Source: Burkholderia plantarii (GTDB lineage Bacteria > Pseudomonadota > Gammaproteobacteria > Burkholderiales > Burkholderiaceae). Taken from it: a stretch of DNA of 64,000 nt. The stretch lies in assembly GCF_001411805.1 (NCBI RefSeq), contig NZ_CP007213.1:3100001-3164000 (forward strand). Direction: 5' to 3'. A program made the translations under genes and the position numbers. The notes beneath the pieces were generated by a model, which worked only from the letters and a program-made list of their open reading frames with translations, did no database searches and was not told the origin of the DNA. Of this stretch, positions 1-64,000 are shown in pieces. The first letter of the stretch is position 1; every line of letters begins with the position of its first letter.

Positions 1-174
1 GGCCCGCATCCGCAGTGGCCGCACGAGCCGCTCGACACGATGAGCGCCTATCGCGCGAGCGCGCGCTTCAACGGCGCGCTGACGTTCGGCAAGCACGCGG
101 TGCTCGCGAGCGCCGGGGCCGGCGTGCTGGAAGTCGGCCAGTCGCTCGAGGCCGAGATCGGCTTCGACGACTGA
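1..174 (+). CDS. C-terminal end of a protein cut by the window edge
   Basis: The first frame is open from base 1 to a TGA at 172-174 and gives the last 57 residues of a protein. The segment ends with alternating hydrophobic stretches (FGKHAVLASAGAGVLEVG, then LEAEIGFDD) that look like beta-strands. The spacing of an FG pair, a VG pair and a final acidic strand faintly recalls the C-terminus of YceI-type lipocalin-like proteins, but this is only a visual resemblance. The gene ends 17 bp before the stop of the transposase on the other strand, so the insertion sequence landed just behind it. Function is unassigned. Confidence 0.5.
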   Translation, partial: GPHPQWPHEPLDTMSAYRASARFNGALTFGKHAVLASAGAGVLEVGQSLEAEIGFDD

Positions 175-190
175 GTAACCGTGTCTCGAG

Positions 191-1757
<1,567 letters not shown>

Positions 1758-2198
1758 ATGAATCGCACGATTGACCATCGCAATCTAACGATGTTGCTGC
1801 TGGAAGCTCGCGAGGCGCTGGTCGGCCGCTTCCGTCCGATCCTCAAGGAAGTGTCGCTGACCGAGCAGCAATGGCGAATCATCCGCCTGCTCGATGGCGA
1901 ACCGCGTGGTGAACTCGAAGCCGGCCAGATCGCCAAGCGCTGCTGCATCCTGAGCCCAAGCCTGACGGGCGTGCTCGAACGACTCGAGCGCGACGGCCTG
2001 ATCACGCGCATGCGTTCGACCGAGGACCAGCGCCGGCTGCTGGTGGCGCTGACCGAGCGCAGCCGCCAGCTGGTGCGCAAGATCGGCCAGCGCATCGACG
2101 ATCAGGACCGCCAGCTCGAACAGCAACTCGGCCCCGACGGCCTGCGCGACATCTACGTCGCGCTCGACCGGCTGCTCGAAGTCACCTCGGTTCACTAG
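1758..2198 (+). CDS. hpaR: MarR-family regulator of homoprotocatechuate catabolism, HpaR
   Basis: The 146-residue protein is a dimeric winged-helix MarR regulator. The N-terminus (NLTMLLLEAREALVGRFRPI), the helix before the wing (LTEQQWRIIRLL) and the recognition region (LSPSLTGVLERLERDGLI followed by the RSTEDQRRLLVALT wing) match the HpaR subgroup, which represses the 4-hydroxyphenylacetate/homoprotocatechuate meta-cleavage operon until the aromatic acid is present. No hpa catabolic genes lie in the window. The left side is occupied by an IS110 element and a truncated gene, so the operon may lie beyond the left edge or elsewhere. Subfamily assignment is fairly secure; the target is inferred from the family. 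Confidence 0.82.
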   Translation: MNRTIDHRNLTMLLLEAREALVGRFRPILKEVSLTEQQWRIIRLLDGEPRGELEAGQIAKRCCILSPSLTGVLERLERDGLITRMRSTEDQRRLLVALTERSRQLVRKIGQRIDDQDRQLEQQLGPDGLRDIYVALDRLLEVTSVH

Positions 2199-2374
2199 CC
2201 GGTCCATTTGCACGCCGCGCGGGGCCGCGCCTCGCGAATTGCCTTCGGCACCGGGCCTGAACCTTGCTCCGCCGGCCCGCTTCCGTCCGTCAGGACAGCC
2301 GATCAACCGCCGCCCGCTAGACCGACGTGTCTGTCCACCGCCTGTCCACCCTTGCGCGCCGGCCCGCATCGGCA

Positions 2375-3655
2375 TCAATTCCACGCATGCCGCGCCGGCT
2401 TCACGCCGTTCAGGTAGTAATTGCCGACCAGATGGTATTTCCAGCGCACCGGATCGTGCAGCGTATGCGTGCGTGCGTTGCGCCAGTGCCGGTCGAGGCC
2501 GTACACGGCCAGCGTGGCCTGCGTGCCGGCCAGTTCCAGCAGCTTCTGGCTCGCGAGCAGCGCCGTCTCGGTGGTCAGCACCTTGGCCTCGCCCACCTCG
2601 ACCGATGCGCGCGCAACGTCGTCGTCGCCAAGCTGGCCGCGCGCGGCCAGTTCATCGAGCGTGCGCGCGGCGCGGTCGAGCAGCGCGTCGGCCGCGTGCA
2701 GCGAGATTACCAGCCGGCCCGTCTCGCTGAGCGTCAGCGGATCGTCCGCGGCGCGCGTCACGCCGCTGTCCACCCACGGCCGCGAGCGTTCGCGCACGAA
2801 GCGCAGCGTGTCGTCGAGCGCCGCCCGCGCGATGCCGGCGTCGATCGCGGCCTGGAGGATCTGCGAGATCGGGCCGTTCAGCGTCGGCTGGTCGGTCACG
2901 CGCTGCGCGGGGAACACGTGCGAGTCGGGCACCACCACCTGTTCCAGCCGCACCGTGCCGCTCGCGGTGGTGCGCTGGCCGAAGCCCGACCAGTCGTCGA
3001 TCACGGTCAGCCCGGGCGTGCCGCTCGGGATGTAGGCGAGCCACGCCTGGCGGTCGGCATCGAGGCCGAGCACCGGCACGTAGTGCGCGAACAGCGCGCC
3101 CGTCGAATAGAACTTGGTGCCGTCCACGCGCCAGTGCGCGCCGTCGCGCACGATCGTCGTCTTCAGATCGAGCACGTGCTTCGTGCCCTTCTCCGAGAAG
3201 CCGTTGCCGAAGCGCCGGCCCGCCAGCACCTCGGCAAAAAACGCGCGCTTCTGCGCCTCGCTGCCGGTCAGCGCGATCACGTCCACCAGCCCGAAGTGGT
3301 TCTGCGGCAGCTGGCCGAGCGACGGGTCGGCCGCCGAGATCAGCCGGATCACCTCGACCAGCGTGACGAACGACACGCCCGCGCCACCATAGGCCTTCGG
3401 CACCGTGATCGCCCACAGCCCCGAGCGCGAGAACCATTCGATCTCCTCGCGCGGCAGCCGGCGCTCGCGGTCGCGCTCGATCGCGCCGGCCGCGAGCCGC
3501 GCGGCCAGCTCGCGGGCCACCTCGATCGCTTCCTCGTCGGACGCGATCCGGTGCGCGGGCGCCGGCGCGGCATCAGGCAGGACGCCGGTCGCGGCGGCGC
3601 CGTCCGGTCCGCCGGCGGCCGGCGAACGGGGCGTGGTGAGATCGGGCGTGGACAT
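2375..3655 (-). CDS. sfnB: SfnB-family flavin oxidoreductase (acyl-CoA dehydrogenase fold), sulfur acquisition
   Basis: The 426-residue protein has the acyl-CoA dehydrogenase fold. The N-terminal alpha domain contains LWAITVPKAYGGAG. The middle beta domain contains FGNGFSEKGTKHVLDLKT, and the C-terminal helical domain ends with the SfnB signature HWRNARTHTLHDPVRW and KYHLVGNYYLNG. SfnB proteins accompany dimethylsulfone and alkanesulfonate use during sulfur limitation; they resemble FMN-dependent monooxygenases such as DszC more than true acyl-CoA dehydrogenases. Residues 1-40 are a Pro/Ala-rich leader. The gene stands alone here, but it is preceded by a sigma54-like promoter (3697-3712), which fits the RpoN/SfnR control known in Pseudomonas. 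Confidence 0.85.
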   Translation of the reverse strand: MSTPDLTTPRSPAAGGPDGAAATGVLPDAAPAPAHRIASDEEAIEVARELAARLAAGAIERDRERRLPREEIEWFSRSGLWAITVPKAYGGAGVSFVTLVEVIRLISAADPSLGQLPQNHFGLVDVIALTGSEAQKRAFFAEVLAGRRFGNGFSEKGTKHVLDLKTTIVRDGAHWRVDGTKFYSTGALFAHYVPVLGLDADRQAWLAYIPSGTPGLTVIDDWSGFGQRTTASGTVRLEQVVVPDSHVFPAQRVTDQPTLNGPISQILQAAIDAGIARAALDDTLRFVRERSRPWVDSGVTRAADDPLTLSETGRLVISLHAADALLDRAARTLDELAARGQLGDDDVARASVEVGEAKVLTTETALLASQKLLELAGTQATLAVYGLDRHWRNARTHTLHDPVRWKYHLVGNYYLNGVKPARHAWN

Positions 3656-3696
3656 CGGGCATCTCCGGGCGGGAACGAAGCAGCCAATCTATCAAC

Positions 3697-3712
3697 GGCT
3701 CGCGGCGTGCCA
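3697..3712 (-). promoter_or_regulatory. Candidate sigma54 promoter of sfnB
   Basis: On the minus strand the sequence reads TGGCACG, four bases, then GAGC. The -24 element is a perfect TGGCACG and the -12 GC falls at the required spacing (GG-N10-GC), although the two bases before it are GA rather than TT. The -12 site lies about 45 bp before the sfnB start. Sigma54 and the activator SfnR control sfn genes in Pseudomonas, which supports the call. Confidence 0.4.
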
Positions 3713-3717
3713 AAACG

Positions 3718-3735
3718 ATCGATTCGGGAATCGAT
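3718..3735. promoter_or_regulatory. Perfect 18-bp palindrome upstream of sfnB
   Basis: ATCGATTC and GAATCGAT form 8-bp perfect arms around a GG centre. The site is just upstream of the sigma54-like -24 element and about 260 bp before the divergent gene at 3996. It could be an operator for a dimeric regulator such as a LysR- or FIS-type protein; its ligand protein is unknown. Confidence 0.35.
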
Positions 3736-3995
3736 ATTCCGGCGGCCCGGCGCCGTTTTCGCCTGCCGCCGGCGGCGTTACACGATGCGATATTGATTAC
3801 GCGGCGCGCGACACGATCGATCCGATCGTGCCGGAAAACGCGCACACCCTGCCGCGCGGCAGGGCCGATGCAGCGACGCTATGGTCCGCGCGCGGGCAGT
3901 GCGGCAATTTCATTGCGTGCGCCCCTTGTGTTTGGTGGGGGGGCTTCTAGACTGTTTATTCGATCGTTTTCTCATGCCCCGCTTCAGGAGTTCTC

Positions 3996-4370
3996 ATGCG
4001 CCTCACGATTCGGATCAACGGAACCAGTCAGACCACGCGCCAGCCGTCGTATGCCGTGCTGTGGGTCGATACCGACGAACAGCTCTGGTCGCGCGAGGCG
4101 CATCAGGGCATCGATCTGCCGTGCTGGGGCAAGGTGAAGCACGTCGAAGGCGCGGTGGCGCTGTGCGCGGCCGACGGCGACGAGGCGCTGTGCCGGCTGC
4201 AGGGGCTGTCGATCGAGCAGGCGTCGGCCACGGCGTCCGTATCGCGCGCCGACAGCCACGGCACCGCCGTGCTCGGCGGCGGCGAGCCGAGCGGCGCGTG
4301 GCGGCTGCAGGCCGTCGATTGCTGCGCGACGACACCCGAAACGCAGGGCTTCACGGTCGTCGAACGCTGA
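3996..4370 (+). CDS. Hypothetical protein, 124 residues
   Basis: The start follows a good ribosome site (CAGGAG, 7 bases before ATG). The protein begins MRLTIRINGTSQTTRQPSYA and contains VLWVDTDEQLWSREAHQGID, five cysteines and no signal peptide or membrane segment. It reads as a small soluble, mostly beta protein. I recognise no family. It is divergent from sfnB with a 340-bp intergenic region that holds the sfnB regulatory sites. The coding frame has the strong third-position GC bias of its neighbours, so it is probably a real gene. Confidence 0.65.
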   Translation: MRLTIRINGTSQTTRQPSYAVLWVDTDEQLWSREAHQGIDLPCWGKVKHVEGAVALCAADGDEALCRLQGLSIEQASATASVSRADSHGTAVLGGGEPSGAWRLQAVDCCATTPETQGFTVVER

Positions 4371-5004
4371 GCGGCCGGCGCTTCGTCCCGGCGTGACGCG
4401 GCGCCGGTGGCGCGAGCGGTTGCGCGCCGCCTGCGCCGGACCACGGGCCGCCGACGGCCCGCGCCTCTCCGGCTTCCCGCCTTTCCTTGCCGCTCTCTGC
4501 CACGGTTCCGCCGCCACTCCGCTCCAATCCCCGTTCCAGTCCCCGTCGCGCTCCCGCTCGAATTCCGCCGCGCTCTCCCGCGTCTCGCGTCGTCGCGTTC
4601 CGCGGCGCCGGCTTGGCCTTCCGATCCACGGCTCCCACCGTTCGCGATCCCGCCGGCAAGAAGCCCACACGGCCATCCCTCGATGCCCCGCACCGATTCG
4701 CCCCACGACCCGATCGGCCCGATCGTTTCGCCGCGCGCGGCATGCCCGGCGCGCACGCCGTTACGAGGACGTAACGAGTCCGTAACGCGCACCCGGGTGC
4801 TACGTAACACTTTGTCATTCTGTGACGGGAACACGCCTTTCCCGCAAGCTTTCACTCACGGGTCGCAAAGAATATTTCCCTTTAAAATCATGCGATTACC
4901 GACACAGACCGAGGCCGACACACCGCCCCGACCCGCGTGGCCCGGATATTGCAGAGTGTTAAGCGTTCCGCTCCGGGGCCACCAGACAATTTGCGAGGAC
5001 CATC
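4371..5004. other. 634-bp intergenic region with an AT-richer promoter zone
   Basis: No gene is supported. The first 370 bases are GC-rich, repetitive in composition and open in several frames only because of GC bias. From about 4750 the sequence becomes more AT-rich and contains evenly spaced GTAAC motifs (separate entry), followed by the leader of the DNA-binding protein gene at 5005. Confidence 0.5.
4760..4808 (+). promoter_or_regulatory. Helically phased GTAAC repeats, candidate OmpR-type binding array
   Basis: GTAAC occurs at 4771-4775, 4782-4786 and 4804-4808. These are direct repeats spaced 11 and 22 bp, that is one and two helical turns, with an inverted copy GTTAC at 4760-4764. Direct repeats with 11-bp phasing are the usual target layout of PhoB/OmpR winged-helix dimers. 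The next gene downstream encodes such a DNA-binding domain, so the array may be its own binding site. Confidence 0.4.
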
Positions 5005-5406
5005 ATGGATTGCAAGTATCTGTACATCGACAACATAAAAATCAACTTCATCCGCCGTTCGATCGACATCGACGGCGAGCCGATCGACATGACGCCGCGC
5101 GAGTTCGACGTCGTCGAATTCCTGCTCGACAACATGAACAAGGTCGTGCCGCGCCAGGCGATTCAAGAAGCCGTGTGGGGTCGCGAACTCGGCGTGTCGT
5201 CGCGCACGCTGGACACGCACATCTCGCGGATCCGCTCGAAGCTCAAGCTCGACAACGACAAGAACATGCGCATCATCCCGATCTACTCGATCGGCTATCG
5301 CCTCGTGCTGTTCGGCGCGGCCATGACGCACGTGGAGCCGCACGACGAGCCGACGCTGCGCCGCATGCCGCAACCGGGCGCGCCGGCTTCGCACGCGTTT
5401 TTCTGA
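5005..5406 (+). CDS. Orphan OmpR/PhoB-type winged-helix protein without a receiver domain
   Basis: The 133-residue protein is a single Trans_reg_C winged helix. It has the family landmarks IDMTPREFDVVEFLLDNMNK, VPRQAIQEAVWG, the recognition helix VSSRTLDTHISRIRSKLKL and the wing IIPIYSIGYRLVLFG. There is no receiver domain: the N-terminus is only a short beta-hairpin (MDCKYLYIDNIKINFIRRS). The last 30 residues are a Pro/His-rich tail. ATG 5005 follows GCGAGGACCATC, giving a GAGG ribosome site. No histidine kinase is adjacent. It must act without classical phosphorylation, perhaps constitutively or through a partner. Target promoters are unknown; the phased repeats upstream suggest autoregulation. 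Confidence 0.85.
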   Translation: MDCKYLYIDNIKINFIRRSIDIDGEPIDMTPREFDVVEFLLDNMNKVVPRQAIQEAVWGRELGVSSRTLDTHISRIRSKLKLDNDKNMRIIPIYSIGYRLVLFGAAMTHVEPHDEPTLRRMPQPGAPASHAFF

Positions 5407-5441
5407 GCGCGGCGGCACGCGCCGCGCCGGCGCACCCGGCT

Positions 5442-5487
5442 CATGCGGCCCGCATCGGGCGGACCGCATGGCCGGCGCACCGGCCAT
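5442..5487. terminator. Hairpins between convergent genes
   Basis: ATGGCCGG, a CGCA loop and CCGGCCAT form a perfect 8-bp stem at 5468-5487. An overlapping longer fold pairs CATGCGG (5442-5448) with CCGCATG (5464-5470). The site lies between the stop of the winged-helix gene and the stop of trehalase on the other strand, so it probably ends transcription from either side. It lacks a T-run. Confidence 0.4.
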
Positions 5488-5527
5488 CACCGGCCCGCTA
5501 CCGGATTCCGGCGGCGGGCCGGTTTCA

Positions 5528-7288
5528 TTATTGACCGTAGCGGTCGAGCAGCTTCGCGGTCACGCCGTTGGTCCAGCCGAAGCCGTCCTGCAGCGGATAT
5601 TCCCCGCCCCCGCCACCGCCCACGCCGGCGCCCTCCACCACGTACTTCTCGACCAGCTTGCCCTCGCGCCCGTACACGCCCTTCACGTCGGCCAGGAAAC
5701 GCTTGCCGATCTCGTCGGCGAGCGGGCCTTCGCCGTAGCGCGTGAGGCCCTGGATCGCGATCCATTGCAGCGGCGCCCAGCCGTTCGGCGCGTCCCATTG
5801 CTGGCCGGTGTTGTGGGTGGTGGTGGCGAGGCCGCCCGGCTGCAGCAGCGTGTCACGCACGTGCTGCGCGGTGGAGATCGCGTGCTCGGGCGTGGCCACG
5901 CCCGCGTAGAGCGGGTAGAGCGCGGCCGCGCTCAGTTCGTCGCGCGGCTTGCCGAGCTGCCAGTCGTAGTCGCCGTAATAGCCGGCCGGATTCCACAGAT
6001 AGCGGTTGATCGCGGCGTCGCGGCGCGCGGCGCGCGCGGAGAAGTCGGCCACGCAGGCGGCGTCGTGCGTGACGTCGCAGCCCTTCACGATGGTCTTCTC
6101 CAGGTGGTACATCAGGCTGTTCAGATCGACCGGCACGATCGCGGTGGTGCGGATGGTGGCGAGCGTGCGGCCGTCGCCGAGCCAGCGCGAGCTGTAGTCC
6201 CAGCCGCTCTCGGCCCCGGCGCGCAGGTCGCGCCAGACCTCGGCGGCGGGCCGGCCGGCGGCCGCGTGCGCGGTCTGCACGTCCTCGAGATAGGACTCGT
6301 CGCGCGGCGTCGCGCTCGCATCCCAGTAGCGGTTCAGGATCGAGCCGTCGGGCATCGCCACCACATGCGCCGACGCGCTGCCGCGCGGCGTGTTCTGCTC
6401 GCCGTGCATCCAGTACGCGTATTCCTTGCGCAGCGCCGGCAGGTATTTCTGGTAGACGCCGTCGCCCTCCTTGCGCGCCGCGAGCTCGACCATGTAGGCG
6501 AAGAACGGCGGCTGCGAGCGGCTCGCGTAGTAGGTGCGGTTGCCGTTCGGCACGTGGCCGACCGTGTCGATCAGATAGGCGAAGTTGTCGAGCATCGCGT
6601 CGACCAGATCCTCGCGCCCGGCCTCCTGCAGGCCCAGCATCGTGAAGTAGCTGTCCCAGTAGTAGCCTTCGCGGAAGCGCCCGCCCGGCACCACGTAGGG
6701 CTTGGGCAGCGCGATCAGCGAACCGTAGCGCGGCGCGCCGTCGGTGTTGCGCGTCAGGCGCGGCCACAGCCAGTCGATGTGGGCGCGCAGCGTCTGGTGC
6801 GCGGGCGGCGTGACCACGCTGTCCACCGGCGGCGCGAAGTGCTTCGTGACGAACTCGCGCAGCGAGAAGCCCGGCGTGTCCTTCTGCTGCGCGTAGAGCT
6901 GCTCGATCGTGGACGGGTCCGCGTCGGGCGTCGAATCGACGAAGGTCTTCTGGTCGGGGAACAGCTGCGCGGTCTGCACGGCCACGAACAGGTCGCCGTA
7001 GAGCTTGCTCGGCGGCGGCAGCACGCCGGTCGGCTGCGCGGCGGCGGCCGCGGCGTCGTCGCCGGTGCGCTGCGCGGCCGGTGCCGTGGCGGACTGCGCC
7101 GTGTTCATGTCGGAACAGGCGGGCAGGGATACGCACGCGGCCGCCAGCACGAGCGCGGTACTCGCGCGATGGCCGATGGTGTGCCGCGTGCGGCGCCGGG
7201 CGGCCGTCTTCGTGACGGTGGCGAGGGAGACTTCGACCGCCGGTTCCGGCGCGGGGTTCGAGGTGTGCTGCTCGGGCAGGGTCGTCAT
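5528..7288 (-). CDS. treA: Periplasmic or lipid-anchored alpha,alpha-trehalase (GH37)
   Basis: The enzyme hydrolyses trehalose to two glucose molecules. Both GH37 signatures are present: [15 protein letters not shown] around residue 188 and [10 protein letters not shown] near residue 494, with the Gly-rich loop [19 protein letters not shown] at the C-terminus. The ATG at 7288 is preceded by AAGGAG and gives 586 residues. The open frame continues upstream to 7624 but has no support there. The N-terminus is long: an Arg-rich stretch ([14 protein letters not shown]), a hydrophobic segment and LPAC, which may be a lipobox or the end of a signal peptide, and then an Ala-rich linker. Export to the periplasm is likely; lipidation is uncertain. 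The gene is monocistronic and convergent with the winged-helix gene. Confidence 0.93.
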
Positions 7289-7995
7289 CTTCGCTCCTTT
7301 TTTCTCGACTATCCGGAGGCCCGATGATGCCTGACGGACTCCGATGCCTGCGTGACGCACCGCGTCACCCGCGCGCACGAGGCACGCCGGAAGCGGCGCC
7401 GCGCGCGGGCTTTCGCGCGAATGGCCGGCACCGGGCGGGCAGACCCGCGAGCGGCGCCAGGCGCAGGCACGACCGCGCGCGGCGCGCCATGCGGGGCGTT
7501 CACGCGGGCACGAGACAGGCGCGTCGGGCACGCCCGCCGTGCCGGTCACGCCGCGCGCCGTGCCTAGCACGTCGCGTGCCGCGACTTTCGGCATCGCGAG
7601 GCAGGCGCGCGGGGCTTGCCGCATGACGCGGCGGGCGTCGCCGGCCGGTTTGCTCGTGCGCGGCGATCATGCGGCGCGCCGCCGGCAGGCGGCGCGACTC
7701 GCAGTCGGGCAGACGCCGGAACCCGAGGCCGGCGCGTCCGGTGCATGACGGCGGCGGGAATCGGCCGGTCGCGTCACACGGCATTGATGTCAACGCACTC
7801 ACAGGGCACGCGTGCGACTCGCGCGATCCGTCAAGCCCCCGCCGCGCCGTGCCCTCCCCCGATCGACGTCACGAACCCTGCAGGACCAACGAGGCAAGCA
7901 AGCATGCATGCCGTCCGCGGCAGGCGCTCCATCGGTCGTCCAAATAATTAGACGACGACGGTTCCGCTAACGCGGGGGCGGGGATCGATGCAATA
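7289..7995. other. 707-bp divergent intergenic region
   Basis: This stretch lies between trehalase and the MFS gene, which are transcribed away from each other. It is GC-rich, with short Arg/Ala-rich frames on both strands that look like compositional artefacts. I see no RNA gene or repeat. Both promoters must lie here, but no convincing -35/-10 pair stands out. Confidence 0.4.
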
Positions 7996-9423
7996 ATGGC
8001 GTCTTTGCCGCGCGTCGCTCCCCCAATGCCGCCCGTCGTCCATCCCTTCATCGCACCGCTGATCGTCGCCTGCGCGTTGTTCATGGAGACGGTGGACGCC
8101 AACATCATCGTCACCGCGTTGCCCGCGATGGCCCGGGCCTTCGGCCACAGCCCCGTCACCCTCAACATCGCGATCACCGCGTACGTGGTGGGGCTCGGCG
8201 TGTTCATCCCGATCTGCGGCTGGCTGGCCGACCGCTACGGCGCGCGCACCGTGTTCCGCACGGCGATCGGCATCTTCGTGGCCGGCTCGCTGATGTGCGC
8301 GGCCTCCACCAACCTCGAGCTGTTCACGTTCGCGCGCTTCGTGCAGGGCGTGGGTGGCGCGATGATGGTGCCGGTCGGGCGCATCATCATCTTCCGCGCG
8401 GTGCCGCGCTCGGACCTGATCCGTGCGATGAACTACCTGAGCCTGCCCGCGCTGTTCGGCCCCGCGTTCGGGCCGCTGCTGGGCGGCTTCCTCACCACCT
8501 ACCTGCACTGGCGCCTGATCTTCTTTATCAACGTGCCGGTGGGCATCTACGGCATCTATCTCGCCAACAAGTACATCGCCAACACGCACGAGCCGAACCC
8601 GGGGCCGCTCGACTGGTTCGGCTTCATGCTGTCGGCCGCGGGCGCCTCGCTGCTGCTGATGGGGCTCACCATGCTGGACGGCGCGCTCGTCAGCCAGCGC
8701 GCCGCGTTCCTGATGTGCGTGGCGGGCGGCCTGCTGCTGAGCATCTACGTGCTCTACGCGCGGCGCGCCGAGCAGCCGGTGCTCGATCTGCGGTTCCTGA
8801 AGATCCCCACCTTCCATGCGAGCGTGGTGGGCGGCTCGCTGTTTCGCATCGGGCTCGGCGCCGTGCCGTTCCTGCTGCCGCTGACGCTGCAGGAAGGGCT
8901 CGGCATGAGCGCGTTCACCTCGGGGCTCGTGACCTGCGCGTCGGCGGTGGGCGGCGCGCTATCGCGGCTGCTGTCGCAGAAGCTGCTGCGCCAGTACGGC
9001 TTTCGCCGCGTGCTGATGGTGAACGCCGCGCTGGCCGGCCTCGCGATCGCGATGTACGGCACGTTCTATCCGGGCATGCCGATGTGGGCGATCTGGGTGA
9101 TCGTGCTGGTGGGCGGCGTGTTCCCCGCGCTGCAGTTCACCAGCCTCAACTCGGTGATCTACGCCGAGATCGCGCCGCGCGACATCGGTCGCGCCACCAG
9201 CCTCGGCAGCGTGGTCCAGCAGATGTCGCTGGGCCTCGGCGTGACGGTGGCCGGCATCGTGCTGCATCTGTCGGTGGCGCTGCGCGGCCATCCGTCGGTG
9301 CAGTGGTCGGATTTCTGGCCGGCGTTCCTGGTGGTGGGGCTCTGCTCGTTCGCGTCGATCCCGGTCACGCGCCGCCTCGCCCCGAACGCCGGCGACGAGA
9401 TCGCGCGCGGCAAGCGCGGCTGA
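7996..9423 (+). CDS. MFS transporter, DHA2 (14-TM multidrug) type
   Basis: The 475-residue integral membrane protein has the MFS hallmarks: ETVDANIIVTALPAMARAFG in the first helix, the loop 2-3 motif GWLADRYGARTVF, and the antiporter-type GPAFGPLLGGFLTTYLHWR. About 14 hydrophobic segments can be counted, and the DHA2 loop FFINVPVGIYGIYLA is present. These pumps use proton exchange to export drugs or metabolites; the substrate cannot be told from sequence. ATG 7996 is used, but ATG 8026 would also keep the first helix intact. No local regulator is adjacent. A hairpin at 9576-9616 lies behind the gene. Confidence 0.85.
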   Translation: MASLPRVAPPMPPVVHPFIAPLIVACALFMETVDANIIVTALPAMARAFGHSPVTLNIAITAYVVGLGVFIPICGWLADRYGARTVFRTAIGIFVAGSLMCAASTNLELFTFARFVQGVGGAMMVPVGRIIIFRAVPRSDLIRAMNYLSLPALFGPAFGPLLGGFLTTYLHWRLIFFINVPVGIYGIYLANKYIANTHEPNPGPLDWFGFMLSAAGASLLLMGLTMLDGALVSQRAAFLMCVAGGLLLSIYVLYARRAEQPVLDLRFLKIPTFHASVVGGSLFRIGLGAVPFLLPLTLQEGLGMSAFTSGLVTCASAVGGALSRLLSQKLLRQYGFRRVLMVNAALAGLAIAMYGTFYPGMPMWAIWVIVLVGGVFPALQFTSLNSVIYAEIAPRDIGRATSLGSVVQQMSLGLGVTVAGIVLHLSVALRGHPSVQWSDFWPAFLVVGLCSFASIPVTRRLAPNAGDEIARGKRG

Positions 9424-9575
9424 TGCGCGGTACGGTTCGGCGCGCCGCGGCGCAGACGAGCAACGGAATGAAAAGCGGAACGGGAAGCGGCAGAACGCCG
9501 TGAGAAGCTGAAGCCGTTGCGGCCGAGCCGCCAGCCACCGGTGCCGGACACCATCCCGCGCACCAAAAGAAATCG

Positions 9576-9616
9576 GCGGACATCCACGTCCGGTCGAAGA
9601 CCGTTCGGATGTCCGC
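9576..9616. terminator. Nested hairpin in the MFS-YcaQ gap
   Basis: GCGGACATCC (9576-9585) pairs perfectly with GGATGTCCGC (9607-9616). Inside lies a second perfect stem, CGGTC-GAA-GACCG. The element sits 150 bp after the MFS gene and about 280 bp before the next gene. It could terminate transcription or be a small structured RNA or protein-binding site. There is no clear U-tract. The rest of 9424-9895 shows nothing further. Confidence 0.35.
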
Positions 9617-9895
9617 GTCAATGAGTCCGGGTTTGCGACAGCGTCACGACGCCCGGATTCGCGCCCTGCGTGCCATTGACATATGTGCGTCGGGAGCGAA
9701 CCGATGACGATGAACCGTCACGGCATGCTTGCCACTATAGGGAAACTCGCCGCGCCGATCTGTCAACGATTGTCAGATGTGTGGCGCGAGCGTGTCGCGC
9801 GCGCCGCGCCGCGCGTGCGGACGGCGTCGCCGAATTTCGCCGAATCGCGCTACAGTGATGCCTCCCGTTCCCACGCCCGCCCCGCCCTCGCCGCC

Positions 9896-11116
9896 GTGAC
9901 CGCACTCCCTTCGCTCTCGCTCAACGCCGCCCGTTCGCTGCACCTGTCCGCCCAGGGCCTGCTCACCGCGCCGCGCCGCAAGGCCGTCAAGGCCGACGTG
10001 CTCGACGCGATCCGCCGCATGGCGCAATTGCAGATCGACACGATCCACGTGGTCGCGCGCAGCCCCTATCTCGTGCTGTTCAGCCGGCTCGGCCCCTACG
10101 AGCCGCAGTGGCTCGACGAGCATCTGGCCGAGGCGAGCCTGTTCGAATACTGGTCGCACGAAGCCTGCTTCCTGCCGATCGAGGCGTTCGGGCTGATGCG
10201 CCACCGCATGCTCAACCCGCAGGGCATGGGCTGGAAATACGCGGCGGGCTGGCACGACGAGCATCGCGACGCGATCGACGCGCTGCTCGAACGCGTGCGC
10301 GCGACGGGGCCGGTGCGCTCGGCCGATTTCGCGCGCGAGGCCGGCGAGAAGGGCAGCGGCTGGTGGGACTGGAAACCGGAGAAGCGGCACCTGGAGGTGC
10401 TGTTCTCGACCGGGCAGCTGATGGTGGCCGCGCGCCGCAATTTCCAGCGCATCTACGACGTATGGGAACGCGTGCTGCCGCACTGGGACGACGCGCGCGA
10501 CCTGCCCGCGCCCGACGGCGTGCTGCCGCAACTGCTGCGCAACACCTGCCGCGCGCTCGGCATCGCGCGCGCGGACTGGGTGGCCGATTACTACCGGCTG
10601 CCCAAGCGAGCCTATCGCAACGAGCTGCATGCGCTGGCCGACGCGGGCGAACTGCTGCCGGTGGCCGTGGAGGGCTGGAAGGAGGACGCGTTCGTGCATC
10701 GCGATCTCGCGCCGCTGCTCGCGCGCGCGGCCGACGACACGCTGCGCTCGTCGGTGACCACGCTGCTCTCGCCGTTCGATCCGGTGGTCTGGGACCGGCG
10801 GCGCGCCTCGCAGCTGTTCGACTTCGACTACACGATCGAGTGCTACACGCCCGCGCACAAGCGCCGCTACGGCTACTTCTGCCTGCCGGTGCTGCATCGC
10901 GGCAAGCTGGTCGGGCGCGTGGACGCCAAGGCGCATCGCGCACAGGGCGTGTTCGAGCTGAAGGCCGTGCATGTCGAGCCGGGCGTGAAGCTCGGCAGCG
11001 GGCTCACGGCCGACGTCGCGCGCGCGATCCGCCGGCTGGCGGACTGGCACGCGACGCCCGAGGTAGCGGTGGGCGACGCGCCGCGCGAACTGAAGGCCGC
11101 GCTCGCCGGATGTTGA
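9896..11116 (+). CDS. YcaQ-like winged-helix protein (HTH_42, DNA glycosylase-type)
   Basis: The 406-residue protein belongs to the YcaQ/AlkX family, tandem winged-helix proteins whose E. coli member unhooks interstrand crosslinks as a DNA glycosylase. Landmarks are LNAARSLHLSAQGL at the N-terminus, RMAQLQIDTIHVVARSPYLV (the Q-x-D segment is catalytic in the family), EYWSHEACFLP and the C-terminal LLSPFDPVVWDRRRASQLF and KRRYGYFCLPVL. The frame is open from 9683, but a GTG at 9896 gives the family length and begins just before the first conserved block, so I prefer it. The gene may contribute to DNA repair; a role in self-resistance to an alkylating metabolite is possible but unsupported. Confidence 0.8.
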   Translation: MTALPSLSLNAARSLHLSAQGLLTAPRRKAVKADVLDAIRRMAQLQIDTIHVVARSPYLVLFSRLGPYEPQWLDEHLAEASLFEYWSHEACFLPIEAFGLMRHRMLNPQGMGWKYAAGWHDEHRDAIDALLERVRATGPVRSADFAREAGEKGSGWWDWKPEKRHLEVLFSTGQLMVAARRNFQRIYDVWERVLPHWDDARDLPAPDGVLPQLLRNTCRALGIARADWVADYYRLPKRAYRNELHALADAGELLPVAVEGWKEDAFVHRDLAPLLARAADDTLRSSVTTLLSPFDPVVWDRRRASQLFDFDYTIECYTPAHKRRYGYFCLPVLHRGKLVGRVDAKAHRAQGVFELKAVHVEPGVKLGSGLTADVARAIRRLADWHATPEVAVGDAPRELKAALAGC

Positions 11117-11145
11117 GCGCGGCGGCCGGGACCGGCGGCCGACAA

Positions 11146-11364
11146 CTAGTCGCGCAGCTTGAGGAAGCGCGGGCGGCCGTCGGCCAGCGTGTCGTGAAAA
11201 ATGGATTCGGGGCGCACCCACAGGCCGCGCTCGTGCGGCCAGAGATGTTCGTAGACGACGTGCGGCTCCTCCGTCTCCGAATGGCGCGCGGTGCCGATCA
11301 CGCGGTAGAGGCCGCCCTTGTAGTGGCGGTGGGTGGCGATCTGTTCGGCTTCCTGCTCGGTCAT
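11146..11364 (-). CDS. DUF1653-domain protein, 72 residues
   Basis: The small protein contains the DUF1653 pattern HYKGGLYRVIGTARHSETEE followed by VVYEHLWPHERGLWVRPESI, a compact beta fold of unknown function that is widespread in proteobacteria. The frame allows an ATG at 11400, but the one at 11364 has a GGAG upstream and matches the family start. It is convergent with the YcaQ-like gene and 65 bp downstream of the GNAT gene on the same strand, so it may be cotranscribed with it. Confidence 0.8.
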   Translation of the reverse strand: MTEQEAEQIATHRHYKGGLYRVIGTARHSETEEPHVVYEHLWPHERGLWVRPESIFHDTLADGRPRFLKLRD

Positions 11365-11429
11365 GCTGGTCGATGCTCCATCGAAATGCGAGGACCGCAT
11401 TGTAGAGGCAGACGCGCCGTGCGCGACGC

Positions 11430-11918
11430 TCAGCGCGGCTCGATCGGCGGCGGGTCGGTCCGAACCTCCGCCCGTGCGTCGGCCCGATAAACGTCGGGGC
11501 GATGCAGTTCCATCCAGCGCTCCGGATGCGCGGGCGCCGCGAACCCGGCCGGCGCGTAGAGTCCGTGCGCGTCGCTCGTGACGAGCGCGACGCGGCGCAG
11601 CTTCGTCACGCGCGGATCGGCGAATATCGTGTCGATCAGCACGCGCGCATAACCGTGGCCGCGATGCGCCGGCAGCACGAACACGTCGCAGAGATAGCCG
11701 AAGGTCGCGAGATCGGTGACGAGTCGCGCGAAGCCGACGAACGTGTCGCCGACGAACGCGCCGAAGCAGAGCGAGCCGTCGATCGACTGCCGCACCACCT
11801 CGCGCGGGATGCCGAGCGCCCAGGGCGCGTGGTCGCGCAGGAACGCGTGGATCGTGTCGACGTCGAGTTCGCGCCGGTCGGTCGAAATGCGCAGCGCGGG
11901 CGATGAAGAAGCGCTCAT
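11430..11918 (-). CDS. GNAT-family N-acetyltransferase
   Basis: The 162-residue protein has the acetyl-CoA-binding motif A in VFVLPAHRGHGYARVLIDTI and the N-terminal FLRDHAPWALGIPREVVRQS typical of a common small GNAT subgroup. The C-terminal YAPAGFAAPAHPERWMEL is motif B. The start follows AAGGAG. The substrate (amino acid, antibiotic or protein) is unknown. It precedes the DUF1653 gene on the same strand. Confidence 0.85.
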   Translation of the reverse strand: MSASSSPALRISTDRRELDVDTIHAFLRDHAPWALGIPREVVRQSIDGSLCFGAFVGDTFVGFARLVTDLATFGYLCDVFVLPAHRGHGYARVLIDTIFADPRVTKLRRVALVTSDAHGLYAPAGFAAPAHPERWMELHRPDVYRADARAEVRTDPPPIEPR

Positions 11919-12108
11919 CGGGAAGACTCCTTGGAGATCACGGCGCGCGGCGGCGGAAAACGGCGAGATCGCGAGATCCCGCGGCTGGCCGGCGATCGTC
12001 GCGGCATGTAAATGGCGGCCGGCGACGACACCGGCCGCCGCGAGGCACGACCATCATGACGGGTACCGGCCGGGCAACGCGGCAGCCGCCACGCCCCGGC
12101 CGCGCCGC

Positions 12109-13560
<1,452 letters not shown>

Positions 13561-13782
13561 GATCGTGTCGGAATCGGTGGGGGCGAAGCAACGATGATAG
13601 CGCCGATGCGGGGGCTGGCGGCCGGGAAGGAACATCGCGGCGGGTCCGGCGATGACGGGGCGCAGCGCCGGCGCGAATCGGGCGTGGCCGGCGAAGCGGG
13701 TGCGAGGCGACAGCGGCAAGGCGAACGGAACCCGGTGAGCGAAGCGGTGCCGCGCGAGCTTCGAGATGACGGGCCGTATCGA

Positions 13783-14739
13783 TCAGCGCGCGTCGAACCC
13801 GCGCCGGTACGCGGCCGGGCTCGTCGCCGCGACGCGCCGGAAATGGCGCCGCAGCGATTCCTCGGAGCCGAAGCCCGCGAGCGCAGCCACCTGCGCGAGC
13901 GGCAGCGCGGGATTCATCTCCAGCATCTCCTTGGCGACCCCGACGCGCTCGCGGATCAGCCACGCATAGGGGGCGAGCCCGGTCGCGTCGCGAAACTGCC
14001 GCTGCAGCGTGCGCGGGCTCATCGCGGCGCGCCGCGCGAGCGCGGCCAGCGTATGCGGCTCGGCCGCGTGCTCGCGCATCCAGTCGATCAGCTTCGCGAG
14101 CCGGTCCTGGCCGTCCGGCGCCACCGGCCGCGGCACGAACTGCGCCTGCCCGCCGTCGCGGTGCGGCGGCAGCACCAGCCGCTGCGCGACGCGGTTGGCG
14201 ATCGCGCTGCCGTGGTCGCGGCGCACCACGTGCATCAGCATGTCGAGCCCCGCGGCCGAGCCGGCCGACGTGATCACGCGCCCCCCGTCCACGTACAGCG
14301 CGTCCGGATTCACGCGCAGCGCCGGATAACGCGCGCGCAGTTTCTCCACGTAGCGCCAGTGGGTGGTCACGGTCAGGCCGTCGAGCACGCCCGCCGCCGC
14401 CAGCACGAACACGCCCGAGCAGATCGAACAGAGCCGCGCGCCACGCCGGTGCGCCGCGCGCAGCTTGCGCAGCAGCGGCTCGGGCGGCACCTCGTCGGGA
14501 TCGCGCCAGCCGGGAATCACGATGGTGTCGGCGCGGTCGAGCAGCGCGAGCCGGTGCGGCGCGGCCACGGTGATGCCGCCCGCCGCGCGGATCGGCCCGG
14601 TCTCGGCCGCGCAGACCGCGAAGCGGTACCAGGCGACCTCGAGTTCGGGACGCGGCAGCGCGAACAGCTCGACCACGCAACCGAATTCGAAGGTGCAGAG
14701 ACGGTCGTAGGCGAGCGCGACGACGAGATGATCAGGCAT
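13783..14739 (-). CDS. ftrA: FtrA-type GlxA/AraC transcriptional regulator
   Basis: The 318-residue protein has an N-terminal DJ-1/PfpI-like domain (CSICSGVFVLAAAGVLDGL with the nucleophile-elbow Cys, and ITSAGSAAGLDMLMHVV) and a C-terminal AraC double helix-turn-helix (MSPRTLQRQFRDATGLAPYA and AALAGFGSEESLRRHFRR). FtrA-type regulators are commonly divergent from rhodanese genes, exactly as here: the rhodanese starts 109 bp away on the other strand. It likely senses a small sulfur- or stress-related ligand and activates that gene. Confidence 0.85.
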   Translation of the reverse strand: MPDHLVVALAYDRLCTFEFGCVVELFALPRPELEVAWYRFAVCAAETGPIRAAGGITVAAPHRLALLDRADTIVIPGWRDPDEVPPEPLLRKLRAAHRRGARLCSICSGVFVLAAAGVLDGLTVTTHWRYVEKLRARYPALRVNPDALYVDGGRVITSAGSAAGLDMLMHVVRRDHGSAIANRVAQRLVLPPHRDGGQAQFVPRPVAPDGQDRLAKLIDWMREHAAEPHTLAALARRAAMSPRTLQRQFRDATGLAPYAWLIRERVGVAKEMLEMNPALPLAQVAALAGFGSEESLRRHFRRVAATSPAAYRRGFDAR

Positions 14740-14848
14740 GGCGCGATGTTACCGGAAGTTGTCGATCGCGCCAGTGTCGCCGCGATCGTGCGACCCCGAT
14801 ACTGGCACGCAGTCACCCGGCCTTTCGCCACCACCAGGAGCCCCAAAC

Positions 14849-15244
14849 ATGTCGTTCGTCACCGAGATTCCCGCCGCCGACAGCGCGGCCGCCGCCGAGC
14901 ATTTCGCCGCCACGCTGCGGTTCGAGACCGATTGCTGGGACGTCCGCCATGCGCTCGCCTCCGGCGCGCCCGATTTCGTCCTGCTCGACGTGCGCAGCCC
15001 CGATCTGTTCGCCGCCGGCCATATCGAGGGCGCGATCAATCTTCCGCACCGCAAGATCGTCGCGAGCCGCCTATCGAATTTTCCAATCGGGACGATATTC
15101 GTCGTCTATTGCGCGGGGCCGCACTGCAACGGCGCGGCCCGCGCGGCACTGCGCCTGGCGCGGGCCGAAAGGCCCGTGAAGCTTATGGCAGGCGGGGTTA
15201 CGGGGTGGCTCGACGAGCGCTTCGAATTGGTGACCGAACGGTAG
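14849..15244 (+). CDS. Single-domain rhodanese (sulfurtransferase)
   Basis: The 131-residue protein is a single rhodanese domain. It has DFVLLDVRSPDLFAAGHIEG, the active-site loop beginning with Cys in VYCAGPHCNGAARAAL, and the terminal GGVTGW. The cysteine of CAGPHC would carry the persulfide. The start at 14849 follows CCAGGAG and is preferred to the longer open frame from 14738. It faces ftrA, whose product probably controls it. A role in thiosulfate or cyanide detoxification or sulfur relay is inferred from the family. Confidence 0.88.
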   Translation: MSFVTEIPAADSAAAAEHFAATLRFETDCWDVRHALASGAPDFVLLDVRSPDLFAAGHIEGAINLPHRKIVASRLSNFPIGTIFVVYCAGPHCNGAARAALRLARAERPVKLMAGGVTGWLDERFELVTER

Positions 15245-15366
15245 ACCGACCATGATCATCTACGGAAACGCAACAATTAGTTGCCGGCACAACATCCGAA
15301 AAAGCGCGACAATCTGTCCCACTTCAGTCGACTTCGTCGCACTGCAACACGGAAGGAGAAGCACCC

Positions 15367-15690
15367 ATGCAGATGAAAATCCTGATCCAGATCGTCGGGG
15401 CCGTAATCGCAATCGCGGTCTACTTTCTGCCGGCCATCGTCGCCGACCGCCGCGGTCGACACGACAAGCTGACGCTCGCGCTGTTCAACGCCCTGTTCGG
15501 CTGGACCGTGGTGGGCTGGGCGATGACGCTCTATTGGGCGCGCCAGCCGAACCCGGCCAAGAACCTCGCCGGGGCGATCGTGCAGACGCGCCGCTCGATC
15601 AGCATGAGCACGTTCTCGACGGGCCTCGTCGACCGCGTGCAACGCCGCGTCGCCCTCCAGCAAGCCTGGATCGAAAAGCAGGACCGCTGA
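15367..15690 (+). CDS. Superinfection-immunity-like small membrane protein
   Basis: The 107-residue protein has two transmembrane helices (ILIQIVGAVIAIAVYFLPAI and LALFNALFGWTVVGWAMTLY) joined by the conserved VADRRGRHDKLT, a pattern of the Imm_superinfect family related to phage T4 Imm. The C-terminal half is cytoplasmic and basic. The ribosome site is AAGGAG. In bacteria such proteins are common and their role is mostly untested; T4 Imm blocks DNA entry of later phage. It stands alone, followed by a terminator. Confidence 0.75.
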   Translation: MQMKILIQIVGAVIAIAVYFLPAIVADRRGRHDKLTLALFNALFGWTVVGWAMTLYWARQPNPAKNLAGAIVQTRRSISMSTFSTGLVDRVQRRVALQQAWIEKQDR

Positions 15691-15963
15691 GCCCGCCGTC
15701 CCCGGATTTCCCCGTGGCACCGACCGCGTAGCGCCCGCCCCGCGTCACCCACCGAAGCCCGAACCGCCCGCCTCGCCCGCCCCCGGCGCCGGAGTCCGCC
15801 GCCCGCGCCTAGCGATGGCATGGCCGCGCCAGCCGTCCCGCCGGCGGTCAGGCGCGGGGCAAGCGGCCGTCGCGCCGCGCACCTGCGCGAGTTCACGGCG
15901 GCTGGAACCGCGAGCAGGGAAATGCGGTCGGGGAACAGGGCCGCGCGCGAGGCCATCCCCAAT

Positions 15964-15992
15964 GAAAACGCGCCCTGAACGGGCGCGTTTTC
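15964..15992. terminator. Bidirectional terminator-like hairpin
   Basis: GAAAACGCGCCC, a TGAAC loop and GGGCGCGTTTTC form a perfect 12-bp stem flanked by A- and T-runs, so it can work on both strands. It lies between the immunity-like gene (ends 15690) and the convergent DUF2158 gene (ends 16136). The rest of 15691-16135 shows no gene. Confidence 0.7.
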
Positions 15993-16135
15993 GATTCGTT
16001 TCGACATGGCGGTCGGTCCGCCGGCGCCCGCTCGGGCGGGCAGGCGCATCGATGCCGCGGCTTACCGCACGGCGTGGCCGGATGTGTCGTACACGTGCTT
16101 GCCCACGCGCGACGCCCGCACCGGCCGTGGCGCGC

Positions 16136-16399
16136 TCAGAGCGCCATCCCGTCCGGGGTGCCGAACCGGCGCAGGCTCGCGCGGCCGGCCGTGATGGTGG
16201 TCGGCTCGCGCACGACGGCGTCCACCGCGAAGCGCTGCTGGCAGAATTCGCCGCTGGCGTCGAACCACTGGCAGGTGAGGTATGGCTGCTCGCCGGCGAT
16301 GCCGACGTAGGTGACCGTCATCCGGGCTCCGCCGGTCTTGAGCGTCACGACGTCGCCAATGCGCGGCGACGCGGCACGGATATCGTGAAGTGTTGTCAT
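16136..16399 (-). CDS. DUF2158 (YodC-like) small protein
   Basis: The 87-residue protein contains the DUF2158 pattern FxxGDVVxLKxGGxxMTV (here IGDVVTLKTGGARMTVTYVG) followed by the LTCQWFDASGEFCQQRF strand pair. This fold resembles KOW-like beta-barrels and has no known function. ATG 16399 follows a purine-rich GAGAGAG. It is monocistronic and convergent with the gene at 15367. Confidence 0.78.
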   Translation of the reverse strand: MTTLHDIRAASPRIGDVVTLKTGGARMTVTYVGIAGEQPYLTCQWFDASGEFCQQRFAVDAVVREPTTITAGRASLRRFGTPDGMAL

Positions 16400-16801
16400 G
16401 GCCCTAATCTCTCTCGTAACCCGATTATCGGGCGAGCGCTCGATTTGTCGGTTTCGAGCAGACTAGCAACGAAATTATTCGAGGACAAGCGGTCTTTTCT
16501 GCTTCACTTAGACGAACTGACGGAAACCCGGTCACCAACCTGTCTTCCTTGCCAGCAAAGCGTTTGATGGACGCCATCGTTGCCGCTTCGACCTGTCCGG
16601 ATTGCCGGGTTTTGATCCGGCTTTTTCGTAATACCGAATCGCCGAATTGGATTATTCCGTTGAAATCGTTCCGCTCGAAAATGTCAAAGTTTGAAAAACG
16701 CGACGCTGAAAATATCGCCGGGGTTTTCTCGCCATGACATTTGGCTGCCACGAATGGAACGGTTTCCGACGACGGGTCGCGGACTCGGGGGGCGGCCCGT
16801 C
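16400..16801. other. 402-bp AT-richer intergenic region
   Basis: No supported gene. Base composition is visibly lower in GC than the flanks between about 16400 and 16740. The inverted segment CCGGATTGCCGGGTTTTGATCCGG near 16595-16620, followed by TTTTT, could act as a weak terminator. The region contains the DUF2158 promoter and the 3' side of the RpiR gene. Confidence 0.35.
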
Positions 16802-17662
16802 TCAGCCCGTATAGGCGCCGCGCGCATGCAGTTCCGATTCCGCGCGTTCGAGCGCGGCCACGGCCTCGCCGCCCTCCAGCGCCAGCAACTGGGCGACCAG
16901 CGCCTCGGCCAGCGCGTGCGCGGCCACCAGCGACGGGAAGAACGACGGGCTGTCGTGCCCGAAGATCAGCGTCGCGTCGGCGGCCAGCGCGACCGGCGAC
17001 GCGGCGCTGTCGGTGATCGCCACGATCCGGCTGCCGCGCTCGCGCGCGATGTTCGCCACGCGCGTGGCCTCGGTCGAGTACGGCGCGAAGCTGACGATCA
17101 CGGTCACGCCGGTCTTGCCGATCGCGCGCAGGTCCATCTCGAGCGAACCGGCTACGCCCGCGAGCAGCGACACGCTGGGCCGGAACAGCCGGTACGCGTA
17201 GACGAAGCCGAACGCGACCGGATAGCAGGAGCGAAAGCCCGCCACGTGGACGTGCCGCGCCTTGCGGATCAGCCGCGCCGCCTCGGCGATCGCGCGCTCG
17301 TTGCGCGTGGCCGTGTCGGCCAGGTTCTGCTGCTGCGCGGCGAGCAGGTCATGCGACAGCGAGGCCTTCGCGCCCGGCTTCACGAGCGAGCGCGCGCGCT
17401 GCGTCATCGGCGCGTGGCGCGTGCGCACGCGCGCCACGAACAGGTCGCGCAACTCGTTCCAGCCGGGGAAACCGAACTGCTGCGCGAGCCGCACCAGCGA
17501 GGCCGGCTGCACCTGCGCGCGCTGCGCGAGCTTGCGCATCGACGACACCGCGACCTCGTCGGGATGATCGAGCAGGAACGCGGCGCCCACCTGGAATTGC
17601 GGACTCAGTTCGGAAAATTGCGTCCGGATCAGGAGCGCGAGTTCGTCGAAATTGGCGGGCAT
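16802..17662 (-). CDS. MurR/RpiR-family regulator (HTH_6 plus SIS domain)
   Basis: The 286-residue protein has an N-terminal HTH_6 domain (residues 1-75, with SSMRKLAQRAQVQPASLVRL and FGFPGWNELRDLF) and a SIS sugar-phosphate-binding domain (about 115-260, with VHVAGFRSCYPVAFGF and IAITDSAASPVALAADATL). Members of this family respond to phosphorylated sugars or amino sugars. The SIS half carries no obvious enzyme motif. I chose the ATG at 17662; a GTG at 17668 is also possible. The divergent alpha/beta hydrolase starts 333 bp away, with a repeat between, so a regulatory link is possible but unproved. Confidence 0.85.
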   Translation of the reverse strand: MPANFDELALLIRTQFSELSPQFQVGAAFLLDHPDEVAVSSMRKLAQRAQVQPASLVRLAQQFGFPGWNELRDLFVARVRTRHAPMTQRARSLVKPGAKASLSHDLLAAQQQNLADTATRNERAIAEAARLIRKARHVHVAGFRSCYPVAFGFVYAYRLFRPSVSLLAGVAGSLEMDLRAIGKTGVTVIVSFAPYSTEATRVANIARERGSRIVAITDSAASPVALAADATLIFGHDSPSFFPSLVAAHALAEALVAQLLALEGGEAVAALERAESELHARGAYTG

Positions 17663-17863
17663 CGTCACGAGGGGCAGGAGCGGGCGCCCATGGTATCACC
17701 GGGTCGCGCGCCGCCCGCCCGGGGGCCGCTGAACCCGCGAACGGCGCGGCGGACCGCGGGAAAACGCGCCGCGCGGGCATCGGCGAAGCCTGGCGGCGCG
17801 GCGTGACGCGCGGCGTTTCTGCTACATTGCGTCGAGCCCGGCCGGCCGTGGCGGCGCCGCCAG

Positions 17864-17944
17864 TTATCCCCGCTTTTTGTTGGCAAGCTTGTGGATATCC
17901 TGCGCACCGGCGCGCCAAGCCCCTGATGCAAAACGGTTTCCCGG
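17864..17944 (+). repeat. DnaA-box-pair repeat, copy 1 (degenerate left box)
   Basis: This is the isolated seventh member of the repeat family found at 26.0-27.9 kb. The left 9-mer is TTATCCCCG (17864-17872), then 17 bp containing TGTTGGCAAGCT, then TGTGGATAT (17890-17898). The third block starts at 17917 as AAGCCCCTGATG. Spacing is identical to the other copies although the left box and third block have diverged. It lies between the divergent RpiR and hydrolase genes. Confidence 0.8.
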
Positions 17945-17995
17945 CCGATGTCAGCAAGCAGGCAATGCGCCGGCCCGGATCCGGCCAGACTTTCG

Positions 17996-18850
17996 ATGAC
18001 CGACGAGATTCGCAGGATCGCCACGCCGTCAGGCCAGCTGTTCGCGCAGCGCTGGCCGGCCGCTCAGGCCACGCGGGGCGCCCCGCCCGCCCAACCCGCC
18101 GGCGAGGCCCGCCGCCTCCACACCGGGCCGGACCTCAACGACGCCGCCGCGCCGATCGTGCTGCTTCACGACTCGCTCGGCTGCGTCGCGCTCTGGCGCG
18201 ACTTCCCCGCCGCGCTCGCGCGCGCCACCGGCCGCGACGTGATCGCCTACGACCGCGCCGGCTTCGGCCGCTCGGCGCCGGCCCGCGGCCCGCTCGCCGC
18301 GAGCTTCATCGAGGACGAGGCGCGCCTCGCGCTGCCGGCGCTGCGGCAGGCGTTCGGCTTTTCGCGTTTCGTCGCGCTCGGCCACAGCGTGGGCGGCGGG
18401 ATGGCCGCCGGCTTCGCGGCCGCCGAACCGGCGTGCTGCGAGGCGCTGGTGACGATCGCGGCGCAGGCGTTCGTCGAGGACCGCACGCTCGACGGCATCC
18501 GCGCGGCGCGCGAGGCGTTCGCGCTGCCCGGGCAGTTCGAGCGGCTGCGGCGGCATCACGGCGAACGCGCGCGCTGGGTACTCGACGCCTGGATCGACAC
18601 CTGGCTCGATCCGGCCTTCGGCGGCTGGACGCTCGACGCAACGCTCGCGCGCATCCGCTGCCCGGTGCTCGCGCTGCACGGTGAACACGACGAATACGGC
18701 TCGCCGCGCCACCCGGCCCGCATCGCCGAACGCGTGCCGGGGCCGGTGCGCGTCGTGCTGTTGCCCGGCTGCGCGCACGTTCCGCACCGCGAGGCGATGC
18801 CGGCCGTGCTCGAGGCGGTGGCGGCGTTTCTCGGCGAGGTCGGTCGCTGA
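17996..18850 (+). CDS. Alpha/beta-fold hydrolase
   Basis: The 284-residue protein has the fold's strand-loop LLHDSLGCVALWRDFP (oxyanion region), nucleophile elbow GHSVGG, acid in ALHGEHDEYGS and histidine in CAHVPHREAM. It lacks a signal peptide, so it is cytoplasmic. The ATG at 17996 begins MTDEIRRIATPSGQLFAQRW; the frame extends to 17948 but that part overlaps repeat-derived sequence. The substrate is probably an ester or a small lactone and cannot be specified. An 8-bp tandem repeat follows the stop codon. Confidence 0.82.
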   Translation: MTDEIRRIATPSGQLFAQRWPAAQATRGAPPAQPAGEARRLHTGPDLNDAAAPIVLLHDSLGCVALWRDFPAALARATGRDVIAYDRAGFGRSAPARGPLAASFIEDEARLALPALRQAFGFSRFVALGHSVGGGMAAGFAAAEPACCEALVTIAAQAFVEDRTLDGIRAAREAFALPGQFERLRRHHGERARWVLDAWIDTWLDPAFGGWTLDATLARIRCPVLALHGEHDEYGSPRHPARIAERVPGPVRVVLLPGCAHVPHREAMPAVLEAVAAFLGEVGR

Positions 18851-18860
18851 GCGGCCTGGG

Positions 18861-18948
18861 CGTATCGGCGTATCGGCGTATCGGCGTATCGGCGTATCGG
18901 CGTATCGGCGTATCGGCGTGGCGGCGTATCGGCGTGGCGGCGTGGCGG
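18861..18948 (+). repeat. Eleven-unit 8-bp tandem repeat (CGTATCGG)
   Basis: Seven perfect CGTATCGG units run from 18861 to 18916, followed by CGTGGCGG, CGTATCGG and two more CGTGGCGG. The array starts 10 bp behind the hydrolase stop and lies before the stop of the fimbrial usher on the other strand, so it sits in a convergent intergenic space and does not alter a protein. Such arrays change length by replication slippage. Confidence 0.95.
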
Positions 18949-19133
18949 GCGGGCCGCTCTCCGGCAGGCAACGCTGCAGCCGCCCCATCCGCACCCCGGT
19001 GCCCGGGACATCGCCCGCTCGCCCGGCAACCCGCCGCGCCACGAGCCCGCAAGATTCGCACGCGCTCGGACCGGCCGCACCAAGCGCCGGCCGCAGGCCA
19101 TCGTCAACCGCGTCGCCCCGCCTCCGCCACCGA

Positions 19134-21731
19134 CTACTTCCCCTGCACCGCCGGATCGGCCACGCACACCGCGTGCGTGGCCGTCCAACGCGTCGCGGGC
19201 TCGTGCTTCGCGACCGGCAGCTGGTACGACACCGTGCAGCCCTCCGAAGCCGCCGTCCCCCACTTCACCCGCAGCGTGCCCGCATTCGTCTTCACGCCGC
19301 GCAACACGACGCTGCCCATCTGCGCGACGGTGCCCGCGTGCTGCCCTTTCGCGTCGAACACTTCGGCGCCGAACGGCACCGGCTTGCCGTCGCGGGTCCG
19401 GATCCGCATGATCACGGACCGCCCGCCGCCCTCCGTCTTGAAGCGCAGCCGCACCACCGCACCCGCCGTCGGCACCGCGTGCTGCGTAGTCGATTTCAGT
19501 TCGACGCTCATCGGCAGGCCCTTCGGGTCGATCTCGACCTCGTTGGTCTCGAACGGCATCAGGCTCGACACGATCGCGTGCCCGAACGGATCGATGCGCA
19601 GGCCGCTGCCGGACGTCACGCGCGCGCCGCTCGCGCCCTTCGCCTCGACGATCGCCACCGTCTCGCTCATGCTCGGCGTGAACGCGACGCCGCCCGCGTA
19701 GGCCACCACGCCGCCCGACATGCCGCCGCCGTATTGCGTGAAACCCGTGCCTTTCGACGCGTTCACCGTCAGCGTCGCGTAGCGCGACAGATACGACACG
19801 TTGCCGCCCACGTTGACGGCCGCGCCCCCGCCGCCGCCGCTCGCGCGGCCGAGGTTGACGCCGTAGTTCAGTTGGTTGGCCACGCCGAGCGTGCCCGCCA
19901 GCGACTGCTGCAACGTGGTCTCGCCGCTCGAATCGCGCTGCAGGTTGGTCGACGCGTAGACCGGACGGCTGCCGCCGCCAAGCGGCATCGAGACGTTCAG
20001 CATCACCCGGTTGTCCCAGCGGCGGCGCGTGGCATCGAACTGGCGCGCCACGGCCACGCCGAAGTTGATGCGCCGGAAGTTGTTGTTGTAGCCGGCCTGG
20101 AACTGCGTGTCGGTGCCGTGCCGGTTCCAGTAGCTGACCGTCGAACCCGACGCGTAGAACGATCCCCATCCCGACGGCAGCGCCTGGTTCACCGTGACCT
20201 GCAGTTGCCCGCGCAGGATGCCGCCGCGCCACGGCCCGTCGGTCCGGTCGGTCGACGGATCGCGCAGCTGCATCGCGTCGCGCAGGCTCAGGTAGCCGCT
20301 GCTCGAATAGCGGTAGGCGGCCACCGTGATGTTGGTGGAGGTCGGGGCGATCAGCTTGCTGTACGAGAACTTCACGCTCTGGCCATGGCGCGTGCTGCCG
20401 CCCGGCAGGCTCGTGTTGGCGCGCGTGACGTCGAGGCTGAACGCGCCGAAGCGCGTGTTGAGCGCCACCCCGATCAGGCCGGCGACATAGCCCGGCGTGG
20501 CCGTCACGCCGCCGTAGGCCGTCAGCAGGTTCGTGAAGCCATGCCGGATGGTGGCCTGGAACAGCGCGGGCCGGCTCGACAGCGCCGCATCGCGGTATTG
20601 GCCGGCCGTCACGCTGAAATGCGTGATGCCGGGCCGCAACGCATCCACGGTCGAGGCATACGGCACCTTGAACGTGTGGATGCCGCCGTCGGCCTCGGTC
20701 ACCACGACCTCGAGATCGCCGCCGTATCCGGTTGGATAGAGGTCGTCGATCACGAACGGGCCGGCCGCGACGTTGGTGCTGTAGATGATGTTGCCGTTCT
20801 GCCGCACCTGCACCAGCGCGTTGCTGTTGGCGATGCCATGCACGGTCGGCGCATAGCCGCGCTGCGACTCCGGATACATGCGCTCGTCGCTCACGAGCCG
20901 CACGCCGCGGAACCCGACGCTGTCGAACATCGCGCCGTCGGTGTATGCCTCGCCGATCACGAGCTGGCTCTTGAGCCGCGCGATCGAGCGCTGCACGTTC
21001 GTCTGGATCGACTGGTAGTGCGTGCCGACCCGCGAGCTGTAGGTCAGATTGCCGTTGTGCCGGAAGCGCCACGGCCCGACATTGAATCCGGCGGTCATCC
21101 CGAGGTAGGCCTGCGTCGACGCCTCCCCCTGGCCGTCCGAACGGTAGACGTTCGCGTTGTATTGCAGCAGCGCGGCCGGCACGCCGTCGTCCCAGTAGCG
21201 CGGATCGACGTAGCCGCGCGCGTCGCGGCTCTGGAACGCCTGCGGCACGCTGACGTCGAGCCGCTGCGCACCGTTGTCGAACACGGCGCTGGCGTCGGGT
21301 ACCAGTTCGTCGAGCGTGACGCAGGCGCCGGTCCCGGCGGTGGCCAGTTTCGCGCTGGCCTGCGGCGACAGCCGGGCGAGCGCCACCCCCACCCGCTGCA
21401 GCAATTCGCGGTCGAAGCAGGCCCGCACGTCGTCGGGCCGGCCGCCGACCTGCTTCAGCGTGACGTCGGTACGGCCGAGCCAGTTCTGGTTGACGTAGAG
21501 ATCCGCGAGGTAGGTGCCCGGCATCGCCGGATTGCCCTTGTCGAAGCGGCTCACGTCGATGCGCGGCGCCCCGGGGCGCCGCAGGAACGTGTCGTTGAAG
21601 CGGACTTCCGCGACCTGCGACGGGTTCGACTGCGCCGCCGCCGCGGCGGACACGAACAGCGACAGCGCGAGCAGATGACACGGACGCGCACGGCAGCGTA
21701 CCGGCAAGGGCAATCTGTAGGAACGCTGCAT
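19134..21731 (-). CDS. Fimbrial outer-membrane usher (FimD/PapC family)
   Basis: The 865-residue protein is the outer-membrane pore that secretes and assembles pilin subunits. It has a signal peptide ending SAAAAAQS, an N-terminal domain with EVRFNDTFLRR and GTYLADLYVNQNWLG, a 24-strand barrel region with the usher signature LVSDERMYPESQRGYAPTVHG, and C-terminal domains with GKPVPFGAEVF. ATG 21731 is used; a GTG 30 bp upstream is also in frame. It is the last gene of the operon pilin-chaperone-usher; no adhesin gene follows. A tandem repeat lies beyond the stop. Confidence 0.93.
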   Translation of the reverse strand: MQRSYRLPLPVRCRARPCHLLALSLFVSAAAAAQSNPSQVAEVRFNDTFLRRPGAPRIDVSRFDKGNPAMPGTYLADLYVNQNWLGRTDVTLKQVGGRPDDVRACFDRELLQRVGVALARLSPQASAKLATAGTGACVTLDELVPDASAVFDNGAQRLDVSVPQAFQSRDARGYVDPRYWDDGVPAALLQYNANVYRSDGQGEASTQAYLGMTAGFNVGPWRFRHNGNLTYSSRVGTHYQSIQTNVQRSIARLKSQLVIGEAYTDGAMFDSVGFRGVRLVSDERMYPESQRGYAPTVHGIANSNALVQVRQNGNIIYSTNVAAGPFVIDDLYPTGYGGDLEVVVTEADGGIHTFKVPYASTVDALRPGITHFSVTAGQYRDAALSSRPALFQATIRHGFTNLLTAYGGVTATPGYVAGLIGVALNTRFGAFSLDVTRANTSLPGGSTRHGQSVKFSYSKLIAPTSTNITVAAYRYSSSGYLSLRDAMQLRDPSTDRTDGPWRGGILRGQLQVTVNQALPSGWGSFYASGSTVSYWNRHGTDTQFQAGYNNNFRRINFGVAVARQFDATRRRWDNRVMLNVSMPLGGGSRPVYASTNLQRDSSGETTLQQSLAGTLGVANQLNYGVNLGRASGGGGGAAVNVGGNVSYLSRYATLTVNASKGTGFTQYGGGMSGGVVAYAGGVAFTPSMSETVAIVEAKGASGARVTSGSGLRIDPFGHAIVSSLMPFETNEVEIDPKGLPMSVELKSTTQHAVPTAGAVVRLRFKTEGGGRSVIMRIRTRDGKPVPFGAEVFDAKGQHAGTVAQMGSVVLRGVKTNAGTLRVKWGTAASEGCTVSYQLPVAKHEPATRWTATHAVCVADPAVQGK

Positions 21732-21833
21732 GACGATAGCCGATCGATTGCTTGCAGGCACGCTCGCATCCGGCCGAACGTCGTGCCTGCAACGAAAAAT
21801 GAGCGAACCCGGACCCGGCGGCGAAGCCGGCCG

Positions 21834-22631
21834 CTAGTCGTCGCGACCGCTCCCGCGGGACGCCTGGCCCGCCCGGATCGGCGCGCTCCTCTCGGCCACG
21901 CCGCCGAAATCGTTCAACGTGTCGTAGCGCACCGTCAGGTCCGGCGCACCGGGCGCGACGTCGAGCGCATCGCCATGCAGCGCGAACCGATGGGTGCCGT
22001 GCGGATCGATCATCGCGCCGTCGTCGAACGTCGCGGTCTTGTCGCCCTCGATGACGCTCAGCTTCGTCAGCGAGACATGGAACGCCGTGGGGTTGTGCGC
22101 CTCGGCGACGAGCGCGCCGCCCACGCGCGCGAGCCGCCACGTCAGCCGCGACGGCGCGCCGTTGGCCGTCCCCGGCAGATGCTCGGGGCGATAAAACAGC
22201 TTGATGCGCGAACGGAACGCCAGCTGGAGCCGATGCGATTCGGCGTCACGGGTGGCCGGTTTCGGCGGTACCTCGAGCACGTTGAGCCAGAACACCGACT
22301 CGCGATCGCCGGGCAGCGCCTCGCCCGTATAGATGATGCGCAGCGTCTGCGACTTCGACGGATCGATGCGCGCGATCGGCGGCGTCACCGTGAACGGCAC
22401 GCTGATGTCGGACGGCGCGCTGTAGAGTTGGCCGGTATCGATCCACGATTGCACCAGCGCGGGCGACTGCCCCACGTTTGACAGCCTGAGCGTGACTTCA
22501 GGCTCCGGCGCGTCGTAAATCACGCGGGTCGCGCCGATCACCACGGAGGCCGACACCGGCGCCGCGGACTGCATCAGCCAGGCGGCGCATCCCGCGAGCC
22601 ACGCGAGCCGGACGGTCTTCCTCCATACCAT
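21834..22631 (-). CDS. Periplasmic pilus chaperone (PapD-like)
   Basis: The 265-residue protein has a signal peptide (cleavage near PVSA-SVV) and two Ig-like domains. The G1-type strand TLRLSNVGQSPALVQSWID, the conserved FTVTPPIARIDPSKSQTLRI with the family basic residue, and FWLNVLEVPPK are typical PapD features. LAFRSRIKLFYRP leads into the second domain. It caps pilin subunits by donor-strand complementation and delivers them to the usher, whose ATG lies 103 bp downstream. Confidence 0.92.
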   Translation of the reverse strand: MVWRKTVRLAWLAGCAAWLMQSAAPVSASVVIGATRVIYDAPEPEVTLRLSNVGQSPALVQSWIDTGQLYSAPSDISVPFTVTPPIARIDPSKSQTLRIIYTGEALPGDRESVFWLNVLEVPPKPATRDAESHRLQLAFRSRIKLFYRPEHLPGTANGAPSRLTWRLARVGGALVAEAHNPTAFHVSLTKLSVIEGDKTATFDDGAMIDPHGTHRFALHGDALDVAPGAPDLTVRYDTLNDFGGVAERSAPIRAGQASRGSGRDD

Positions 22632-22727
22632 GGTCAGCTCCAGATGGTTGCAGACGAAACGGCCGGGTGGCGCGCCAGCCGCTGCGAGCGGGCGGGCGCC
22701 ATCCGGCCCGAACCGAAGGACACCGGA

Positions 22728-23309
22728 TTACTGGTAAGCGATCGAATACATCACGCTCGAATTCGCCGAGCCGCCGCTCGCCGTGCCGGTGGCCACGTAC
22801 TCCGCGAAATACGACAGGGTGGCCGCGCCGCTCTTGTCAATCGGGACGGACTTCGAATTCTGCGAAGCGTCGGGCGCACCGAGCTGGATCTTGGTCTGGT
22901 CGCCATTGAGCAGCGAGATCTGGACGTTGTCGGCGACGTCGGTGGCATCGGGCTGATCGCCTTTGACCAGGACGAGATTGCCCGTCGAAGGATCGATGGT
23001 CGGCCCCGCTTCGAAGAACGTGTGGACGTTGCCCGTTGCCGGCGTACAGTTCGTCAGCGCGATGCTGAAGCCGGTGCGCCCCGCCGTTGCGCCGGCCGCG
23101 GCGAGCTGGCTGGCCGACACGTTCGGCAGTGCCACCGTGAAATCCTTCGAGCTGCTGCCGCCGCCGTTGATCGTGCAGGTCTGCGCGTTGACCTTACCGG
23201 TGAACATGATCGTGCCGTCCGCCGCGAACGCGGGGCCGACAACCCCCACGGATGACACGGCAACCAGGGACGTGACGATTTTTGCGATTTTTCCCATTTT
23301 CAATCTCAT
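22728..23309 (-). CDS. Major fimbrial subunit (type 1 pilin-like)
   Basis: The 193-residue protein has a signal peptide (KIVTSLVAVSSVGVV, cleavage after PAFA) and a pilin domain starting ADGTIMFTGKVNAQTCTI. The Cys in QTCTI pairs with the Cys in LTNCTPATGN, as in FimA, and the C-terminal beta-zipper ends SSVMYSIAYQ with the penultimate Tyr used for chaperone recognition. ATG 23309 follows GGAAG. It is the first gene of the operon and lies behind an AT-rich 600-bp leader. Confidence 0.92.
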   Translation of the reverse strand: MRLKMGKIAKIVTSLVAVSSVGVVGPAFAADGTIMFTGKVNAQTCTINGGGSSSKDFTVALPNVSASQLAAAGATAGRTGFSIALTNCTPATGNVHTFFEAGPTIDPSTGNLVLVKGDQPDATDVADNVQISLLNGDQTKIQLGAPDASQNSKSVPIDKSGAATLSYFAEYVATGTASGGSANSSVMYSIAYQ

Positions 23310-23923
23310 GAAAATAAACTTCCACCACTCGACAATCGGCCGCGAGACATAGAAGACTTCACGACCATCCGGCTCAACCGCGACATCCGTTCAATGAAGA
23401 TTCACCATTAAAAAGCCCTCCAATCAACACGCCGGACAATGCGTGAAAATGAAAAAAATTCTCGATCAGAATTAGCGCGACAACGCGTTGGCCACTCAAC
23501 GACCGACGACGGCATCGTCCTGGATAAAGCGGCATTCGCCGGCTTGCCTGCCGCCGCCAGCATCGACATCGCCTGCAAGAAGGCAAGTAGAAAATTGAAA
23601 ACCATGATCATGCGGGTGGCATGTGAATGCAAAACGACGCATCGCCCAAACGACAGTCACGCCATGCAATGGAATCGCGACGCGCGCAAGGCGGCTTCCG
23701 CCGCGGCAACATCACGCCAGCGCCTCGTCATTTGAAATTAAAAGATTGACATTTAGCCGAATTGCAACGTTGATGCAAGTCATGCCGCATGACATTTTTC
23801 TAACTTTTTTTATTTAAATTTCTTTACTGAAAGACCAGTAACACAAATCCACTTTCATACACATTGGATCATTGAATTATTTCGAAAATATCGAGAAATT
23901 TCGAGATGCCAAGCCGGCCGCCA
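23310..23923. other. 614-bp AT-rich region ahead of the fimbrial operon
   Basis: The composition falls far below the rest of the window, with A/T runs such as TTTTTTTATTTAAATTTC near 23805. No gene is supported. It must carry the fimbrial promoter. Such AT-rich leaders are typical targets of H-NS/MvaT-like silencers and mark horizontally acquired fimbrial clusters. I found no flanking inverted repeats of a phase-variable switch. Confidence 0.5.
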
Positions 23924-24814
23924 TCACGGCTGCCCGGCAAACACCTCCACCAGATAGTCGATCAACACCTTGACGCGCGCCGGCACGCGACGCCCGGCCG
24001 GATAGGCCAGATGCACGTCGAGCGGCTCGGGCTGCCATGCCGGCAGCAGCACCGTCACCGCGCCCGCGTCGATCTCGTCGGCCAGCAGCCATCTCGGCAC
24101 CTGCGAGATGCCGAGGCCGCACAGCACGGCGGCGCGCACCTGCTCGGCGTCGCCGGTCGTGAACGCGCCCTGAGGCAGATACGACAGTGGCTGCCCGTCC
24201 ACGCGGAACGACCACGCATAACGCTCGCGCCCGTGCGCGAACACGATGCAGCGTTGCGCGTCGAGGTCGGCGACGACGCGCGGCAGGGGCCGCGCGGCGA
24301 GATAGTCCGGGCTCGCCGCCAGCACCATCGGCGATTCGTAGAGCTTGCGCGCCGTGATCGACGAATCGGCCATCCGGCCATGGCGCACGGCCAGGTCGAT
24401 GCCGTCGCCGATCAGGTCGACATGGCGCTCCGACACCGACATCTGGATCTCCACGTCCGGATAGCGCCGGAAGAATTCGGGCAGCAGCGGCGTGATGCAG
24501 AGCCGGCCATGGCCGGGCGCGGTGTTGAGCCGGATCAGCCCGCGCGGCGCGCGCTGCCGCGTGCCGACCGAGGATTCGACCGCGTCGAAATCGTCGAGCA
24601 GCGTCTTCGCCGAATCGTGGAACGCGTGGCCGGCATCGGTCACGACCACGCGCCGCGAGGTGCGCGACAGCAACTGCACGCCCAGATAGCGCTCGAGCGC
24701 GTCGATCTGCTTGCTCACGGCCGGCTGCCCGATGCCCTCCGCGCGCGCGACGGCGGTGAAGCTGCCGCATTCGACGAGCCGCACGAACAGGCGCATCGCA
24801 TCCAGTCGGTCCAT
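23924..24814 (-). CDS. LysR-family transcriptional regulator
   Basis: The 296-residue protein has the LysR winged helix (MRLFVRLVECGSFTAVARAE, GIGQPAVSKQIDALERYLG) and the periplasmic-binding-like effector domain (RGLIRLNTAPGHGRLCITPL, LDVHLAYPAGRRVPARVKVL). It resembles the CrgA-type subgroup. ATG 24814 follows GGGGAG, so the longer frame to 24877 is rejected. It is divergent from the oxidoreductase gene at 24942, its likely target, with about 127 bp between them. Confidence 0.92.
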   Translation of the reverse strand: MDRLDAMRLFVRLVECGSFTAVARAEGIGQPAVSKQIDALERYLGVQLLSRTSRRVVVTDAGHAFHDSAKTLLDDFDAVESSVGTRQRAPRGLIRLNTAPGHGRLCITPLLPEFFRRYPDVEIQMSVSERHVDLIGDGIDLAVRHGRMADSSITARKLYESPMVLAASPDYLAARPLPRVVADLDAQRCIVFAHGRERYAWSFRVDGQPLSYLPQGAFTTGDAEQVRAAVLCGLGISQVPRWLLADEIDAGAVTVLLPAWQPEPLDVHLAYPAGRRVPARVKVLIDYLVEVFAGQP

Positions 24815-24941
24815 GGTTCGCTCCCCATCAATTCCGAAATGGAATCGATGGTATGCATGGATCGGCATTTCGCGCAATCAATGCTCGTGATGAAGTCATG
24901 CCCGGGCCGACTGGCGGCCGAATCCACTGGAGTACACACCG

Positions 24942-25940
24942 ATGAAAGCGATTTGCGTGACCCCGAGCCGGGAACTGGAAGTCCGAGAGATTCCCGCCCC
25001 CGCCGAACCGGCGCCGGGGCATGTCCTCGTCGACATGACGGCGGCGGCGATCAACCACGGCGACAAGACCTTCCTCCGGCAGCCGGGCGCGGCCGGCGCG
25101 GCGCTGGCCGCCACGCGCCACGACGTGTGGGGCGCCTCGGGCGCGGGCACGGTGGTGGCGGTGGGCGCCGGCGTGCCCGCGCGCCATGCGGGGCGGCAGG
25201 TGGCGGCATACCGCTCGCTCGGCCGCAGCGCCGACAGCATCGGCCTCTGGTGCGAGCGCGCGCAGATGCCGTACACGAACTGCCTGATCCTGCCCGACAC
25301 GGTGCCGGCGCGCGACTACTGCGGCTCGCTCGTGAATGTCATCACGGCCCATGCGTTTCTCGAGGAAATCGTCGCGGCCGGCCATCGCGGCGTGATCGCC
25401 ACGGCCGGCAACTCGGCGACCGGCCTGGCGCTGGCCGCGCTCGCGCGGCGCCGCGGGCTACCGGCGATCCTGCTGGTGCGCAGCGCGGCGGCGCGCGACG
25501 CGCTGCGGCTGCGCGGCGTCGAGCATGTCCTCGTCACGGGCGAGGCGGGTTTCGCCGACGCGCTCACCGATCTGTCGGCGCGGCTCGCGGCCACCGCCGT
25601 GTTCGACGGCGTGGGCGGCGCGCTGGTGGGCGCGATCGCGCCGAGCCTGCCGGCCAACACGACGTTCCATTTCTACGGCTTTCTCGGCGGCGCCGAGCCG
25701 GTGGCGATTCCGTCCGCGCTGTTCATGATGAAGAACTTCGTGATGCGGCGCTTCAGCAACTTCGAGAGCGCCACGGTGAAGGCGCCGGGACGGCTCGAAG
25801 CCGCGCTCGGCCTGCTCGAGGGCGTGATCGACGATCCGCTGTTCGCCACGCACCAGGGCGAGACGTTCCGCTTCGAGCAGATCGAGGCGGCGATGGCCTA
25901 TGCGCCGGCGGACGCGAGCAAGGCAATTCTGGTGCCGTGA
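24942..25940 (+). CDS. MDR-superfamily zinc-independent quinone oxidoreductase
   Basis: The 332-residue protein is a medium-chain dehydrogenase/reductase. The catalytic domain begins MKAICVTPSRELEVREIPAP with AAINHGDKTFLRQPG. The Rossmann segment carries GVIATAGNSATGLALAALAR and FDGVGGALVGAIAPSL. The cysteine and histidine ligands of zinc alcohol dehydrogenases are absent, which suggests an NAD(P)H:quinone or enoyl reductase. The ribosome site is GGAG. It is likely regulated by the divergent LysR protein. Confidence 0.85.
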   Translation: MKAICVTPSRELEVREIPAPAEPAPGHVLVDMTAAAINHGDKTFLRQPGAAGAALAATRHDVWGASGAGTVVAVGAGVPARHAGRQVAAYRSLGRSADSIGLWCERAQMPYTNCLILPDTVPARDYCGSLVNVITAHAFLEEIVAAGHRGVIATAGNSATGLALAALARRRGLPAILLVRSAAARDALRLRGVEHVLVTGEAGFADALTDLSARLAATAVFDGVGGALVGAIAPSLPANTTFHFYGFLGGAEPVAIPSALFMMKNFVMRRFSNFESATVKAPGRLEAALGLLEGVIDDPLFATHQGETFRFEQIEAAMAYAPADASKAILVP

Positions 25941-26034
25941 CGGCGGTGGCGCGGGGGCCGTCACGTTCGTGCGAAGGATCGGGAGGGCGATGCGCCCGCC
26001 ATCCCGTAGACGGCCGCCTCCGCCGCGCGCGACG

Positions 26035-26115
26035 TTATCCACAGAAAATGTTGGCAAGCTTGTGGATGACTTGCGCATGCCTTCCATAAGCCATTGATCA
26101 AACGCGTCTTTTTCT
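26035..26115 (+). repeat. DnaA-box-pair repeat, copy 2
   Basis: TTATCCACA (26035-26043), a perfect consensus DnaA box, is followed by a 17-bp spacer with TGTTGGCAAGCT, then TGTGGATGA (26061-26069) and AAGCCATTGATC (26088-26099), ending in a T-rich tail. It lies in the convergent gap 25941-26729 between the oxidoreductase and VOC genes, which holds four copies and nothing else recognisable. Confidence 0.9.
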
Positions 26116-26166
26116 CGGCGAGCACGAATCGGTCACGGTTGTTGCGAGCGCGGCCCGATGCCGTGC

Positions 26167-26247
26167 TTGTCCACAGTTTTTGTTGGCAAGTTTGTGGATA
26201 TCTTCAGCGTGACTTCGCCAACCGTTTGATTCGATTGACCTATTTTT
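26167..26247 (+). repeat. DnaA-box-pair repeat, copy 3
   Basis: TTGTCCACA (26167-26175), then 17 bp with TTTTTGTTGGCAAGTT, then TGTGGATAT (26193-26201), and AACCGTTTGATT at 26220-26231 followed by TATTTTTT. Copy 3 starts 132 bp after copy 2. Its third block is the most diverged of the cluster. Confidence 0.88.
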
Positions 26248-26486
26248 TACGACACCGGTATTCGGCAGGCTCTCCGGGCGCCTGCCCACATGGCGGACAT
26301 CGCACCCACGGCACCAAAAAGCCGTTTCGGATCAACGCCCGCATGGGCAGTTAGTTGTCTTTGCAACCATTGTCGGCAGGCGGTTTCGGCCACCGCCGCT
26401 GCACGCCGCGCCGGTGCAATGGCGCCTTCCACCCCGCGCGAAGCGCCGCCGCCGGGCCGCTCCGGCCCGCGAGCCAGGCGCCCATG

Positions 26487-26567
26487 TTGTCCACATTTTT
26501 TGTTGGCAAGCTTGTGGACATCCTGAGGCCATTCACCTCAAGCCATTGATCTTCCGAGGTTTCTTCG
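26487..26567 (+). repeat. DnaA-box-pair repeat, copy 4
   Basis: TTGTCCACA (26487-26495), 17 bp with TTTTTTGTTGGCAAGC, TGTGGACAT (26513-26521) and AAGCCATTGATC (26540-26551). Here both arms carry G/C instead of the usual A/T at the matching position, so the arms remain complementary. It starts 320 bp after copy 3. Confidence 0.9.
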
Positions 26568-26616
26568 GGTGGGTCACGAAAGCGTCACCGCCGCCGGGCA
26601 CGCCGTCGGCCGCCTG

Positions 26617-26697
26617 TTGTCCACAATTTCTGTTGGCAACTTTGTGGATTTCCTGCGCATCCGCGCCGCAAGGCATTGATCGGGCACGGTTTATTGC
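26617..26697 (+). repeat. DnaA-box-pair repeat, copy 5
   Basis: TTGTCCACA (26617-26625), 17 bp with TGTTGGCAACTT, TGTGGATTT (26643-26651) and AAGGCATTGATC (26670-26681). It begins 130 bp after copy 4, nearly the same step as between copies 2 and 3, and ends about 30 bp before the VOC gene stop. Confidence 0.88.
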
Positions 26698-26729
26698 CGG
26701 GCACCACGGATGCGGCAGCCGGGCGGCGT

Positions 26730-27212
26730 TCAGCGTGCCGGCGGCGCGTCGCGCATGCATTGCGCCATCCCCTCGCGCACCTGCTCGGGCGTGAGATCGC
26801 GCAGGTGCGTGGCCACCGACCAGCGATGGCCGAACGGATCCTCGAGCTGGCCGTAGCGGTCGCCCCAGAACATCTCGGCGACGGGCATCGTCAGCGTCGC
26901 GCCGGCCGCGATGGCACGCGCCATCACCGCGTCGGCATCCTCCACGTACAAGTGCAGCATCACGGGCGAGCCGTTCGGCGTGCGCGGGCCGGCCACGCCG
27001 CAGCCGGCGATCTCGTCGGCCAGCATCAGCGTCGAATCGCCGATGCGGATCGACGCGTGCATCAGCTTGCCGTCGGGGCCGGGCAGCCGGCTCGTCTCGA
27101 CCGCGCCGAACGCATCGCGGTAGAACGCGATCGCCGCGGCGGCGCCGTTGCAGATCAGGTGCGGGGTGAGGCTGTGCATGCCTTCGGGAATCGGTTTGAC
27201 GGCGGCGGACAT
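26730..27212 (-). CDS. VOC-superfamily protein (PhnB/glyoxalase-like)
   Basis: The 160-residue protein is a single vicinal-oxygen-chelate domain of the PhnB-like group: LTPHLICNGAAAAIAFYRDA, SIRIGDSTLMLADE, VMLHLYVEDADAVMARAIAA and MFWGDRYGQLEDPFGHRWSV. The final His/Glu positions fit metal ligands, but the reaction is unknown. ATG 27212 follows AAGGAG. The frame upstream to 27479 is compositional. The gene is embedded in the repeat cluster, with four copies behind it and two ahead. Confidence 0.88.
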   Translation of the reverse strand: MSAAVKPIPEGMHSLTPHLICNGAAAAIAFYRDAFGAVETSRLPGPDGKLMHASIRIGDSTLMLADEIAGCGVAGPRTPNGSPVMLHLYVEDADAVMARAIAAGATLTMPVAEMFWGDRYGQLEDPFGHRWSVATHLRDLTPEQVREGMAQCMRDAPPAR

Positions 27213-27487
27213 GATGTCGGCTCCTTGGCGCGAATGAATCGTCGGTGACGGAGGACGGGCAAAAGCACCGGCACGACACCCCGGCGGCGCGCTCGCCCGA
27301 TACCACGACGCGCGGGCCCGTCCGAAATCGACACGGCCAGCGAAAAAACCTCGCGCGCCGGCGCGCGTCGACGCCACGAGGCGGGATGACCCGATGGAGG
27401 ATGGCACCGCGGCCGGGTACCGGTATCGGCGGTCGGTCTTGACAATCGGTATCGGGTACCGATCTCGATGGCGCGGCAAAGGTAAAG

Positions 27488-27568
27488 TTATCCACAGTTT
27501 TTGTTGGCAAACCTGTGGATATCAGCGAGCCCGCATCGCCAAGCCATTGATCGGAAGAGGATTTTTTT
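27488..27568 (+). repeat. DnaA-box-pair repeat, copy 6 (best conserved)
   Basis: TTATCCACA (27488-27496), a perfect DnaA box, 17 bp with TTTTTGTTGGCAAACC, TGTGGATAT (27514-27522) and AAGCCATTGATC (27541-27552), then GATTTTTTT. It lies in the 725-bp gap 27213-27937 upstream of the VOC gene, which holds this copy, copy 7 and otherwise no gene. Confidence 0.92.
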
Positions 27569-27818
27569 CGACCCTGTCGGAACGCTCACGACTTCGTCAC
27601 GAAATGGCCCGGATCGGGGGCCGCGCGGAGCCCGGCGCGACGGCGGCAGGGGCTTGCGTACACGCCTCGCCGGGCAGCCGCCGGCGGGCACCAAGCCACG
27701 ACCTGCACGGCTTTTCGGCGGACCGCCGACGGCCGCGAGGCCGGCGTCGGCTGGCGGCCGGCACCCGGCCGAGCGTCGAAAAAAAGCGACCGGCGCGAAA
27801 ATCGCACCGGTCGCCGGG

Positions 27819-27899
27819 TTGTCAACAGATGATGTGCGCAAGCGTGTGGATATCAGCCGGATCGCCAGCCCAAGCCGTTGATCCGACAGGTCTTTCCGT
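27819..27899 (+). repeat. DnaA-box-pair repeat, copy 7
   Basis: TTGTCAACA (27819-27827), 17 bp with a diverged GATGTGCGCAAGC core, TGTGGATAT (27845-27853) and AAGCCGTTGATC (27872-27883). It starts 331 bp after copy 6 and about 40 bp before the stop of the 88-residue protein gene. Confidence 0.85.
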
Positions 27900-27937
27900 T
27901 CGCGCCTCACGGACGGGCAGCGGCCTGCGCCGCCGGT

Positions 27938-28204
27938 TCAGTGCCGGTCGAGCGAGGACATCAGTTCGTCGGCCTTGGCGCGCAGCGCCTCGTAGCCCGA
28001 ACGCGCATGCTCGGGCAGGTCCGGGTCGCCGATCAGCGTGCCGAGCGTCTCGATCAGGCTGAACGCGAGCCCCTTGGCCGCGCCCGTCGCGATCGACTGC
28101 GAGGCGACCGACGCATGCAGGTGGTCGATCGCCGCTTCCATCTGTTCGAGCTGCGCGTCGCGGTCAAGCGGGCGGCCTTCGTCGGGCCGGGTTTCCTGGG
28201 TCAT
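27938..28204 (-). CDS. Hypothetical protein, 88 residues, helical
   Basis: ATG 28204 follows AAGGAGATGGCACC, a strong ribosome site. The protein begins MTQETRPDEGRPLDRDAQLE and is predicted to be mostly helical (LEQMEAAIDHLHASVASQSI, GLAFSLIETLGTLIGDPDLP, ARSGYEALRAKADELMSSLD), with no signal peptide. No family is recognised. It lies 182 bp downstream of the glucosidase on the same strand. A much longer open frame continues upstream through the next genes but is a shadow. Confidence 0.65.
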   Translation of the reverse strand: MTQETRPDEGRPLDRDAQLEQMEAAIDHLHASVASQSIATGAAKGLAFSLIETLGTLIGDPDLPEHARSGYEALRAKADELMSSLDRH

Positions 28205-28386
28205 GGTGCCATCTCCTTGAACTGAACGATGCGCCGCCGGACGCGGCGCGCTCCATCGATTCGACCACGCGGTGCCCGCGTGATTCCCGCGCGGGCCGGG
28301 CGGGCGGGCGGCCGGACCGGACGCGGCGGCTGGCCACGGCCCGTTCCACTTGCTCGACCGCTCCCGCCGCCCGCCGGGCCGCCTGC

Positions 28387-30654
28387 CTACAGCGCCGCCA
28401 CCACCTTCACGCGCCCGTTGCCCTGCGCGGCCGCCACCACCTGGCCGCCGACCCGGCGGAACGTCAGCGAGACCGTTTCGTCGCCCACGCGCAACCCGTC
28501 GAGATCGAGCCAGGCGATCCCCTCGGGCAGCGCCGGGCGCTCGATGCGCACCTCGCCGCGCGCGGCGTCGACGCTCACGCCGAGACAGGCCTGCAGCATC
28601 ATGAACGGCGAGCCGGCCGCCCAGGCCTGCGGCAAGCAGGCGACCGGATAGGCCGTGGGCGGCTCGCCGCGCCGGCGCGGGAAGCCGCAGAACAGCTCGG
28701 GCAGGCGCATGTCGAAGCTGACCGCCGCCTCGAACAGCGCGCGCAGCAGCTCGGTGGCGGCCGTCTTGTTGCCGTAGCGCGCGAAGCCGCGCGCGGCCAG
28801 CGCGTTGTCGTGCGGCCAGACCGAGCCGTTGTGGTAGGCCATCGGGTTGAAGCGCGGCTGGCCGGCCGCGAGCGTGCGAACGCCCCAGCCGGTGCGGAAC
28901 AGCGACGAGTCCAGCGTGGCCGCCACGGCCTCGCCGCGGCTCGCCTCGGGCAGCCCGAACGCGAGCAGGTGCCCCGCGTTCGACGCCAGCACACGGCACA
29001 GCTCGCCGCGTCCGTCCAGCGCGATCCCGTAGAAATTCGCCTCCGGCATCCAGTAGTGCGTCTCCACCGCCTCGCGCAGCTTCCGGGCGCGCGCCGCGTA
29101 GCCGGCGGCCCGTTCCGCGTCGCCGCGATGCGTGGAGAACGTCGCCATCGCGTCGAACGCCGCGCAAGCGTAGGCCTGCACCTCCACCAGCGCGATCGGC
29201 CCTTCCGGAAAGCGGCCGTCGGCGTGGAACACCGAATCGTGGCTGTCCTTCCAGCCCTGGTTCGCGAGGCCGCGCTCGGAGGTCTTCTGATAGTCGAGCA
29301 GGCCGAGCGGATTGCGGTCGCAGGCGCGCGCGACCCAGTCGGCGGCGCGCTCGAGCGCGGGCCACAGTTCGTCGATCAGCGCCGCGTCGCCGGTCTGCTC
29401 CAGGTAGGCGCCCGCCAGCACCACGAACAGCGGCGTGGTGTCGACGCCGCCGTAATAGAGCGCGAACGGCACCTCGCCGGTGGCCGCCATCTCGCTGCGG
29501 CGGAACTCGTGCATGATCTTGCCCGGCTCGGCGTCGCGGAATGCCGACGCCTCGCGCGCCTGGTGCTCCGCGAGGAAGCGCAGCACGCCGCGTGCGAGCG
29601 ACGGCTGCAGCCACAGCATCTGCAGCGAGGTGATCACCGCGTCGCGGCCGAACGGCGTGGAGAACCACGGAATGCCGGCATACGGATACGGCCCCGTCTC
29701 GAGCTGGGTGGTCAGCAGGCCGAGATCGGCGAGCGAACGCTCCAGCCAGGCGTTGAACAGCGGGTTGCTGGTGCGCACGCGCGCGGTCATGCGGCGCCGT
29801 TCGCGCATCTTGCGGTGGACCTGCACCAGCGCGCGGCGCAGGCCGGGCCGGCCCGCCTCCGCGAGCGGCTGCGACGGCTCGGCCGGCTCGCCGTCGCGCT
29901 CGATGCGCGCCTCCACCGTCAGGTAGATCGACACGCAGGCCTGCGCGGCGATCGTCTGCGTATAGTCGGCGCGCTCGGTATCGAGCCGCACCGGCGCCGG
30001 CGAGAAGCCGATCCGCACCGTGCGCGCGACGCCGTCGAGGCCGTCGTAGCGCAGCCGCACCTGGCCCGCATCGACGTGCGGCGCCGCCACCTCGCCGCGT
30101 CGCTCGCGCGGCGTGCCGCGCACCTCGAACATGTCGAGGAAATCGGCGGCGAACGAGATCGACAGCGGCACCTCGGCGTCGGTCGTGCCGTAGTTGGTCA
30201 GCGTCAGCGCCTCGTAGAGCACGTTGTCGGAAAGCACGCGCATCCGCTCGATGTGGATCATGCCTTCCGGCATCTCGTGGCCGCCGAGCGGCGGCAGCGG
30301 CCGGTTGGTCAGATGCGCGGTGAACGAGGCGTTGTCGGCGCTGGTCGCGCCCGACAGCAGCGACGGCGCGCGGCCGCCGAACGTGAGGCGCCAGCCCGAC
30401 AGCACGCGCATGTCGTCGACGAACAGGCCGTCGTCGTGACCGGAGATGTCGCCGAGCGCGTCGCTGACGACGAACGCGTCGCCCGACTTCAGCACGTGCT
30501 GGCTGCCGCGCACGGGTTTCTGCGAGCCGGGTTCGGGGGCGATGAAGGGGGGCGCCGCGGCGCCCGCGGGCGGCGCCACCGGCGGCGCGGAGGAGGTGGC
30601 GGCAACAGCCTGCGCGGCCGTCGAGGAAGCGTGATCTGCTGGAATACCGGGCAT
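28387..30654 (-). CDS. Amylo-alpha-1,6-glucosidase-type glycogen debranching protein
   Basis: The 755-residue protein has the N-terminal beta domain of bacterial debranching enzymes (SGDAFVVSDALGDISGHDDG, RVLSGWRLTFGG, residues about 60-300) and a C-terminal (alpha/alpha)6 catalytic domain (TGPYPYAGIPWFSTPFGRDA, WKDSHDSVFHADG, YHNGSVWPHDNALAARGFAR). The GRDA and WPHDN segments carry typical acidic residues. It probably trims alpha-1,6 branches of glycogen or a related polymer in the cytoplasm; no glgA/B/C genes are near. ATG 30654 follows CAGGAG. The first 50 residues are a Pro/Ala-rich tail. Confidence 0.87.
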   Translation of the reverse strand: MPGIPADHASSTAAQAVAATSSAPPVAPPAGAAAPPFIAPEPGSQKPVRGSQHVLKSGDAFVVSDALGDISGHDDGLFVDDMRVLSGWRLTFGGRAPSLLSGATSADNASFTAHLTNRPLPPLGGHEMPEGMIHIERMRVLSDNVLYEALTLTNYGTTDAEVPLSISFAADFLDMFEVRGTPRERRGEVAAPHVDAGQVRLRYDGLDGVARTVRIGFSPAPVRLDTERADYTQTIAAQACVSIYLTVEARIERDGEPAEPSQPLAEAGRPGLRRALVQVHRKMRERRRMTARVRTSNPLFNAWLERSLADLGLLTTQLETGPYPYAGIPWFSTPFGRDAVITSLQMLWLQPSLARGVLRFLAEHQAREASAFRDAEPGKIMHEFRRSEMAATGEVPFALYYGGVDTTPLFVVLAGAYLEQTGDAALIDELWPALERAADWVARACDRNPLGLLDYQKTSERGLANQGWKDSHDSVFHADGRFPEGPIALVEVQAYACAAFDAMATFSTHRGDAERAAGYAARARKLREAVETHYWMPEANFYGIALDGRGELCRVLASNAGHLLAFGLPEASRGEAVAATLDSSLFRTGWGVRTLAAGQPRFNPMAYHNGSVWPHDNALAARGFARYGNKTAATELLRALFEAAVSFDMRLPELFCGFPRRRGEPPTAYPVACLPQAWAAGSPFMMLQACLGVSVDAARGEVRIERPALPEGIAWLDLDGLRVGDETVSLTFRRVGGQVVAAAQGNGRVKVVAAL

Positions 30655-30966
30655 TGCGACTCCTGACTGCGGTCCACGGGAAAGGGGCGGCGAACCGGTC
30701 TCTGCTCGCACCCCGATTCGCCACAGGATAGGCCAGAATGTGCCCGCCACGCAGCGTCGCGAATCCGGCGCGGTGGACGGCAGGACGCGCCGCCGCCCGC
30801 GGGCGGGCGTCAGGGAACGGGCCGTGGATGATGGGGAGCCAGCCGGTGGCGGCCCGGATCGCGCGCGGGTAGCGGTGGATGGGCGCCCGCTCCGGCAACC
30901 GCCCGCCGTGCCGGGCCGGCGTCGCGCCGGCCAGCCGGACGGCGGGACAAAACGAGATAACGACCG
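30655..30966. other. 312-bp gap between the glucosidase and the MreB paralogue
   Basis: GC-rich sequence with no supported gene. It contains the promoter or leader of the glucosidase gene. Whether the two minus-strand genes are cotranscribed cannot be told. Confidence 0.3.
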
Positions 30967-32001
30967 TCAGTGATCGACGTCGGCCTCCAGCCGGCCCATC
31001 GCCTCGCCGGCACCGCGCACGGCGCAGCTCAACGGCTCGTCGGCGACACGCACCGCGAGGCCCGTCTCGTCGAACAGGCGCCGGTCGAGATGAGCAAGCA
31101 GCGCGCCGCCGCCCGTCAGCACGATGCCGCGATGCGCGATATCGGTCACGAGTTCGGGCGGCGCCTTCTCGAGCGCGGCCTTGACCGTGGTGATGACCTG
31201 GTTCAGCGGCGCCGCGAGCGCCTCGGCCACGTCGTGGTTCGACAGCTCGATGGTGCGCGGCAGGCCGTCCTCGACGCCACGCCCGACCGCGCGCATCGAT
31301 TCGCGCGGCACCGAGCGGCAGGCCGAGCCGATCTGCTTCTTGACGTGCTCGGCGGTCTGCTCGCCGAGCAGCACGTTGTAGAGGCCGCGCACGTGGTTGA
31401 TGATGGCCGCGTCGAACTGGTCGCCGCCGACCCGCACCGACTGCTGGTAGACCACGCCGCCGAGCGACACGACGCCGACCTCGGTGGTGCCGCCGCCGAT
31501 GTCCACCACCATCGAGCCGACCGCCTCGGTGACAGGCAGCCCCGCGCCGAGCGCGGCCGCGAGCGACTGGTCGATCAGGCTCACGCGCGAGGCGCCGGCC
31601 GCCATGGCGGCCTCGCGCAGCGCGCGCCGCTCGACGGCGGTGGCGCTCGACGGCACACACATGGTGAACGCGATGCGCCGCCCGAACAGCGAGCGCGCGT
31701 GCGACATGCCGACGAACTGGCGGATCATCTGCTCGGCCGCCGGATAATGCGCGATCACGCCGTGCCGCAGCGGGCGCACCGCCTCGAGATGCTCGGGCAC
31801 GCGCCCGAGCAGCGCCTTGGCCAGTTCGCCGACCGCCTCGACCCGCGCCTTTTCGGCATGCGCGCCCGATTTGCGGAAGCAGACCACCGATGGCTGGTTC
31901 AGCACCACGCCGCGTTCCTGCGTGTAAATAAGCGTGCTCGCGGTGCCCGGATCGACCGCGACGTCGTTCGAGAAAAGCCTGCCCAGCATGGGTGTCGACA
32001 T
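30967..32001 (-). CDS. MreB-like actin-family rod-shape protein (paralogue)
   Basis: The 344-residue protein has the actin-fold motifs of MreB: phosphate-1 VAVDPGTASTLIYTQERGVV, phosphate-2 SMVVDIGGGTTEVGVVSLGG and the adenosine loop RGIVLTGGGALLAHL, plus EQMIRQFVGMSHARSLFGRR. The canonical DLGTAN of phosphate-1 is DPGTAS here. MreC, MreD, PBP2 and RodA are not adjacent, so this is a stand-alone paralogue rather than the main mre locus. ATG 32001 is preferred to the longer frame because it begins at the conserved MLGRLFSNDVAVD. Its role in cell shape is inferred from the family. Confidence 0.85.
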   Translation of the reverse strand: MSTPMLGRLFSNDVAVDPGTASTLIYTQERGVVLNQPSVVCFRKSGAHAEKARVEAVGELAKALLGRVPEHLEAVRPLRHGVIAHYPAAEQMIRQFVGMSHARSLFGRRIAFTMCVPSSATAVERRALREAAMAAGASRVSLIDQSLAAALGAGLPVTEAVGSMVVDIGGGTTEVGVVSLGGVVYQQSVRVGGDQFDAAIINHVRGLYNVLLGEQTAEHVKKQIGSACRSVPRESMRAVGRGVEDGLPRTIELSNHDVAEALAAPLNQVITTVKAALEKAPPELVTDIAHRGIVLTGGGALLAHLDRRLFDETGLAVRVADEPLSCAVRGAGEAMGRLEADVDH

Positions 32002-32317
32002 TGTGTGCCCCGACGAACTGACCGACGAATACGCGCGAACCCGGCCCGATCCGGCATTTCCCCGCGCCGGTACCGCTCGCTCGTTGCCCGCTCGCGCGCG
32101 CATCGATGATGATGCGCCGTCGACCGGAAGTTTCTACTGTAGGTAATTCCGGGTCAATGGAGAATATTCCGATGTCCAATTGACAATTTGACGGAAAAGT
32201 CGGGACTCCCTGACATCGACCGCATGAATTGACGGCGGGCGCAAAGTCTGTACTCTTTCGGCTGGGGCCGCGCATTCACCGCCGCGCAACCACGCCATAC
32301 CGATATCAACAGTAGAA
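32002..32317. other. 316-bp divergent promoter region
   Basis: The region lies between the MreB paralogue and the patatin gene, which are divergent. It is moderately AT-rich, especially 32140-32215 (AATTGACAATTTGACGG), and must carry both promoters. No repeat or RNA gene is seen. Confidence 0.4.
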
Positions 32318-34933
32318 ATGCGCCTCATCGCCTCCTCCGCCTCGCACCGCGAATCGTCCGCCGACCGCCTCGCTGCGCGCGCGCCGCTGCCGGCTGCCGG
32401 GCCTGAATCCGTCTCCTCCCGCGATGGCCGCCATGGCCCGCTTGCCGCGCAGGTCGTGCGCCTCGCGTTCGCCGCGCTCGGCTGGGCCTGCTGCGCGCTG
32501 CCCGCCACGGCGCGGGCCGAAGCGGTGAACGGGCCGGCCGCGCAGGCCGCCTTGGCGGCACCGGGCGCACCGACCAACCCGACGGCCTGGGCCGCGGCGC
32601 TCGCGGCGATGCAGGCGCAGCGCAATGCAAACGGAGAAAACGCTGCCGCGCCGGCAATGGCAGCAGAAGCCCCGGCGGCGGCCCCCTCGACGACCGTATC
32701 GCCCTCAACCACCGCCCCCACCGACGACAGCGCCCCCACCCACGCCTGCGTCGCGAACGGCGGCCCGCCGGGCCGGCCGTCGATCGGCCTGGTGTTGTCA
32801 GGCGGCGGCGCGCGCGGCTACGCGCATTTGGGTGTCCTGAAGGTGCTGGAAACGCATCGCATCCCGGTCGACTGCATCGCGGCCACCAGCATGGGCGCCG
32901 TGGTCGGCGGCCTCTACGCGAGCGGGATGGGCGCCGACGAGATGGCGCGGCGGCTCTCCGGGGTGAACCTCACCGACATCGCGTTCGACGTCGTCGATCG
33001 CGCGGACCTGCCCCAGAAGCGCCGCGAGGACGAGGAGCACTACATCGGCGGCCTGACGGTGGGCTTCGGCCCGAACGGCTTCAAGGCGCCGGCCGGGCTG
33101 ATCCAGGGCAACCGGCTGCAGGCGCTGCTGGCCGACTGGACCGCAGCGGTGCCCGTCAACCAGTCGTTCGACAAGCTGCCGGTGCCGTTCCGCGCGGTCG
33201 CCACCGACCTCGGCAACGGCCACATGGTGGTGCTCGACCACGGCTCGCTGCCGCTCGCGATCCGCGCCAGCATGGCGCTGCCGGGCCTGTTCTCGCCCAC
33301 CGAGATCGCGGGCCGCACGCTGGTGGACGGCGGCCTCGTCAGCAACCTGCCGGTCAGCACCGCGCGCCGGATGGGCGCCGACCTGGTGATCGCCGTGGAC
33401 ATCGGCTCGCAATTGCGCCCGCTCGATTCGCTCGCCTCGGCGGCCGACGTGATCCAGCAGATGCTCGGCATCCTGATCCGCCAGAACGTCGCGCAGCAGC
33501 ACGCGCAGCTGCACCGCGGCGACGTGCTGCTCGAACCCGATCTCGGCTCGCTGTCGTTCATCGATTTCCAGAACGCCCAGCAGGCGATCAAGGCCGGCGA
33601 GGCGGCGGCCAACGCCGCGCTGCCGCAACTCGAACGCTACGCGCTGTCGCCGGCCGACTACGCGGCCTACCGCGCCGCGCACGCGCGCGCGCCGGCGCCG
33701 CCGGTGCGGCTCGCCGAAATCGAGATCCGCGCGGGCGGCCCGGTGCCCAAGCGCGTGGTGGCCGACGCGCTGCACGTGAAGCCCGGCGACATCTACGATC
33801 CGCAGGCCATCAACCGCGACCTGCTCGCGCTGTCGACCAGCGGCAACTTCGATTCGGTCACGCAGCAGGTGATCACCGACGGCAACCGCAACACGCTGCT
33901 GATCGACGCGCGCGAGAAGAACTGGGGGCCGAACTTCCTGCTGTTCGGGCTCGGCATGTCGAGCAGCTCCAGCGACGAGGGCGGCTTCCGCTTCCACGTC
34001 GGCTACCGGCGGCCCTGGCTGACCGAATCGGGGCTCGAATTCCGCGCCGACACCACGCTCGGCAGCGACCTGCAGGCGCTGCGCACCGAGCTGCGCCAGC
34101 CGCTGTCGAGCCGCTACGGCTTCTATCTCGCGCCCTACGCGGAACTGGAGCGGCGCTTCGCGAACGTCTACTACGACGACTACAAGCTCACCCAGTACCG
34201 GCTGCAGACGCAGCGGCTCGGCCTCGACCTGGGCCTGCCGATCGCGCGGCTCGGCGACTTCCGGGTGGGCCTCGCCTACGCGCACGGCAGCGCCTCGGCC
34301 ACCTACAACCTGCCGCTCGACACCACGCCCGACGGCCGGCCGATCGGCGAGGCGTTCCAGCCCTACAACGGCCACGAGCTCACCGCGCGCGCGCGGCTGC
34401 TGATCGACCAGCTCGACGATCCGATGCTGCCGCGCCGCGGCTATTACCTGGAGATGCGCGTCGACCGCTCGATCGTCGCGAGCGAGCGCACGCGCTATAC
34501 CGAGCTGTTCGGCAAGGCGATGATCGCGCAGGAGTTCGGCCGGCACAGCCTCAGCGCGAGCATCGAGGGCGGCAAGAGCCTCGGCGGCGTGAGCCCGGTG
34601 AACCTGCTCGCGTTCACGCTGGGCGGCTTCCAGCACCTGTCGGCCTACGCGGCCGACCAGCTGAGCGGCGACGCGCTCGCCTACGGCCAGCTCACCTACA
34701 TGAACCGGCTGATGACGTTCAACGCGTCGCCGATCAAGGCGTTCTACGTGGGTGCGAGCGCCGAGGTCGGCAACGTCTGGAGCGCCGACGACTCGATCAG
34801 CAGCGGGCCGCTCAAGCAGAGCTACTCGCTGTTCGCGAGCTTCGCCACCTCGTTCGGGCCGATCTACGTGGGCGTCGCACTGGCGCCGGGCGGCGTGCGC
34901 AACCTGTATTTCCAGCTCGGCCGGACTTATTGA
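32318..34933 (+). CDS. Patatin-like phospholipase fused to an outer-membrane barrel (PlpD-type, type Vd)
   Basis: The 871-residue protein has an N-terminal export region (residues 1-130, with a hydrophobic stretch VRLAFAALGWACCALPATARA), a patatin domain (about 145-400), a POTRA-like domain (about 465-535, RLAEIEIRAGGPVPKRVVAD) and a C-terminal Omp85-type barrel ending FQLGRTY. The patatin oxyanion loop is LVLSGGGARGYAHLG, the nucleophile is the Ser of IAATSMGAVVGGL and the dyad Asp is in LVDGGLVSNLP. The elbow reads A-T-S-M-G rather than G-T-S-M-G. It is probably a surface or secreted lipase of the type Vd secretion class. Confidence 0.9.
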   Translation: MRLIASSASHRESSADRLAARAPLPAAGPESVSSRDGRHGPLAAQVVRLAFAALGWACCALPATARAEAVNGPAAQAALAAPGAPTNPTAWAAALAAMQAQRNANGENAAAPAMAAEAPAAAPSTTVSPSTTAPTDDSAPTHACVANGGPPGRPSIGLVLSGGGARGYAHLGVLKVLETHRIPVDCIAATSMGAVVGGLYASGMGADEMARRLSGVNLTDIAFDVVDRADLPQKRREDEEHYIGGLTVGFGPNGFKAPAGLIQGNRLQALLADWTAAVPVNQSFDKLPVPFRAVATDLGNGHMVVLDHGSLPLAIRASMALPGLFSPTEIAGRTLVDGGLVSNLPVSTARRMGADLVIAVDIGSQLRPLDSLASAADVIQQMLGILIRQNVAQQHAQLHRGDVLLEPDLGSLSFIDFQNAQQAIKAGEAAANAALPQLERYALSPADYAAYRAAHARAPAPPVRLAEIEIRAGGPVPKRVVADALHVKPGDIYDPQAINRDLLALSTSGNFDSVTQQVITDGNRNTLLIDAREKNWGPNFLLFGLGMSSSSSDEGGFRFHVGYRRPWLTESGLEFRADTTLGSDLQALRTELRQPLSSRYGFYLAPYAELERRFANVYYDDYKLTQYRLQTQRLGLDLGLPIARLGDFRVGLAYAHGSASATYNLPLDTTPDGRPIGEAFQPYNGHELTARARLLIDQLDDPMLPRRGYYLEMRVDRSIVASERTRYTELFGKAMIAQEFGRHSLSASIEGGKSLGGVSPVNLLAFTLGGFQHLSAYAADQLSGDALAYGQLTYMNRLMTFNASPIKAFYVGASAEVGNVWSADDSISSGPLKQSYSLFASFATSFGPIYVGVALAPGGVRNLYFQLGRTY

Positions 34934-35145
34934 GCGCCGGTCGAGCGTGGTTGAACCCGCTCGATGGCGCATGGATCGATCGCGGCGGCCGGAACCGCCC
35001 GGCCGCGAATCCACGGCGGGCTGCCGTTCGAAGCGCGGGCGAAGGCCGGACCGCAGCCGCGCGGCGGCGGCCACGCCCTGGCCCGCCACCATCACCCGCC
35101 CTCACCTCGTCCTCACCTCGCCGGGCCATCACCGGCCGGCAACCG

Positions 35146-36312
35146 TCAGCCCGGCCAGCCGATCTCGAAACGCGCGCCGGACAGCACGCGCGCGTCGGTC
35201 ACGACGATCCTGCCGTGGTGCGCCTGCAGCACCAGCCGCGTGATCGCGAGGCCGAGCCCGTAGCCGGCCGTATGGCGGTCGAGCCGCACGAACGCGTCGA
35301 AGATCCGCTCGCGCTCGATGTCGGGCACGCCCGGGCCGTCGTCCTCGACGAACACCGTGATGCCGCCGTCGGTGCCGGTCGCGGCGCCGATCACGATGCG
35401 CGACAGCGCGTACTTGCCGGCGTTGCGCAGCAGGTTGCGGATCGCGTAGGACATCAGCCGCGTATCCATGTGTACGCGCAGCTCGCGCGGCACGCCGATG
35501 CGCATCTCGATGCGCTTGGTGGGGTCGAGCTGGGCGACGTCGCGGACCTGGGTTTCGAGCCAGATGGCCAGCCCGGTCGGCTCCAGGTTCGATTGCAGCG
35601 AACTGTATTCGAGCCGCGCGTAGGTGAGGCTCATGTCGATCAGCTCGTCGAGTTCGGTCACGTCCTGCGCGATGCCGTCGAGCGCGGCGTGGCGCTCCGC
35701 CTCGGAGGCCGGATCGCGCAGCACCTCGAGCGCGAAGCGCACGCGCGCGAGCGGCGTGCGCAGTTCGTGCGAGATGCCGTTGGTCAGGTCGCGCTGGGCC
35801 TCGATCAGGCGCTCCATGCGCATCGCCAGCGCGTTCAGGGTGCGCGCGAGCGGGCCGAGGATCACGCTGTGCGATTCGCGCGCGCGCGTGTGGAAACGCC
35901 CGCCGCTGAAATCGATGGCGCGCTCGCGCACCATCACGAGATCGCTCCAGGTCGGGCGCGCCCAGCGCCAGGTGGCGAGCGCCGGCACCACGATCACGAA
36001 CAGCGCGACGCCGAGCGCGCCGCCCGGCAGTGCCTCGAAGCCCGCCAGCACGACGCGCGGCGACAGCGTGGCCGACAGCGCCAGCAGCGGCACCGCCACC
36101 ATCGTCAACACCAGGCTCATCAGATGCAGGTAGGCGCGCAGGTAGAGCCGCGACCAGCTCGGCATGCGGTCGGCACGCGTGTCGGTCCACGAGCGCCGGA
36201 AGCGCAGCCAGCGCCAGCGCAGGTAGCGCAGCGCCGGCAGGCGCGAGGGCGGCGACAGCGGCGGCGGGCAGGCCGCGCCGCGGCGGGTCGGGTCGATCCT
36301 ATTCCCACTCAT
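35146..36312 (-). CDS. Sensor histidine kinase (RstB/OmpR-class)
   Basis: The 388-residue membrane kinase has two hydrophobic segments (LMSLVLTMVAVPLLALSATL and LPGGALGVALFVIVVPALAT) with a short periplasmic loop, a HAMP-like linker, the H-box ISHELRTPLARVRFAL with the phosphorylated His, the N-box YAIRNLLRNAGKYA, the G1 box FVEDDGPGVPDIERERIFDA and G2 GYGLGLAITRL. The start overlaps the response-regulator stop by 14 bp, so the two are translationally coupled. The periplasmic sensor is too short to suggest a ligand; the class responds to acid, cations or envelope stress. Confidence 0.93.
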   Translation of the reverse strand: MSGNRIDPTRRGAACPPPLSPPSRLPALRYLRWRWLRFRRSWTDTRADRMPSWSRLYLRAYLHLMSLVLTMVAVPLLALSATLSPRVVLAGFEALPGGALGVALFVIVVPALATWRWARPTWSDLVMVRERAIDFSGGRFHTRARESHSVILGPLARTLNALAMRMERLIEAQRDLTNGISHELRTPLARVRFALEVLRDPASEAERHAALDGIAQDVTELDELIDMSLTYARLEYSSLQSNLEPTGLAIWLETQVRDVAQLDPTKRIEMRIGVPRELRVHMDTRLMSYAIRNLLRNAGKYALSRIVIGAATGTDGGITVFVEDDGPGVPDIERERIFDAFVRLDRHTAGYGLGLAITRLVLQAHHGRIVVTDARVLSGARFEIGWPG

Positions 36313-37006
36313 GGGTGCTGAACTGGTAGCCCTTGCTGCGGATCGTCTTGATGCGCCGCGGGTGGCTCGCGTCGTCCTGCAGCTTGCGGCGCAGCTTCGA
36401 GATGCGGCCGTCGATGGTGCGGTCGAGCCCGTCGAACTCCACGCCGCGCAGTTGCAGCATCAGGTCGTCGCGGCTCACCACCTCGCCCGCGCGGCATGCC
36501 AGCGCCCACAGCAGGTCGAACTCGGCCGAGGTGAGATCGGGCGACGAGCCGTCCGGCAGCCGCACCGAGCGGTTGCCCCGATGGATCGAGAACTTGCCGA
36601 ACGTGAACGCTTCCGGCTCGGCCCCGAACTCGGCCGTGCGCGCCGGCGAGCGCCGCAGCTGGGCCTTGATGCGCGCCAGCAGGATGCGCGGCTCGACCGG
36701 CTTGCGCACGTAGTCGTCGGCGCCGAACTCGAGCCCGAGCAGTTCGTCGTAGGGCTCGTCGCGCGCGGTCACCATCACGATCACGCCGTCGTAGTGCTTG
36801 CGCGCCTCGCGGCAGATCTCGAAGCCGTCCTTGCCCGGCAGGTTCACGTCGAGGATCACGAGGTCGGGCCGCGACGAGAGAATCGCGGGAACGGCCGCGT
36901 GGCCGTCGAGCACGGTGTCGACTTCGTAGTCGTGCTTGCGCAGATAGCCGGTGATCAGGGTGGACAGACGGCTGTCGTCCTCGACGAGAAGAATCCGGAA
37001 AGGCAT
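36299..37006 (-). CDS. OmpR-family response regulator
   Basis: The 235-residue protein has a receiver domain (ILLVEDDSRLSTLITGYL, phosphoacceptor Asp in PDLVILDVNLPGKDGF, Thr in VIVMVTARDEP, Lys in ADDYVRKPVEPRIL) and a winged-helix output domain (LTSAEFDLLWALACRAGEVV, DRTIDGRISKLRRKL, IKTIRSKGYQF). It resembles RstA. It forms an operon with the histidine kinase that follows with a 14-bp overlap. Targets are unknown. Confidence 0.93.
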   Translation of the reverse strand: MPFRILLVEDDSRLSTLITGYLRKHDYEVDTVLDGHAAVPAILSSRPDLVILDVNLPGKDGFEICREARKHYDGVIVMVTARDEPYDELLGLEFGADDYVRKPVEPRILLARIKAQLRRSPARTAEFGAEPEAFTFGKFSIHRGNRSVRLPDGSSPDLTSAEFDLLWALACRAGEVVSRDDLMLQLRGVEFDGLDRTIDGRISKLRRKLQDDASHPRRIKTIRSKGYQFSTHEWE

Positions 37007-37439
37007 GGGCGAGATCGTTACGTGTTGCGTGCGGAAAATCGGGGATGGCGGGGCGCAGGTCGGGCCGCGTACCGACCGGTAACCATCGGTAATATTCGAG
37101 AATAATCCGAATCATACTGCCGCCGGCGCCGGATATCCGCCCAATTCAGGGCGCGCGACAAGGATTTCGGCAGCGCGGCGGCCAGACTGGTCGGACCAAA
37201 ACGGCGCCAGGAACTGCCGCGCCGGTCACGCACCGAGTGCGGAAGCGGCACGGCATCCGTCCGGTAAGCGCTTACCGCGTTGAAACGGGCGCCGGTTTGC
37301 GCGCCGCCAACCCGTCCGGAAGCCGCCCCGGTTCGCGTGCGTCGCCACGGCAGCGGTCCGGCGCTTGACGAATCGCGGCGCAGACGGTTCCATACGGGCT
37401 CGCTGAATTCGGCGCCCCGTGCGCCGCCCGATCGCCGTC
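37007..37439. other. 433-bp divergent intergenic region
   Basis: The region lies between the two-component operon and glutaminase. The segment near 37078-37130 (GTAACCATCGGTAATATTCG) is AT-richer and likely contains the response-regulator promoter. CGGTAAGCGCTTACCG at 37261-37276 is a perfect 16-bp palindrome and a possible operator. No gene is supported. Confidence 0.45.
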
Positions 37440-38354
37440 ATGAATTACCCATCGATACTCGAACGCATCCACACCGAAATCGCGCCGTGGATCGGCGCCG
37501 GACGCGTGGCCGACTACATCCCCGAACTCGCGAAGGTGCCCGCCGAGCGCTTCGGCATCGCGATCGTCACGCTCGACGGCCAGACCCACACGGTGGGCGA
37601 CGCGCACGAGCGCTTTTCGATCCAGAGCATCTCGAAGCTGTTCGCCTGCACGCTCGCGTTCCAGCTGCTCGGCGACGAGCTCTGGCAGCGCGTGGGCCGC
37701 GAGCCGTCGGGCACCGCGTTCAATTCGCTGGTGCAGCTCGAAAGCGAGCGCGGCAAGCCGCGCAACCCGTTCATCAACGCCGGCGCGCTGGTGGTCACCG
37801 ACGTGCTGAGCCGCCGCTTCGTGCGCGCCGAGACGGCGCTGGTCGAATTCATCCGCCGGCTGATCGGCTCGAACGAGATCGACTACGACTCGCGCGTGGC
37901 GCAGTCCGAATGGCAGCACGCCGAGCGCAACCGCGCGATGGCGCATTTCATGGCCAGCTTCGGCAACATGTGGATGCCGCCCGACGCGGTGGTGGAAGCC
38001 TACTGCCGGCAGTGCGCGATCTCGATGAACTGCGTGGAGCTGGCGCAGGCCGCGCTGTTCCTCGCCAACGGCGGCGTGGCGCCGGTGACCGGCGAGCGCG
38101 TGGTGGACGCGAGTTCGGCCAAGCGGCTGTCCGCGCTGATGCTGACCTGCGGCACCTACGATGCGGCCGGCGACTTCGTTTATCGCGTCGGGCTGCCGGC
38201 CAAGAGCGGCGTGGGCGGCGGCATCGTGGCGGTGCTGCCGGGCGAGATGGCCGTCTGCGTCTGGTCGCCGGGGCTCGACGCGAACGGCAATTCGCTGGCC
38301 GGCGTGCTGGCGCTGGAATGGCTGACGAGCTACACGGAACGCTCGATCTTCTGA
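37440..38354 (+). CDS. glsA: Glutaminase (GlsA family)
   Basis: The 304-residue enzyme hydrolyses glutamine to glutamate and ammonia. Typical family blocks are present: GRVADYIPELAKVPAERFGI, RFSIQSISKLFACTLAFQ with the catalytic Ser-x-x-Lys (SISK), NPFINAGALVVTDVL, YDAAGDFVYRVGLPAKSGVG and GIVAVLPG. ATG 37440 begins MNYPSILERIH, the usual family start. It is cytoplasmic. It is followed 71 bp later by the convergent GST gene. Confidence 0.95.
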   Translation: MNYPSILERIHTEIAPWIGAGRVADYIPELAKVPAERFGIAIVTLDGQTHTVGDAHERFSIQSISKLFACTLAFQLLGDELWQRVGREPSGTAFNSLVQLESERGKPRNPFINAGALVVTDVLSRRFVRAETALVEFIRRLIGSNEIDYDSRVAQSEWQHAERNRAMAHFMASFGNMWMPPDAVVEAYCRQCAISMNCVELAQAALFLANGGVAPVTGERVVDASSAKRLSALMLTCGTYDAAGDFVYRVGLPAKSGVGGGIVAVLPGEMAVCVWSPGLDANGNSLAGVLALEWLTSYTERSIF

Positions 38355-38425
38355 AGCCGCGCGGGGCCGAGGTTGCGGCGGGCGGGCGGACGCTTCGACC
38401 GCCGCGGATCGGTCATGCCCCGCCG

Positions 38426-39058
38426 TCACGACGCGGCGCGGCGCCCGCTCTCGAACGGCTCGCGCGCGCCGGGCGCGGTCGCCGCCATGACCGGTCGCGT
38501 CGACAGCGGCGCGAGCCACTCGGCCAGCGCCGGCGCGCGTTCGCGCCAGGCGCGCCCATAGCGGAAATCGGCGTATTCGAGCGCGACGGCCACCGCGATC
38601 TGGGTGCCCGAGACGCGCCCGTCGCGCTCGGGCGTCAGCTCGTCGAGGCGCGCGGCGAGCGTATCCACCGAGCGCAGGATGCGCGCCTCGAGCCTGGCGA
38701 GCGTCGCGTCGTCCTGGCGCGCGGGATCGCGCACCGACTCGACGCGGCGCGCCAGCGTGGCCTCCATCATCCCGTCGGCGAGCGCGAGCATCGACAGCGC
38801 GGCCACGTCGCCCGTGCGTACCAGCGGCGCATGCGCGTGCAGCGTGTCCAGATGCAGCATGATCGCCATGCTGTCGTAGAGCCCGGCCGTGTCCGACAGC
38901 GCGAGCGCCGGAATCTGCCATAACGGATTGAACGGCGCGAGCGCTTCGGGCCGCTTCATGTCGATGAACAGCTCGCGCACGTCGAGCGCGCGCTCGTGCG
39001 CCGCGACGACGACCTTGCGGCCGAACGGCGAGGTCGCGTCGGTCAGGATCTTCAGCAT
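38426..39058 (-). CDS. Glutathione S-transferase family protein
   Basis: The 210-residue protein has the thioredoxin-like N-terminal domain (MLKILTDATSPFGRKVVVAA, with Ser at the usual catalytic position; NPLWQIPALALSDTAGLYDS contains the conserved cis-Pro and the D-S that binds glutathione) and a helical C-terminal domain (VAVALEYADFRYG). ATG 39058 is preferred to the longer frame. Substrate unknown. It is convergent with glsA. Confidence 0.88.
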   Translation of the reverse strand: MLKILTDATSPFGRKVVVAAHERALDVRELFIDMKRPEALAPFNPLWQIPALALSDTAGLYDSMAIMLHLDTLHAHAPLVRTGDVAALSMLALADGMMEATLARRVESVRDPARQDDATLARLEARILRSVDTLAARLDELTPERDGRVSGTQIAVAVALEYADFRYGRAWRERAPALAEWLAPLSTRPVMAATAPGAREPFESGRRAAS

Positions 39059-39442
39059 GTTTCGGTTTTCCCTGGGGCAGTGCGTGGAACGGGGGCTGCC
39101 GGCCTCGCGTTCACGGCGGCGTCGAGGCCGACTCCGATCCACGCGAGCACCGCGATCAGGCCGGGCGCCTCGGGCGCCGGATCCGCCGGATCGATCAGCA
39201 GCGTGATTCTGGCCGATTCGCCGACGGCCTGCAGGCTCGCGCGCGGCCGGAGGCCGGCGTCGGCGGAGGCGTCAGGTGCGAAAGCGCCGGGGCGCCGCGC
39301 CGAGCGATGGATCGAGGCCGCCCGGCGCTTGCGGCAGCGCGGGGCGCACCGCCGCAAGCGCGGCTGCGGGGTGTCCGGGGCGCGTACCGCTCACCCGCTT
39401 GTCCACTCGCTTGCCCGACCGCTCGCTTTCCCGACCGCTCGC
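39059..39442. other. 384-bp gap between the chemoreceptor and GST genes
   Basis: A 101-residue minus-strand frame (39052-39357) runs into the GST start but has no ribosome site or family match, and I do not accept it. Nothing else is seen; the GST promoter must be here. Confidence 0.3.
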
Positions 39443-41008
39443 TCACCCCGCCGCACCGTCCGCCACCCGGAACCACGACACGGCCGAGAACAGGCTCTCG
39501 CTCTGCCGTTCCAGCGACGCCGAGGTCACCGACGCCGTCTCGATCAGCGCCGCGTTGTGCTGCGTGGTGGCCTCCATCTGCACCACGGTCGCGTTCACGA
39601 GTTCGATGCCGGCCGACTGCTCGCGCGAGGCGAGGCTGATGTCGGCCATGATCGCGTTGACGCTGTTCACGGCGGTCAGGATCTCGTCCATCGTCGCGCC
39701 GGCCCGCATCACCAGCGCGCTGCCCTCGTCGACGTTGGTGGTGGAGGCCGAGATCAGCTCCTTGATCTCCTTGGCGGCGGCGGCCGAGCGCTGCGCGAGC
39801 GAACGCACCTCGGCGGCCACCACCGCGAAGCCGCGGCCGTCCTCGCCGGCGCGCGCGGCTTCCACGGCCGCGTTCAGCGCGAGGATGTTGGTCTGGAACG
39901 CGATGCTCTCGATCGTGCCGACGATGCTGACGATGCGCGCCGAGCTGTCCGAGATCGCGTCCATGGTGCGGACCACCTGCTTGACCACCGCGCCGCCGCG
40001 CGAGGCGATGTCGGAGGCGCGCGTGGCCAGCTCGCTCGCGTCGTGCGCGTTGTCCGAGTTCTGCCGCACGGTGGCCGTCAGCTGCTCCATGCTCGCGGCG
40101 GCCTGCTGCAGCGACGCGGCCTGCTGCCCGGCGCGCGAGGACAGATCGCGGCTGCCGCCGGCGATGCCGCGCGCGTCGAGCAGGATCGCCTCGGTGCCCT
40201 CGCGCACCTTGCCCACCACCTGCGCCACGCGCTGGCGCATCTCGTTGAGCGCGCCGAGCAGGCGGTCCATCTCGTTGCCGCGCCCGGTGTCGATGCGTCC
40301 GGTCAGGTCGCCCGCGGCGATCTTCGCGAAATGCCCGACCGCCGCGTCGATCGGCCGGACGATCGCGCGCGCGAGCGCCCGGTGCGCGACGAAGCCGGCC
40401 ACCAGCGCGAACACGCCGGCCGCGCCGAACGCCGTGAGCGCCACCCCGAAGCGCCGCGCCGCCGCTTCGTAGCGCGCGCGCTGGCGGTCGACCTGGAACG
40501 CCTCCAGCGCCGTCAGCGCCTGCTGGTAGTCGTCGAACCAGGCCGCCGACATCTCGCGCTGGGTGCCGAGAAAATCGACGAGATTGTCGGCGTCGAGCTG
40601 CTTGATGCCCTTCTCCAGCCCCTGCGTGAGCAGCTGGGCGCGCTTCGCGAGCATGGTGTCGAGCAGCGCCTTCTCGGCCGCGTCCGGCGCATGCAGCGCG
40701 CGATAGGCGTCGAGCTCGCGGCTGCTCTCGTCGAGCAGCGCGTGCAGCCGGCGCACCTCCGCGGTGGCCGGCTTGCCCGCGCTGATGATCTGCTCGACGT
40801 TGCCGAGGCCGATGCGCAGCATCAGCATGCGCTCCGAACTCGTCTTCAGGTGGACGACGGACGCGGTGTCGTCGCGATACATCGCGTCGAGCGCGCCGTT
40901 GCTCTTCACGAGCGAGAACGCAGCCGCCCCGATCACCAGCATCAGCAGGACCGTACAGCCGGCAATCGTGGCGGCGAGCCCGCCGCGGATCGTGATGGTT
41001 CGAGACAT
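39443..41008 (-). CDS. Methyl-accepting chemotaxis protein
   Basis: The 521-residue receptor has an N-terminal membrane helix (residues 12-34), a periplasmic four-helix-bundle sensor (about 35-185), a second membrane helix ([20 protein letters not shown]), a HAMP domain ([20 protein letters not shown]) and the signalling hairpin tip [20 protein letters not shown]. The C-terminus ends FRVADGAAG without the NWETF-type pentapeptide that tethers CheR/CheB, so adaptation would depend on other receptors. ATG 41008 begins [14 protein letters not shown]. The ligand is unknown. No che genes are adjacent. Confidence 0.93.
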
Positions 41009-41313
41009 GGTCGGCAAGGGAAAGAGGCGCGCGCATCGGGCCTGGCGGCCGCGGCGCACGCGGGGATCGGACGGAACGCCGGACGCGCTCGCCCGGCACA
41101 TGACCGCGCGGCCGGCATGGGGCCGGATTCGCGCGCTTCATGTCGGGCTATCGGAAACGCGAATTTTTGACTTGAGCGGCGAAGCGACGGGAACCCGTCG
41201 AAAACCGCCATCGCCGGCGCGTCCGGTGAAAGGACGCGACAGGAATGGGGGCGCCGCGGCGCGTGGATCGCCTGCGGGCCGCCCGCGGGGGCGGGCGCGG
41301 CGGGCCGGAGCGC

Positions 41314-41631
41314 TCAGCGCACGGCGGCGACGCGGTACGGGGTGGGCCGGCCGGCGGCCTGCCAGGCCGCGATCGCGACCGCGACGCGCGCGTCCACCTC
41401 GGTGAGCGGGCGCGGCTCGCGATCGCCGTTCATCAGGTACCAGTGCCAGCCGCCCTGCGCGTCGCGCACCGACAGCGGCAGGATCGCCGAGCCGCGCATC
41501 AGCGGGCTCACGGCGTCATGCAGGTCCTGGAAATTCGGACGCGTGGTGTGGATCACGGCCACGTCGCCGTTTTCCAGATCGCGGCACACCGCATCGACGT
41601 CCACCGGCTCCGCATAAAAATCGATCTGCAT
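41314..41631 (-). CDS. Hypothetical protein, 105 residues
   Basis: The protein begins MQIDFYAEPVDVDAVCRDLE and contains a WHWYLMNGDREPRPLTEVDA segment, with no signal peptide or membrane helix. Coding bias is normal. No family is recognised. It lies 305 bp upstream of the chemoreceptor on the same strand, a gap that shows no gene, and 178 bp after the asparaginase stop. Confidence 0.6.
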   Translation of the reverse strand: MQIDFYAEPVDVDAVCRDLENGDVAVIHTTRPNFQDLHDAVSPLMRGSAILPLSVRDAQGGWHWYLMNGDREPRPLTEVDARVAVAIAAWQAAGRPTPYRVAAVR

Positions 41632-41809
41632 CGCGTTTCATCCGGCTGGTCGACGAGAGTTGTAGTCTAGTCGGTGAACGGCGGCTTACAAAGGCCGGCG
41701 AAGGCCCGGCGGTACGCGCAAACGCGCGGCGCCGCCCGGGCAGGACCTGCCACGGGCGGCGCCACGTGCAACGCGCAGCCGAAACACGCGGCGGCCGCGA
41801 GCCGGCGCC

Positions 41810-42958
41810 TTACCAGGTCGCCGAGAACGCGCGCTGCACGTCTGCCGGCGAGGTGATGCCGTTCGAGATCAGCAGCTGGGTGAGGATCCGCGCCTTCTGC
41901 GGGTTCAGGTCGAGCGACACCGCGAAGCCGCGCTGATCGTCGTTCACTTCCACGTTCCGGTTCACGAAGCCGCTGCCGACGCGCGTCGAGCGCACCACGA
42001 GGATGCCTTGCCGCGCCGCCTGCTGCAGCGCATCGAGCGCCTTGCCGGAAGTGTTGCCGTCGCCCACCCCGGCCAGCACGATGCCCTTCACGTGATCGGC
42101 GATCGCATGGTCGATCTGCTGCGCGTCCATGTTGCTGTGCGAATAGACGATCTCGACGGGCGGCAGCTTGCCGTCGGCCGGCAGCGCGTACTTTTTGCGG
42201 GAATCGGCCGTGGCCGGCGCGAGGAAGCGCACGCTCGCCGGATCGACGTAGCCGATCGGGCCGCTGTTCGGCGAGACGAAGGTCTGCACGCTGGTGGAGT
42301 TGGTCTTGGTCGCGCCGCGCGCCGAGTGGATCGTGTCGTTCAGCACGATCATCACGCCGCGGCCGCGCGCATGCGGATCGGCCGCCACTTCCACGGCTTC
42401 GTAGAGGTTGGCCGGGCCGTCGGCGCTGATCGCCGTGGACGGCCGCATCGACCCGACCAGCACCACCGGCTTGTTGGTGTGCAGGACGTTGTCGAGGAAG
42501 AACGCGGTTTCCTCGAGCGTATCGGTGCCGTGCGTGATCACGATCGCGTCGGCCTCGTTGCGATCGGAGATCTCCTGGATGCGCTTCGCGAGCTTGAACC
42601 AGACGCCGTCGTTCATGTCCTGCGAGCCGATCGACGCGACCTGCTCGGGGCTCAGGCGCGCGAGCTTCTCGATGCCGGGCACGGCGTCCACCAGCTGCTG
42701 CGCGCTGACTGCGCCCGCGTTGTAGGCATTCGCGGCGCGCGCGTCGGCCTTGCCCGCGATGGTGCCGCCGGTGGCGAGAATCGCGACGCGCGGCAGCGAG
42801 ACGGCGGCCTGGGTGCCCGTCGCGACGGGTGCCGCCGCGTCGGCGGCGAACGAGGCCGGCGCGCCGAGCGCGACGAAGGCGGTCAGCGCCGCTGCGGCGG
42901 CGAGACGAAGCAGAGCATGGCGAGACCCGGTTTTCCCGAAAGCGGAAATGTCGTTCAT
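41810..42958 (-). CDS. ansB: Periplasmic L-asparaginase (type II)
   Basis: The 382-residue enzyme has a signal peptide (LLRLAAAAALTAFVALGAPA, cleavage near SFA-AD) and the two asparaginase signatures: VAILATGGTIAGKADARAAN with the nucleophilic Thr, and IVITHGTDTLEETAFFLD with the second Thr-Asp-Lys set. It hydrolyses asparagine (and glutamine weakly) in the periplasm. ATG 42958 follows GGAG and begins MNDISAFGKTG; the frame upstream is not used. The AT-rich gap upstream contains its promoter. Confidence 0.95.
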   Translation of the reverse strand: MNDISAFGKTGSRHALLRLAAAAALTAFVALGAPASFAADAAAPVATGTQAAVSLPRVAILATGGTIAGKADARAANAYNAGAVSAQQLVDAVPGIEKLARLSPEQVASIGSQDMNDGVWFKLAKRIQEISDRNEADAIVITHGTDTLEETAFFLDNVLHTNKPVVLVGSMRPSTAISADGPANLYEAVEVAADPHARGRGVMIVLNDTIHSARGATKTNSTSVQTFVSPNSGPIGYVDPASVRFLAPATADSRKKYALPADGKLPPVEIVYSHSNMDAQQIDHAIADHVKGIVLAGVGDGNTSGKALDALQQAARQGILVVRSTRVGSGFVNRNVEVNDDQRGFAVSLDLNPQKARILTQLLISNGITSPADVQRAFSATW

Positions 42959-43683
42959 TTTAGACTCCATACATTTTTGATTCGCTGAATTGCACTTCGC
43001 AAACATCATTCGATGTTGTTTTCATTTCCGATCGCTCGCAGCCAATCGGTCACGCTGCCGCCGGCCCGCCTGACCAGCGTGCAGTCGATGCTTCGAGCGG
43101 GGTGGGCGGCATGCCCGGGGGCGCGCCGATTCGCGAGAATCGCGACGATTCGGAAGGTGGTTTTCAGATGATGTCGTAAGTCATCCTAAAACCAATTTCA
43201 TTCGCCGTCCTTCGATTTGACCAAATTTGACTTAAATTCTCCGGGGCTCGCTGATGCGCGTCAAACTGGCTCCAGCACGGCGAATCGGCATGATCACCGG
43301 GCCGGGGCGGCCGGCGTTTGCGGGGAACACGGCAGACGTGCCGCCCGCATTGTGCTGACGCAAGGAAACATCGAGCGCGGGAGATGCCGGCACGCGGCCC
43401 GGATGGCGCGATGCATCATCGCTTCCCGGCCTTGAATAATGATTCGCCATCCTATTGAAATGGCATGATTGTCAATCGATGGCCATCTACCCCAAACAAG
43501 GCTTCACGGAATGGCCGCATCACATCCCGATCGATTCGAATAGCGGGAAAATCAACGAATCAGGAAAGGCACATCAAACGCGGACCGATCCGCGGCATGG
43601 TCTCGAGTCTTTTTATTTATCCCATGCCGACGGCGGTACCGGCACGGCCGGCACCGCCGCCATCAAATCACCTGCCGCCGCGC
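42959..43683. other. 725-bp intergenic region upstream of ansB
   Basis: No gene is supported. The stretch from 43150 to 43260 is AT-rich and contains two TTTGAC copies 12 bp apart (near 43217 and 43229), and 43430-43625 is again AT-richer. Both ansB and the DUF2278 gene are on the minus strand, so this holds the ansB promoter and the 3' end of the DUF2278 unit. Confidence 0.4.
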
Positions 43684-44325
43684 TCAGGCCGGGTTGCCGT
43701 GATTGTCGGTATCGAAGGTCTGCGACTGGAACGCGATGAACACCGCGAGCCACGCGCCGTCCGGGTAGCGCAGCATCAGGCAGCCATCCTGATAGACACC
43801 GTTGTCTTTTTCATACGAACCCGAGTTGCCCTGGTTCATATGGATGTCATGGATGCCCTGGCCCGGCACGAACTTGAAATACTGGTCGGGCTTGTCCTCG
43901 GGGCCCCACTTCGCGCCGAACGCGAACACCAGCGAGCCGGCCTCGTCCATCGCCTTCACGACGGCGCTCTCCAGCCGGTCCTTCAGGTCGTTGCTCTGCC
44001 CCGGCACGTCGGGCGGCACCGGCACCATCGCCTTGGTATCCACCAGGCCGCCGCGCACGAAGTCGATCGCGAGGCCGCCCGGCTTGCTCGCCAGCTTCGT
44101 GAAGCCGGTGTCGGCCGCCATCAGCTGCGTGGTCAGCGAGTCGGGCAGCGTCGTCGTCGATTCGAACAGCACCGTCGAGGGCGCGTGCGGCGCCGACGAT
44201 TTCACGTTCACCGCGATCCGGAACACCTCGTCGCCCGCATGCACGAGGATCTGGTAATGATCGTCGTCAGCGTTGCGCAGATGTCCGGTAACGGTGCCTT
44301 TCAGCAAGCCATAGTTCAGTGACAT
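43684..44325 (-). CDS. DUF2278 (YukJ-family) protein
   Basis: The 213-residue protein shows the family start MSLNYGLLKGTVTGHLRNAD, the centre FRIAVNVKSSAPHAPSTVLF and the hallmark GIHDIHMNQGNSGSYEKDNG (H-x-H-M-N-Q-G). ATG 44325 follows AGGA; the longer frame to 44568 is not conserved. No signal peptide is seen. The biochemical role is unknown; some family members carry a lamin-tail domain, which is absent here. Confidence 0.85.
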   Translation of the reverse strand: MSLNYGLLKGTVTGHLRNADDDHYQILVHAGDEVFRIAVNVKSSAPHAPSTVLFESTTTLPDSLTTQLMAADTGFTKLASKPGGLAIDFVRGGLVDTKAMVPVPPDVPGQSNDLKDRLESAVVKAMDEAGSLVFAFGAKWGPEDKPDQYFKFVPGQGIHDIHMNQGNSGSYEKDNGVYQDGCLMLRYPDGAWLAVFIAFQSQTFDTDNHGNPA

Positions 44326-45349
44326 GGGATCGTCCTGTGGTGGGTGGAAAGCGATTCTGCCGTTCGCGACTGACAGTTTTGCGAAACGCGAGTTGCATGC
44401 GCAGGGCGTTTTCCCGCCTGCTTTGAACGTGGCGGCCACGCGGCGCCGCGGATCGGTAAGCGCTACCGCGCACGCGCATCGCATTCGGCAATTTCGTGCG
44501 GCGCGCGAGGCGGCCGGCGCCGCGAACCTCTTCCACCAGCGCGACACGCCGGGCGGCGAGAGCCGCACGCCGACGCCGTATCACCTCGACGAAACGAAGG
44601 GCAACGCGCGGCGCGCTGGCTGCACCCCGCACGAGTGGGCCGCCGCGCAGGCCGCCTGGGACCATGGCCGCAGGTCGGCGTGACCGACCGCGACGCCGCC
44701 GCTCTCGCCCGGCTACCACGAGGCGGCCGAGGCGCCGTTCCCTCGCGCGCTGCCGACGCGTTCCCGCTCTGCGACGCCTGCCACTGCGGCATGCATATCG
44801 GCACGATCCCGAACCGGCTGTGCGGCCGGAGCGGCACCCGCGGCCCGAACGGCCGGAGCCCGGCCGACCGGCACCCGCTGCGCGTGGCCGCGCCGAACAA
44901 CGAATTCCATCTCGGCAGCGGCAGCGGCGCGTCGAACGCGGGCCGGACCTGGACCGCCCGTGCGGACCGGCTGCAGCGGGCGGCGCGAGCGGGAAGGTCT
45001 GCCAGAGCCGGGGCGACAACGTCGGCTGCAGCGAGATGATGAGCTTTCGCCACTGGCGTGCCGCGTTCGAAGGCATGGCGGCCGGGCGCCGCCCGGTGTT
45101 CGTCCCTGACCGTCGACATCAGGCAGCCGGCGACGACGGCCCGTGGACGCCGAAGCTGGCCGGCCACGGCGCGGGCGAGCGGCGCGGGACGATGGCCGCG
45201 CGCGGCCGCTGCCACGACTTCACGGTGAGCCGCGACGCGTCGGCGGTGTTCCGGCGGCGCTTCGCGGGGCATCGAGACCGGCCGCGCTTCCGTGTCCGGT
45301 CCGGGAACGGGCACCGCATGAAACGTCCGCCCCTTTCCCGCCCTGCATG
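44326..45349. other. About 1 kb without a recognisable gene, possible gene remnant
   Basis: Plus-strand frames break every 100-200 codons but successive fragments look protein-like: GESRTPTPYHLDETKGNARR near 44560-44620, then DAFPLCDACHCGMHIGTIPN near 44755-44815, then GDNVGCSEMMSFRHWRAAFE near 45010-45070. This pattern would fit a frameshifted old gene. I recognise no family, none of the minus-strand frames is convincing, and GC bias alone could explain the open frames. Confidence 0.25.
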
Positions 45350-45388
45350 AAAAACGGCCGGCCACCGCGAAGCGCGATGGCCGGCCGT
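45350..45388 (-). terminator. Intrinsic terminator of the porin gene
   Basis: ACGGCCGGCCA (45354-45364) pairs perfectly with TGGCCGGCCGT (45378-45388), with an inner CGCG-AAG-CGCG stem in the loop. Read on the minus strand, the stem is followed by TTTTT. It lies 38 bp behind the porin stop. Confidence 0.85.
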
Positions 45389-45425
45389 CTCGTCTCGTGC
45401 GGGCCGCGTCGCGGCCCGCCGCGCG

Positions 45426-46595
45426 TCAGAACTTGTGGCGAATCCCGACCACGGCCAGTTCCTGGCTGTCGGTGCCCGAGTTCACGCCGTAGCTGCCGAT
45501 CGAGGCGGCCGCCGCGATCTGGCCGCCGGCGGCGTTGAGCGTCTTGCCGCTCGCCTTCTGGTAGCCCGCCAGCGCGTAGAGGTCGGTGCGCTTGGACAGC
45601 GAATAGACCGCGCCGATGTTGACCTGGTTGTAGTGCGCCGAGGCCGGCCCGGTCAGCGAGGTGTAGCTGTAGCCGACGCCGGTGTTCAGCGCCGGCGTGA
45701 AGCGGTAGTTGAAGAACGCCGAGCCGCTGTTGAACTTCGCCGTCGACTGGAACGTCGAGAGCGTGTCGCCCGCGTATTGCGTGTTCGAATAGCCGATGCC
45801 GAAGGTGGCCGCGGCGATCGAATACTGGGCGCCCGCGCGCACGATCTGGATCGACTTGGCGCTCGCGAAGCCCGAGTTGATCACGGTGTTGAACAGCGTG
45901 TCCGAGGTGCTGGTCCAGCTGCGCTGGCCGCCCGCCACGGTGCTGCCGCCGTTCGCGAAGAAGTAGCCGGCGCCGAGCTGCAGCGGGCCGTTCGCGTAGG
46001 CCGCGCCGAAGCTGTAGGTCTGGCCGCTGCCGGTCGCGCCGGCCACGCCGCCGAAGCCGTACAGCGCCTCCACCTGCAGGCCCGCGATCAGCGGGCTCGT
46101 GTACTTCACCGAGTTGCTCACGCGCAGGCTGTTGTCGTAGTTGTCGAGGTCGCCCGGCGTCGCGAAGGTGCCGCCGAACGGGCCGTCTTCGGTCAGCCCC
46201 TGCACGAGATCGACGATCGGATCGTACTGGCGGCCGAGCGTCACCGTACCCCAGCGCTGGTCGGCCAGCCCGACGATCGCCTTGCGGCCGAACTCGCGGC
46301 TGCCCTGGCCGAGCGCGCCGGTGCCCACGTTGAAGCCGTTCTCGATCTGGAAGATCGCCGCGAGGCCGCCGCCCAGATCCTCGGTGCCGCGCAGGCCCCA
46401 GCGGCTGCCCGACATGTTGCCGCTGCTGAACTTCAGCAGCGAGGACTGGTTGGCGCCGTTGGCGCCCTGCGCGTTGTGGACGTAGGCGATGCCGGCGTCG
46501 ACGATGCCGTACAGCGTGACGGAGCTTTGCGCGTGGGCGGTGCCGCCGGCGAGCGAGGCGATGGCGGGCAGCGCGAGGAGGGACAGGCGTTTCAT
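45426..46595 (-). CDS. Outer-membrane porin (Gram-negative porin, OmpC type of beta-proteobacteria)
   Basis: The 389-residue protein has a signal peptide ending TAHA-QSSVTLYGIVDAGI, the usual N-terminus of the mature trimeric porin. It also has GSRWGLRGTEDLGGGLAAIF and GRQYDPIVDLV (loop 3 area), and ends with a C-terminal Phe (VGIRHKF) required for barrel assembly. It forms a 16-strand general diffusion pore. It is monocistronic with a clear terminator. Confidence 0.95.
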   Translation of the reverse strand: MKRLSLLALPAIASLAGGTAHAQSSVTLYGIVDAGIAYVHNAQGANGANQSSLLKFSSGNMSGSRWGLRGTEDLGGGLAAIFQIENGFNVGTGALGQGSREFGRKAIVGLADQRWGTVTLGRQYDPIVDLVQGLTEDGPFGGTFATPGDLDNYDNSLRVSNSVKYTSPLIAGLQVEALYGFGGVAGATGSGQTYSFGAAYANGPLQLGAGYFFANGGSTVAGGQRSWTSTSDTLFNTVINSGFASAKSIQIVRAGAQYSIAAATFGIGYSNTQYAGDTLSTFQSTAKFNSGSAFFNYRFTPALNTGVGYSYTSLTGPASAHYNQVNIGAVYSLSKRTDLYALAGYQKASGKTLNAAGGQIAAAASIGSYGVNSGTDSQELAVVGIRHKF

Positions 46596-46854
46596 TCCGG
46601 TTTCTCTGGTGTGTTTTTGGAAGAGTTCGAACGTTATCGAAACCGATATCGGCGGGAAACCAAGGAATTCTTTGAAGAATATGAAAACAACAGATCGGAA
46701 CGGCATGCCCCGGACGGATTGACGGCGGCGCATCGAACGGGGCCGGCCCAATTGCGCACGCAACCGGTTCGAGCGTGCCGCCCGACACCTGCCGGCGCCG
46801 CGCGCGGGCCCGGGAATGGCTCGGCTACCCGGCCGGCCTGGCGATGATGGCGGT

Positions 46855-48360
46855 CTACTTCCTGATGTTGGTCAAGCCCGCCTGAGCGAGCCGGCCCGCG
46901 CCGGCACGGCGCAGCCGCTGCGCCTCGGCCCGGGTCGCCACGCACGGCGCCGAGCCCGGCAGCGGCCGCCCCGCGCTCTCGCGCGCCGCCAGCACCGCCA
47001 CCGCGCCGAGCGCCGCCGCGCCCATCAGGTAGTAGGCCGGCATCATCAGGTTGCCGGTGGCGCCGACCAGCCACGCCGCCACGAGCGGCGTGGTGCCGCC
47101 GAACAGCGAGACCGACACGTTGAAGCCGATCGCCAGCGCGCTGTAGCGCACCGAGGTGGGAAACAGCGCGGGCAGCGCCGACGGCATCACGCCGCAAAAA
47201 CAGCAGAGCAGCACGCCGAGCAGCATCATGCCGGCGAACAGCGGCACGCCATGGCCGCAGCGAATCAGCAGCAGCGCCGGCACCGCCAGCACGATCAGCC
47301 CGAGGCAGCCGGCCAGCAGCACCGGGCGCCGACCGACCCGGTCCGACAGCCGGCCGGCCGCGAGCGTGAGCGGCATCATCGCCAGCATCACCAGCAGCAC
47401 GACGAGCAGGCTGCTCGCCTGCGCGACGTGCAGCGTGGCCGACAGATAGTTCGGCAGGTAGGCGAGCACCATGTAGTCGGTCACGTTGAAGATCAGCACG
47501 AGCCCGATGCAGACCAGCAGCGCGCGCCGCTGCCCGGCCAGCAGTGCCACGAACGACGGCCGCGCATGCGAGCGCTCGAACCGCTCGCGGCGCTCGGCCT
47601 CCTTGCGGAACGCCGGCGTTTCCTCGAGCCGGGTGCGGATGTAGAGGCCGATCAGCCCGAGCGGGCCGGCGATGAAGAACGGCACGCGCCAGCCCCAGTC
47701 GAGCATCTGCGCGGGCGAGAGCGCGGCCGTGAGCGCCGTGACGGTGCCCGCGCCGAGCAGGTAGCCGGCCAGCGTGCCGAACTCGAGGAAGCTGCCCATG
47801 AAGCCGCGATGCCGGTCCGCCGCGAACTCGGCGATGAAGGTGGCCGCGCCGCCGTACTCGCCGCCCGTCGAGAAGCCCTGCACGAGGCGGGCGACCAGCA
47901 GCAGCACCGGCGCGAGGATGCCGATCGAGTGATAGCTCGGGATCAGGCCGATCGAGAAGGTGCCGAGCGCCATCATGATCATGGTCATGGCGAGCACGCG
48001 CTGACGGCCGATGCGGTCGCCGAGCGGGCCGAACACCATGCCGCCGAGCGGGCGCACCAGGAACGCGGCCGCGAACGTGCCGAAGGTGGCGATCAGCTGC
48101 ACCGAACCGGCGGTGGACGGGAAGAACACCTCGCCGAGCGTCACCGCGATGTAGCTGTAGACGCCGAAATCGAACCACTCCATCGCGTTGCCGATCGCCA
48201 TCGCGCCCACCGCGCGCCGCAACAGCACGCGATCGACGACGGTCACCTCGTCGTCGGCGAACGCGGCCGCGCGCGCTTCATACGGACGCGGCGGACGGGG
48301 CTGCGCGGCGCGCGCGCTGCCGGCTGGCTCGGCGGAGGGTCTGCGGGTCGATGGGCTCAA
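46855..48360 (-). CDS. MHS-family MFS transporter (proline/betaine-type)
   Basis: The 501-residue transporter has 12 helices and the metabolite:H+ symporter hallmarks AIGNAMEWFDFGVYSYIAVT, RPLGGMVFGPLGDRIGRQRV and FSTGGEYGGAATFIAEFA, which match ProP-like osmolyte and organic-acid carriers. I chose the TTG at 48360 because AGGAG lies 7 bases upstream; the ATG-less N-terminus up to 48660 is non-conserved. The first 40 residues are a Pro/Arg-rich cytoplasmic tail. It is divergent from a GlxA-type regulator that resembles regulators of quaternary-amine metabolism, so betaine or carnitine-like substrates are plausible. Confidence 0.87.
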   Translation of the reverse strand: MSPSTRRPSAEPAGSARAAQPRPPRPYEARAAAFADDEVTVVDRVLLRRAVGAMAIGNAMEWFDFGVYSYIAVTLGEVFFPSTAGSVQLIATFGTFAAAFLVRPLGGMVFGPLGDRIGRQRVLAMTMIMMALGTFSIGLIPSYHSIGILAPVLLLVARLVQGFSTGGEYGGAATFIAEFAADRHRGFMGSFLEFGTLAGYLLGAGTVTALTAALSPAQMLDWGWRVPFFIAGPLGLIGLYIRTRLEETPAFRKEAERRERFERSHARPSFVALLAGQRRALLVCIGLVLIFNVTDYMVLAYLPNYLSATLHVAQASSLLVVLLVMLAMMPLTLAAGRLSDRVGRRPVLLAGCLGLIVLAVPALLLIRCGHGVPLFAGMMLLGVLLCCFCGVMPSALPALFPTSVRYSALAIGFNVSVSLFGGTTPLVAAWLVGATGNLMMPAYYLMGAAALGAVAVLAARESAGRPLPGSAPCVATRAEAQRLRRAGAGRLAQAGLTNIRK

Positions 48361-48912
48361 TGGCACACTCCTGTAGGAATGGCGATGCGCCGCCTGGCGG
48401 CGGCGTGTCTCGTCGCGCGATCGGGCGGCCCGCCCGGTCGTCGTCGCCTGTTGTCGGATACGGTGATGGCGTCCGCGAGTTTGCGCGTGCGCAAGCGCGC
48501 GAGCCTGCGCGCAAACGTCCCGAAGCCGACTGGAAACGACAGCGTTGCCGCCCCGCCATTCTCGCCTCGCGGCGGCCGCCGCGCGCCTGCCGTGAAGTCG
48601 CGTCGGAGGGCGCCGCCGCCGCGCGCAAGGCGGCCGCGCGCCGGTGTCGGGAATAGGCAAGCGGCCGTCGCAATTGCGCGATCCCGGGCGCGCGTTTATC
48701 GCAATGATTCGGAGGTGACGCCACCGGCCGTCCGGGCGGCGCGGCAGGTGCCTGCCGCGTCGCCGGACGTGCCGCGATCGTGCCGGACGACGGCCCGGCC
48801 GCGGGCCGGTGGCGCCGGTCGGCGATGCCAGGCCGGTCGCCGACCGGCGGCGCCGGCGGCGTCGTCACGCACGGCCCAACCTCGCGCATCGGCTCGCACC
48901 GATGTTGAATCC
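48361..48912. other. 552-bp divergent region between MHS transporter and GlxA regulator
   Basis: GC-rich, without a supported gene. It carries both promoters. No inverted repeat longer than a few bases was noticed. Confidence 0.3.
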
Positions 48913-49968
48913 ATGCCCGCACCCACGCTCCGCCACTTCGGTTTCCTGACGCTGCCGTCGTTCTCGATGATCGCGTTCTCGAGCGCGATCGAGGCGCTGC
49001 GCATGGCCAACTACGCCGATCGCAGCGAGTTCTACCGCTGGTCGGTCTATTCGATCGACGGCGGCGCGGTGCCGGCCAGCAACGGCATGGTCGCGCGGCC
49101 CACCCGGCGGCTCGACCTCGACGCGCCGCTGCCGGACCTGCTGATCGTCTGCGGCGGCACGCGCGTGCGCGAGGCCGTGGACGCCCCGCTGCTCGACACG
49201 CTGCGCGAACTCGCGCGGCGCGGCGTGCCGCTCGGCGGCATCTGCACCGGCGCCTACGCGTTGATGGCGGGCGGCCTGCTCGACGGCTATCGCGGCACGG
49301 TCCACTGGGAGAACCTGTCGGCGCTGCATGCGGAATTCCCGGCCGTCTCGATCGTCGACGCGCTGTTCGTGATCGATCGCGACCGCGTGACCTGCGCCGG
49401 CGGCACCGCGCCGCTCGACCTGATGATCGGCCTGATCGCCGCCGAGCGCGGCCAGCCGCTCGCCACGCGCGTGTCCGAGCAGTTCGTGCTGGAACGGATC
49501 CGCGGCGCGAGCGATCCGCAGCCGATCCCGGTCGACGCGCGGGTCGGCTTCTCGCGCGCCGAACTCGTGGAGGCGGTGCGGCTGATGGAGGCCAACATCG
49601 AGGAGCCGCTGCCGCTGGCCGACCTGGCGCGGCTGATCGCGCTGTCCGAGCGCCAGATGCAGCGGATGTTCAAGCACTACCTGAGCACTTCGCCGACCCA
49701 CTACTACCTCGCGGTCCGGCTCAAGCACGCGCGCGAGATCCTGCGCAACAGCGACCTGTCGATCGCGCGCGTCACGCCGCTCGCGGGCTTCCGTTCCGCC
49801 TGCCATTTCAGCAAGGCCTACCGCTCGCAGTTCGGCCACGCGCCGAGCCAGGAGCGGCGCGCGCCGAAGCCCGACGGCGGGCAGGCGGGCGCGCCGCGCG
49901 GGGTGTTGCCGGCGAGCGCGGAAGCGGAGGCGCCCGGGACCGGCGGCACGGTCCCGCAGCGTGGTTGA
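48913..49968 (+). CDS. GlxA-family AraC regulator, GbdR/CdhR-like
   Basis: The 351-residue protein has a DJ-1/PfpI-like N-terminal domain (FGFLTLPSFSMIAFSSAIEA, GICTGAYALMAGGLLDGYRG, VTCAGGTAPLDLMIGLIAAE) and a C-terminal AraC helix-turn-helix pair (LSERQMQRMFKHYLSTSPTH, VTPLAGFRSACHFSKAYRSQ). The FSMxAFSSAxExLRMAN start is typical of the group that includes GbdR (glycine betaine) and CdhR (carnitine). It likely controls the divergent MHS transporter. The last 45 residues are low-complexity. Confidence 0.87.
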   Translation: MPAPTLRHFGFLTLPSFSMIAFSSAIEALRMANYADRSEFYRWSVYSIDGGAVPASNGMVARPTRRLDLDAPLPDLLIVCGGTRVREAVDAPLLDTLRELARRGVPLGGICTGAYALMAGGLLDGYRGTVHWENLSALHAEFPAVSIVDALFVIDRDRVTCAGGTAPLDLMIGLIAAERGQPLATRVSEQFVLERIRGASDPQPIPVDARVGFSRAELVEAVRLMEANIEEPLPLADLARLIALSERQMQRMFKHYLSTSPTHYYLAVRLKHAREILRNSDLSIARVTPLAGFRSACHFSKAYRSQFGHAPSQERRAPKPDGGQAGAPRGVLPASAEAEAPGTGGTVPQRG

Positions 49969-50176
49969 GCGGCCGGGCCGTCTGGCAAGATGGACGGCGC
50001 CCGGCATCGATCGCGGCTCGGCGCATGTCTCGCGGCGAGCATGGGGTCGTTTGCGAAAGGCGAGCGCAATGGCCACCGATCGCGGCGCCGCGCTGCCGAT
50101 CCACTGGCGCCGCGCCGGCCAGGCCCCGATCCGGGAGACGGGAATGTCCGTCGCCGTTCTCGGCGCGCCCGCCCCC

Positions 50177-50959
50177 TCAGATCATCAACCCGCCCGACGC
50201 CTCGATGCGCTGCGCGTTGATCCAGCGGTTGTCGTCGGCCAGCAGCGAGGCAACCAGCGAGCCGATGTCCTCGGGCTGGCCCACGCGGCCGAGCGCCGTC
50301 ATCTCGGCGATGCGCCGATTCAGGTCGGGGTTGTCGCGCACCATGCCGCCGCTGAAGTCGGTGGCGATCGCGCCCGGCGCGACGGTGTTCACGGCGATGC
50401 CGCGCGCGCCCAGCTCGCGGGCCAGGTAGCGCGTCAGCACTTCCACGGCGCCCTTCATCGACGCGTAGGCGCTGCTGCCCGGGAACGACAGGCGCGTGAG
50501 CCCCGACGAGATGTTGACGATGCGGCCGCCGTCGTTGATGAGCGGCAGCAACTTCTGCGTAAGGAAGAACACGCCCTTGAAATGCACGCGATAGAGCGCG
50601 TCGAGATCGCTTTCGGTCACGCTGTCGAACGGCGCGTGGTGCGAGGTGCCGGCGTTGTTGACGAGGTAGTCGAATCGCGCGGCGCCGAGCGTGGCGAGCG
50701 CGGTGCCGGTCTCGGCCACGAACGCGTCGAACGCGGCGGTGTCGCCGGTATCGAGCTGCAGCGCGACCGCGCGGCGGCCGGCGGCGGCGACCTGCGCGAC
50801 CACCTCGTCGGCGGCGGCCCGGTTCGCGTGGTAGGTGAAGATCGAATCGACGCCGCGCCGGGCCAGGCTCAGCACGGTGTCGCGGCCCAGGCCGCGGCTG
50901 CCGCCGGTGACGATCGCAAGCTTGCCGGTCTGGCCGGCGGGGGAAATCGGGGTGGACAT
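50177..50959 (-). CDS. Short-chain dehydrogenase/reductase (SDR)
   Basis: The 260-residue protein is a classical SDR: cofactor motif AIVTGGSRGLGRDTVLSLAR, NNAG, catalytic Ser in IVNISSGLTRLSFPGSSAY and the Tyr-x-x-x-Lys in AYASMKGAVEVLTRYLAREL. The absence of an acidic residue after the second strand and the basic pattern suggest NADP(H). The start at 50959 follows TGAGG. It is divergent from the AraC regulator at 51143, which probably controls it. The substrate is unknown. Confidence 0.9.
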   Translation of the reverse strand: MSTPISPAGQTGKLAIVTGGSRGLGRDTVLSLARRGVDSIFTYHANRAAADEVVAQVAAAGRRAVALQLDTGDTAAFDAFVAETGTALATLGAARFDYLVNNAGTSHHAPFDSVTESDLDALYRVHFKGVFFLTQKLLPLINDGGRIVNISSGLTRLSFPGSSAYASMKGAVEVLTRYLARELGARGIAVNTVAPGAIATDFSGGMVRDNPDLNRRIAEMTALGRVGQPEDIGSLVASLLADDNRWINAQRIEASGGLMI

Positions 50960-51142
50960 GCTGCAATACCTCATGGGGGAATGACGGTACCGATCGTAGG
51001 GCCGCGCCCCGCCCGCGGTGAATGTCCGAATTCGACAATTTCTTGCCCGATCCTGCCCGGCGCGGCGCATCGGCCGCGCTTGCCGTTATGCTGACGAACC
51101 GATGCCCACCCGCGGACCGGGCCGCCCCGCTCCGCTCATGCC

Positions 51143-52066
51143 ATGACCCCGAATCCCCTGCTCGACGCGGTGCAGCGCTACACCGACCGCCGGCCCGGCG
51201 AAGACCTCCACCTGACCGGAATCGACGGCATCGCGATCGTGCGCGCGACGCGCGAGCGCCCGCAAAGCCACCTGATCCTGAGGCCGGCGCTCTGCCTGGT
51301 ACTGCAGGGCGCCAAGCAGACGCGCTTCGGCGCGCGCGACTTCCTCTACCGCGCGGGCGAGATGCTGGTGGTGGGCGTGGAGATGCCGGCCATCGGCCGG
51401 ATCGTGGAAGGCAGCAAGGCGGCGCCCTATTTCGGCCTGTCGATCGAACTCGACATGACGGTGATGGCGGCGGTGCTGGAGGCGTTCGACGCGCCGCCGC
51501 CGGCCGCCGGCCATACCGGGCCGGGCGTGTTCGTCGAGACGCTGCGCGCCGAGATCGCCGACTGCGCGCTACGCGCGATCCGGCTGCTCGACACGCCGCA
51601 CGCGATCCCGGTGCTCTATCCCGGCATCATGCGCGAGCTTTGCTACTGGCTGCTGGCCGGCCCGCGCGGCGGCGAGATCGTCGGCATGATGCTCGCGAAC
51701 GGCCAGGCCGAGCGCGTGGTGCGCGCGATCCACGCGCTGCGCGAGGGCTTCGCGGCGTCGATCCGCATCGACGACCTCGCGCGGCTCGCGCGCATGAGCC
51801 CGTCGGCGTTCCATCGCCAGTTCAAGGCGCTGACCTCGATGACGCCGCTGCAATACCAGAAGCAGCTGCGCCTGCTGGAAGCGCGCCGGCTGATCGCCAA
51901 CGACGTGCTGAAGGTGGAGGAAGCCGCGTTCCGCGTCGGCTACGAAAGCCCCTCGCAGTTCAGCCGCGAATACTCGCGGATGTTCGGCATCTCGCCGAAA
52001 CGCGACGCGAGCGGCCTGCTGGCCGCGATGCGCGACGGGCGCCGGCTTACGGCCAGCGGGGCGTAG
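51143..52066 (+). CDS. AraC-family regulator with AraC_N domain
   Basis: The 307-residue protein has the AraC_N-type sensor half (PQSHLILRPALCLVLQGAKQ, RAGEMLVVGVEMPAIGRIVE) and the two helix-turn-helix motifs (RMSPSAFHRQFKALTSMTPL and AAFRVGYESPSQFSREYSRM). The subgroup (PF06719-like) often sits next to SDR or oxidoreductase genes that it activates; here an SDR lies on each side. The nearer, divergent one at 50177-50959 is the likely target. Confidence 0.9.
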   Translation: MTPNPLLDAVQRYTDRRPGEDLHLTGIDGIAIVRATRERPQSHLILRPALCLVLQGAKQTRFGARDFLYRAGEMLVVGVEMPAIGRIVEGSKAAPYFGLSIELDMTVMAAVLEAFDAPPPAAGHTGPGVFVETLRAEIADCALRAIRLLDTPHAIPVLYPGIMRELCYWLLAGPRGGEIVGMMLANGQAERVVRAIHALREGFAASIRIDDLARLARMSPSAFHRQFKALTSMTPLQYQKQLRLLEARRLIANDVLKVEEAAFRVGYESPSQFSREYSRMFGISPKRDASGLLAAMRDGRRLTASGA

Positions 52067-52119
52067 GCACGCTCCGGTGGACGGCGCGGGCGGCCGGCGC
52101 GCGCCGGCCCCGCCAGCGC

Positions 52120-52878
52120 TCACAGATCCCGCACGTCGGTGATCGGCGGGTTGCCGAACGCGTCGTCGAGCAGGTGGTCGATCAGCTTGCGCGCCGCGTC
52201 GTCGGGCGTCGTCAGCGCGCCGCTCGCCTTCAGCCGCTCGAACCGATCGAGCTGCGGGAAGCGGCTCGCGTCGGTGGCGCGGATGACGGCCTGCATGTCG
52301 GTGTCGACCACGCCCGGCGCGACGCTGGCGATCCGCAGCGGGCCGTTGTGATCGAGCGCGACCGCGCGCGCGTGATGATCGAGCGCGGCCTTGGTCGCGC
52401 AATAGACGCTCCAGCCCGCATAGGCGTTGCGCGCGGCGCCGCTCGATACGTGCGCGATGCGCCGTTCGACCGCCCCGCCGCCGAGCTTCGCGACCGCGCT
52501 CGCGAACAGCAGCGGCGCCGTCACGTTCAGCGCCACCGCGCGCGCGATCGCGTCGGGTGCCTGCACCTCGAGCGGGCCGATCGGCTCGACCGTGCCCGCG
52601 TTGTTGATCAGCAGCACCGTGCGCGCGCCGGCCGCGAACCGTTCGAGTTCCCCGCCGGCCAGCCACGCGGCCACCCGCGCGGGATCGGAAAGATCGAGCG
52701 CGGCTTCGGTGAAGCGTTCGCCGTATGTCGCGGCGAGCGACGGATGCGCGCCGCGCGACACGCCAAGCACGGCGATGTCACGGCGCAGCAGCTGCGTGGC
52801 GAGCGCGGCGCCGAGGCCGCGCGTGTGGCCCGTGACGATCGCGCGGATCGCGGGGGGCGTGGAATGGGTCTGGGTCAT
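52120..52878 (-). CDS. Short-chain dehydrogenase/reductase (benzil-reductase-like)
   Basis: The 252-residue protein has AIVTGHTRGLGAALATQLLR, LINNAGTVEPIGPL, the Ser in [20 protein letters not shown] and the Tyr-x-x-x-Lys in VYCATKAALDHHARAVA. The PG-VDTDMQ motif near the C-terminus resembles YueD-type benzil/sepiapterin reductases. The start at 52878 (MTQTHST) is used because the frame upstream, open to 54306, is antisense to the next gene. It is convergent with the AraC gene. Confidence 0.87.
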   Translation of the reverse strand: MTQTHSTPPAIRAIVTGHTRGLGAALATQLLRRDIAVLGVSRGAHPSLAATYGERFTEAALDLSDPARVAAWLAGGELERFAAGARTVLLINNAGTVEPIGPLEVQAPDAIARAVALNVTAPLLFASAVAKLGGGAVERRIAHVSSGAARNAYAGWSVYCATKAALDHHARAVALDHNGPLRIASVAPGVVDTDMQAVIRATDASRFPQLDRFERLKASGALTTPDDAARKLIDHLLDDAFGNPPITDVRDL

Positions 52879-53272
52879 GTCGGGTGAAATGGCGGTAAGA
52901 ACATCATGAAAGGCAGCGCGCCGGCCCGCGGACGGGATACCCGGCGAAGCAGGTCGGGCTCGGGCCCGAATCGACCGCCATCGTAACGACGCCGGCGCGG
53001 GCCGGCAACGCGGCGCCGCGCGGCAGGCGCCCTCGGCGCGCCGTGCCGCATCCACCGTCAAGTGCCTGCCTCGTTTGATAGGTATGATGTCGGACATCGC
53101 CGGCCGCGGGCCGTTCGGCTCGCGCCGGCACCGGCCGTGCCACGCGGGCATCCGCCCGTTCGCGGCACGGCCGCCGCCCCATGCGCGCGTCACGCGTGCG
53201 AAAGCAATGCGTGACGCGCGATCCGCGCCGGCAGGCGCCAGTCGATTCGCCGATTCGCAGGAGACACATCGC
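52879..53272. other. 394-bp divergent intergenic region
   Basis: The region lies between the SDR and the aldehyde dehydrogenase, transcribed apart. A short AT-richer patch around 53065-53095 (CGTTTGATAGGTATGATGTC) could be a promoter for the plus-strand gene. No gene is supported. Confidence 0.35.
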
Positions 53273-54859
53273 ATGAACCACGAAATCACAGGAAACATGT
53301 TGCTGGGCGCGGCCTCGGTCCGCGGCACGCAGGGCGTGCTGCGCGCGTTCGCGCCGGCCACCGGCGCCGAACTCGAACCGGAATTCGGCGCCGGCAGCCC
53401 GGCCGACGTCGATCGCGCCTGCCGCCTCGCGGGCGAGGCGTTCGACGCGTTCCGCGCCGCGCCGCTGGAAACGCGCGCGGCGCTGCTCGAAGCCATCGCC
53501 ACCGGGATCGAGCAGCTCGGCTCGGCGCTGATCGAGCGCCTGCATCTGGAAACGGCGCTGCCGGTCGGCCGCCTCGAAGGCGAACGCGCCCGCACCTGCG
53601 GCCAGTTGCGCCTGTTCGCGCAACTGGTGCGCGACGGCCGCTGGAACGACGCCACGCTCGATTCGGCGCTGCCCGAACGCAAGCCGCTGCCGCGCGCCGA
53701 CCTGCGCGCGCGCAAGATCCCGATCGGCCCGGTGGCCGTGTTCGGCGCCAGCAACTTCCCGCTCGCGTTCTCGGTGGCGGGCGGCGATACGGCCTCCGCG
53801 CTGGCGGCCGGCTGCCCGGTGGTGGTGAAGGCGCACGAGGCGCATCTGGGCGGCTCGGAACTGGTGGGCCGCGCGATCCAGCAGGCGGTGGCCGAGGTCG
53901 GCCTGCCCGAGGGCACGTTCTCGCTCGTGATCGGCAAGGGCAACGCGGTGGGCGAGGCGCTGGTCGCGCATCCGGCGATCAAGGCGGTCGGCTTCACCGG
54001 CTCGCGTCGCGGCGGCCTCGCGCTGTCGGCGATCGCCGCCGCGCGCGCCGAGCCGATCCCGGTCCACGCCGAAATGAGCAGCATCAACCCGGTGCTGTTG
54101 ATGCCGGCCGCGCTGAAGGCGCGCGGCGCGCAGCTCGCGCAGGGCTTCGTGGAATCGCTGGTGCTGGGCGCCGGCCAGTTCTGCACGAACCCGGGCCTGC
54201 TGCTCGCGATCGACGGCCCGGAGCTCGACGCGTTCGTCGCCGCCGCCTCGGCCGCGCTCGCCGAGAAGCAGTCGCAGATCATGTTGACGGCCGGCATCGC
54301 CGCCACCTACCGCCGCCAGATCGACGAGCGCGCGCAGCAGCCGGACGTGGCGCGCGTGGCCGACGGCGTCGCCTCCGGGAACGCCTGCGGCGCACTGCCG
54401 GTGCTGTTCCGCGCCACGGCCGCCACCTTCACCGCGAACCACGGCCTCGCCGACGAGATCTTCGGCCCGGCGTCGATCGTGGTGGCCTGCCGCGACGAGC
54501 AGGAACTGCTGGGCGTGCTCGACGGCATCGAAGGCCAGCTCACGGCCACGCTGCTGCTGGACCCGGCCGATTACCCGGTCGCCAGGCGCGTGCTGCCGGT
54601 GCTCGAACGCAAGGTGGGCCGGATTCTCGCGAACGGCTATCCGACCGGCGTCGAAGTCTGTCACGCGATGGTCCACGGCGGCCCGTTCCCGGCCACCTCC
54701 GACTCGCGCACGACCTCGGTGGGCACCATGGCGATCGACCGCTTCCTGCGTCCGGTCTGCTATCAGGACCTGCCGGCCGAGTTGCTGCCCGAGGCGCTGC
54801 GGGACGAGAACCCCCTCGGCATCTGGCGCCTGCGCGACGGCGAACTCGTCAAGCGCTGA
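53273..54859 (+). CDS. Alpha-ketoglutarate semialdehyde (2,5-dioxovalerate) dehydrogenase
   Basis: The 528-residue enzyme oxidises 2-oxoglutarate semialdehyde to 2-oxoglutarate with NADP+, the last step of several sugar-acid, hydroxyproline and glucarate pathways. It has [20 protein letters not shown], the general-base Glu in [15 protein letters not shown], the catalytic Cys in [14 protein letters not shown] and a C-terminus ending [16 protein letters not shown], characteristic of this group. ATG 53273 follows CAGGAG. Sugar-acid dehydratase or transporter genes are not adjacent, so the pathway served cannot be named. Confidence 0.9.
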
Positions 54860-54914
54860 GCGACGCCGCCCGGTGGCGGCCAAAGCCGCGACCGGGATTG
54901 GCGGGCACCATGAA

Positions 54915-54944
54915 AAAGGCCGGCGCCATTTCGCGCCGGCCTTT
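54915..54944 (+). terminator. Terminator behind the semialdehyde dehydrogenase
   Basis: AAAGGCCGGCGC (54915-54926), a 6-base loop and GCGCCGGCCTTT (54933-54944) form a perfect 12-bp stem with A- and T-flanks. It lies 56 bp after the stop and 99 bp before the stop of the convergent DUF3597 gene, so it can serve both. Confidence 0.85.
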
Positions 54945-55042
54945 CTCGTTTGGCGGCGGCAGTTCGTTGAAACGGCGGCCGCGCTTCGCGATCCCGGCTG
55001 ACCGCTCTGCTTCGGTGCCTCGTTTCCACGCCCGCCCGGCGC

Positions 55043-55444
55043 TCAGTTCGCCAGATCGGACGGCAGCTTGCCGCCGTTGGCGGCCAGCGCCTGCATCACG
55101 GCCTTGTGCAGCCACACGTTCATGCTGGCCGAGTCGTTCGTGTCGCCGTCGTAATGCAGCTCCGCGGCGAGTTGCTTGCGATGCTCGAGGCTGCTGTCCA
55201 CGCCGAGCGCCTTCATGGTGTCGACGATCGACACGCGCCAGTTCAGCGTCTGGCCGCTCTCGGCCACCAGCCGGTCCATCACCGCCGCGACGTCGACGTC
55301 GGACAGCGGGGCCTGCGCGGGCGCGGCCTCGGGCGCCACGTCCTGCACGGCGCCCGGGTCCGGGACGGGCGCGGCCGCGGGCGGCGGCTGGTCCGGTTTG
55401 GCCTTGCCGAACAGCTTGTTCACGATATCGCCAAAGATGCTCAT
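55043..55444 (-). CDS. DUF3597 protein
   Basis: The 133-residue protein starts MSIFGDIVNKLFGKAKPDQP, has a Pro/Ala-rich linker (about residues 20-48) and the DUF3597 helical domain: VDVAAVMDRLVAESGQTLNW, IVDTMKALGVDSSLEHRKQL, MNVWLHKAVMQALAANGGKL. The function is unknown. ATG 55444 is the family start. It is monocistronic. Confidence 0.85.
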   Translation of the reverse strand: MSIFGDIVNKLFGKAKPDQPPPAAAPVPDPGAVQDVAPEAAPAQAPLSDVDVAAVMDRLVAESGQTLNWRVSIVDTMKALGVDSSLEHRKQLAAELHYDGDTNDSASMNVWLHKAVMQALAANGGKLPSDLAN

Positions 55445-55582
55445 GTCTGGGCTCCCAACGGTGGGTGAGATGAGTGAGGACGGCACCCGCGCGAGCGGGG
55501 CCGCCATGCGTGTCGCGCCTCATGTTACGCGGGTTGGCACCGTGAAAATGTCAAAAGTCGTAAGCGGCGCGACCGGTGGCCG

Positions 55583-55998
55583 TCAGAAATGAAGCCGGCA
55601 CGAATCGGCGGGAATCGTGAGCCAGCCGATCGCCGGCGCGGCCACGTAGATCGCGACCAGCGCCACGCCATACTGCCGGCCGCTGATGCGAAGCGGCACG
55701 GCGCGCCGCACGACCGCGACGAGCCCGATCCAGGCGGCCAGCGCGGGGATCGCCACGATCAGGTTGTCGCCGGCCGCGCCAGGCCGACCACGGCGAACAG
55801 CAGCGTCCAGCCGGCCGCCAGGCCCGGATCGCGGCACTCGGCCGCCAGCGCGCCGAAGCCGCCCGCCGCCACCAGCGCGAGCACGGCGGCCAGCATCAGC
55901 AGGCCCTGGACCACGAGCGAGGCGCGCCGGCGGCGCGGCGCCGGGCCGGCGTCGACGGAAGCGAGAGGTCCGGAATGCGGGTCGGTCGGTGTGGTCAT
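55583..55998 (-). pseudogene. Frameshifted small membrane-protein gene
   Basis: An ATG at 55998 opens MTTPTDPHSGPLASVDAGP, with hydrophobic segments SLVVQGLLMLAAVLALVAAG and GWTLLFAVVGLA, then runs into a stop near 55759. In the neighbouring frame the protein continues as AAGDNLIVAIPALAAWIGLV and VALVAIYVAAPAIGWLTIPA to a TGA at 55583. The region is 416 bp, one base short of a whole number of codons, so a single-base loss near 55775-55785 explains the break. The intact gene would encode about 138 residues with four membrane helices. It may be a true mutation or a sequencing error. Confidence 0.65.
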
Positions 55999-56125
55999 CG
56001 CGGCGGCGGGATCGATCGTGACGGAAGCGGAAACGACGTGTCGCGCCGGCGGGTCTCGCGCCGGCGCGCTTCGCTTCAGGATGCGACAACCATCGGGGCG
56101 CACGGCGCGGCGCCGTTTTCGCGCT

Positions 56126-57298
56126 TCATTGCGTCCGGGTGCAGGGCGCCGGCGCCGCCGCGTCGATCGGCGCGGCACTGGCCTGCTGCACGGCCTGCGT
56201 CGCGATCTGCTGCAGACGCACGGCAAGCGCCGCCGGCACGCCGAGCTGCTGCGCGGCCAGTTCGTTCGCGCCGAAGCGCTGCACGTCCACGCCGGTGATC
56301 CGCTCGAACAGCACGAGGCCGCTCAGGTACGCACCGGCCACGCCGGGATGCGCGTAATCGGGCGTGCCGATCTGCGGATCGTTGCTGGCCTCGATCCCGT
56401 ACCAGAGCAGCGGCAGGCTCGACGCCGCGAACGGATCGGGATTCGCCACGCCTTGGCTCCAGGCCAGCCGCCACGCCTCGCCCACCGGCGCCACGGCGGC
56501 GATCGCGCCGTCGACGCCGGCCGCCGCGTAATAGGCATCGTGGTTCGCGTCGCTCAACGCCGTCAGCGCGGCCTGGTACTGCGCCGCGAAACCGGTGGCC
56601 GACGGATCGCCCGCCAGCGTCTGCGCGAGATCGGCGCGCGCCCACGGCTCGTACAGGTAGACGCCCGCGCGCGGCGCCACCGCATGCACGGCGGTCTCGA
56701 TGGTCTTCACGCTCGAACAGAACGCCTGCGGATCGCTGAGGCTGCTGCCCGTCAGCGCCAGCGGCAGCGGCTTCGTGCTCAACTCCTGCAACACCACGGC
56801 GTTCCAGAGCGGCTGGGCGATCACGGCCGGCGCGGCCGCGAAGTTCTTCGCGAGGCTGGTCTGCGAGATCGCCTCGATGTGGACGTCGTACTGCAGGCCG
56901 GCCTCGGCGGCCAGCGCCGCGAAGATGCCGGGGATGCCGCCCCACGGGCCGGCCTCGAGTTCCTGGCGCGCGCCGGTCTGGCCGAAGTTCTCGTCGACCA
57001 CCAGCGCGGACGCCGCCGTCGAGCCCGCCGCGCCGCCCGCGCGATAGCCGCGCACCGGCTGGTATCGCCCGTGCGTGAAGCTGTCGCCGACGAACAGGAT
57101 GTGCTGCACGGCCGCCGCCGTGGTGCCCGATGTAGCAGTCTGGCCCGACGCCGCGCCCGGGTTGCCGGTGCCGCCTGCGCCGGTGTGGCTGCCCGCGCCG
57201 CCGCCGTCTCCGCCGCCGCCGCAGGCCGCGAGCGCGAACAACGTGCCGCATGCGCCGGCCAGCATGGTCGCGCGCGTTGAAAACCTTCTGTCGATCAC
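56126..57298 (-). CDS. SGNH/GDSL-type lipoprotein
   Basis: The 390-residue protein has a lipoprotein signal (RRFSTRATMLAGACGTLFALAAC; lipobox LAAC) followed by a Gly/Ser-rich linker and a catalytic-type domain starting HILFVGDSFTHGRYQPV, which carries the GDS block of SGNH hydrolases. The Asp-x-x-His near the end is seen in GTPDYAHPGVAGAYLS. I chose the GTG at 57298 because GGAGGAG lies just upstream. It is probably an outer-membrane-anchored esterase; the substrate is unknown. A palindrome at 57356-57377 lies in its promoter. Confidence 0.78.
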   Translation of the reverse strand: MIDRRFSTRATMLAGACGTLFALAACGGGGDGGGAGSHTGAGGTGNPGAASGQTATSGTTAAAVQHILFVGDSFTHGRYQPVRGYRAGGAAGSTAASALVVDENFGQTGARQELEAGPWGGIPGIFAALAAEAGLQYDVHIEAISQTSLAKNFAAAPAVIAQPLWNAVVLQELSTKPLPLALTGSSLSDPQAFCSSVKTIETAVHAVAPRAGVYLYEPWARADLAQTLAGDPSATGFAAQYQAALTALSDANHDAYYAAAGVDGAIAAVAPVGEAWRLAWSQGVANPDPFAASSLPLLWYGIEASNDPQIGTPDYAHPGVAGAYLSGLVLFERITGVDVQRFGANELAAQQLGVPAALAVRLQQIATQAVQQASAAPIDAAAPAPCTRTQ

Positions 57299-57355
57299 AT
57301 CTCCTCCGGGTGTCTGCGTTGGCGCACGCATGCGATGTGCCGTCCGCCGGCAACG

Positions 57356-57377
57356 GCAACGATGCATGAATCGTTGC
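57356..57377. promoter_or_regulatory. 22-bp interrupted palindrome upstream of the SGNH lipoprotein gene
   Basis: GCAACGAT and ATCGTTGC form perfect 8-bp arms around GCATGA. A second, overlapping inverted pair is GATGCA/TGCATC (57361-57380). The site lies 58-79 bp ahead of the GTG start and is a candidate operator. Confidence 0.35.
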
Positions 57378-57623
57378 ATCCACAACGACATACGCATGCG
57401 CACCGACCGCAGCGTTTCAATCTCGCGCCGAGGCTACGGGATGCGCGTGAAGGCGTCCAATATGATTTGGCGCACCTGTCCATATCGGCCCGATATGCGA
57501 ACCGCCGGCCCCGGCGCGGCCGCGACGCGGCAGGCGCGAAGCTTTCGAGCCGATTCGCGGGGCCGGGCCGCGCGCGCGGCGGGCAGGGATAACCCCGGCA
57601 CGACCGGCCATGGCGGCCCGTCG

Positions 57624-57652
57624 TTGACAGTTAATAGATGACCGGTTATCTT
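57624..57652 (+). promoter_or_regulatory. Sigma70 promoter of the TetR gene with embedded operator
   Basis: TTGACA (57624-57629), a 17-bp spacer and TATCTT (57647-57652) form a good promoter, with the start codon about 34 bp downstream of the -10. ATGACCGGTTAT at 57638-57649 lies between and overlaps the -10. Its near-twin ATGACTGGTCAT occurs ahead of the next gene. This is the expected layout for autorepression. Confidence 0.6.
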
Positions 57653-57685
57653 GCTACGCATTCTCCACCGCCCGCCGAACCCGCG

Positions 57686-58276
57686 ATGCCCCGTCCGCCC
57701 AACCCCGAAGTCCGCACCCGCCTCGTCAGCGCCGGGCGGCGCGTCGTCCACGAGCAGGGCTTCAACGGCTGCGCGGTGCAGGACATCGCCGAAGCGGCGA
57801 AGGTGCCGAAGGGCTCGTTCTATCACTACTTCGACAGCAAGGAGGCGTTCGCGGGCGAGATCCTCGACGACTACTGGCGCGCGATCGAGGCACGCCACGC
57901 GACGGTGCTGCGCGAGGGGCGCGGCAAGCCGCTCGCGCGCATCCGCAAGTTCTTCCGGCTGATCACCGACGATCACCGCGAACACGGCTTCGCGCTCGGC
58001 TGCCTGATCGGCAACCTCTCGCTCGAACTGTCGGCCGCCAACGACAGCGCGCGGCACACGGCGCGGCGCCTGCTGGACCGCTGGCAGACGCTGTTGGCCG
58101 ATTGCCTGCGCGAGGCGCAGGCCGCCGGCGAACTCGATGCCGCTCACGACGCCGACGAACTCGCGGCAATCCTGGTCGAGGCCTACGAAGGCGCCGTGAT
58201 GCGCAGCAAGATCGAGCGCAACGGCAACGCCTGCGCGCGATTCGAAAAGGTCGTGCTCGCCCGTTGGCTCGGGTGA
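57686..58276 (+). CDS. TetR-family repressor
   Basis: The 196-residue protein has the TetR helix-turn-helix NGCAVQDIAEAAKVPKGSFYHYFDSKEAF and a C-terminal ligand-binding domain of the TetR_C_16/AcuR-like type (GFALGCLIGNLSLELSAAND). ATG 57686 is used; the ATG at 57638 lies inside the promoter. Ligands of related repressors are often electrophiles or short acids. It precedes the isochorismatase-like gene by 124 bp in the same direction, and both carry the same operator motif. Confidence 0.9.
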   Translation: MPRPPNPEVRTRLVSAGRRVVHEQGFNGCAVQDIAEAAKVPKGSFYHYFDSKEAFAGEILDDYWRAIEARHATVLREGRGKPLARIRKFFRLITDDHREHGFALGCLIGNLSLELSAANDSARHTARRLLDRWQTLLADCLREAQAAGELDAAHDADELAAILVEAYEGAVMRSKIERNGNACARFEKVVLARWLG

Positions 58277-58299
58277 ATTTTTTTTGACCCAATAACAAG

Positions 58300-58311
58300 A
58301 TGACTGGTCAT
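58300..58311 (+). promoter_or_regulatory. Second copy of the TetR operator motif
   Basis: ATGACTGGTCAT lies between the TetR stop and the hydrolase start, 10 bp after a TTGACC -35-like hexamer (58284-58289). It matches the first site at 10 of 12 positions and is closer to perfect dyad symmetry. Confidence 0.55.
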
Positions 58312-58400
58312 TTATTTAAAGCCTCGCATGGCCGGCCGTGGTCCGCTTCATCCGCTTCGTTCCGTCGTCCCCTCCCCTGACCCATCGCAAGGAGTTTCGC

Positions 58401-59147
58401 ATGAGCCACCCCGCATCCGGCACGGCCGCCTCGCACCCCTACGCCGATCCGGCCGAACCGGCACTGCCGGCCACCGGCTTTCGCCTCGATCGCGGCAAGG
58501 CCGCGCTGGTCGTGATCGATCCGCAGAACGATTTCCTGAGCCCGTCGGGCGCGACCTGGCCGCTGGTGGGCCAGAGCGTCACCGAGAACGGCACGGTCGG
58601 CCACCTCGCCACGCTGTTCCGCACGGCGAAGGAAGCCGGCATCGCGGTGGCCGTCTCGCCCCATTACTACTACCCGTGCGATCACGGCTGGCACTTCGGC
58701 GGCCCGCTCGAAAAGGTCATGCACGACATCGACATGTTCGCGCGCAAGGGGCCGAACACGCTGGAAGGCTTCGAGGGCTCGGGCGCCGACTTCCTCGACG
58801 AGTACAAGCCCTACATCCTCGACGGCAAGACCATCATCGCGTCGCCGCACAAGGTGTACGGCCCGCAGACCAACGATCTCGCGCTGCAGCTGCGCAAGCA
58901 CGGCGTCTCGCAGGTGATCCTGGCCGGCATGGCCGCGAACCTCTGCATCGAGTCGCATCTGCGCGAGCTGATCGAACAGGGCTTCGAGGTGGTGGTGGTG
59001 CGCGACGCCACGGCCGGCCCGCGCGTGCCGGAAGGCGACGGCTATCTGGCCGCGCTGATCAACTTCCGCTTCCTCGCGCACGCGCTGTGGACCACGGAGC
59101 AGACCGTCGCCGCGCTCGCCGCGCAGGCGGCCGGCGCGACGGCGTGA
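58401..59147 (+). CDS. Isochorismatase-family cysteine hydrolase
   Basis: The 248-residue enzyme belongs to the isochorismatase-like hydrolases. The catalytic triad is visible: Asp in ALVVIDPQNDFLSPSG, Lys in IIASPHKVYGPQTND and Cys in ILAGMAANLCIESHLREL. Such enzymes cleave N-carbamoyl compounds, nicotinamide-like amides or the vinyl ether of isochorismate; the substrate is not evident. ATG 58401 follows AAGGAG. Control by the upstream TetR protein is suggested by the shared operator. It ends 31 bp before the M20 gene stop on the other strand. Confidence 0.88.
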   Translation: MSHPASGTAASHPYADPAEPALPATGFRLDRGKAALVVIDPQNDFLSPSGATWPLVGQSVTENGTVGHLATLFRTAKEAGIAVAVSPHYYYPCDHGWHFGGPLEKVMHDIDMFARKGPNTLEGFEGSGADFLDEYKPYILDGKTIIASPHKVYGPQTNDLALQLRKHGVSQVILAGMAANLCIESHLRELIEQGFEVVVVRDATAGPRVPEGDGYLAALINFRFLAHALWTTEQTVAALAAQAAGATA

Positions 59148-59178
59148 GCGCCGCTGGCCATGCGCGAATCAGCATGAA

Positions 59179-60342
59179 TCAGCGCACCGGCAGCGCGAGC
59201 CGCGCGAGTTCGGCGAAGTAGCGCGCGCCGAGCGGCAGGATCGCGTCGTTGAAGTCATACGAGGCGTTGTGCAGCGGGGTGCCGCCCGCCTCGGGCGTGT
59301 CGCCGTTGCCGATGAACACGAAGTTGCCAGGCACCACCTGCAGGAACGCGCCGAAATCCTCGGAGATCATCATCGGCTGCACGTTCGCGTCGACGGCGTT
59401 CGCGCCGGCGACGCGCGTGGCCGCCTCCACGGCGATCCCGACGCAGGCCTCGGTGTTCACGGTGGGCGCGAACTCGTGCGTGTACTCGAAGTGGCATTCG
59501 GCGCCGGCGGCACGGCAGATGCCCTCGCTGATCTCGCGCATGCGCGTGGCGAGCAGCGTCTGCACCTCGCGCGAATGGCTGCGCGTGTCGCCCTTGATCG
59601 TCACGTTCGACGGGATCACGTTGCGCAGCCCGTCGGTGATGAACTCGGTACACGACACCACCGCCTGCTGGCCGGGATCGAGGTTGCGCGAGACGATGGT
59701 CTGCAGCGCCAGCACGATCTGCGCGCCGATCACGATCGGATCGATGCCCATCTGCGGCCGCGCCGCGTGCGTGCCGCGTCCGCGCACGTGGATCACGAAG
59801 TTGTCCTCGCTCGCCATGATGCCGCCCGCGCGCGTGGCGAACGTGCCGGCGCGCATGCCCGGCATGTTGTGCGCGCCGAAGATCGCGTCCACCGGAAAGC
59901 GCTCGAACAGCCCGTCGGCCATCATCGCCCTGGCGCCGCGCCCGTGCTCCTCGGCGGGCTGGAAGATGAAGCGCACGGTGCCGTCGAAGTCGCGCCGCTC
60001 CGCCAGCAGCTGCGCCGCGCCGAGCACCATCGACATGTGGCCGTCGTGGCCGCAGGCGTGCATCCTGCCCGGCACGCACGACGCGTAGGCGCGGCCCGGC
60101 GCCTGCTCGACGATGGCCAGCGCGTCCATCTCGGCGCGAATCCCGATCACGCGCGGGCTGTCACCCACGCGCAGGTTCGCGACCAGCCCGGTGCCGCCGA
60201 TGCCGCGCTGCACCTCGAGGCCGAGCGTGCCCAGGATGCGGGCCACGGTGTCCGAGGTCTCGACTTCCTCGAAGCCGGTCTCGGGATATTGGTGGAAGCG
60301 GCGGCGCCAGCCGGCCAGTTGCTCCTGAAGCGTGCTTTCCAT
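59179..60342 (-). CDS. M20D amidohydrolase (hippurate hydrolase-like)
   Basis: The 387-residue enzyme begins with RRRFHQYPETGFEEVETSD and has metal/catalytic motifs PGRMHACGHDGHMSMVLGAA, FIFQPAEEHGRGARAM and RGRGTHAARPQMGIDP, and the final His in GTPLHNASYDFNDAIL. It deacylates N-acyl or N-carbamoyl amino acids. It is the second gene of an operon: the ammonia-lyase gene ends 53 bp upstream. The pairing parallels the YgeX-YgeY gene order of enterobacteria, suggesting joint use of a diamino acid derivative. ATG 60342 follows GGGAG. Confidence 0.9.
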   Translation of the reverse strand: MESTLQEQLAGWRRRFHQYPETGFEEVETSDTVARILGTLGLEVQRGIGGTGLVANLRVGDSPRVIGIRAEMDALAIVEQAPGRAYASCVPGRMHACGHDGHMSMVLGAAQLLAERRDFDGTVRFIFQPAEEHGRGARAMMADGLFERFPVDAIFGAHNMPGMRAGTFATRAGGIMASEDNFVIHVRGRGTHAARPQMGIDPIVIGAQIVLALQTIVSRNLDPGQQAVVSCTEFITDGLRNVIPSNVTIKGDTRSHSREVQTLLATRMREISEGICRAAGAECHFEYTHEFAPTVNTEACVGIAVEAATRVAGANAVDANVQPMMISEDFGAFLQVVPGNFVFIGNGDTPEAGGTPLHNASYDFNDAILPLGARYFAELARLALPVR

Positions 60343-60395
60343 GCGGATCTCCCTCTGTCCGGATACGTCGATCGTGGCGTGCGGCGGCGGCGTGG

Positions 60396-61637
60396 TCATG
60401 CCGCGCGCGCGAGCCAGGCGCGCTGCCGCGCCGCCACCGACTCGGCCGGCTCGCCGACGAAGCGCGCGTAGTCGGCCGGCGCCGTGGCGCCCTCGGTGTT
60501 GACGACCAGCACGCGCGCATCGGGGCCGAGCCCCGCGCGCGCGGCCAGCGCCGCGTCGCGCATCAGTACCGCGAGCCCGGCAAAACCGGCCGCGCCCGAT
60601 TCGCCGGCCACGACCGGCACGTCGCCATGATCCGCGCCGTCGCCGGCCTGGCCCGCGAGCGCGCGCATCGCGGCCAGCGCGTCCTCGTCCTCGATCGTCA
60701 TGAAGGTATCGACGGCGGGCTGCAGGAAGCGCCACGCGAGCGGCGAGGCTTCCCCGCAGGCGAGGCCCGCCATCACCGAATCGACGCTGCCGGACGCCTT
60801 CGCCGCCTGTCCGGCCAGCGCGCTCTGGTACAGGCAATCGGCCTGGCCCGGCTCGACCACGATGAAGCGCGGCCGGGCCGCGCCGTAGCGCTCCCAAAGA
60901 TAGCTGACGATGCCGGCCGCGAGCCCGCCCACGCCGCCTTGCAGCAGCACGTGCGTGAACGCGGGGCGCCCGGCCTCGCCGCCCGCCTGGGCGACGACCT
61001 CGCCCGCGATCACGCCGTAGCCCTGCATCACGTCGCGCGGAATGCCTTCGTAGCCGTCATACGAGGTGTCGGACACCACGTGCCAGCCGTGCTCACCCGC
61101 GAGCCGCGCCGCGTGGAGGACCGATTCGTCGTAGTTGCCGGCGATCCGCACGATGCGTGCGCCCTGCGCGGCGATCGCCTGCTCGCGCTCGGCGCCGACG
61201 TTGGCGTGCAGCACGATCACGCAGGCGCACCCCACCGCGCGCGCGGCGGCCGCGAGCGCCTTGCCGTGATTGCCGTCGGTGGCGCTGATCACGGTCAGCG
61301 CGGCCAGCCGCTCGGCGTGGCGGCCGGTGATCAACGCGGCCGGATCGAAGCCGGCCGCCGGCATCAGGCGCTGGATCAGCCGCAGCAGCGCGACCGGCGC
61401 GCCGAGCGCCTTGAAGCTGCCGAGCGGCGAGCGCGCCGCCTCGTCCTTCACGGCGAGCCGCGCGAGGCCGAGCCGCGCGGCCGCGCCCGGCAGCTCGAAC
61501 AGCGGCGTGGCGCTGCGGCGCATCAGCGGCCAGTGCGCGAGCCACGCGCCGCTTTCGTCGGCCGCGGCGATGTTGAGGATGCCGCGCAGCGCGTCGGGAT
61601 ACGGCGCGAGCGTGGCGTGCGGGTTCGCGGACAGCAT
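60396..61637 (-). CDS. dpaL: Diaminopropionate ammonia-lyase
   Basis: The 413-residue PLP enzyme of fold type II converts 2,3-diaminopropionate to pyruvate and two ammonia. The PLP lysine lies in RSPLGSFKALGAPVAL, the family block VISATDGNHGKALAAAARAV follows, and the glycine loop is HVLLQGGVGGLAAGIVSYL. The C-terminal VVAGESGAAGFAGLAVLM is typical of DpaL. ATG 61637 follows GGAG. It is divergent from an Lrp-type regulator (61844) that probably responds to the amino acid, and is followed by the amidohydrolase gene. Confidence 0.9.
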   Translation of the reverse strand: MLSANPHATLAPYPDALRGILNIAAADESGAWLAHWPLMRRSATPLFELPGAAARLGLARLAVKDEAARSPLGSFKALGAPVALLRLIQRLMPAAGFDPAALITGRHAERLAALTVISATDGNHGKALAAAARAVGCACVIVLHANVGAEREQAIAAQGARIVRIAGNYDESVLHAARLAGEHGWHVVSDTSYDGYEGIPRDVMQGYGVIAGEVVAQAGGEAGRPAFTHVLLQGGVGGLAAGIVSYLWERYGAARPRFIVVEPGQADCLYQSALAGQAAKASGSVDSVMAGLACGEASPLAWRFLQPAVDTFMTIEDEDALAAMRALAGQAGDGADHGDVPVVAGESGAAGFAGLAVLMRDAALAARAGLGPDARVLVVNTEGATAPADYARFVGEPAESVAARQRAWLARAA

Positions 61638-61843
61638 GGAACGGACTCCGGAAAAGATCGTGCGCGCGCCGGGACGGTCGCGCCGGCGCGGCGCGGGGTG
61701 GCGTGGGATGACGCCGGTGAGGGCGTCGCGTGTTTGAAAAATAATATTTCCCACCGCGCTCAATTCGGTCTCATAGTTGCGTGGCGTGACGCAATTTTTT
61801 TCCGTTTTCTCCCGCCTTTCCGCACCGCCTCCACCGCTCCATC

Positions 61844-62320
61844 ATGACGAGTCCCCTCGACACCTACGACCGCAAGCTGCTGGCCGAGATCCAGCGCGAC
61901 GCGCAGATCCCCCAGAGCGAACTCGGCGCGCGCGTGAACCTGTCCACCGCCGCCGTCAACCGGCGCCTGCGCCGCCTCGCCGACGACGGCGTGATCGAAC
62001 GCTACACGGCCGTGGTGGCCCCCGAGAAGGCCGATCATCCGCTCACGATCGTCGTCAACGTCGAGGTGGAGAGCGAGCAGATCGACCTGCTCGACGCGAT
62101 GAAACGCACCTTCTCGCAGCACCCGTGGGTGCAGCAGTGCTACTACGTGGCGGGCGAATGGGATTTCGTGCTGATCGTCACGGTCCGGCACATGGAGCAG
62201 TACAACGAGCTGACGCGCCGGCTGTTCTTCTCGAACAACAACGTGAAGCGCTTCAAGACGCTGGTCTGCATGAACCGCGTGAAGGTGGGGCTGGAGGTGC
62301 CGATGGATGCCGAGGGCTGA
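61844..62320 (+). CDS. Lrp/AsnC-family regulator
   Basis: The 158-residue protein has the Lrp helix-turn-helix (YDRKLLAEIQRDAQIPQSEL, NLSTAAVNRRLRRLADDGVI) and the RAM/ACT-like ligand domain (SEQIDLLDAMKRTFSQHPWV, CYYVAGEWDFVLIVTVRHME). It is divergent from dpaL with about 206 bp between; the AT-rich patch AAAAATAATATTTCCC near 61735-61752 is a likely Lrp binding zone. It probably senses diaminopropionate or a related amino acid and switches on dpaL. Confidence 0.92.
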   Translation: MTSPLDTYDRKLLAEIQRDAQIPQSELGARVNLSTAAVNRRLRRLADDGVIERYTAVVAPEKADHPLTIVVNVEVESEQIDLLDAMKRTFSQHPWVQQCYYVAGEWDFVLIVTVRHMEQYNELTRRLFFSNNNVKRFKTLVCMNRVKVGLEVPMDAEG

Positions 62321-62531
62321 CGCGCGCGTGACGGAGGGATGACAGGCGCGGGCGTTGCTAGCCCGGACCGCCGAAGCGGCCGCGCCGGGGCGGCACGCGC
62401 GGCGCCCGGCATGGCTTGCCGGGCCGGATCGCGGCAGACGCGCGCCGGCGGCCGGCCGCATGCCGCGATGGACGGGACCGGCGCCGTCCGCTTACCATGG
62501 GCGCGCTTGCCAACTCGAACAGGAGCCATTC

Positions 62532-62963
62532 ATGTCAGTTGATGCGAAGTACAAGACCACCGCCACCGCGACCGGCGGCGGCCGCGACGGCAAGACCGAA
62601 CTGGCCGACGGCACGCTGTCGTTCCAGCTCACCGTGCCGAAGGAACTCGGCGGCCCGGGCGGCGACGGCGCGAACCCCGAGAAGCTGTTCGCGCTCGGCT
62701 ACTCGGCCTGCTTCCTCGGCGCGCTGCGCGTGGCCGCGCAGCAGACCAGGATCAAGGTGCCGGAAGGCACCACCGTCACGGCGACGATCGGCATGGGGCC
62801 GCGCTCGGAAGGCGGCTACGGCATCACCGCCGCGCTCGACGTCTACCTGCCCGGCGTGCCCGAGGCGGACGCGTCCAAACTGGTCGAGACCACCCACGGC
62901 ATCTGCCCGTACTCGAACGCGATCAAGGCCAGCGTCGACATCGAGACGACCACGCGCGGCTGA
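62532..62963 (+). CDS. ohr: Organic hydroperoxide resistance protein Ohr (OsmC fold)
   Basis: The 143-residue thiol peroxidase reduces organic hydroperoxides. The two redox cysteines are in LGYSACFLGALRVAA and HGICPYSNAIKASVD, the catalytic pair of Ohr, and NPEKLFALGYSACF is the family signature. ATG 62532 follows AGGAG and begins MSVDAKYKTTATATGGGRDG. OhrR is not adjacent. Confidence 0.93.
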   Translation: MSVDAKYKTTATATGGGRDGKTELADGTLSFQLTVPKELGGPGGDGANPEKLFALGYSACFLGALRVAAQQTRIKVPEGTTVTATIGMGPRSEGGYGITAALDVYLPGVPEADASKLVETTHGICPYSNAIKASVDIETTTRG

Positions 62964-63105
62964 CGCGCAACACGACAAGCGGGCCGCGCCGATCCACGCG
63001 ACACACGCGATACGCGCGCGGCCCGGCACCGGGGCGGCAACGGCGAGGTTGCCGCCGCGCTCGTTTGCGCATGCCGGCGAACCACGCCGGCGCGGTCCTC
63101 CCCGC

Positions 63106-64000
<895 letters not shown>

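Follow-up and report, generated by a model that had tools for sequence, protein, structure and literature searches.

What does a series of DnaA-box repeats do on chromosome 2 of Burkholderia plantarii, away from the main origin? The window, which is the whole 64,000-nucleotide stretch analysed (NZ_CP007213.1, 3,100,001-3,164,000, forward strand), carries seven such units, six at 26.0-27.9 kb and one at ~17.86 kb. An earlier note, made from the letters alone, had described the six as a rigid frame of two facing boxes and had offered four candidates, a datA-like locus, a DARS-type element, an origin relic and a mobile repeat family.

Layout of the units

The starts reported for the six cluster units (26035, 26167, 26487, 26617, 27488 and 27819) are correct and all lie on the + strand, while a seventh unit 8 kb upstream, which we found at E 3e-15, had been overlooked. 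Each unit covers ~80 bp and begins with box I in forward orientation, followed by two reversed boxes, II at +14 bp and III at +26 bp, a three-box layout common to all six cluster units.

Unit 1, 26035..26114, + strand: DnaA boxes I 26035-26043 (+), II 26049-26057 (-) and III 26061-26069 (-); predicted IHF-type site 26087-26099, then a T-rich tail
Unit 2, 26167..26246, + strand: boxes at 26167 (+), 26181 (-) and 26193 (-); predicted IHF-type site 26219-26231, CAACCGTTTGATT, matching the full consensus YAANNNNTTGATW
Unit 3, 26487..26566, + strand: boxes at 26487 (+), 26501 (-) and 26513 (-); predicted IHF-type site 26539-26551
Unit 4, 26617..26696, + strand: boxes at 26617 (+), 26631 (-) and 26643 (-); predicted IHF-type site 26669-26681
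Unit 5, 27488..27567, + strand: boxes at 27488 (+), 27502 (-) and 27514 (-); predicted IHF-type site 27540-27552
Unit 6, 27819..27898, + strand: boxes at 27819 (+), 27833 (-, TGTGCGCAA) and 27845 (-); predicted IHF-type site 27871-27883
Unit 7 (outlier), 17864..17943 (profile match 17862-17942), + strand: boxes at 17864 (+, TTATCCCCG), 17878 (-) and 17890 (-); degenerate predicted IHF-type site 17916-17928

Both facing boxes of the original description are present, and the core between them, TGTTGGCAA, reads as a third, reversed DnaA box that the description had not included. At <=3 mismatches the window holds five three-box sites, compared with none in 10 simulations. The supposedly rigid pattern TTRTCCACA-N17-TGTGGAYAT is exact in three of the six units (none in 100 dinucleotide shuffles); the other three deviate in sequence, units 26035 and 26617 at their ends (TGTGGATGA and TGTGGATTT, respectively) and unit 27819 in box I (TTGTCAACA) and in the core (TGTGCGCAA). 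The motif AAGCCATTGATC, said to lie 27 bp from the start of the right-hand box, is there at <=1 mismatch in 5/6 units, and unit 26167 has AACCGTTTGATT at that position. Together with the T-rich tail, which is also present, the motif fits an IHF site (YAANNNNTTGATW) at a fixed distance, a fit that had gone unrecognised. As for the claim that all units are intergenic, units 1-5 have zero overlap with ORFs passing a codon-bias filter, and unit 6 shares ~20 bp with the beginning of a single kept ORF, 27878-28225 (+).

Occurrence, conservation and chromosomal position

In the 8.08-Mb genome the exact pattern occurs at three places only, all inside the cluster, and TTRTCCACA occurs 37 times, against 30 for the reversed-pattern control. 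A profile of the six units gave just 10 matches at E<=1, namely the seven units, two sites forming an inverted pair on chromosome 1 and a single weak, partial hit close to the start/end of chromosome 2. The facing pair on chromosome 1 was detected by blastn in 8/18 Burkholderia genomes, query included, and is therefore conserved in part only, or diverged.

Matches are present in 41/41 Burkholderia genomes, with 6-13 in each (one search). An expression composed after the units had been seen recovered 163 units in 21 loci, which comprise the window and those of 20 out of 40 relatives, chosen mainly for few contigs; the units are on a single strand within each locus, and 158 of them overlap a kept ORF by less than 20 bp. 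The closest unit is the same-rank unit of another genome in 120/163 cases and a unit of the same genome in 3/163, a same-rank matching that is favoured by the close kinship of some genomes. The genes relevant to placing the array are as follows.

28387..30750, - strand: glycogen-debranching-type glycosidase (GDE_N_bis / MGH1-like GH), adjoining the array in 21/21 loci
26730..27212, - strand: glyoxalase-family gene, between units 4 and 5
C2:101-3747: ParA, ParB and a Rep-like protein for which the family match is weak, 620 kb from the array

The glycosidase gene is a landmark and stands outside the mechanism. The glyoxalase-family gene is near the array in 4/21 loci, the other loci having different genes there, and the genes between units differ among the 21 loci generally. 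Two other neighbours encode a LysR regulator and a class A beta-lactamase. Among 10 window proteins compared with Pfam, two had no family at all and none was an initiator or partition protein. The array was rightly described as a DnaA-box locus away from the main origin, and an origin relic is unlikely because chromosome 2 has its ParA, ParB and Rep-like gene 620 kb away.

We placed the array in 17 near-complete genomes, the query and 16 relatives with known chromosome 2 length and rep position, leaving out G020, in which array and rep fall on separate contigs, G110 and G171, for which the length was lacking, and draft genomes. In all 17 the array lies 0.33-0.64 of the way along an arm of chromosome 2, lowest in the query (0.33), and points against the replication fork; 0.54-0.91 Mb separate it from the rep gene. 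The against-fork rule fails for the chromosome 1 facing pair. E. coli DARS1 and DARS2 are known to show positional effects (PMC10380432).

Outside Burkholderia, single-contig relatives carry related arrays on their sole contig, alongside dnaA. There, clusters and strong sites run against the fork in 16/16 cases and weak single sites in just 2/8, a division that was made after the hits had been seen; relatives G136, G223, G280 and G319 had hits and were not placed. Synteny of these arrays with the Burkholderia locus, judged against the ORFs of the 21 Burkholderia loci, was considered and rejected as non-orthologous (28-31% protein identity, two queries).

Three-box geometry and the candidate IHF site

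The spacing of the boxes was analyzed in 81 distinct non-Burkholderia units (box I at <=1 mismatch, chromosome 1 pair dropped) placed in register on box I alone, and the best two of 122 offset/orientation combinations were 26(-) and 14(-), which are likewise the top two offsets in E. coli DARS1 and DARS2. For box II, 112/116 rows were kept (box I + III mismatches <=3), including the chromosome 1 sites of the query, and in the resulting 88 distinct units offset 14 has a mean mismatch of 1.81, compared with 4.1-7.0 for 14 other tested offsets. A box II with <=1 mismatch at offset 14 is found in 27/88 distinct units, and in one relative (L198) it is TGTGGATAA, identical to box II of DARS1. PMC5742627 describes DARS1 and DARS2 as sharing their spacing, with box I opposed to II and III; the units have this arrangement, with box II degenerate in Burkholderia proper (TGTTGGCAA in 151/163 units). 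Burkholderia units are strong-weak-strong, whereas the best-matching box of DARS1 is II, a difference that counts against the DARS reading.

YAANNNNTTGA lies exactly 17 bp past box III in 154/163 units (21 loci), which by consensus places a candidate IHF site beside the core as in the DARS2 subtype, at a distance unlike that of DARS2. Each candidate site falls between the boxes of its own unit and the boxes of the following one, the distance from unit to unit ranging from 124 to 4887 bp.

Profile R3, built solely from Burkholderiales units and containing no E. coli sequence, gave 31 matches in 11.4 kb of E. coli DNA. The best was the DARS2 core (E 0.0018) and the next best the DARS1 core (E 0.0038), both on the right strand and in register; these E-values are tied to the 11.4 kb and would be near 1 if scaled to 4.64 Mb. 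By these ranks in 11.4 kb of E. coli, the units resemble the DARS cores in sequence. In 10.4 kb of E. coli an earlier profile, R2, put the DARS1 core first (E 0.096) and the DARS2 core 14th of 25 (E 3.4), with in-register matches weaker than those of R3. The published DARS2 core probably corresponds to L073:636, judging by where it lies, how its boxes are arranged and the presence of two IHF-like sites separated by 3 bp; L073:952 is a look-alike. At <=3 mismatches the DARS1 and DARS2 stretches have one three-box site each and datA (L074) has none, its lone candidate with a good box II having six mismatches.

Alternative explanations

A datA-like role, in which DnaA and IHF would loop neighbouring units, promote ATP hydrolysis by DnaA (DDAH) and turn initiation off, is the alternative that we take most seriously, even if we consider it unlikely. 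datA too is a DnaA-box cluster and has an IHF site whose consensus matches, and here the candidate IHF sites lie between the boxes of adjoining units, with 92/142 steps (counted from the list) within 124-230 bp. However, datA lacks the three-box geometry that the DARS1 and DARS2 stretches each show once, and it is located near oriC (PMC10380432), whereas the array sits mid-arm on chromosome 2. Plain titration, where the sheer number of high-affinity boxes would soak up DnaA and leave its nucleotide unchanged, agrees with the packing of 5/37 genomic TTRTCCACA into the 1.5 kb of the array, and clustering as such suits titration; PMC12371093 describes titration of DnaA by the E. coli chromosome. 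Titration needs no 14/26/17 bp geometry, weak middle box, IHF site or common direction, but all of these are conserved, and we find it slightly less probable still.

The array could also be a control site of chromosome 2 itself, such as a crtS-like trigger, an accessory origin or a Rep binding site. In 17/17 genomes placed it is on the same replicon as the rep gene of chromosome 2, and PMC4948915 regards a crtS-like connection of the two chromosomes as worth exploring; yet the 0.54-0.91 Mb between array and rep gene, the c2 iteron shown in that paper, which by eye is unlike the unit, and the related arrays on the sole, dnaA-bearing contig of single-contig relatives make this reading very improbable. 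We give hardly any credence to a mobile or structured-RNA repeat family with no role in replication. The units are multi-copy and intergenic, and have an almost invariant dyad (best 150 of 169 matches), but Rfam gave no match at E<=1 in 25.0-29.0 kb of the window and none at gathering score in three related loci. An RNA-structure reading was dropped; in-register pairing is 94% with one double change, a count that gives no real covariation support either way. The mobile-repeat candidate fails because the genome has only ~10 matches, most of them in one conserved locus with the same neighbour gene in 21/21 loci, and because most units match by rank between genomes, being mostly orthologous between species.

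A probable DARS-type array

Among the four original candidates we favor the DARS-type element because TGTTGGCAA reads as a third, reversed box and the three boxes have the geometry of the E. coli DARS core. The sequence, geometry, conservation, orientation and position of the array were established directly, and we infer that it is probably a set of multi-copy, IHF-coupled DnaA-reactivation sites, each 80-bp unit being a compact DnaA-IHF control site. ADP-DnaA would bind boxes I-III, with DnaA on boxes I and II in head-to-head contact via the AAA+ domains, and IHF would bind, bend the DNA and aid complex formation, so that boxes I-III and the YAANNNNTTGAT region of a unit are predicted to be protected by DnaA/IHF. 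The nucleotide reaction would run from ADP to ATP, ADP being released and apo-DnaA then reloading with ATP. From its place partway along a chromosome 2 arm, the array would increase ATP-DnaA ahead of the following round of initiation at the chromosome 1 oriC, and its dose would climb as chromosome 2 replicates.

A bolder version, which we put forward tentatively and would sooner doubt than adopt, is that the array may be the main DnaA-recharging station of Burkholderia, placed on chromosome 2, that replication of chromosome 2 past mid-arm may double the station and time the next chromosome 1 initiation, and that the unit may be a self-contained, perhaps Fis-independent DARS module across Burkholderiales. 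For the coordination of replication in multi-chromosome Burkholderia, the array is a concrete candidate that can be deleted. It would also widen DARS from single E. coli loci to a module that is portable and amplified, and the large set of natural units is a ready alignment for asking which positions matter in the DnaA head-to-head complex. Among the papers listed by searches of the open-licence literature, none was seen to describe the array or Burkholderia DARS sites. DARS sites beyond E. coli are already on record, with DARS2 spacing reported as conserved in E. coli-proximal beta- or gamma-proteobacteria (PMC5742627) and DARS1- and DARS2-like sequences in many proteobacteria (PMC10380432).

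Comparison with known systems

The DARS2 core of E. coli (NC_000913 near 2969135) has, like the units, box I (+), II (-) and III (-) at 0/14/26, and IHF sites in its regulatory part. On the E. coli arm map, DARS2 lies mid-arm with its core against the fork, as the array does, and DARS1 is an exception to the against-fork rule. Unlike the array, DARS2 is present in one copy on the main chromosome, has a box II nearer consensus and needs Fis sites (FBS2-3 in the definition of the DARS2 subtype), and its IHF sites are paired and 58 bp from the core, compared with a single candidate site at 17 bp in the units. The DARS1 core (NC_000913 near 813107, bioD-uvrB) has the same three-box geometry, but it is single-copy with a perfect box II, TTATCCACA, and the 901 bp scanned contain no IHF consensus at <=1 mismatch.

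datA is like the array in having intergenic DnaA boxes and an IHF site of the same consensus. It differs in lacking the DARS-core geometry, in lying near oriC and in having its IHF site between boxes. The definition of datA includes an IHF site flanked by the essential DnaA boxes 2, 3 and 7 at set spacing. The crtS site of Vibrio cholerae resembles the array as a short site linking the replication of two chromosomes, a functional analogy that applies only if the chromosome 2-to-1 reading holds. According to PMC6090056, crtS is a chromosome 1 site to which RctB binds and which triggers chromosome 2, whereas the array consists of DnaA boxes on chromosome 2; if the bolder reading is true, the array would link chromosome 2 to chromosome 1 in the direction opposite to that of crtS.

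Repeat units in the query genome

The six units of the earlier note, all on one strand and essentially intergenic, were found as it had described them, and the profile built from them located a seventh unit in the window.

DnaA-box units in the window
26,035-27,898, + strand (all), six 80-bp units, essentially intergenic
17,862-17,942, seventh unit, found with the profile of the six units

Unit 6 overlaps one putative ORF by ~20 bp. The same profile, used to search the genome, also matched two units that face each other on chromosome 1 and, weakly and partially, a site near the start/end of chromosome 2. The genome comprises three contigs: C1 (4.14 Mb), which opens with dnaA; C2 (3.74 Mb), which contains the window and has ParA, ParB and a Rep-like gene (a weak family match) at its beginning; and C3 (197 kb).

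The chromosome 1 pair (L018:1337-1585, G000:C1:2721104-2721352) consists of two facing units with the 9-5-9-3-9 layout, IHF-like sites and TGTTGAA in box II, and has blastn relatives in 8 Burkholderia genomes out of 18, query included. A compact DnaA-box-like group (L019:1501-1537, G000:C2:3742412-3742448) lies ~1.2 kb before the C2 end, adjoining the rep/par start, and partially matches the unit model. Three diverging TTRTCCACA pairs, 134-181 bp apart, occur at most 50 kb from dnaA (G000:C1 10076/10210, 44866/45047 and 47974/48141) and are possible parts of oriC1; the exact place of oriC1 in B. cenocepacia is given as uncertain (PMC4948915).

Anatomy of the unit

The consensus of the best 150 of 169 aligned units, drawn from the window and 20 relatives, is TTNTCCACA-N5-TGTTGGCAA-N3-TGTGGATAT-N17-YAANNNNTTGAT-N-T tract. 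In 21 loci, 163 units have the strict geometry, and YAANNNNTTGA starts exactly 17 bp past box III in 154 of them, at 18 bp in 1, and is absent in 8. Variation is far higher at the four N positions of this IHF-type site and in the spacer than at the consensus positions. An A or T run ~10 bp away strengthens IHF sites. The IHF consensus is printed as TAAnnnnTTGATW (PMC8682772), and WATCAANNNNTTR is its complement form (PMC4585315).

Judged from its sequence, the middle core of the unit is a third DnaA box, box II. Outside Burkholderia it reads TGTTGGCAA, TGTTCACAA, TGTTTGCAA, TGTGAACAA or TGTGGATAA, among others. The mean mismatch to reversed TTDTNCACA was 1.81 at offset 14, versus 4.1-7.0 at 14 other offsets, with at most one mismatch at offset 14 in 27 of 88 distinct units. 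When 81 distinct units were placed in register on box I alone, the best two of 122 offset/orientation combinations were 26 reversed (0.74) and 14 reversed (1.84). The chief structural doubt about reading the unit as a DARS (DnaA-reactivating sequence) is that box II is weak in Burkholderia.

Conservation and neighboring genes

All 41 Burkholderia genomes carry 6-13 matches each. The arrays of the window and of 20 relatives out of 40 are each one-stranded and all adjoin the same glycosidase gene in the same relative direction, and overlap with kept ORFs is below 20 bp in 158 of 163 units. The genes between units vary (class A beta-lactamase in 14 of 21 loci, LysR regulator in 15, glyoxalase-family gene in 4, the window among them), and the units thus flank a slot whose gene content can be exchanged. 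The most similar unit has equal rank in another genome for 120 of 163 units, a different rank for 40 and lies in the same genome for only 3; the array is therefore for the most part an old one that has kept its place, and not a product of recent copying. No clear rank match was seen for the more divergent query species (best identities 0.71-0.77).

In many relatives, the beta-lactamase and LysR regulator lie inside the array (L053:11133-13062 and equivalents); in the window they do not. Two further genes accompany the array in 7 loci each, out of 21: an MreB/Mbl-family gene on chromosome 2 (window 30967-32103, - strand, Pfam 4.9e-119; family F13), possibly a second copy alongside a chromosome 1 mreB, and a gene for a fusion of a patatin-like phospholipase with an Omp85-type barrel (window 32318-34933, + strand; family F14).

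At the family level, an earlier Burkholderia-centered profile (R2) had matches in 130 of 200 genomes, spread over 13 of 25 genera; at the order level, one from Burkholderiales units only (R3) had matches in 114 of 200, spread over 70 of 109 genera. Many of these genomes had one site or two. The Burkholderia loci examined contained amplified arrays at a single locus, and smaller arrays occur elsewhere, such as six units in 860 bp in relative G397.

Chromosomal position and direction

In all 17 near-complete Burkholderia genomes placed, 0.54-0.91 Mb separates the array from the rep gene of chromosome 2, the arm position is 0.33-0.64, and the units point against the fork; the query has the lowest arm position of these genomes (0.33). 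Eight single-contig relatives from other genera or families show the same direction against the fork in all 16 of their clusters or strong sites, which lie at 0.35-0.71 of the arm and in other gene neighborhoods than the Burkholderia array, while 6 of their 8 weaker single sites point with the fork. Since these weak singles, the facing chromosome 1 pair and E. coli DARS1, which points with the fork on the E. coli map, all deviate, direction is a property of arrays and not a law for every site. Four single-contig genomes of genus g11, presumably Pandoraea (G183, G170, G190 and G201), have a second same-direction unit pair on the same arm, ~87-108 kb from the main cluster. A lone weak site in these genomes has the direction of the fork and, in three of them, lies on the opposite arm.

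Mechanism and comparison with known systems

DARS-type ADP release is the best reading of the array, although the nucleotide direction is beyond what sequence can settle. ADP-DnaA would assemble on boxes I-III, a head-to-head DnaA pair would release ADP with the help of IHF bending, and ATP-DnaA would be produced; the nucleotide exchange, the influence on chromosome 1 and the binding of DnaA and IHF are all inferred. An Hda match at C1:716,009 scored above the cut-off, which means that the inactivating arm, the opposite one, has its Hda partner.

PMC10380432 describes the head-to-head arrangement of boxes I and II as characteristic of DARS and essential. According to PMC5742627, DARS1 and DARS2 have equal box spacing, with box I facing boxes II and III. 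The DARS1 and DARS2 cores have offsets 14 and 26 in common with the units.

DARS cores of E. coli K-12
DARS1, bioD-uvrB, TTATCCACT-N5-TGTGGATAA-N3-TGTGTATTA
DARS2, upstream of mutH, TTATTCACC-N5-TGTGGATAG-N3-TGTGAAGAA

In 11.4 kb of E. coli DNA, R3 ranked the two cores first and second of 31 matches (E 0.0018 and 0.0038); of 25 matches in 10.4 kb, R2 had placed DARS1 first (E 0.096) and that of DARS2 14th (E 3.4), both in register. The three-box geometry at ≤3 mismatches gave one site in the DARS1 stretch, one in the DARS2 stretch, and none in the datA stretch or in 30 simulated sets. The main rivals to DARS-type release are promotion by the array of ATP hydrolysis on DnaA, as by datA in E. 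coli, and titration of DnaA by the array. E. coli DARS2 differs in having two IHF-like sites, 3 bp apart, 58 bp past the core; PMC4245941 gives the same 3-bp separation for IBS1 and IBS2.

In searches of an open-licence library, no paper among the hits listed described this array. DARS-like sequences in other proteobacteria are already reported, in general terms, in PMC10380432 and PMC5742627, and the novelty therefore lies in variant features and not in the DARS kind itself: compared with known DARS, the array is multi-copy and compact, has its predicted IHF site at 17 bp, and is carried on the second chromosome.
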